IMG/VR virus record: IMGVR_UViG_3300034104_000152 | Location: 1-24,667 of that record | DNA from: a virus | DNA length: 24,667 bases | Reading direction: 5' to 3' (one strand) | In this document: one piece after another, positions 1-24,667 of the stretch | Numbering within the stretch: the first letter of the stretch is position 1 | How the letters are laid out: every line of letters starts with the position of its first letter | Program-made: the position numbers and the translations under genes | Notes under the pieces: generated by a model | Told to the model about the DNA's origin: nothing | Seen by the model: the letters and a program-made list of their open reading frames with translations, nothing else | Database searches by the model: none

Positions 1-284
1 GGAGACAGTCGAAGAGCACCACGCTCAAAAGATGCGACATCTTCGCTGAAGAGCTTTTCAATCTCATCTTTAGTCCAGGCGCGATTGTCTTCAGGGCGCA
101 GCGGGAACTCTTTGCGGATCATGCCTTGGTAGTCACCGACACGGGCTACAGGCAGTCTGATTTGTTCTTGATACAGCACATGGCCGTAGCCAATAGTCCA
201 GATGTGAGCCGGGCATAAATATGGCCTGTTCCGATACCCTTCGTACCGGTGCATCAAAGCCGCACCGACCGGACTCAATTTCAC
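1..284 (-). CDS. Phage lysozyme (endolysin, GH24, T4/P1 type), C-terminus cut by window edge
   Basis: This is the N-terminal 94 codons of an endolysin that would hydrolyse peptidoglycan glycan strands at host lysis. It starts with GTG at 284-282, overlapping the holin stop as GTGA, with a GGGG-containing purine stretch just upstream. Residues 14-35 carry the GH24 active-site signature: Glu15, then Cys24 at +9, then Thr30 at +15, followed by TIGYGH. This is the E-8-(D/C)-5-T triad. Cys replaces the usual Asp, as in P1 Lyz-like enzymes. No signal-anchor (SAR) segment precedes the catalytic Glu, so export probably depends on the holin (inference). The gene follows the membrane proteins, completing a lysis cassette. 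The reading frame is open to the window edge; the C-terminal lobe is not visible. Confidence 0.9.
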   Translation of the reverse strand, partial: MKLSPVGAALMHRYEGYRNRPYLCPAHIWTIGYGHVLYQEQIRLPVARVGDYQGMIRKEFPLRPEDNRAWTKDEIEKLFSEDVASFERGALRLS

Positions 285-784
285 TTCTTGCCCCAGCTAC
301 GTGTACCGAACCAATATCCAACCGTAGCACCAAGCATTGCCATTTCATCTTGCGAAAAAATAACATCAGTGACGCGAATCAGGTCATCTATGTTCTTAAC
401 TAGCCCAGGCTGGTTAAACGCATACCAAGCGATAGCCGCATTGATGGCAACAAGTTCAAGGATAAAGATGTAGGTTACGGTAGGGCGCACAGTCCCAACA
501 TAGCTGGCGACCCACTTACTAGCGCGGTCCAGCACCTTCTCATCATGCCTAAGCGCCGCCTCGGTCATCTGCGCCTCGGTTTGCATGGCAATCTGATCTG
601 TCCTGATCTCCTCCATCCGCGCCTGGGCAGCAAAGCCTTGAGCAGCTAGTTGCAGCTCACGCTCAATCTGGACGCGGGCCAGAGCCAACTCATGTTTCTG
701 GTCTGCGCGGTTCTGGAAGAAGTCAAGCAGCTTAGGCAAGCCGCTGATAAGCAGGCCGCCGAGCGTTGACAAGAGAGACAGCAT
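281..784 (-). CDS. Holin, resembles the 3-TM GTA/phage holin family
   Basis: This 167-aa protein probably forms the membrane lesion that releases or activates the endolysin. Residues 1-23 are hydrophobic and amphipathic (LLSTLGGLLISGLPKLL). Residues 25-90 are charged and helical, probably a coiled coil. After a VRPTVTY turn, residues 102-123 form a clear transmembrane helix. A weaker hydrophobic stretch at 148-158 ends in YWFGTRSWGKK. The pattern W..S.VGTVRP plus a C-terminal WFGxR..K is what I remember of the GTA_holin_3TM family (PF11351). It overlaps the upstream membrane protein as TAATG and the lysozyme as GTGA, so translation is probably coupled through the lysis genes. Two other membrane proteins lie next to it, so which one sets lysis timing is not certain. 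Confidence 0.8.
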   Translation of the reverse strand: MLSLLSTLGGLLISGLPKLLDFFQNRADQKHELALARVQIERELQLAAQGFAAQARMEEIRTDQIAMQTEAQMTEAALRHDEKVLDRASKWVASYVGTVRPTVTYIFILELVAINAAIAWYAFNQPGLVKNIDDLIRVTDVIFSQDEMAMLGATVGYWFGTRSWGKK

Positions 785-1188
785 TACACGCTCCTTGTGG
801 TGATCGTGTCATCACCCTTTGACACAGTAACGTGACCATCATTGACATCAACGCGCATTGGAGGTTCTTTCTGATCAAGGCGGTTGATCAGTTCCTTGAT
901 GATGGTGATCTCAGGCTTCTCTTCCTTCTTCACCTCATTGACGATACCCGACACCATTTGGATCAAGGCCATCGTCGCGGTGGCAACCAGCCCGATCACG
1001 GCAGGTAGAGCATTAGCATCGAGAAAAGCAGAAGCTGCAACACCCACAAGAACCAGCAGAAAAATCCACAGGAGGGCTTCTTTGCCGATAGCCTTACTTG
1101 CTACTTCTCGGGCAGTGGCTTGCGCCTCCAGACGGTCTAGTTCGACCGCAGCCTGGGCCTTGAGAAGTTTGATCGGGTCCGGTTCCAT
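784..1188 (-). CDS. Two-TM small membrane protein of the lysis cassette
   Basis: This 134-aa protein has a charged helical N-terminus (1-36). Two adjacent hydrophobic segments, about 38-56 and 60-83, form a helical hairpin. The C-terminal tail (84-134) is acidic to mixed and rich in Lys and Glu, ending in a predicted beta-like stretch (RVDVNDGHVTVSKGDD). Size, topology and position between another membrane protein and the holin suggest a second holin, an antiholin or an accessory lysis protein (inference). I do not recognise a named family. Both ends are TAATG overlaps with neighbouring genes, so it is almost certainly co-translated with them. Topology alone cannot decide whether it promotes or delays lysis. 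Confidence 0.7.
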   Translation of the reverse strand: MEPDPIKLLKAQAAVELDRLEAQATAREVASKAIGKEALLWIFLLVLVGVAASAFLDANALPAVIGLVATATMALIQMVSGIVNEVKKEEKPEITIIKELINRLDQKEPPMRVDVNDGHVTVSKGDDTITTRSV

Positions 1189-1490
1189 TACGCTAGCCCC
1201 GTCTTCTTAGCGATAAACATAAGCAGTAAACCGATAGCTCCCCAGAGGAATCTATCCAACCAAACATTTACACGCTTGTTTGCAGGCACATAGGCCTCTA
1301 GGTCAGACACCCGCTGCTCGACTCGCTCTAGGGCCTTAAAAGCCCTTTCCTGAGCCGCTGCTGCTTGTGTCTGACGCTCCTCAATCAAAGCAAGTTTCGT
1401 TATTGCCGCAGTCAAGTCCTTAAGAACTGCCTTCATTTCACCCACATCTTCGTGGAGAGTTTGAAGTTTGTGCGACAAAACGTCATCCAT
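1188..1490 (-). CDS. Coiled-coil protein with C-terminal TM helix, XhlA-like architecture
   Basis: This is a 100-aa protein. Residues 1-68 are helical and rich in Glu, Leu and Ala, with heptad-like spacing consistent with a coiled coil. Residues 82-95 (LWGAIGLLLMFIA) form a single membrane helix followed by KKTGLA. The architecture, a soluble coiled coil with a C-terminal anchor, is that of XhlA-like lysis proteins, but this is a resemblance in shape only. It heads the run of three membrane proteins before the lysozyme and ends in a TAATG overlap with the next gene. No typical o-/i-spanin pair was recognised in the window, and this protein lacks an N-terminal signal anchor, so it is a poor spanin candidate. 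Confidence 0.65.
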   Translation of the reverse strand: MDDVLSHKLQTLHEDVGEMKAVLKDLTAAITKLALIEERQTQAAAAQERAFKALERVEQRVSDLEAYVPANKRVNVWLDRFLWGAIGLLLMFIAKKTGLA

Positions 1491-1492
1491 TT

Positions 1493-1633
1493 TTACTCTG
1501 CCTTGATCTGAGATTTGCCTTGCTCAACGATCTTGGGGATCAACTGAGAAACTGCTTCAAATGGCAATTTGCTGAGTGCAGCCAATACGAGATTGGTTTC
1601 GTCAGCGGTCAGCGTGAGTGTGATGTCTTGCAT
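1493..1633 (-). CDS. Small phage protein, 46 aa, unknown function
   Basis: This short gene translates as MQDITLTLTADETNLVLAAL followed by SKLPFEAVSQLIPKIVEQGK and SQIKAE, then TAA. It is supported by an ATG in a TAATG overlap with the stop of the upstream gene at 1633-1635. It fills the gap between two called genes almost exactly, and its composition is protein-like: an N-terminal beta strand, then a helix with regular hydrophobic spacing. I recall similar short proteins (T-L-T-x-x-E-x-N-L-I-L-x-x-L-x-K-L-P-F-E) next to fibre and lysis genes of other phages, always without a known function. It probably belongs with its upstream neighbour as a small accessory pair. Confidence 0.75.
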   Translation of the reverse strand: MQDITLTLTADETNLVLAALSKLPFEAVSQLIPKIVEQGKSQIKAE

Positions 1634-1956
1634 TATGCGCTCCAAGGAAGAGGTGGGGTGATGATTGGCGGATTGACCTGATTGTCAATCTGCTGTTGAA
1701 CCGCAGCTTCAGTAGCAGCCTTGTCCACGCCGTCTTCCCAGATCCAGCCGAGCACCATGTCTTGGGTAAGCTGATCGTAGGGGACGAAATCAGCGGGATC
1801 GGGCGTGGGGATAGCGCAGGTGGAGTAGACCTGTGCGTTGTAGGTGCCGTCAGTGCCGGAGCACTGCCAATGGCAAACAAAAACTACGTCCTTTTCTCCA
1901 TTCACTTCTGGATAACAATCCATCTGGGTAATTTGCCAGTTGAAAACCGTGGTCAT
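1633..1956 (-). CDS. Small conserved-type phage tail-region protein (DUF7936-like), 107 aa
   Basis: The protein begins MTTVFNWQITQMDCYPEV and contains a strand-rich core with VVFVCHWQCSGTDGTYNAQV. A segment resembling fibre-associated proteins follows (PYDQLTQDMVLGWIWEDGVD), then an Ala/Gln-rich helix and a Pro-rich end (NPPIITPPLPW). I recall proteins with the same start and a PPLPW end as a family of unknown function in phage tail and fibre regions. Three in-frame ATGs exist (1971, 1959, 1956). The 1956 start is chosen because AAAGGA lies at normal spacing from it, whereas the 1971 start would overlap the upstream stop and place the SD inside the gene. The SD lies directly after the HNH gene stop. 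Function is unknown; a fibre-assembly or adsorption accessory role is a guess from position. Confidence 0.75.
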   Translation of the reverse strand: MTTVFNWQITQMDCYPEVNGEKDVVFVCHWQCSGTDGTYNAQVYSTCAIPTPDPADFVPYDQLTQDMVLGWIWEDGVDKAATEAAVQQQIDNQVNPPIITPPLPWSA

Positions 1957-1967
1957 CATTCTTCCTT

Positions 1968-2459
1968 TCAAAATTTGGCATGAGCGCCGTGATACAACCG
2001 TCTGGCCTCATCGGCCACAAAACAAGCGAGTTCAAAATCCTCAAAAACACCTAAGTGTTTGGATCGCTGCTTTACTTGGACTCTTGACATCCATTTTTGA
2101 GATGGCTTACTCCAAACAACGCCTCTGTGCCCACTAGTATTTTTTACGTTAAGTTTTGAGTTGTAGGCGTTTAAGGCTTTATTTGATGCTCTTAGATTAT
2201 AGATTTGGTTGTTGGATGTGTTTCCATCAATGTGGTCAACAACTTCTGGGATATAACCTTTGTGCATCAAAAACACTAATTGGTGGACGTAGAGCCTATT
2301 TTGATTGACGGTGACTTTTTTGTAGCCATGACCTGAATGCGTTCCTGCTTCCATGTCGTCTTTGGGTTTGCGGCTACATTTTGGACGCTCTCGCCAGAAC
2401 AACACGCCATCCCTGTACTCAAACAGGCGATGCGCCTCTTCTTGTGTCAGGGTGGTCAT
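1968..2459 (-). CDS. HNH homing-type endonuclease with AP2 DNA-binding domain
   Basis: This 163-aa protein has the two-domain design of free-standing phage homing endonucleases. Residues about 59-90 hold the HNH nuclease core, with VDHIDGN (His76) and the downstream SNN..NLR segment. Residues about 109-157 form an AP2/ERF-like DNA-binding domain: SGHRGVVW, then KWMSRV, then KHLGVFEDFELACFVADEARRLYHG. Such enzymes cut at an intron-less or gene-less allele so that repair copies in their own gene. It has its own SD (AAGGAA) after the fibre gene and stops just before the next gene's SD, so it sits between fibre and downstream gene without disrupting either. The neighbouring genes show no visible break, so this is an intergenic insertion rather than an intron. 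Confidence 0.92.
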   Translation of the reverse strand: MTTLTQEEAHRLFEYRDGVLFWRERPKCSRKPKDDMEAGTHSGHGYKKVTVNQNRLYVHQLVFLMHKGYIPEVVDHIDGNTSNNQIYNLRASNKALNAYNSKLNVKNTSGHRGVVWSKPSQKWMSRVQVKQRSKHLGVFEDFELACFVADEARRLYHGAHAKF

Positions 2460-2474
2460 GGTGTTTCCTTTTGG

Positions 2475-5400
2475 TTAAGCGACACGGTATACCGTGAACG
2501 TGTTGAGAGCGGTTTTGCGGAATCGGAACGTGCCTGATGTGTTACCCGAAACAGTCAGGTTACCCACCGTGGTGTTGCCGTTTGCGGCAATGGTGATGGC
2601 GTTTGCCGTGGTAGCAATAAACACGCACTCAAAAGCCGTGTTTGTTGCCATGCTGGTTGTGTATCCTTCCAGTGACGTTCCGGTCGGCAAGGTCAGAGTA
2701 ACAGCCGCATTGCTGGTGATGATCTGCGCTTGAAGGTTGGCAACCGTCAGGGTGACGGAAGTATTTTGCGCGGATTCCGCAGGCTGGAAATCAATCTGGT
2801 TACCGCTGCTTGTGATGCGCATGCGCTCGGCATTATTGGTGCCGATGATTACAGGACTAGCCTCGATTGTTCCAAGCAGTAAACCATTACCACCACTGTG
2901 ATATAGCAGTGAATAGTTTGCTCTTGTAATCCCAAATGTAACATTTGTTTCTGTTGCTATATAAGTGGCTAATCCGCCTTCTACCGTAGTATTTGCAATA
3001 GTTTTATATAAAGCGCCACCACCTGCAGAGGCGTCTGTTGTAGTTAGTGCTGCTGTAGCGTACCCCGTAGGCACATCGCTAACGCGGAAGTCAGCAAAAC
3101 TGTCTACTACATGCAATTTTGTCGAAGGCGAAGTCGTCCCAATCCCCAAATTACCAGCCGCAGTCAGCGTCATCGCCTGGGTGAAGGTGATCGCGTTGCC
3201 TGCGGTTCCGGAGGGAGCGGTGTTCCAAATATGAGAGCCGTCGTTTTGGTAATACTGTGCGGCAGGCTGACTAACCCCGTATATCCAGTTCGTGCCGTTG
3301 TAGTAACTGTTCGACCCGAGCCACACTTGTCGGCCTGCAACAGTGTCAGTGCGGCCACCAACATAACTTGCGCCGCCGCCAAGTTGCATTACCTTGAAGA
3401 TGCTCCCCCAAGCACTCGGCGTCACCCCCAGTCCGAGATTGCCGGAGGCGTCCAGCAGCATTCGCTGCGTCCAACTTGCGGAGTTATTGCGAAGCTGGAA
3501 CGACAGGTCGTAGGCCGATGAACCGTTGAAAATTGACTGAATTCGCGCACCGTAACCACTGCTGGAAGCGTCCGCTACAAGTTCTAGACCACCAGTACCA
3601 GCCAAAGCAGTGCTTGACTGTTGGATGATGATGTCGCCCTTGTGTGTAGCGTTACTTGCGCGAGCCGCACCAACAACATCCAACTTCGCCCCCGGCGAAC
3701 TCGTCCCAATCCCGAGGTTGCCGGAGGAGTCGAGACGCATGCGTTCGAACGGGGAAGTATCAGAACCTCCATTGGTGAGGAAAGTCAGCGCACCAGCACT
3801 GTTAACACCCCAGTTGCTTGGAATTCCACGAACTTGAGCAACGTCACCAGTAAATGAAGCACTAGGATTAAAGCGTACTGCTCCACCGTCTGCTGATCCA
3901 CCAAGAATTCCCAGACTTAAGCCAGCAAATGTCGAACCTGTACCAGAACTAAACGTGGATATGAGTACGTTGCCATTAACATGCAGTTTTGCAAGCGGAG
4001 CTGTCGTCGCAATTCCTAGGTTGCTAGACGCATCCAGCGTCATCGCCTGGGAGAAGGTGATCGCGTTGCCTGCGGTGCCGGAAGGGGCAATGAACCAGCG
4101 GTGTTGCCCGTTGAAATTCATTTCATACCGGGTCGAGAGTTGTCCTGTGAAGGTATAAATCCAGTTTGTGTTGTCGTTCCTAAAGTTTGTCCCAAAATTT
4201 AGACTGTTTACATTTGCAGAAACAACACCTGCACTTGCGCCAGCAACTTCTATAGCCTTGTAATTACTCCCCCAAGCACTCGGCGTCACACCCAAACCGA
4301 GGTTGCCGGAAGAGTTGAGACGCATGCGCTCGGTCAGCGACCCACTAACTGGTCGTGTCGAGAAGAAAATCTCACCCGCGTCATTACTGCCTACCGACTG
4401 GCTGCGGATCGATGCGTTGACCGTACCGCCGTTGCGCTTGAAATCTACCGCCGCGACATTGCCAGATGCTGTGTTGCCAGTAATGGTGACGATGGAGTCA
4501 CCCGTGTTGGAGACTTCCAGCTTGCTGCTTGGCGAACTCGTCCCGATCCCCAGCCCAGTGGTGTTAAGGCGCATTTGTTCGGTGCCGGATGCGGTCCAGC
4601 GCAACGCTGTGCTACTTGCCGGGACTTCCATAATCCAAGACTCTTGACCATCTTGGAAAAGCTGGATACCCGTTGCGGAACCGTTTGGCTGATTGACCAT
4701 CAGCGTGGCGTTGTTTGTTGCCGCGCCAGTGCCGATCTTGGCACCACCGGAAACTGTCAGTTTGGTGGTTGGTGAACTCGTCCCAATCCCGAGGTTACCG
4801 GAGGAGTCGATAATTGCCGATGTGTTGTTACCTTGCCCTGAAAGACGCAGTCCGTTTTCAGCGCGAATAGCAAGTTGGTTTGCTGGTGCCCCAGAAATCA
4901 ATCCAGAAGCAGAACCAATAAAGCCAAGCACACCGTTAGTTGAGTCTGACCACCTCGCAGTAGACGCCCCTGCCGCAGCGTTGATGTGCAACGGGTTGCT
5001 TGGCGAACTCGTCCCAATCCCCAGCCCGGTGCTGGTGAGGCGCATATATTCCGTGTTGGCAGCTAAATTAGTAAATGAAATACCTTCAACACCTGAAGTT
5101 AGAGGCCTCATTTGTGCGCCAGCACTACCACCTGACTTCAGAAGATAAGCGGTCGTACTTGAAAAATATCCTCCACCTACAGTTGCTGCTTCTGTTCCAT
5201 TAAAAGTAAATGCACTTGCCGTGGTCAGCGCACTTGTGCTGCTTGCGTAGACAACCCCGTTGGCGGTGAAGCTCGTAAGGCCGGTGCCTCCGTTAGCAGT
5301 TCCCAGCGTTCCAGCAAGCGTAAGCGTCCCAGAAGACGTAATAGGCCCACCAGAAAACGTCAGGCCCGTGGTGCCGCCAGAAGCGTTTACAGACGTTACC

Positions 5401-6125
5401 GTGCCCGTCTCGGGGGCAGAGATGGTGATAGAGCCTGGGCCATTGGTGATGCTAATACCAGTGCCAGCAGTCAGGTTCGCGTTCTTCCACAGGTCTGTGG
5501 CAGCGTCATAGATGATCGTCTGACCATTGACAGGGCTGTTGATCTGGACATCGTGGATTTCTTCCAGTTCAAAACCGTTTTGAACCCTGACGTAAATCTG
5601 ACCATTTCCAGCGTTGGCCCGCTCAACTACACCGATGTAGACCAGATGGTTAGGGGCCTTTGGCTTGACAGATGTCAGAGTGCCAGGAGTAGCACCCAAG
5701 TAAAGAGTGGTTCCTTCAGCGTAAGCATTGGTGTTAATTCCATTAAGGGTGCCCTGCGTAAGGACAAGACCTTGTTGATTAGCCGCAATGTCCTCCGCAG
5801 CAAGACCAAGCGTCTTGGCAGATGTTGCGTCACTGGTGTTATAGGCCAGCCTGACCGTCGCAAGATTTCCCTGAGCCTGATACAGATAAACTGGCTGACC
5901 TTTCAGGATCGTGACTGCCTCTGCGTTCCTTACTTCTGCATAGATCAGTTCAGTAACCGTAGTAGCGACAGGACCGACTTGTTCAGTGGTTCCGTCCGTA
6001 TAAACAAATTGCAGGTAGTAATCCGCACCTACAGTGATCAGGTTAACCGTGGAAATCCCGCGTCCAGCGCGGCCCTGGTCAACATCAATGATGATGTTGT
6101 TTGCGTCTTGAACGATGACTTCCAT
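2475..6125 (-). CDS. Tail fibre protein with repeated LGIGTSSP-type modules
   Basis: This 1216-aa protein is probably a trimeric fibre that contacts the host. The N-terminal ~230 residues look like an attachment region (EVRNAEAVTILKGQPVYLYQ, later YIGVVERANAGNGQIYVRVQ). From about residue 365 it carries eight repeats around LGIGTSSPxxKLxV or LGLGVTPSAWGS, near residues 365, 442, 523, 607, 701, 801, 895 and 991, separated by beta-rich spacers containing AERMRI/TERMRLxSSGNLG. The C-terminal ~110 residues (about 1110-1216) form a different domain ending FRFRKTALNTFTVYRVA. No catalytic Ser/Lys S74 chaperone was recognised at the end. The start is ATG with AAGG 7 nt upstream, 2 nt after the preceding stop. 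Receptor specificity cannot be read from sequence. Confidence 0.88.
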   Translation of the reverse strand: MEVIVQDANNIIIDVDQGRAGRGISTVNLITVGADYYLQFVYTDGTTEQVGPVATTVTELIYAEVRNAEAVTILKGQPVYLYQAQGNLATVRLAYNTSDATSAKTLGLAAEDIAANQQGLVLTQGTLNGINTNAYAEGTTLYLGATPGTLTSVKPKAPNHLVYIGVVERANAGNGQIYVRVQNGFELEEIHDVQINSPVNGQTIIYDAATDLWKNANLTAGTGISITNGPGSITISAPETGTVTSVNASGGTTGLTFSGGPITSSGTLTLAGTLGTANGGTGLTSFTANGVVYASSTSALTTASAFTFNGTEAATVGGGYFSSTTAYLLKSGGSAGAQMRPLTSGVEGISFTNLAANTEYMRLTSTGLGIGTSSPSNPLHINAAAGASTARWSDSTNGVLGFIGSASGLISGAPANQLAIRAENGLRLSGQGNNTSAIIDSSGNLGIGTSSPTTKLTVSGGAKIGTGAATNNATLMVNQPNGSATGIQLFQDGQESWIMEVPASSTALRWTASGTEQMRLNTTGLGIGTSSPSSKLEVSNTGDSIVTITGNTASGNVAAVDFKRNGGTVNASIRSQSVGSNDAGEIFFSTRPVSGSLTERMRLNSSGNLGLGVTPSAWGSNYKAIEVAGASAGVVSANVNSLNFGTNFRNDNTNWIYTFTGQLSTRYEMNFNGQHRWFIAPSGTAGNAITFSQAMTLDASSNLGIATTAPLAKLHVNGNVLISTFSSGTGSTFAGLSLGILGGSADGGAVRFNPSASFTGDVAQVRGIPSNWGVNSAGALTFLTNGGSDTSPFERMRLDSSGNLGIGTSSPGAKLDVVGAARASNATHKGDIIIQQSSTALAGTGGLELVADASSSGYGARIQSIFNGSSAYDLSFQLRNNSASWTQRMLLDASGNLGLGVTPSAWGSIFKVMQLGGGASYVGGRTDTVAGRQVWLGSNSYYNGTNWIYGVSQPAAQYYQNDGSHIWNTAPSGTAGNAITFTQAMTLTAAGNLGIGTTSPSTKLHVVDSFADFRVSDVPTGYATAALTTTDASAGGGALYKTIANTTVEGGLATYIATETNVTFGITRANYSLLYHSGGNGLLLGTIEASPVIIGTNNAERMRITSSGNQIDFQPAESAQNTSVTLTVANLQAQIITSNAAVTLTLPTGTSLEGYTTSMATNTAFECVFIATTANAITIAANGNTTVGNLTVSGNTSGTFRFRKTALNTFTVYRVA
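3113..3440 (-). repeat. Fibre internal repeat, copy B
   Basis: This segment encodes LGLGVTPSAWGS ... NWIY ... APSGTAGNAITFTQAMTL ... LGIGTTSPSTKLHV. It matches copy A (3983-4305) at an offset of about 870 nt, close to 290 codons. At the DNA level, 3165-3219 and 4035-4088 are nearly identical, differing at a few positions only. The central part, between SAWGS and NWIY, differs strongly between copies. Confidence 0.85.
3983..4305 (-). repeat. Fibre internal repeat, copy A
   Basis: This segment encodes LGLGVTPSAWGS ... NWIYTF ... APSGTAGNAITFSQAMTL ... LGIATTAPLAKLHV. It is the upstream partner of copy B (3113-3440). Ends are conserved while the middle, about 40 residues, is divergent, as expected of a duplicated module whose exposed part has drifted or been exchanged. 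Confidence 0.85.
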
Positions 6126-6127
6126 GA

Positions 6128-6610
6128 TTAGACCTTGTAGATTGCGTCAGAACGGACCAAGAAGAACAGGAAGATGATCAAGTCCTGCGCCGGGTCGCTG
6201 CCTTGTACTGGGAATGAAATCTTGATTCTTCCAGTGAACGCAACAGGATTCACTCTGTCGATTGTCAGTTCTGGGTCAGTGTTTAAAATGCCCCAAGCGC
6301 TTTCATCAATCGAAAGCGTAAACGATCCATTCGCCGCCACAACATTAGTGACGGTCAGCGGAATGGCCGTTGGGGTTGGGGTGAAGTCCCCAACGTCAAA
6401 TGACAACCCGTTGCGGGTGTCAATTAGATTAGTGACTGTCCTACGGATAATCTGCGCGTTAATCGTTGCGCCCGTAAGATTATAAGGAACACCACTGTTT
6501 TGAAACGTCAGGTTCCAAAACGTCTTCTGGTTCCACACCAGTTCACCAGACAAGACCGGAGTGTCAAAGCCAGAAACCTGGGCAATGACGTTCTTTGAGA
6601 AACGCGCCAT
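6128..6610 (-). CDS. Fibre-base / upper baseplate protein, BppU-N-like
   Basis: This 160-aa beta-rich protein contains WNLTFQNSGVPYNLTGATIN followed by AQIIRR. That pattern recalls the N-terminal domain of upper baseplate (BppU-type) proteins, which anchor receptor-binding proteins to the tail. The end is hydrophobic (DLIIFLFFLVRSDAIYKV) but broken by charges, so it reads as a beta domain rather than a membrane anchor. It lies immediately upstream of the large fibre (2-nt gap) and downstream of the longest gap in the tail region, so it probably forms a transcription unit with the fibre. SD: TAGGGGATGGT before the ATG. The family assignment is a resemblance only; position supports an adaptor between tail tip and fibre. 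Confidence 0.6.
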   Translation of the reverse strand: MARFSKNVIAQVSGFDTPVLSGELVWNQKTFWNLTFQNSGVPYNLTGATINAQIIRRTVTNLIDTRNGLSFDVGDFTPTPTAIPLTVTNVVAANGSFTLSIDESAWGILNTDPELTIDRVNPVAFTGRIKISFPVQGSDPAQDLIIFLFFLVRSDAIYKV

Positions 6611-6675
6611 ACCATCCCCTACGAGGGTTAAGAGCCACCAAGTTCGCTCAGTGGGTCCGGTCTTGTCTTTTGTAG

Positions 6676-6704
6676 ATTCTAGCCCCTGAATCGTATCAGA
6701 TCAA
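6676..6704 (-). promoter_or_regulatory. Candidate sigma70-type promoter for fibre-lysis genes
   Basis: On the minus strand, TTGATC (6704-6699, 4/6 to TTGACA) and TAGAAT (6681-6676, 5/6 to TATAAT) are separated by exactly 17 nt. The -10 box includes the TAG stop of the upstream gene. Transcription would begin near 6669, giving a leader of about 60 nt before the ATG at 6610. This is the largest non-coding gap in the tail module (68 nt). One such match can occur by chance. Confidence 0.4.
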
Positions 6705-7008
6705 CAAAGCGCCAAAGGTCTTCTTGTCGGAAGACTCCAGCAGGCTTGTTAGGTGCCCATGATGGATTAGCGCTCATAAGCTCCGTGTAATCAAAGCGAT
6801 CTTCTCTGATCACTGTGCCATCAGCGGCAGTTAGCCCAGGCGTGTCACAGATCACGAATGAATTATAGGTCTGTGAAGGAAAGGGTTGAAATTTACCATC
6901 AACAATTTCACCCTTGCCAACCAAAAATCTAACATAAGAATTAACTATGTGCTCAAACGAGATGATGTCCTCGTTAACGACTTGTTCTGGGATTGTCTGT
7001 GTTCTCAT
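6679..7008 (-). CDS. Small phage protein between tip protein and fibre genes, 109 aa
   Basis: The protein is soluble and of mixed composition, with a helical N-terminus (EQVVNEDIISFEHIVNSYVR) and a beta-rich middle (GKFQPFPSQTYNSFVICDTP). The end is charged and aromatic (PAGVFRQEDLWRFVDLIRFR). It has a strong SD (AAAGGA, 6 nt from ATG) and follows the tip protein by 10 nt. I recall no named family. Position suggests a tail-tip or fibre-assembly role, but nothing in the sequence shows a catalytic or binding site. Its stop codon overlaps the -10 box of the candidate promoter at 6676-6704. Confidence 0.75.
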   Translation of the reverse strand: MRTQTIPEQVVNEDIISFEHIVNSYVRFLVGKGEIVDGKFQPFPSQTYNSFVICDTPGLTAADGTVIREDRFDYTELMSANPSWAPNKPAGVFRQEDLWRFVDLIRFRG

Positions 7009-7018
7009 GTTATTTCCT

Positions 7019-10000
7019 TTAAGCAGGCCAAATTGCTATGTAATAATCACTTGAGTTAATTGTTAATTTTAACCATTCATTTGTACTGTTGGCTCCAGGC
7101 TTAGTTGTGTAAGACGTTGTTGCTGTTGCAGTTCCAGTAGTATTAGTTCCAGACAAATAATATTTATTAGTTCCAAAACCAAGATATCCAGCAACAAGAC
7201 CTGGATTTACAGTGTCATTGTTAATAGGTATTTGATTGCTTCCAGTTCCAACATGCCGACCATCAACCATATCAGCATTAAGGTTTGCAACCACTGTTGT
7301 ATTAGTAATGGTCATTGGACCATTAACATAAATGGCAGTTCCAGTGCCAGTTGCAGTCGCCTCAACAGCTATATGTCCCGATGTAGCTCCAACGCCAATT
7401 CCAGAGCCTCCATCTCCATATACAGCATACGTTGATGTTCCTCCAGTAGTGGTTCCCTGAACTCCACGGTATGCAGATGTGGTTCCTATAACACCCAAAT
7501 AGGTTGCATATCCAGCAACAGCAGTTCCTGTAGATTTTACATTTGTTGACCAATTTGTAATGTCTGCGGCAAACGCTCCACCTGGATCAGTAAATTTTGC
7601 AACCGTATAAAACAATCCGCTTTGATAAGTTGAAGTGCAGTTAAGTTTTCCGTCAATATTCAAACTGGTTCCGTCCCAGGTCAATGACTGAGTTGACGAA
7701 CCGATTGAGAACTTGTAGGCAGCACCTGAATAGCCAAGGAAGAAACCAGTTCCTGTGTTGTACGCTGTTTGGCCACCTTTGATGTTGCCAAGAGTATTGA
7801 TGGTCAGAGAATCCTGAACCGTCAAAGCTCCGGTGTTCACCGTGATGGCAGAAAGCGATCCAACCTTGAGAGTAGACAGATATGGAACATTCCATACTGT
7901 ATTACCTGTTGCAGGGTCATAAATACCATCAGATTGATAAACAGATTGACCTGCAATAATCGTAGGAGGCGTTGCAACCCATGCTTGATTTACGCCACCA
8001 ATAGTCGCGCCCCAAGAACCATTGGCAGGGAAACTTGTGCTACCAGATGTAGTGATGGTTGTCGGACTTGAACTTAGAGTCGTTAGGTCTGTTGATGTAT
8101 AGCAAATACGCGATGATGCACCATTAGTCCCATTTGTTCCGTTAGTCCCATTGGTGCCGTTAGTTCCATTGGTGCCGTTGGTGCCAGAATATCCTCTGGC
8201 AGTAATTGATGCACTTGTCCAATTAAATGATGTGGTTGAATTTGTTGCTGTGTCAGTAATAAATACTGTTGCGCCCCACAATGTAAAACCGACAGACGGG
8301 GATGTGCCTGGAGTCAGCGTCCAACCACCTGAAGGCGCTGAACCAAAAGCACCCGTGCTCCATGTATAAGTTGCGGAGCCTGATGGTCCAGAAGGAATAC
8401 TTACAGCCCACTGATATACGGTTGGTTCAGCAGATTGCGTTGCATTGGCTCCGTTAACTCCATTAGTCCCGTTAGTGCCATTAGTTCCTGCGTATCCAAC
8501 AATATATGCTGTACTTGTAGACCAAGTTACCGTGGAGTTTGCTGTTGTATTAGTATCGGAATAAATTTGCTTACATGCGTATAAATTCTGTCCAGCAGGC
8601 CCAACCCCTGGAGTTTGAGTCCAGCTATTCAATGTCGCAGGATTGGTGAATGTTCCTGTTGCCCATGTATAAGTAGATGTCCCAGACGGAAATGTGGTTG
8701 GAGTTGATGCAGACCACCTATACAACTCAAGTTCTGCCGTTCGTGTTCCATTTGTACCGTTAGTACCTGCATCACTAAATACAAATTGAACCTGGGCTGT
8801 TGCGGCTTGAATAACACCACCAGACAAATCTTTATATCGAACAGGAACAGTTAAAACCGCAGGGGAACTTGTCATCGATGACGGTATTCCCCATTCCGCA
8901 TATGTACCGCCATCAGTAATAGAACCTAGAGTTAAACCACCAGTGGTTGTTATGTCTGCGTTGCCCGTAGTTGAACTAGCACCAATTCTCCAAGAATTAT
9001 TTACAAATGATCCAGCCGAATCTGTTTGTGCAGTGACGAAATTTACTGCGCCACCAGCATTTGAACCATAAAGCCTTGTAATTATTCCAGTAAAAGTTGG
9101 AGTTACGCCAGACCTTGGGACTTGAATTGCCGCAGGAGCAAAGGAAGTAACAAAAGAAGTCGCCGCTAAAGTTGCCCAAGAAAACGATGATGAAATAGTT
9201 GATAGTTGAGAAGACCCATATTCATTTGCCACACTAAAAGCAAAGTAATATGTGTCCGTTCCCAACACAACATCAGTAAATTTGATTGTCGCGCTTTGAG
9301 CAAATGGCTGAGAGTTAGGAGATATTTGAGTTGCCCAAATCTTCCAATCAGTCTGAGTTGGAGACGCGACGGTCGTATAGAAAAGACTGATGGACGTAAC
9401 TCGCCCAGATGAAGGAAGCTGGCAGGAAACACTAAAAGTAGGAGGACTATCTCCAGGCAGTTGATCAGAAAACGTAGGAGCAGATAGCGTCGGGAAATAG
9501 AAAACCGATGCCATCAACGAGTTAGGCGCAGGAGCAAACTGCTGGATGGTGCCGTCGTCATAGACACTAGCGTTGTATTCTGCGGCTTCTAGTCTTGCTC
9601 CAAGGTTGCCATCAGGAAGAGATGCTTCCTGTACCTTGGTGACTCGGAAGAGTTTTGCTGACCAACCGTAGTCCGAATTCGTTACGGAGATCACATCTCC
9701 CGCGTCTACTTGAATGCCTGTGTAGGCAGTAGAGAAGGACACGATCAGGTCTTCTCTGGCCTGCTCAAGAATTCGGTTAGCTAGATAACTTGCTTGTACT
9801 GAGTCATTGACCAGATCAAAACTGGTTGAGTATTTGTTTACTGGCTCATTAGGATAGAGAAGCCCAGCAGGCGTCTGAAGAAAGACATACTCTGGTTGGT
9901 CTTTGTTGTCCTTAAATGGGAATGAGACTTCAATCTGGTTAATAGAAGACGCTAAATCAACTACAGAGACTTTGATCTCTCCAATAATATTTGAGTCATT

Positions 10001-10987
10001 AAAAGCAAAACTTGTAGATTCTGCCTTATTGATTACTGGTGCCCACTGACCCGTAGAGGCTTGGTAAGACAACCAAGAATCACACGCGGTCAGAATCTTG
10101 TCTACGTTTTCGAGGACCGATCTTCCGGTATCAATGACGCCATTAACGCGATACCTCGCTTGCGTAGCGGAGCCTCCACCAGAGGGCGTATAGGAGATCG
10201 TAGCGTCCGAGTAAGTGTTTAGAGCGTTGCAGGCAGTCGTATTGACTGAAGCCGCAGGAACAGCCCCTCCATAGGTCGTAGAAGTCAGGTAGTCGTAAAG
10301 CGCATCCCCAGGCTTTGCAACACCCGTTCCGTTCAATGCGTGTTTGACCTTGAAGGTGACAGGCTGAAGAGAGGTAGTCCCAGCGTCTCGGTTGTAGATG
10401 AGCTTGACAATGGCAAACGCCAAACCATTCATCTGCCGAGTGCCGGTCCAACGTAGGCCAGCGGCAATGTCGCTACCGCCCATGAATGTGGACGGAGAGG
10501 TGCCTGTGACGTTAGTTATCGTGCCAGCAGCAGTCGAGGTGTAGAGGTTGATGTAGAGGTTTCCAGAAACTTTTGTATCTACATTTCCATCACCGTCAGT
10601 CAGCGATATAACTTTAGTTGGATCAGTGCCATCAAAAGCTACAAGCCGATCACCATAATAGAACTTCGTCCGGTCATAAGTAAACTGTCCGTTTGGCGAG
10701 ATATTGGAGATCGCCAAGACGTAGTACATCGTGTTCTGATCTGTGGACAGCACTGCATCCACAAACGTACCACCCATCCAGGCGTCACCATAAACGACTG
10801 GGATTGAGTTAGTAGAACTTGGAGGTACTTGCTGCCTTACTCCGCTATCCGTTTGATCAGGGGACTTCTGACCAAATACTCGCGTGATTATGTAAGACGC
10901 AGCAAAGTTGATCGCAAACGTGGCTACAGCAAGAGCAGCCCCAGTAAGTTGCGCTCCAATCGCCGCCAATACTACTGATGCTGGCAT
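7019..10987 (-). CDS. J-like tail tip / central fibre protein with collagen-like repeats
   Basis: This 1322-aa protein is probably the host-specificity tip that closes the tail tube and contacts the cell. Residues 1-40 are strongly hydrophobic. Residues about 48-95 (SIPVVYGDAWMGGTFVDAVL) and about 340-490 (SINQIEVSFPF ... NRILEQAREDLIVSFSTAYT ... VDAGDVISVTNSDYGW ... LEAAEYNASVYDD) match the conserved J-type tail domain. Fibronectin-like beta domains follow to about 740. Two copies of a ~90-residue module are joined by Gly-Thr-Asn collagen-like runs, the longest seven triplets at residues 935-955. The C-terminal ~370 residues include NLNADMVDGRHVG, a motif of fibre ends. Codons are much more AT-rich towards the C-terminus than in the N-terminal half, so the receptor-binding end may have been exchanged. 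SD AAGGA, 7 nt spacing. Confidence 0.88.
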   Translation of the reverse strand: MPASVVLAAIGAQLTGAALAVATFAINFAASYIITRVFGQKSPDQTDSGVRQQVPPSSTNSIPVVYGDAWMGGTFVDAVLSTDQNTMYYVLAISNISPNGQFTYDRTKFYYGDRLVAFDGTDPTKVISLTDGDGNVDTKVSGNLYINLYTSTAAGTITNVTGTSPSTFMGGSDIAAGLRWTGTRQMNGLAFAIVKLIYNRDAGTTSLQPVTFKVKHALNGTGVAKPGDALYDYLTSTTYGGAVPAASVNTTACNALNTYSDATISYTPSGGGSATQARYRVNGVIDTGRSVLENVDKILTACDSWLSYQASTGQWAPVINKAESTSFAFNDSNIIGEIKVSVVDLASSINQIEVSFPFKDNKDQPEYVFLQTPAGLLYPNEPVNKYSTSFDLVNDSVQASYLANRILEQAREDLIVSFSTAYTGIQVDAGDVISVTNSDYGWSAKLFRVTKVQEASLPDGNLGARLEAAEYNASVYDDGTIQQFAPAPNSLMASVFYFPTLSAPTFSDQLPGDSPPTFSVSCQLPSSGRVTSISLFYTTVASPTQTDWKIWATQISPNSQPFAQSATIKFTDVVLGTDTYYFAFSVANEYGSSQLSTISSSFSWATLAATSFVTSFAPAAIQVPRSGVTPTFTGIITRLYGSNAGGAVNFVTAQTDSAGSFVNNSWRIGASSTTGNADITTTGGLTLGSITDGGTYAEWGIPSSMTSSPAVLTVPVRYKDLSGGVIQAATAQVQFVFSDAGTNGTNGTRTAELELYRWSASTPTTFPSGTSTYTWATGTFTNPATLNSWTQTPGVGPAGQNLYACKQIYSDTNTTANSTVTWSTSTAYIVGYAGTNGTNGTNGVNGANATQSAEPTVYQWAVSIPSGPSGSATYTWSTGAFGSAPSGGWTLTPGTSPSVGFTLWGATVFITDTATNSTTSFNWTSASITARGYSGTNGTNGTNGTNGTNGTNGTNGASSRICYTSTDLTTLSSSPTTITTSGSTSFPANGSWGATIGGVNQAWVATPPTIIAGQSVYQSDGIYDPATGNTVWNVPYLSTLKVGSLSAITVNTGALTVQDSLTINTLGNIKGGQTAYNTGTGFFLGYSGAAYKFSIGSSTQSLTWDGTSLNIDGKLNCTSTYQSGLFYTVAKFTDPGGAFAADITNWSTNVKSTGTAVAGYATYLGVIGTTSAYRGVQGTTTGGTSTYAVYGDGGSGIGVGATSGHIAVEATATGTGTAIYVNGPMTITNTTVVANLNADMVDGRHVGTGSNQIPINNDTVNPGLVAGYLGFGTNKYYLSGTNTTGTATATTSYTTKPGANSTNEWLKLTINSSDYYIAIWPA
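8123..8185 (-). repeat. Seven (Gly-Thr-Asn) collagen-like triplets
   Basis: The 63-nt stretch encodes seven GTN triplets (residues 935-955 of the tip protein), using mixed codons (GGC/GGA/GGG, ACC/ACT/ACA, AAC/AAT). Shorter GTN runs lie near residues 735-740 and 832-841. Such Gly-x-y runs form triple-helical or flexible linkers in phage fibres. Confidence 0.9.
8186..8737 (-). repeat. Duplicated ~85-residue module in tip protein
   Basis: Copy 1 (about 8737-8493) and copy 2 (about 8440-8186) share the pattern AE...YxW, then TYTWxTGxF, then WTxTPG, then xxTATN/TTxNS, ending GYxGTNGTNG. Each copy is followed by a GTN run, so the region reads as [domain-linker] x2. Confidence 0.75.
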
Positions 10988-10990
10988 GTC

Positions 10991-11431
10991 TTATTCCTTA
11001 ACGAATGTCGTTTCGATCTTCTTGAAGCCTGGAAGACTCTGCACAGAACTTGTGTGCATGAGCGATGCACATACGATGTCAGCACGTTTTTCTCGGATCA
11101 GTTCTTCCGAGTGCTTTACAAACTCAAAGAATAGTCTTCCACCGATTGTGCCCTGTCTGTATTCAGGATGAACCCACCAAGCGACTTCTTTAATCTCTGC
11201 GACCTGTGGGCACCAGAAGTTAGGCGTAATGATGGCAGCTAACATGCCTCGCATCTGATCATCCAGTAGGACAAATCCTCTTCCGATGATCAGAGACTCA
11301 ATCAACGCTTTTACATAGTTATCGTTCTGTACTTTAGAGTCTCTTAGAGCATCAATAGGCGACTCGCTGGCGTACCTACGCATCATCTCTGTACAGGCAG
11401 GTACGTCAAACTTAGACGCAAATCGGATCAT
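10991..11431 (-). CDS. GNAT-family N-acetyltransferase in the tail operon
   Basis: This 146-aa protein has the GNAT layout. The N-terminal strand and helix (MIRFASKFDVPACTEMMRRY) are followed by central strands (FVLLDDQMRGMLAAIITP). A beta4 strand, EIKEVAWWVHPEYR (about 79-92), leads into the acetyl-CoA pyrophosphate-binding turn QGTIGGRLF (93-101) and a helix. Near the end, MHTSSVQSLPGFKKIETTFV matches the C-terminal region of many GNATs. It would transfer an acetyl group from acetyl-CoA; the acceptor is unknown. It overlaps the upstream tip gene as ATGA and ends just before the J-like gene's SD, so it is made with tail proteins. Possible roles are modification of a tail component or a moonlighting virion part (inference). 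I recall GNAT genes at this position in other phages. Confidence 0.88.
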   Translation of the reverse strand: MIRFASKFDVPACTEMMRRYASESPIDALRDSKVQNDNYVKALIESLIIGRGFVLLDDQMRGMLAAIITPNFWCPQVAEIKEVAWWVHPEYRQGTIGGRLFFEFVKHSEELIREKRADIVCASLMHTSSVQSLPGFKKIETTFVKE

Positions 11432-12081
11432 GGTTGCTCTCTAAAGTCTGGCGTTAACTTGTCTTCGCCAGGAGTAGAGACACCACCAGTTTTCGGAGGC
11501 GCTCCAAAGTCAAAGTATTGATTGGAGATCGCAGCAACCCGGTTCATAGACGTATCGCTAGGGTAAAAGAACTGCCAAGACTTCTGGTTAGTCCTCAGCC
11601 CTGCAATGCGGTTCTCTAGAACCTTCCTCATTGAGGTGCATGAAATAGTGCAAGTAGCTACGCGAGTCCGAGCCTGATCGTTGAAGTCCTCAGAGATGCC
11701 TACAGAATTAATGATCCCTGTGTATCTCTTGAAGAACTGAGTTGACGGAGTGGTGATGATCTGGTTGTTTAAGTCTAGGAAGCCTCGCCAGATTTCTACG
11801 GTGGAGCCTTTGATATTAGAAGAGAGAATCAAGCCTACGTTGGTAGGGTCAATACCCGTCAGACTGATCGTGATGTCGTCGGATGTGCTTTTAATGTCTT
11901 GAGGAATATCCCCAAGTTGAAGCAGCATCCCGAGGTTAGAGAACGTGATGCCACTAACCGTAATCGGAGCAGCAGCGTTGCAGAATGAGTAAGTCGTAGT
12001 TACTGGATTGCCAATCTGAAGCCTGACAAACTCAGCGTGTCTTATATTTGCGCTCGAAAGCGCGTTCATTGTCGTACTCAT
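11428..12081 (-). CDS. Tail tip / baseplate hub-type protein (DUF2163-like)
   Basis: This 217-aa protein contains DDITISLTGIDPTNVGLILS, then KGSTVEIWRGFLDLNNQII, then YTGIINSVGISEDF, then a Thr/Ser-rich strand (RVATCTISCTSMRKVLENRI). It ends with the W-x-x-x-Y-P-S-D-T-S-M-N-R-V-x-x-I pattern (KSWQFFYPSDTSMNRVAAIS). This arrangement recalls tail-tip proteins of the DUF2163/lambda gpL neighbourhood that sit between tape measure and J. Its position fits: tape measure, one minor tail protein, this gene, then GNAT and J-like protein. ATGA overlaps on both sides indicate coupling. It probably forms part of the ring that links tail tube and tip protein. The exact family needs a profile search. Confidence 0.65.
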   Translation of the reverse strand: MSTTMNALSSANIRHAEFVRLQIGNPVTTTYSFCNAAAPITVSGITFSNLGMLLQLGDIPQDIKSTSDDITISLTGIDPTNVGLILSSNIKGSTVEIWRGFLDLNNQIITTPSTQFFKRYTGIINSVGISEDFNDQARTRVATCTISCTSMRKVLENRIAGLRTNQKSWQFFYPSDTSMNRVAAISNQYFDFGAPPKTGGVSTPGEDKLTPDFREQP

Positions 12082-12728
12082 GGAGCCACGTTCTCCCTAA
12101 ACACAAAAGGACCGTCCCAGTTCACAAAAGCACCATTGGTCATTGGAGTCAGAGTGTATGTCGGGCACTGCTCCGCGTACACAGGAAAACTCACCGCAGA
12201 GCCAACAGCGGTCAGCGTACCAGTAGAAGGTGTACCAATCACAGGCCGGTGGATCGTGGCGTTCACAGTAGACGCGCCGCCCCTTAGAACGTCCGCAGTG
12301 ATCTTGTAGACGTAAGACCCTAGTTGGATGAAGTCCCCCGCCGCCAGGACGACTACAGAGCTTCCTACAGCAGGCAAGTTACCGATAGAGATCGTAGTTG
12401 CGTTAGCCGCAGGCACAGAAGCCAAAGTCAGCGCCGCCGCCTGGGCACCAGATAGGCCACCGCGATAAGCAGTAAACCAAGAAAGATTGCTGCTAGAAAA
12501 AGTGATGTTTGCAGCAGTTTGACGGTCAAGGTTGTCAATCGTCTGGATAACATCTCGGACCTGTGGGTAGTACAAATAGTTATGCGGGACGATGGTAAAC
12601 ACCCAAGGCACCGCTGTCAGGTACTGAGCGGTCCTGATTTGCCCGCCTCTAGAGACTTGCTGGCCGACAGTACGTCGGTTATTCACAGTCATGGACTGCT
12701 GAATATCGACTATCGATTGAAACGACAT
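12078..12728 (-). CDS. Minor tail protein, probably distal-tail-like
   Basis: This 216-aa, beta-rich protein starts MSFQSIVDIQQSMTVNNRRT. It contains an internal beta-barrel-like segment typical of structural proteins (VPAANATTISIGNLPAVGSS, then GDFIQLGSYVYKITADVLRG). It follows the tape measure by a TAATG overlap and is coupled to the next tip gene by ATGA. The first gene after the tape measure usually encodes the distal tail protein (Dit/gpM), which starts tube assembly, so that role is likely by position. The segment GDxIQLGxxxYKIT..V resembles repeated barrel domains seen in many phage tail proteins. I do not recognise a specific named family, so the label rests mainly on context and composition. 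Confidence 0.65.
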   Translation of the reverse strand: MSFQSIVDIQQSMTVNNRRTVGQQVSRGGQIRTAQYLTAVPWVFTIVPHNYLYYPQVRDVIQTIDNLDRQTAANITFSSSNLSWFTAYRGGLSGAQAAALTLASVPAANATTISIGNLPAVGSSVVVLAAGDFIQLGSYVYKITADVLRGGASTVNATIHRPVIGTPSTGTLTAVGSAVSFPVYAEQCPTYTLTPMTNGAFVNWDGPFVFRENVAP

Positions 12729-15157
12729 TATGCGCGTCCTCTTCCAATGGCAAGAGACTTGTTAGCGTAGGCATTAGCTGCCCACACCGCTGTACTACTT
12801 CCCATGATCCTATCCTCAAAACTCTTTACGTCAATCGCTTGGATGTTGTAGTTGTTAATAACCTGGGAACCACCAGTAGAGGAAAGAGCGTTATTAGGAA
12901 CAATAGTCCCAGATGTGCGAGGCACAAACATCTCTGGACCTTTCTCTCCAACCATGTAAGACGTTCCTGCATTAACAGGCCCCCCATAGGCTCTTGGCCT
13001 TAGCCCAGAACCTCCGGTAATAGTTCCACCGCTGGCCGACCCAAATGAGAACCCAAAGTTTCTCAGGAAGGAATTGAACAGCATCGTTGCCGAGGCTTTC
13101 AACTGAATCAGTATTAGGTCTTGGATGATCGACCTAGCCAAGTCCTTGAACGACAGCTTCCCAGTACGAACGAAGTTCTCTAGAGCTTTCTCCATGTTCC
13201 CGAACACGGCATCGTAGACACGCTGGGTGGCCTTCAGAGAGTCCTGCATAGAGATGAACATCTCTTGCATACCTTGGTTCCTGCGAGCCTGGGAGATCAA
13301 TAGATCACGCTTCTCAGGGCTGAGATCAGGATTAGCCATGATCTCTGCGATCTTTCTCCGAGTTTCCAACTCCAGCATGGCAATCTGAAGTGCTTTGTCA
13401 GAGGCTCCGATCAGAGAACCTTTGAGTTGCAGTTTCTGCATTTCGTACTCAAGGCTTTCCTTTTCTACTTGACCCGTCTGAACTAACTGGTTGTAAATCT
13501 GATCCCTGCGAGATTGCTCTTGAGCAAGATCATTCATGGCCTCATCAGCAAGTTTCTGACGGTCGGCCATTTCATCTGCGTAACGCTTCTTTGCAAGGTC
13601 GCGTAATTGTTTTTGCTTATCCTGCTCAATTTGAATTAGTTGTTGAGAAAGTAGTTTTGCATTTTGTTCAGCAAATACATCAGCTTCTGATTGATTCTTC
13701 TTTGCCATTTCGTTTCTGGCAAGGAATATCTTTTCTTGAGCATTAAGCTCAATAGTCATCATGTCATTCGCAGCCATCCTGCGACGATCATATTGATTTT
13801 TCACTATTGCCTGATCAATCTCAAAAGCAAGTTGTCGGCGCTTCTCACCAAACTTAACTTCATCGTTAATTTCTTGCGTGTTTTGTTGTGATTTCTTCGC
13901 TGCTTCTTCACCGGCTTGCATCTTGTCAAGGATTGTTTGCCTCTTAGTTACAAACTCCTGAAAGCTCTGCAACAGTTTCCCGTAGTAAACAGAGTCAGGA
14001 TTAGCCTTATTAAGTTGATTTGCCGCAGCAGTGATGAATTGGTTTATCTGATCCAGTTGATCTTCAAGAGTTTGTGGCCGACCGATATTAAGCAAAGCAT
14101 TCCAAGCTGCACTAGCCGCATTCTTAAGTTTCGTCCATGCTCCCTCAAGAGTTCCCACTTGGCGCTCTTGGTCTTGAAGTTTCTTATTCAGCGCATCAGC
14201 AGCAACCTTGGCGGCCTCTTGAGCTTTGCCTTGCTTATCAAGAAGAACAATGTGCTTGTATTGCTCAAGTGTTAGGAAGTGCATCCTGTCATTGAGCGAC
14301 TTAATAGAGGACGCGCCGCCATCAAAAGCAGGGATTAGTTTCTGTGCAACCTCAGTAGCCGTTTCACCAGACAACTTGGTGACGTTGGCAATAGCTTGGG
14401 CGACAGAACCTAGAGATTGATCTGTGAACTTTCCAGACTTGACCAACTCCATCAAGATGTCTTTGGTCTTGCCAATAGACAAGTTGGTCTTTGTGCTGAC
14501 CGAATCAGCGAGATCAAGAAAAGTCTTTTGCGTTAGGTTTGCATAGTTGCCTGTCAGGATCAACTGATCTCTGAGTTCCGCTGCATCTCTAGCGCCCTGA
14601 TAAAAAGCAAAACCAAGAACACCAACGCCAGCAGCAAGCCCTGTGATCGCCACCTTCATCGGGGTGATCATTAAAGAAAGGGCTTTGAACATATTGCCCA
14701 CGCCACCGAACTGATCCTTCAACTGACCACCCTGCTGGAGCAGAGCGATCATGGCGCTTTGGCCTGATGCGATCTGGGTTACGAGGTCGGTTGTTTGATA
14801 GGTGATGGCGAGCTTCTGCTGCTCAGACAGAACCCCCATCGTGCGCTTGCCTGCCGCAGACACTTCGTCGTAAGCCTTAGCCTGGGCAAGAAGCTGTTGC
14901 TGAAGAGCAGGAGCCGCGTTCTTGAATCTACCTGCGGCAATCTCACGCTCAATCTGCGTTACCTTGGAAACCTCTTTGCCATAGTCTTCAGTGGCGTATT
15001 TAAGAGCAACAATCTCTTTAGCCGCAGCATTAGATTCCCTAGTAATGGCCGCCTTGAGGTTTCTAGTCTCAGCAATAGCCTTGTCAACGTCAGCAGTAAA
15101 TGACGCAGTATCAAGACCAAGAACGACACCAAGTCGAGCAATGTTGCTGGATGCCAT
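12728..15157 (-). CDS. Tail tape measure protein, lambda gpH-type
   Basis: This 809-aa protein sets tail length and is ejected with the DNA. The N-terminal ~120 residues are helical and charged (ADVDKAIAETRNLKAAITRE). Residues about 152-196 hold the hydrophobic stretch found in tape measures (LMITPMKVAITGLAAGVGVL). Residues about 400-620 are rich in Gln, Lys, Glu and Ala, forming a long helix. The C-terminal region (about 670-760) matches the lambda tape-measure end: NFVRTGKLSFKDLARSIIQD, then AYGGPVNAGTSYMVGEKGPE and MFVPRTSGTIVPN. At ~1.5 Angstrom per residue the tail would be roughly 120 nm (rule of thumb). It follows the gp10-like gene with a TAATG overlap and is the longest mainly alpha-helical gene here. 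Confidence 0.93.
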   Translation of the reverse strand: MASSNIARLGVVLGLDTASFTADVDKAIAETRNLKAAITRESNAAAKEIVALKYATEDYGKEVSKVTQIEREIAAGRFKNAAPALQQQLLAQAKAYDEVSAAGKRTMGVLSEQQKLAITYQTTDLVTQIASGQSAMIALLQQGGQLKDQFGGVGNMFKALSLMITPMKVAITGLAAGVGVLGFAFYQGARDAAELRDQLILTGNYANLTQKTFLDLADSVSTKTNLSIGKTKDILMELVKSGKFTDQSLGSVAQAIANVTKLSGETATEVAQKLIPAFDGGASSIKSLNDRMHFLTLEQYKHIVLLDKQGKAQEAAKVAADALNKKLQDQERQVGTLEGAWTKLKNAASAAWNALLNIGRPQTLEDQLDQINQFITAAANQLNKANPDSVYYGKLLQSFQEFVTKRQTILDKMQAGEEAAKKSQQNTQEINDEVKFGEKRRQLAFEIDQAIVKNQYDRRRMAANDMMTIELNAQEKIFLARNEMAKKNQSEADVFAEQNAKLLSQQLIQIEQDKQKQLRDLAKKRYADEMADRQKLADEAMNDLAQEQSRRDQIYNQLVQTGQVEKESLEYEMQKLQLKGSLIGASDKALQIAMLELETRRKIAEIMANPDLSPEKRDLLISQARRNQGMQEMFISMQDSLKATQRVYDAVFGNMEKALENFVRTGKLSFKDLARSIIQDLILIQLKASATMLFNSFLRNFGFSFGSASGGTITGGSGLRPRAYGGPVNAGTSYMVGEKGPEMFVPRTSGTIVPNNALSSTGGSQVINNYNIQAIDVKSFEDRIMGSSTAVWAANAYANKSLAIGRGRA

Positions 15158-15642
15158 TACTTCTTCCTTCGATTCAGTCGCTTCGCGTAAGCAGGGATTA
15201 TGTAAGCTAACTCGCTCTTTAGTGCATCTAAAACTATCTCTACTTGACTATCTAACGCAGGTCTTAAAAAAGGATGACCGTTTGGCATTTTGCTAGTCCC
15301 AAACTCCTGAGCCAATGACACCGCGCTCTTCTTAACCGAAACAACCGCAATAGCCGCGTCTGTCTCGTTGACGTACTTGGACATCTTGTCCCTACCGTGA
15401 GGGATTCTGGCGTCTAGTTTTACCGTATCTCTGAGGTGGATTGGTCCGGTGTTGCTTTCATCATAGGGAGCAGTCTGCTCAACCCGCTGATACACCGGCA
15501 ACATAGCATTACGCGCCGCCTTTACGAGGGTGTTCCTCGCAACTAGGTCAGCGCGATAGCCTTGAGCCAAGTCCCGAAGTTGCTGCTCTAACTCAGCAAA
15601 TCCCTCTAACTTGACCCCTCGCTCATTGGGTATGTACGCCAA
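15157..15642 (-). CDS. HK97 gp10-like neck/tail protein, displaced next to tape measure
   Basis: This 161-aa protein shows the HK97 gp10 pattern: GFAELEQQLRDLAQGYRADL, then ARNTLVKAARNAMLPVYQRV, then HLRDTVKL. Its signature end is EFGT (113-116) and HPFLRPALD (123-131). The family acts at the head-tail joint, usually encoded between head closure and the DUF3168-type protein. Here it sits after the tail chaperone instead. The start is TTG at 15642-15640 with a good SD, GGAG at 7 nt spacing, and overlaps the frameshift product's stop by 20 nt. No ATG gives the conserved N-terminus. The C-terminus is basic (KRLNRRKK). Function as tail terminator or joint protein is inferred from family. Confidence 0.85.
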   Translation of the reverse strand: MAYIPNERGVKLEGFAELEQQLRDLAQGYRADLVARNTLVKAARNAMLPVYQRVEQTAPYDESNTGPIHLRDTVKLDARIPHGRDKMSKYVNETDAAIAVVSVKKSAVSLAQEFGTSKMPNGHPFLRPALDSQVEIVLDALKSELAYIIPAYAKRLNRRKK

Positions 15643-16404
15643 ACAACTTCTCCGCGCCTGGGGCCTGAGCCATGAAGGAAATCAGATTGTTGTTGACGGC
15701 AACCTTTTGTTCCTCTTCCGTCAACGGAGGAACAATGTACTCATGGGTTGAAGGAAGAATATCCTTCATCTCAAACGCTTTGTTCCCTTGTCGGAGTTTA
15801 GCGTTTAGGTTCCCAGTAGCAAAGCCACTCAAGGCTAACAGCATAGCCTTGTTCCCCAGATAACCGTCATGCAGCATGATCTCGATGTTCCGCATGTCGT
15901 CTGCTGGGATGTTGTCAGGACACCCACCGTGAGCCCAGACGTAAGCCCGAGCCTGTGAGTAAGTGTCCCTTAAGAGTTTTTTCGGGAGTCCCCGTAGGAA
16001 GGCTGGATAGCCTCTTGAATGCCCTTGATCATCTCGAGTTGAACAGTGAAGGGCATTTCCTCTTCAATCTGCTCATAGGTCAGATCATCAAGATTTCCTT
16101 CGATGGGAACCAAGAGCCGGAACATCTCGACAATGCGGTTCTCGACCTGCATAGCGGTGCGTACAAGCTCTTTTGTGGACCGACCATCCACATATACGTC
16201 CCCGTCCTTTTCCTCGCCTTGTAGGCCCTTTACAGCCTTCTCGTAGCGGGTTTGGAACTTGGCCTCATCTACTACTTCAATCCTGGCTTGCATGTCCTCC
16301 ATCTCTTTAGATAGAGGAACACGAACCTTGAAGGTCTTGTTCGCCAGGACGAACGACTTGATGCGAAGGGATGACGTATCCCCAAAGGCTTGGGAGAGCT
16401 TCAT
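15623..16404 (-). CDS. Tail assembly chaperone, long form by -1 frameshift (gpGT-like)
   Basis: If ribosomes slip -1 at A AAA AAC (15982-15976), the 144-aa short form is extended. The tail begins LLRDTYSQARAYVWAHGGCP and runs to the stop at 15623, about 260 aa in total. The -1 frame is open from the slip site for 117 residues with no stop. It contains MLHDGYLGNKAMLLALSGFA, and no ribosome site is needed to explain it. In lambda the G and GT proteins bind the tape measure and recruit tube subunits; the ratio is set by frameshifting. The first ATG in this frame (15895) is not a convincing independent start because the coding signal runs upstream of it. Position directly before the gp10-like gene and tape measure fits the family. 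Confidence 0.87.
15918..15982 (-). promoter_or_regulatory. Programmed -1 ribosomal frameshift signal
   Basis: The heptamer A AAA AAC lies at 15982-15976 in the correct phase (CGA AAA AAC TCT TAA). After a 7-nt spacer, GGACAC at 15968-15963 can pair with GTGTCC at 15923-15918, with a 39-nt loop that may fold further. Slippery site, spacer and the open -1 frame together make this the best-supported regulatory element in the window. The stem is short and unproven. Confidence 0.85.
15970..16404 (-). CDS. Tail assembly chaperone, short form (gpG-like)
   Basis: This 144-aa mostly helical protein starts MKLSQAFGDTSSLRIKSFVL. It carries a beta-hairpin N-terminus, then acidic helices (LTYEQIEEEMPFTVQLEMIK), and ends SYGDSRKNS. 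The short form terminates at 15970, five codons after the point where the slippery heptamer begins. By position (after the tube protein genes, before the tape measure) and by the frameshift it is the lambda gpG equivalent. The short form is normally made in large excess over the fused form. The start codon is ATG, 2 nt after the previous stop. Confidence 0.88.
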   Translation of the reverse strand: MKLSQAFGDTSSLRIKSFVLANKTFKVRVPLSKEMEDMQARIEVVDEAKFQTRYEKAVKGLQGEEKDGDVYVDGRSTKELVRTAMQVENRIVEMFRLLVPIEGNLDDLTYEQIEEEMPFTVQLEMIKGIQEAIQPSYGDSRKNS

Positions 16405-16405
16405 A

Positions 16406-16627
16406 TTATCTTGGCTTTATGATGTGTTGATAGATGGAATCGTTGACACGAACCGCGAAGTCCACCACTTCCTCGGGGCTCATCGTGTTGGCGTGGTTCT
16501 TTGCAATCTCATGCGCAAGGCTCACAGCGGTAAGCCTTTGCTGAGTGAAACCAAACCAATCTTTTCTTGTCTCTGCTTGAGCAATTAAAAAGCCAAGCAG
16601 ATCATTCGTGTTTTGTATTGTGGTCAT
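16406..16627 (-). CDS. Small helical protein before tail chaperone, 73 aa
   Basis: This 73-aa protein is helical (DLLGFLIAQAETRKDWFGFT, then LTAVSLAHEIAKNHANTMSP). An EEVVDFAVRVNDSIYQHII segment near the C-terminus could be an amphipathic helix. It overlaps the preceding 51-aa gene as ATGA and ends 2 nt before the chaperone start. No named family is recognised. Genes between tube protein and chaperone are often tail-assembly accessories; that is the only clue. Confidence 0.7.
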   Translation of the reverse strand: MTTIQNTNDLLGFLIAQAETRKDWFGFTQQRLTAVSLAHEIAKNHANTMSPEEVVDFAVRVNDSIYQHIIKPR

Positions 16628-16779
16628 TGTTTCAGGATTTGCAGACAGATATATTCCGCAGTGTCGGGTTCAGCCTCTTCCAAAGCTAACTCAACTTCCT
16701 CTTGGTCTACATGGAACCCCCGAGCAAACGCCCGGAGGTCGCCCTTGTACTCGACCATCTGAGCGATGATCTCATCCAT
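16624..16779 (-). CDS. Small helical protein, 51 aa
   Basis: The gene begins MDEIIAQMVEYKGDLRAFAR and ends TAEYICLQILKQ. The ATG at 16779-16777 overlaps the upstream stop as TAATG, with GGAG 9 nt upstream. A longer reading from 16869 is rejected because it would overlap the second tail tube gene by 91 nt. The sequence has an alternating acidic helix with a helix-turn-helix-like profile (DLRAFARGFHVDQEEVELAL), but this does not establish DNA binding. Its role may be in tail assembly. Confidence 0.7.
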   Translation of the reverse strand: MDEIIAQMVEYKGDLRAFARGFHVDQEEVELALEEAEPDTAEYICLQILKQ

Positions 16780-17297
16780 TAGTTGTTGCTCCAGCCAAAC
16801 TGACCGCCGCGAGGATGGATCGTGAACGTGGCCTTCGCTTCTGCCCCAGGCTGGGCATCGATCTGCCACTGCGCCGCCCGACCGTTGAACGCATAGGCCA
16901 CCACGTTCGTGCCGTCGTAAGCAGCAATAACGTAGGTGCGATCCACAGTTCCAGAGTAGGCGTCAGTGCGAATCTGGATCAACGCGGTGTCAGCCGGGTT
17001 CCAGGCTGCCGTGATGGTCAGGCTAGTAGGGGCCGCTTGTGCAGGAATCTTGTCCGATTGCCGTGCGCCAGCAACCGAATAGTTCACTACTGCATCATCT
17101 TGCCCAAAAGCTGGGATAGCCTCCACAGCGATAGCCATACCGTTAGCACCAGTGCCGCCAGCAGTAGTGCCAACAATCGCCGCAACTTGCGCCGTCCAGA
17201 CAGACAGGTTGGCAGTTGAAAGCGTGGTCGGCGTGGCCGCGCTTTGAGCCCATAGGGTCGCGGTAAACCCAGGAAGAACCTTACTTGGGAGTGCCAT
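16779..17297 (-). CDS. Tail tube protein paralogue 2
   Basis: This 172-aa protein is the second of two tandem homologues. It begins MALPSKVLPGFTATLWAQ and shares long blocks with copy 1: AFGQDDA, SVAGARQSDK, APTSLTITAAWNP, WQIDAQPGAEAK, TIHPRG and QFGWSNN. It differs by an extra ~9 residues in a Gly/Ala-rich loop (about 40-55, GTTAGGTGANG) and by scattered substitutions. It most likely builds the tail tube or a decorated part of it, but position alone cannot tell which copy is the main tube protein. SD GAGG precedes the ATG. It ends in a TAATG overlap with the next small gene. Confidence 0.75.
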   Translation of the reverse strand: MALPSKVLPGFTATLWAQSAATPTTLSTANLSVWTAQVAAIVGTTAGGTGANGMAIAVEAIPAFGQDDAVVNYSVAGARQSDKIPAQAAPTSLTITAAWNPADTALIQIRTDAYSGTVDRTYVIAAYDGTNVVAYAFNGRAAQWQIDAQPGAEAKATFTIHPRGGQFGWSNN

Positions 17298-17305
17298 GAT
17301 TTACC

Positions 17306-17800
17306 TCAGACGTTGTTAGACCAACCGAATTGGTTGCCACGCGGGTGGATCGTCAGCATAACCTTGGCTTCTGCGCCCGGTTGAGCATCGATCTGCCACT
17401 GAGACACGCGGCCATTGAAGGCGTAATAAACGATGTTTGCGCCTTCAGTAGCAGAGATCACGAACGTGCGGTCAACAGTACCGTTGTACGCATCAGCACG
17501 AAGCAACAGCAAAACCGAGTCAGTCGGATTCCACGCGGCAGTGATCGTGAGCGAGGTCGGAGCACTCTGGACAGGCACCTTATCGGACTGTCGAGCACCT
17601 GCAACAGAGAAGTTGGCAGAAGCATCGTCTTGACCGAACGCAGGCACTGCCTCGACGTTCATCAAGTTACCGGAAATAGCCAGAGGACTGACGCTTGCAA
17701 CCAGAGCAAGCTGTGCAGTGGTCAACGGCGTCGGAGAAGCCCCAGGTTGTGCGTACATTGCCACACTAAACCCAGGCAGAACTTTATTTGGCAGAGCCAT
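17306..17800 (-). CDS. Major tail (tube) protein, copy 1
   Basis: This 164-aa protein begins MALPNKVLPGFSVAMYAQPG and has the compact beta-rich composition of tail tube proteins. It has a strong SD (AAAGGA) and follows the tail completion gene by 10 nt, the normal position for the main tube protein. It is followed 8 nt later by its paralogue, with which it shares the N- and C-terminal ends nearly exactly. Identification as tube protein is from order (connector, closure, completion, tube, chaperone, tape measure) and length; no fold-level match was tested. Confidence 0.78.
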   Translation of the reverse strand: MALPNKVLPGFSVAMYAQPGASPTPLTTAQLALVASVSPLAISGNLMNVEAVPAFGQDDASANFSVAGARQSDKVPVQSAPTSLTITAAWNPTDSVLLLLRADAYNGTVDRTFVISATEGANIVYYAFNGRVSQWQIDAQPGAEAKVMLTIHPRGNQFGWSNNV

Positions 17801-17810
17801 GATTTTCCTT

Positions 17811-18230
17811 TCAAGTTGGGATGTCTAGTGTGCAGTCCAAGAAAACCTGGGCCATCTTTTCTTTGTCGTCGTAGGAATTGTAGAGCCAAAACACATCCGC
17901 CTTGGCAATCCAAAACCCATATGTCGGCCCACCGAAAACTCCGGTGTAGCCATGCAAAGATTGTAGTATCTGGTTACTGATTGTGAAACCGTCTTCCATT
18001 CCCTGAGTGAAAATAGAGATTTGGAAGACAGGTCGATCTATACCTTTGTTTGCTTGGTTTCCACCTGTATACACTTCTTGGTGGACATTCCTAAGTTGCC
18101 AAGTGAGGAACTTAGGCTCTAAGGCAAAGTTACGGTTGAAAGCAGAGTAGACAGGAACCGGCGTGACAATGCTAGTCAGGTGAGCCTGAATCGCCTTAGC
18201 GTAGTCAACCGGATTCTTTTGCGATGCCAT
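17811..18230 (-). CDS. Tail completion / neck protein, DUF3168-like (gp17-type)
   Basis: This 139-aa protein begins MASQKNPVDYAKAIQAHLTS and contains VPVYSAFNR, VFQISIFTQGMEDGFTISNQ and VFLDCTLDIPT. The arrangement of an N-terminal helix, strands with VFQISIF and a second helix fits DUF3168 proteins, which close the tail end facing the head or stabilise the neck. It starts in a TGATG overlap with the head-closure stop and ends just before the tube protein's SD. Position between head closure and tube protein is the usual one, so confidence is fairly good without a profile match. Confidence 0.75.
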   Translation of the reverse strand: MASQKNPVDYAKAIQAHLTSIVTPVPVYSAFNRNFALEPKFLTWQLRNVHQEVYTGGNQANKGIDRPVFQISIFTQGMEDGFTISNQILQSLHGYTGVFGGPTYGFWIAKADVFWLYNSYDDKEKMAQVFLDCTLDIPT

Positions 18231-18571
18231 CAGACTGCCGTTTGAGGATCATTGCGGAAGCACAAGAGCTTTACGTGCTGCCGATTATTGTCTGACTTTG
18301 CGTCTTCAATTCGCCACGCTTTACCATCGTAGGTAATGGAATAATTACCTGGGTCTTCAACGATAGTTCTTGCGTTTGGAGTGTAGTTAATCTCAAACTC
18401 AGTGATGTCGTGATAGTCACGATACTTGTCTGAAATCTTGATTGAACTGTTTACCTCATGCACTTTTGCTCTGGTCGTAAACCACAGAGTCTGAGTTACA
18501 CCCTGTTCACCAAACGCTGATTTGGTAAAAGAAAGCGTATTGATGCTGATGGATTCAAACCTAGTAATCAT
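18230..18571 (-). CDS. Head closure / head-tail adaptor protein (SPP1 gp16-like)
   Basis: This 113-aa beta-rich protein is small, basic to neutral, and contains ITRFESISINTLSFTKSAFG, KISDKYRDYHDITEFEINYT and YSITYDGKAWRIEDA. The beta-barrel profile with a Y-x-I-x-Y-D-G-K-x-W-x-I-E motif is typical of head-tail joining proteins that sit on the connector and close the capsid. It overlaps the upstream connector as ATGA and the downstream completion gene as TGATG. The position (connector, closure, completion) is the standard HK97-like order. Confidence 0.8.
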   Translation of the reverse strand: MITRFESISINTLSFTKSAFGEQGVTQTLWFTTRAKVHEVNSSIKISDKYRDYHDITEFEINYTPNARTIVEDPGNYSITYDGKAWRIEDAKSDNNRQHVKLLCFRNDPQTAV

Positions 18572-19218
18572 AGGACAAGAGGCTTATAAGGCCGCATCAT
18601 CGCGTGAAATCCAAATGGAATCTCACGCAAAATTTTCTCTGTTGAATTTGATCTGGTGTTGTACCAGTGGGTCAACAACATCAGACCTGCTTGTTTGATG
18701 ATCGGGTAGGTAGACAGCGGATTGGAAACCGTTGTGTACTCGCACAAAACAGGACTTGTCCTCATTGTGCTGAAGTCTGTAGGAATACTGTTCACAATGA
18801 CCTTGTTTCCACTTTGATCGTAGTAATAATCAGATGGGGCAACCGTAGTCAGAACGTTAGAACTGCTCCAATACTTAACTGCTCTTACGTTAAGTCCAGA
18901 CTGACTAGAGTACATGCTCTGACTCACCGCAGGCAAGTCTAGAGCAAGAGGAACACCATACAAACTGCTGGCGTTGTAGTAAACCCGATAACCAATCGGG
19001 AAGATCGACATTCCAAGATAATCCTCAATGAACTGCCTTACAGCCAACTCTAGACCGTAAAGGTAATCATCCTGGGATGTGTCACCGTACAGGTTGACTT
19101 GATCTCTGATCTCTTCAATAGTAAGCCAAGGCGTAACAACGTCACGGGAAATCTGTTCAACTTTTTCATAGTTGAACGGATTGCGGGGAGCACCGATGAC
19201 GATGTTTTCTATGGTCAT
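18568..19218 (-). CDS. Head-tail connector (HK97 gp6-like)
   Basis: This 216-aa protein contains the connector signature in its N-terminal third: TPWLTIEEIRDQVNLYGDTS, then DDYLYGLELAVRQFIEDYLG (about 29-69). A beta-rich segment with FPIGYRVYYNASSLYGVPL follows, then YYYDQSGNKVIVNSIP and a C-terminal helix (PIIKQAGLMLLTHWYNTRSN). Proteins of this type (gp6-like / phiE125 gp8-like) form a ring below the portal. It overlaps the second capsid gene by ATGA and the head-closure gene by ATGA. The length is typical. Confidence 0.85.
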   Translation of the reverse strand: MTIENIVIGAPRNPFNYEKVEQISRDVVTPWLTIEEIRDQVNLYGDTSQDDYLYGLELAVRQFIEDYLGMSIFPIGYRVYYNASSLYGVPLALDLPAVSQSMYSSQSGLNVRAVKYWSSSNVLTTVAPSDYYYDQSGNKVIVNSIPTDFSTMRTSPVLCEYTTVSNPLSTYPIIKQAGLMLLTHWYNTRSNSTEKILREIPFGFHAMMRPYKPLVL

Positions 19219-20216
19219 ACCTTGACTCGCACACCTGCAAACGGATCACGAACGGTAGACACCATCCGCTTTTCCGCGTACATCGTAACAAAGCCTGGGG
19301 CCGTCTGTTCCATCATTTGAATGCTCATTTCCATAGCATCACCGATGGTCAAGAATCGAGGCCAGTTAGCAAGATAGATAGGATACGAAGCGCTCAGATA
19401 CGGATTTGGAATCACCGGGAAACCAAACATTCGACCTACAGCAGCACCGTCCTCATCACCGACTTCCAAGAAGATCGGCAGGTTCTGCAAGTCCTTCAGG
19501 TCACGAAGAGCTTGGATCGTCGCAGGGCGAACGTGCCAAGCATTCCCAGGCAGAGCCCAGTATTGAGACGGGAACTTGCCTACAGCAGCAGTCAGGTCAG
19601 CGTACGCAACAGCAGTCGTTGCCGTCTGGGTTGCAATCGTGTGGATGCCGTTGGTGATAGCGGTCCCAGAAGTACCAAATGCCGACGTAGCACCATCAAG
19701 GTACATATTCAGTCCACGAAGCCCTGACGTAGCGCCTGTGGCCGTCGTAGTGGACCCGGCTTGGTCGTTGTTGACTGCCATCGATGCGCCCTCAAGGGCC
19801 GCGAACTCGAGCATCAGGTCTTCTACTAGGGTCGCTTCCAGTGAATTCACATCAGAAAGCACAGCAGATCGAACCGGAAAACTAGCAGCAATATCCCGTA
19901 CAGGAAGTTTCCAGATTACCGTGTCGATATTCGGGCTGCCAGTGTTATTGGCAGGCGTGTATCCCCACGGAGTGGAATTCGTTGCGTTACCAGTTTTGGC
20001 AACAAAAAGAGCATCTGACCCATTCACAGGCATTTGCCGAGAACCCATGCGAAATGGGTTCGCTTCGCGAAGCGCTGCGAATGAGTCATCAAAAACAGTC
20101 CGACCACCTTTGTCCAGACCGGAACCTGTCAGAGCCGATGCTTCCGACAAGTCAATCGTGACTTGCCGACCCTCATGGATAGATTTCTTGATTCCGTCTA
20201 GGATTTTGTCGATCAT
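19215..20216 (-). CDS. Second HK97-fold capsid protein paralogue
   Basis: This 333-aa protein aligns along most of its length with capsid protein 1: ASALTGSGLDKGGRTVFDDS, then FAALREANPF, VNNDQAG, GLRGLNMY, and C-terminal MEQTAPGFVTMYAEKR, then STVRDP. It lacks the ~75-residue helical N-terminal region of copy 1 (coiled-coil scaffold-like) and starts near the point where homology begins. It probably folds as an HK97 capsid subunit but would not carry its own scaffold domain. It could be a minor capsid subunit, for example at the vertices, or a second hexon protein (inference; gp23/gp24 of T4 is a known precedent of paired capsid paralogues). SD AAAAGGA, with an RNA hairpin just upstream. Confidence 0.9.
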   Translation of the reverse strand: MIDKILDGIKKSIHEGRQVTIDLSEASALTGSGLDKGGRTVFDDSFAALREANPFRMGSRQMPVNGSDALFVAKTGNATNSTPWGYTPANNTGSPNIDTVIWKLPVRDIAASFPVRSAVLSDVNSLEATLVEDLMLEFAALEGASMAVNNDQAGSTTTATGATSGLRGLNMYLDGATSAFGTSGTAITNGIHTIATQTATTAVAYADLTAAVGKFPSQYWALPGNAWHVRPATIQALRDLKDLQNLPIFLEVGDEDGAAVGRMFGFPVIPNPYLSASYPIYLANWPRFLTIGDAMEMSIQMMEQTAPGFVTMYAEKRMVSTVRDPFAGVRVKV

Positions 20217-20227
20217 GGCTGTTCCTT

Positions 20228-20257
20228 TTAATGGGGGCCGAAGCCCCCGTCCATTAA
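20228..20257 (-). terminator. UUCG hairpin between the two capsid genes (attenuator or processing site)
   Basis: In the transcript, GGGGGC pairs perfectly with GCCCCC around a UUCG tetraloop (20248-20233). UUAAU and AUUAA pair outside it, leaving a four-base bulge. It overlaps the stop codon of capsid gene 1 and ends just before the SD of gene 2. The 3' side is AUUAAAA without a U-run, so it is not a textbook intrinsic terminator. It could be a partial terminator, an RNase barrier or a 3' end stabiliser. Confidence 0.6.
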
Positions 20258-21585
20258 GCTGCTGCGGTGGCAGTCGAGCGATAACGGATCAGTGCGTTGG
20301 GGTCACGCACCGAGGTGCCCAGGCGCTTCTCACCGAAGAAGGTGATGAAGCCAGGAGCGGTCTGGTCGTAGCGGCGAACCACCATGCTCAGACGATCAAT
20401 GATGGTGTGAGCCTTTTGCCAATCACCGAAATACATCGGGTAGCGAGAAGCAGTACCAGCAGCAGCGGTCGTCGGCTGGCTCGGGTTGTCGAGGTACTTG
20501 TTGACCACAACATCAAAGCCCAGCAACTGGCCCACGATACCGTCAACACTCAGACCTTCATTGCGGTTGAAGATCGGAGCGCCTTGGGTGTCACGCAGAG
20601 CGCGAATGCCGTTCAGCAGGATCGGGTTGACCATGATCTTGCAAGCAGGCGTCCAGTATTCCTGGGGCAGCGCGTAGATCATGTTGATAACGTCGGTATA
20701 GATGACGCTGTTAGCGCCAACCGTATTGACGTTGGAGGTCAACTGATCGTAGGTAGCAAGGCTATGAAGACCAGAGGTCGAACCCGTACCAGACGTACCA
20801 AACGCCGCTGCCGAGGTCGTCCCACCAGCGTACGGAGAGTTCGCGCCACCGTACTGATCCAGACCACGCAGACCATCAGCGCCACCAGTAGCCACCGAGG
20901 TGCCAGTGCCGCTTTGGTCGTTGTTCTGCACCATCGACTGAGCTTCAGCCTGGGCGAACTCCATCAGCATGTCGTCAACGACAACCGCTTCCAGACCATC
21001 GATGTCGTCCAGAGCCGCAGTGCGGATCGGGAACTGCACGTTGATGTCCTTCAGCACGATCTGCCAAATGGTCGTGTCTTCAGTGGTCGTTGCCCCGTTG
21101 TTCTGGATGCCGTAGCCCCACTGAACACCAGCGTTGCCGCTCTTCACGCGGAACTGATAGGAAGAACCATCAGTCGTCACCGTGCGAGACAGGCCGCGCA
21201 TGGGGTTAGCCAGACGCAACGCAGCGAACACCGGGTCGTAAGCGGTGCGGCCGCCCTTGCCGTCGCCACCAGCGGTCAGCGCAGATGCTTCCTTCAGGTA
21301 GGCATTCATCTGCTCTTCGCTCTGGAACATCACCAGTTCTTTTTCAAACTGGCTCTTGCCGTTGGAGATGGTCTTCAGTTGCTCACGCACCATCCGGTTC
21401 ACATCCTGGCGGATCGTCTTGGCAGGGGCCTGGATGATGCCGGGGGCTTGAACGGAGGCGACCTTGGCTTCCAGGGCAGCGATCTTCTCGCTGACTTCAG
21501 CCTTCACCGACTCAACGGCGCTTTCGAGCTTGGCGGTTTGCTGGGCTTCGATCTGATCCAGCTTTTCGATGATAACGGTAGACAT
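20254..21585 (-). CDS. Major capsid protein, HK97 fold, with N-terminal helical region
   Basis: This 443-aa protein starts at ATG 21585 with AAAGG 6 nt upstream; an in-frame TTG at 21591 is less likely. The first ~75 residues are helical and charged (EKLDQIEAQQTAKLESAVES), like the delta (scaffold) domain removed by the prohead protease. Then come QMNAYLKEASALTAGGDGKG, FAALRLANPMRGLSRTV, the spine-helix region with MLMEFAQAEAQSMVQNNDQS and GLRGLDQYG. The C-terminus is DQTAPGFITFFGEKRLGTSV, then RDP. These match HK97-type capsid proteins of the large-N-arm kind. It follows the protease by 2 nt, the standard order. It is followed, after a hairpin, by a shorter paralogue, so the shell may contain both proteins. 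Confidence 0.93.
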   Translation of the reverse strand: MSTVIIEKLDQIEAQQTAKLESAVESVKAEVSEKIAALEAKVASVQAPGIIQAPAKTIRQDVNRMVREQLKTISNGKSQFEKELVMFQSEEQMNAYLKEASALTAGGDGKGGRTAYDPVFAALRLANPMRGLSRTVTTDGSSYQFRVKSGNAGVQWGYGIQNNGATTTEDTTIWQIVLKDINVQFPIRTAALDDIDGLEAVVVDDMLMEFAQAEAQSMVQNNDQSGTGTSVATGGADGLRGLDQYGGANSPYAGGTTSAAAFGTSGTGSTSGLHSLATYDQLTSNVNTVGANSVIYTDVINMIYALPQEYWTPACKIMVNPILLNGIRALRDTQGAPIFNRNEGLSVDGIVGQLLGFDVVVNKYLDNPSQPTTAAAGTASRYPMYFGDWQKAHTIIDRLSMVVRRYDQTAPGFITFFGEKRLGTSVRDPNALIRYRSTATAAA

Positions 21586-21587
21586 CT

Positions 21588-22376
21588 TCAACCTTTCAGT
21601 TTTTGGGACAGGACGCGGAGCAACTCACGCTCTTCAAGAGCCTGGAGGATTTCCGCTTCATTGGTCACTTCCGCGTCAGACTCACTCTGGTGCGGCGCAG
21701 TAAGCTCCTCTTTCACAGCATCACGCTGTTCCAAGACTTGCTTAAAAGTAGACGCGGCAGTGACCGCATCTTTCCTAGATAGCCCTGCCTCACGCAGAGC
21801 CGACTCCAGAACCTTGAGATCAGCAGAACCGTCAGGCCGGAAGAACTCCAGCTTCTTGACTTCTGCCATCGGGTTATTCGGGTACATCACTACGGACACC
21901 TCCCGCAAACCACCGTTGGTGATCTGGAAGTACCCTTCTCCCATGTCGTCTTGATTGCACATGGACCCGTCTTCTTTGACCATGCAGTATTCGTCTGCAT
22001 AGGCACCAACAGACACGCCACCAAACATATTGGGGCTTTCGGTCATTATCTGATACAGGTCAGAGCCACTGGTGGTGTTGACGAACAACCTGCCACTAGC
22101 GTTCATGCCCTCATCATCAAACTCGAAGTTGGTCCACTCACCAACAGGCATGCTGTCGCTGTTGTGATTCAGGAACATAGGCAAAGGCTTGCCCATCTTC
22201 TGGAACTCTTGGGCCCAGGCAGAAAAGCCTTCAGGACGGTAGTAAAACTTACGACCGTCCGCGCCCTCGCGGGCTCCCCACGTAGTGACGCGGGCTTCAA
22301 TCTTTCCGGTCTGTTCCTCGGACTTTTTTTCCGGCAGGTTTAGACTTGCTTCGCAGACCAGTTGGACTTGCTTCAT
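21588..22376 (-). CDS. Prohead protease, S78-like (HK97 gp4 type)
   Basis: This 262-aa protein probably matures the capsid by cutting the capsid N-arms and itself. The catalytic elements are visible: His71 in FLNHNSDSMPVGEW, Ser122 in MFGGVSVGAYADEY, and Glu159 in LREVSVVMYPNNPMAEV. The spacing fits the herpes-type protease fold of S78 members. The C-terminal ~70 residues are helical and acidic (DLKVLESALREAGLSRKDAV), probably scaffold-like. SD AGGGG, 6 nt from the ATG at 22376. It ends 2 nt before capsid gene 1. Confidence 0.9.
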   Translation of the reverse strand: MKQVQLVCEASLNLPEKKSEEQTGKIEARVTTWGAREGADGRKFYYRPEGFSAWAQEFQKMGKPLPMFLNHNSDSMPVGEWTNFEFDDEGMNASGRLFVNTTSGSDLYQIMTESPNMFGGVSVGAYADEYCMVKEDGSMCNQDDMGEGYFQITNGGLREVSVVMYPNNPMAEVKKLEFFRPDGSADLKVLESALREAGLSRKDAVTAASTFKQVLEQRDAVKEELTAPHQSESDAEVTNEAEILQALEERELLRVLSQKLKG

Positions 22377-22491
22377 TGATTGCCCCTAACTTGATAGCTT
22401 GATTATCGTCTTTTATCTTGTGGGCAATAACTTTTGACCTATTCGCAACTGATGCCGCCAAGATGCGAAGATAGTTCACTGATTGCATCAT
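22297..22491 (-). CDS. Possible small basic ORF overlapping the protease start, 64 aa
   Basis: This ORF begins MMQSVNYLRILAASVANRSK with a good SD (AAAGGTG) just after the stop of the 115-aa gene. It fills the 122-nt gap ahead of the protease but continues 80 nt into the protease gene in another frame, ending with a Lys/Arg-rich tail (SKSKPAGKKVRGTDRKD). It may be a real short peptide or a leader coupled to the protease, or a chance reading. The protease has its own SD, so it does not depend on this ORF. No known family is recognised. Confidence 0.35.
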   Translation of the reverse strand: MMQSVNYLRILAASVANRSKVIAHKIKDDNQAIKLGAINEASPTGLRSKSKPAGKKVRGTDRKD

Positions 22492-22498
22492 ACACCTT

Positions 22499-22846
22499 TT
22501 ACATCATTGCCAACAATATGGCAAATTCTTCGTCATGTAGATTTTTAGTAGATGATGTAATCGCAAGTCCTACACCCGACGCCAAATTATTGCCATACAC
22601 CACGCATTCTGCATCTACTCGAATTGACCCGATTGCAGATGGTTTACCAATATTTGCCTTTACTTTGACAGGCTGAACGTAGACGCTTGCATCTTGTTGT
22701 TCTTCCTTTTTCTTGGGCTTGTTATAAGGTTCAATGAACCTATAAGAGCCGCCGCCACCTTGAGGCGGAGCAGGAGGCTCTCCCTGCCCACCGAAAAGCA
22801 AGCCTGAAAATAGCGCTCCACCAAGAAGACCGTTTCTAAGTAGCAT
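22499..22846 (-). CDS. Small phage protein of capsid region, 115 aa
   Basis: The protein has a hydrophobic, Gly-rich N-terminus (MLLRNGLLGGALFSGLLFGG), a Pro/Gly linker (EPPAPPQGGGGS), then a Lys/Glu-rich segment (YNKPKKKEEQQDASVYVQPV). A compact C-terminal domain follows (VVYGNNLASGVGLAITSSTK, then DEEFAILLAMM). The N-terminus could be a membrane or lipoprotein-like segment but has no clear lipobox. It overlaps the end of the 289-aa gene by 11 nt and precedes the protease. I cannot assign a function; it may be a virion or assembly protein. Confidence 0.7.
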   Translation of the reverse strand: MLLRNGLLGGALFSGLLFGGQGEPPAPPQGGGGSYRFIEPYNKPKKKEEQQDASVYVQPVKVKANIGKPSAIGSIRVDAECVVYGNNLASGVGLAITSSTKNLHDEEFAILLAMM

Positions 22847-23705
22847 CGATGATCGGCGTGCCGTTGCCCTGCGCGTCGGGGCTGAACGTGATGCGCGGCG
22901 TGGTGCCGTCCTGCGCCATGTATTCCTGGGTCGCCGAGCCGAGCCCAGATCGAGCGCCGGCCAGCGCAGCTAGAACTACGCGCATGATCTCCTCTGCCGT
23001 GAGCGTCTCAAGAGGCGTTGACCATACCTCGGCAGCAATCGTGGCAGGGCTGGCTCCACCTCCAGCGCTATTCAAAAGTTCCCCCATGCTGCCTGGAGTG
23101 TTGTAAACACTAGCTAGTGATTCCCAAACGGCGGCAGACAGCGATTGCGGACTCAACTCTGTAAAGGGTGTGATATTCCCAGATAGATTGCCCGTGGCTC
23201 GAGGTGTTGCGCTGGCCGTGAACTGCACCAGCGTAGTTCCAATGGCATCAACGACAGCACCAAGTGTTGCGTTATTTACAGTAAACGTGACTGCCGTATT
23301 ACCAGCGGCTAACAGGGCTCCAGCCAAATTGGCGGCTAGATTGACCGTGATGGACGTTGAACCAACAGCCGATACGATAAGTTGACCATCGGCAGGGTTT
23401 ACGGTTACGGCAACCGTTGTATTGCCGGTGATATTGACGCCAGCCGCTAGATTCAACGTCCCAGGCGTTACCGTCACCACGCACTGCGTGAACGACGACA
23501 TCGCGCCCGGCTTGTACGGTAGCACCCAGGACGAAGGTGCGAGGTGCCCGCTGGGGATGCCCGCCAGCTTGGACGGGATGCCCTCGCCCACGGACTCGTT
23601 CATCCGGTCGCCACGGCCCCACATGGAGCGCAGCGTGCCGGGGTCGCCACCGATCAGGCGCAGTGGCAACTGCGCCAGGATCGTGGTGTTTTGCTTGAGT
23701 GCCAT
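22836..23705 (-). CDS. Structural-type protein with repetitive beta region, 289 aa, GC-mosaic
   Basis: Residues 1-75 begin MALKQNTTILAQLPLRLIGG and contain GRGDRMNESVGEG. Residues about 75-165 are low-complexity beta strands rich in Thr, Val, Ala and Asn (NLAAGVNITGNTTVAVTVNP). Then come AAVWESLASVYNTPGSMGEL, LNSAGGG and LTAEEIMRVVLAALAGARSG, ending ITFSPDAQGNGTPIIDAT. The W...GSMGELLNSAG and LTAEEIMR..LA.LAG segments recall proteins beside head genes in other phages that look like fibre or decoration proteins. GC content is high at both ends and lower in the middle, suggesting an exchanged central domain. It follows the 292-aa gene by a TGATG overlap. The function is unknown; a virion role is probable. 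Confidence 0.7.
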   Translation of the reverse strand: MALKQNTTILAQLPLRLIGGDPGTLRSMWGRGDRMNESVGEGIPSKLAGIPSGHLAPSSWVLPYKPGAMSSFTQCVVTVTPGTLNLAAGVNITGNTTVAVTVNPADGQLIVSAVGSTSITVNLAANLAGALLAAGNTAVTFTVNNATLGAVVDAIGTTLVQFTASATPRATGNLSGNITPFTELSPQSLSAAVWESLASVYNTPGSMGELLNSAGGGASPATIAAEVWSTPLETLTAEEIMRVVLAALAGARSGLGSATQEYMAQDGTTPRITFSPDAQGNGTPIIDAT

Positions 23706-24583
23706 CAGCCCCAGCCGAACTCAGCCGCGCCGTAGAAGTTGGTGTTGGCCGCAGTGGCCGCGCCAGCAAAGTAAAGCCATGTCAGACAGGCACCATCCAT
23801 CACGCGAGGCAGGCTTGGCAACTGGTTGAGCAGATCGCGCTCGGCAGCGACGGACACCGTGGTCAGAGGCAGCGTCAGCAGGGGCTTCGCAAGGCACAGC
23901 GCCCCGGTGCCGGTGTTTGCGGCGGACATGGTGACCGAGGCCACGTTGGACACGCCTGTGTCACCGCTTGCCAGCGGCAGGAACGGACCGTAGTTGTTCG
24001 CCGCCGTGCCCGAGTGGCTGATGTGCGGCGTGATGGCCGAGGCGGTCATGGCCACGGTGACCGGCAGCGTGCGTCCCGAGGTGGGCGTGGTGTTGGAGTA
24101 GCTGACCGCGATGTTCTGCGCCGTCGCGCCTGCAGTTGCGGTCTGCACCCAGAACAACCTGCACCCGGCCCCGTTGGTGTAGCGCAGGCTCGGCGTGCCC
24201 GTCAGCGTCTGAGCCACAGCGCTGTTGTTGCTGATGCCGGGCCAGTAGCCTTGCAGATCGACCAGCATGAGCTGTCCAGGCACCCCGGTGGCCACGCCCG
24301 TGAGCGCTTGCACGTTGAGGATGTGCTTGGTGTCGGGGCTGACGTTGCCGCCGTGCGGCAGCCCGAAAATCTGCGTGCCGTTGCCTGTTGCGGCGTCGCA
24401 TGTCCTCCAGGCCAGCGCGGTGCCAGCCCAGGCGTTTGCGACAGGCGTTCCGCCCAGCGCGCTGAAGTCGTACCACCGGCCAGCCGTGTAGGCGGCAGCG
24501 CCCGTGATCTTGTTCCAATCGGAGCGGTTGAACTTTCCGTTTGTGATCTCGTTGACGAGATCGTCCATCGATGAGAAAGGCAT
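23705..24583 (-). CDS. Structural-type phage protein, 292 aa, unknown function
   Basis: This GC-rich gene begins MPFSSMDDLVNEITNGKFNR. A Gly/Thr/Ala-rich beta body follows, with GYWPGISNNSAVAQTLTGTP, then LRYTNGAGCRLFWVQTATAG. It ends LPRVMDGACLTWLYFAGAAT ... FYGAAEFGWG. No signal peptide or membrane helix is seen. The upstream partial gene ends in a similar aromatic FAWG, suggesting the two belong to a set of related virion proteins. It is expressed as part of the same operon (TGATG overlap to the next gene). I cannot assign a family; likely roles are capsid decoration or a head-associated fibre. Confidence 0.75.
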   Translation of the reverse strand: MPFSSMDDLVNEITNGKFNRSDWNKITGAAAYTAGRWYDFSALGGTPVANAWAGTALAWRTCDAATGNGTQIFGLPHGGNVSPDTKHILNVQALTGVATGVPGQLMLVDLQGYWPGISNNSAVAQTLTGTPSLRYTNGAGCRLFWVQTATAGATAQNIAVSYSNTTPTSGRTLPVTVAMTASAITPHISHSGTAANNYGPFLPLASGDTGVSNVASVTMSAANTGTGALCLAKPLLTLPLTTVSVAAERDLLNQLPSLPRVMDGACLTWLYFAGAATAANTNFYGAAEFGWG

Positions 24584-24585
24584 GG

Positions 24586-24667
24586 TTATCCCCAGGCAAA
24601 TTGCAAGAAGCCGCGCAGTAACGGAGCGTTCGCGCTGCCGTTGTTCAGTATCCAGTTGAGGTACGCG
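24586..24667 (-). CDS. 3' end of an upstream phage gene (26 residues visible)
   Basis: From the window edge the minus strand encodes AYLNWILNNGSANAPLLRGF, then LQFAWG, with stop TAA at 24588-24586, 2 nt before the next start. The aromatic FAWG end resembles the FGWG end of the following protein, so it may be a related virion protein. No more can be said from 26 residues. Confidence 0.7.
   Translation of the reverse strand, partial: AYLNWILNNGSANAPLLRGFLQFAWG

Follow-up and report, generated by a model that had tools for sequence, protein, structure and literature searches.

The tail tube gene pair and its surroundings

The window, the whole stretch of DNA that was analysed, is a single linear virus record of 24,667 b (IMG/VR record IMGVR_UViG_3300034104_000152). 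Its late operon lies on the minus strand and runs from a protease gene through two HK97-fold capsid genes, an adaptor gene and neck genes to two adjacent tail tube protein genes, here called C1 and C2. Downstream of C2 the same operon continues with small genes, tail chaperone genes, the tape measure gene and tail-tip genes. The placement of C1 and C2 between the neck and terminator genes on one side and the chaperone and tape measure genes on the other has the same order in relatives. The features used below are as follows.

19215-21591, minus strand: paired HK97-fold capsid genes, 333 and 445 aa, PF05065 in each
17811-18230, minus strand: gene of 139 aa immediately upstream of C1, putative tail terminator by position
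17306-17800, minus strand: C1, first tail tube protein gene, 164 aa (open reading frame, AlphaFold, PDB, PHROG)
17534-17647, minus strand: C1 residues 52-89, b2-b3 loop and strand b3 as modelled, the co-evolving stretch
17298-17311, minus strand: C1 stop TGA (17306-17308), overlapped by the C2 ribosome-binding motif GAGGT
16779-17297, minus strand: C2, second tail tube protein gene, 172 aa (open reading frame, AlphaFold, PDB, PHROG)
17146-17172, minus strand: 9-residue Gly/Thr/Ala loop found in C2-type proteins only, about C2 residues 43-51 (family alignment)
17007-17120, minus strand: C2 residues 60-98, the equivalent of C1 52-89, b2-b3 loop and strand b3 as modelled (boundary +/- one residue)
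12728-15157, minus strand: tape measure protein, 809 aa (PF06791 and PF09718)

The 139 aa gene has no family match in PHROG or Pfam. In a single BLASTP comparison C1 and C2 are identical at 110 of 172 positions (64%) with 9 gap positions; at E = 3e-81 the similarity is not due to chance, and the tandem of highly similar genes of 164 and 172 aa given in a preliminary description of this DNA is borne out. An insertion of about nine residues in the second copy, noted there as Gly/Ala, is present in the family alignments, but its composition is Gly/Thr/Ala, and the letters conserved among C2 proteins are G-T-x-A-N/G-G-T-G. This loop is predicted to sit between a helix and strand b2, outside the ring-to-ring loop. 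The blocks SVAGARQSDK, APTSLTITAAWNP and WQIDAQPGAEAK, singled out as shared by the two copies, are indeed common to both, but they form a family-wide core that single-copy relatives also have and are therefore no marker of recent copying. From the C1 stop to the C2 start there are 8 b, and the arrangement of this junction is typical of coupled translation, which may operate here.

Sequence families give weak but consistent support for the assignment of both products as tail tube proteins. Neither C1 nor C2 has a Pfam match. PHROG 158, annotated 'major tail protein', weakly matches C2 of the window (E 4e-4) and gives no match to C1 of the window at 1e-3; it is matched by 36 of the 46 members of the C1/single-type alignment and by 34 of the 38 in the C2 alignment. 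A sequence search of the PDB with both family alignments returned no match at E up to 1. The AlphaFold models, which are monomers of middling confidence (pLDDT 75.1 and pTM 0.71 for C1, 71.1 and 0.72 for C2), contain the features of the tube fold: a b-sandwich, a flanking helix and a long b2-b3 loop. Among the PDB matches listed, the best for both models are lambda gpV and the tail core of phage YDC107 (for gpV, Foldseek E 2e-5 to 3e-4, VIA Z 11.5-12.8, 125-141 residues aligned; for gpV and the tail core together, Foldseek E up to 4e-4). Further tail tubes, Hcp proteins and a gene transfer agent rank below them, and the matches also include PVC and Afp tube chains from the baseplate and cap. 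The gpV-like fold together with PHROG 158 supports the earlier assignment of both copies as tail tube proteins.

C1 residues 52-83 are modelled as the long b2-b3 loop, and pLDDT in the 52-89 loop is mostly below 50. The corresponding loop makes ring-to-ring contacts in SPP1, JBD30 and T5, according to the available portions of the structural literature, and from its place in the fold C1 52-83 would be the equivalent contact loop.

Three further observations concern neighbouring genes. The tail chaperone gene pair (15623-16404, minus strand) has an apparent -1 frameshift fusion: a slippery A AAA AAC occupies 15976-15982, and from there the -1 frame stays open as far as the stop of the next open reading frame, a likeness to the -1 frameshift joining of the lambda chaperone genes G/GT. 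A gene resembling HK97 gp10 (15157-15642, minus strand) lies 3' of the chaperone pair in the window and 5' of it in single-copy loci, Methylophilaceae phage P19250A among them; the operon has thus undergone rearrangement in this region. An HNH endonuclease gene (PF13392; 1968-2459, minus strand), perhaps a homing endonuclease, adjoins a fibre-like gene of 1216 aa.

Distribution, age and conservation of the pair

We assembled 217 distinct loci from four IMG/VR scans, a phage record, a MAG contig and the window, with 18 same-contig duplicates dropped (L001 and L002, both the window itself, are included in this number). Two copies are present in 133 loci, one in 82 and three pieces, from a broken frame, in 2; because the loci were chosen by similarity to C1, C2 and the P19250A tube protein (best 80 per scan), the doubled share is no prevalence. 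Twelve of the 217 loci lacked usable complete copies and were dropped. In the first two scans (138 loci, with 12 same-contig duplicates dropped), 123 loci are doubled and the order is invariably C1-C2. The 133 doubled loci, together with copies identical to those of the window on contigs of other metagenomes (L004 and L006), rule out an assembly artefact, and the duplication is not unique to this assembly, an outcome the preliminary description had allowed for. A genome collection gave 32 pattern matches, one of them a true relative, which is a doubled locus (L225) on a MAG contig that carries the label Alphaproteobacteria. At the cut-offs used, P19250A was the only match in 50,697 phage records. 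In L018 and L193 the second copy is split into two overlapping frames, through either sequencing error or ongoing loss.

Some of the single-copy counts are due to contig ends. When flanks of at least 650 b before and at least 900 b after were required, there were 64 single loci, 56 of C1 type and 8 of C2 type. Whole-record searches found no second tube copy in 18 single-copy records, P19250A included, and both copies in each of five doubled records. Since C1-only and C2-only loci both exist, either type alone is probably able to build a tube.

In the protein tree, 27 of 28 C2 rows and one C2-type single form one group (support 100/100), and the C1 rows are intermixed with C1-type singles. For the remaining C2 row, placement inside C2 is not rejected and has the higher likelihood (p-AU 0.74). 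A first tree had put the 238-aa second copy of L010, L011, L015 and L016 outside C2; a separate second duplication for these loci was dropped, the tree with this copy inside C2 being likelier by the same test. The duplication is thus ancient and has been kept: a recent origin, one of the options first proposed, is rejected because C2 is a deep, supported clade and the fourfold sites between C1 and C2 of the same genome are saturated. When the tree is drawn from two adjacent genes, loci with one and with two tube copies are interspersed and supported branches force at least four changes; loss, gain or exchange of copies has therefore happened repeatedly. Tape measure proteins measure 533-675 aa, about 600 aa, in single-copy loci (38 C1-type, 6 C2-type) and 644-988 aa, median 806, in 69 doubled loci; with only 2 independent pairs on supported branches, a tie between doubling and a longer tape measure is not shown.

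The two capsid genes are 40% identical over their aligned part. That both main virion polymers are doubled in one operon, as the preliminary description had it, is true, but the doublings are not linked events: among loci with 4.8 kb or more of upstream sequence, all 31 with one tube gene and all 49 with two carry two capsid genes, so capsid doubling is wider and not tied to doubling of the tube gene. The HK97-fold capsid pair is retained in every one of these 80 loci. In P19250A the first gene of the pair is annotated as a 'gene transfer agent capsid protein' and the next as hypothetical, with two places listed in the record.

Both tube genes are under strong purifying selection. By the Nei-Gojobori method, dN/dS is 0.087 for C1 and 0.100 for C2 in 835 pairs of loci with dS of 0.05-0.7 in both genes, values that are descriptive because the pairs overlap; relaxed selection on one copy is rejected. 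The length of C1 is near-constant (164 aa in 127 of 129), and long forms are confined to C2, which has 238 aa in the four loci named above and at least 195 aa in L026, where it is ended by the contig edge and has about 55 extra residues in the C2-specific loop. The second copies of these five loci carry about 55-70 inserted residues in their front part; such inserts are absent from the 129 first copies, and the inserted stretches have no Pfam match above the curated cut-off. Loops that tolerate whole inserts would be expected to face outward.

Conservation of this kind bears on the idea that the virion can do without C2, which would then be a leftover or a decoy, for example against tube-sensing defences. 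The available portion of one paper describes a host defence, DSR2, that can sense tail tube proteins (PMC10981675), which lends the idea some plausibility. Purifying selection on C2 is equal to that on C1, however, the doubled loci are deeply conserved and the assembly core evolves in step (see below), and we consider such a role extremely improbable.

Parallel change in C1 and C2

Among 40 representative doubled loci, C1 residues 52-83 match C2 of their own genome at 94.5%, compared with 85.7% for C2 and 86.5% for C1 of other genomes. For residues 1-51 the own and foreign matches are 0.580 and 0.574, a difference reached in 14 of 300 shuffles. L015 was left out of this identity comparison. 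A per-site test, from which the long C2 was left out, gave an own-genome excess with z >2.5 at 22 of 54 testable positions, distributed as 8 of 10 in residues 52-83, 4 of 4 in 84-89, 9 of 24 in 90-164 and 1 of 16 in 1-51.

Changes were mapped on a tree of 105 doubled loci (124 before identical rows were merged), for which residues 1-51 and the third codon positions were used, and expected shared changes were computed with equal rates on all branches. In residues 52-89 we mapped 101 changes in C1 and 122 in C2, of which 45 coincide in branch and site, where 4.05 were expected, and 43 of these arrive at the same residue. The co-changing sites lie at residues 57, 61, 63-65, 77, 85 and 89. The control, residues 1-51, has 272 changes in C1 and 271 in C2; of these 23 are shared, with 9.49 expected, and 7 lead to the same residue. 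This control is imperfect in that the starting residues of the two proteins differ in it, and the fairer comparison is the same-branch excess, about 11-fold in 52-89 against 2.4-fold in 1-51. Residues 90-164 have 52 shared changes (14.63 expected), 29 to the same residue. In 57 disjoint close pairs we counted 28 identical changes in residues 52-89; when partners were swapped (2000 draws, matches scored in either direction) the mean was 6.7 and the maximum 17. Because several close pairs record one and the same event, we give the tree count more weight. L010, L011, L015, L016 and L026 were left out of the fourfold-site, close-pair and change-mapping analyses. Judged by these substitutions, residues 52-89 evolve in step in C1 and C2, and residues 1-51 diverge freely.

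Tandem genes convert readily, and gene conversion between the copies would also keep the core alike. Outside the co-evolving stretch, fourfold sites differ less within genomes than between them (0.570 own versus 0.655 foreign in residues 1-51, 0.592 versus 0.631 in 90-164), and in L091 the C1-C2 difference in 1-51 is just 0.24, so older conversion or shared base composition may act there. Within residues 52-89, by contrast, the fourfold difference is 0.676 between C1 and C2 of one genome and 0.670 with foreign C2, and its lowest value in any locus is 0.52. In disjoint close pairs, 37 of the 54 shared changes were made through codons that differ between C1 and C2, and the local C1-C2 fourfold difference is mostly greater than the divergence of the close pair itself; the two members of close pairs in which both copies changed differ from each other by only 0.1-0.5 at fourfold sites. 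Conversion after the split of a close pair should leave matched synonymous sites, a match that residues 52-89 do not show. The in-step change therefore occurs without synonymous matching and without recent conversion, and we hold conversion to be a very unlikely cause of the similarity of the core.

The coupling describes the family rather than the branch of the window in particular, because matching in the window pair is weak. This pair has 7 mismatches in residues 52-89, with only 6 of 129 doubles worse, and the window C2 fits the window C1 no better than a random C2 does (percentile 0.52; family mean 0.85). Near relatives of the window behave like it. The change Y158F is common to both copies within this lineage, with different codons. 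The branch of the window may be drifting away from the C1-C2 coupling.

Models of the tube and comparison with known systems

We think it probable that C1 and C2 are long-established subunits that co-polymerise in one non-contractile tube, with C2 lending it a different face. The two proteins would polymerise together around the tape measure protein in a single tail tube. With the ring-to-ring loop and core kept the same in both and held in register by selection, rings or subunits of either kind would be able to stack on each other. The front third, which includes the 9-residue loop of C2, would be free to differ, and C2 would thereby provide the tube with another type of surface. Of the roles for C2 raised in the preliminary description, a specialised tube segment or a decoration may still apply; the substitution pattern favours co-polymerisation with C2 altering the face of the tube, and it suggests that C1 and C2 touch in one tube. 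The C2 loop would be directed outward. A broader form of the proposal, to which we give slightly less than an even chance, is that a heteropolymeric siphophage tube is widespread in uncultured phages, its ring-to-ring loop held in residue-by-residue register by selection while the other face has diverged; in the window this register would be slipping, and C1 and C2 may there form separate ring types.

Two other arrangements predict some of the same observations. In contractile systems (Pvc/Afp) some tube paralogues are known to sit at an end of the tube, and C2 might similarly be confined to a specialised ring or a small number of them, either at the tip or just below the head, with C1 as the body, or the reverse. 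The PVC/Afp chains among the structural matches agree with this, and a single C1-C2 junction would likewise favour a matched loop. The 8 C2-only and 56 C1-only flanked loci indicate, on the other hand, that each type seems capable of forming a whole tube, and the co-evolving stretch covers many sites, seemingly more than one junction needs. We consider restriction to end rings unlikely.

Parallel change could also be explained by one partner common to both proteins, such as the tape measure, an assembly chaperone or the terminator, or by an environmental condition such as temperature, in which case C1 and C2 might never meet, as in alternative tails. Co-change does extend into residues 90-164, where the excess of shared changes and the changes to the same residue noted above would fit adaptation of this sort. 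It is strongest, however, in the b2-b3 loop, the ring contact in the available accounts of SPP1, JBD30 and T5, and residues 1-51 show little of it, which makes adaptation without contact less probable still than restriction to end rings.

Siphophage tail tubes are usually regarded as polymers of one protein around the tape measure. If C1 and C2 do co-polymerise, the paired substitutions at the ring-stacking loop would be natural sequence evidence for the residues of ring-to-ring contact, and a tube pair kept for so long would offer a test of assembly specificity in mixed-subunit polymers. Parallel amino-acid change without synonymous matching may more generally provide a sequence route to predicting heteropolymers from paralogue pairs.

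The one phage record matched, P19250A (KX815270), has the same gene order and capsid pair as the window, but one tube gene where the window has two. Both copies match the fold of lambda gpV (PDB 7t2e, 8k36) over near-whole length (Z about 12) and share its operon place between head-tail joining genes and the tape measure gene; the lambda tube is made from one protein, whereas the window has two paralogues, without the C-terminal Ig domain. The available text on SPP1 describes a tail that mixes gp17.1 and gp17.1* at 3:1, one having a modified outer part, and viable virions with gp17.1 alone (PMC7666168). The proposed likeness lies in two forms of tube protein in one tail, to which the in-step change of residues 52-89 lends indirect support, with one form altered on the outside. 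In SPP1 the second form arises by translational frameshift of one gene and adds an FN3 domain, whereas here there are two diverged, co-evolving genes. SPP1-type recoding was considered for C2 and set aside, as C1 and C2 are separate genes, each with its own start and ribosome-binding motif. In a secretion system rather than a phage tail, the Hcp2-Hcp3 heterohexamer of the Bacteroides fragilis T6SS (PDB 9vne), as far as its available description goes, places two tube-fold paralogues in one ring.

The available literature on duplicated, paralogous or second tail tube proteins comprises SPP1, lactococcal and SEA-PHAGES papers, and in these portions we found neither this tube family nor co-evolving tube paralogues. 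Paralogous tube genes within one tail operon are a feature shared with Microbacterium phages of cluster EL. Phage Damascus is noted as having 'two major tail proteins', and other clusters are said to share several major tail proteins with EL phages, in the accessible part of the paper (PMC11080557). In the EL phages DizzyRudy and Camille we found three paralogous 'major tail protein' genes near each other, those of Camille being 42-48% identical to one another. The EL proteins are different, their hosts are Gram-positive, and one non-tube gene lies between the first and second copies. Multiple tube genes have thus already been described for some actinobacterial phages (PMC11080557, same part); relative to the literature covered, what is new here is the in-step evolution of the two copies in this family.
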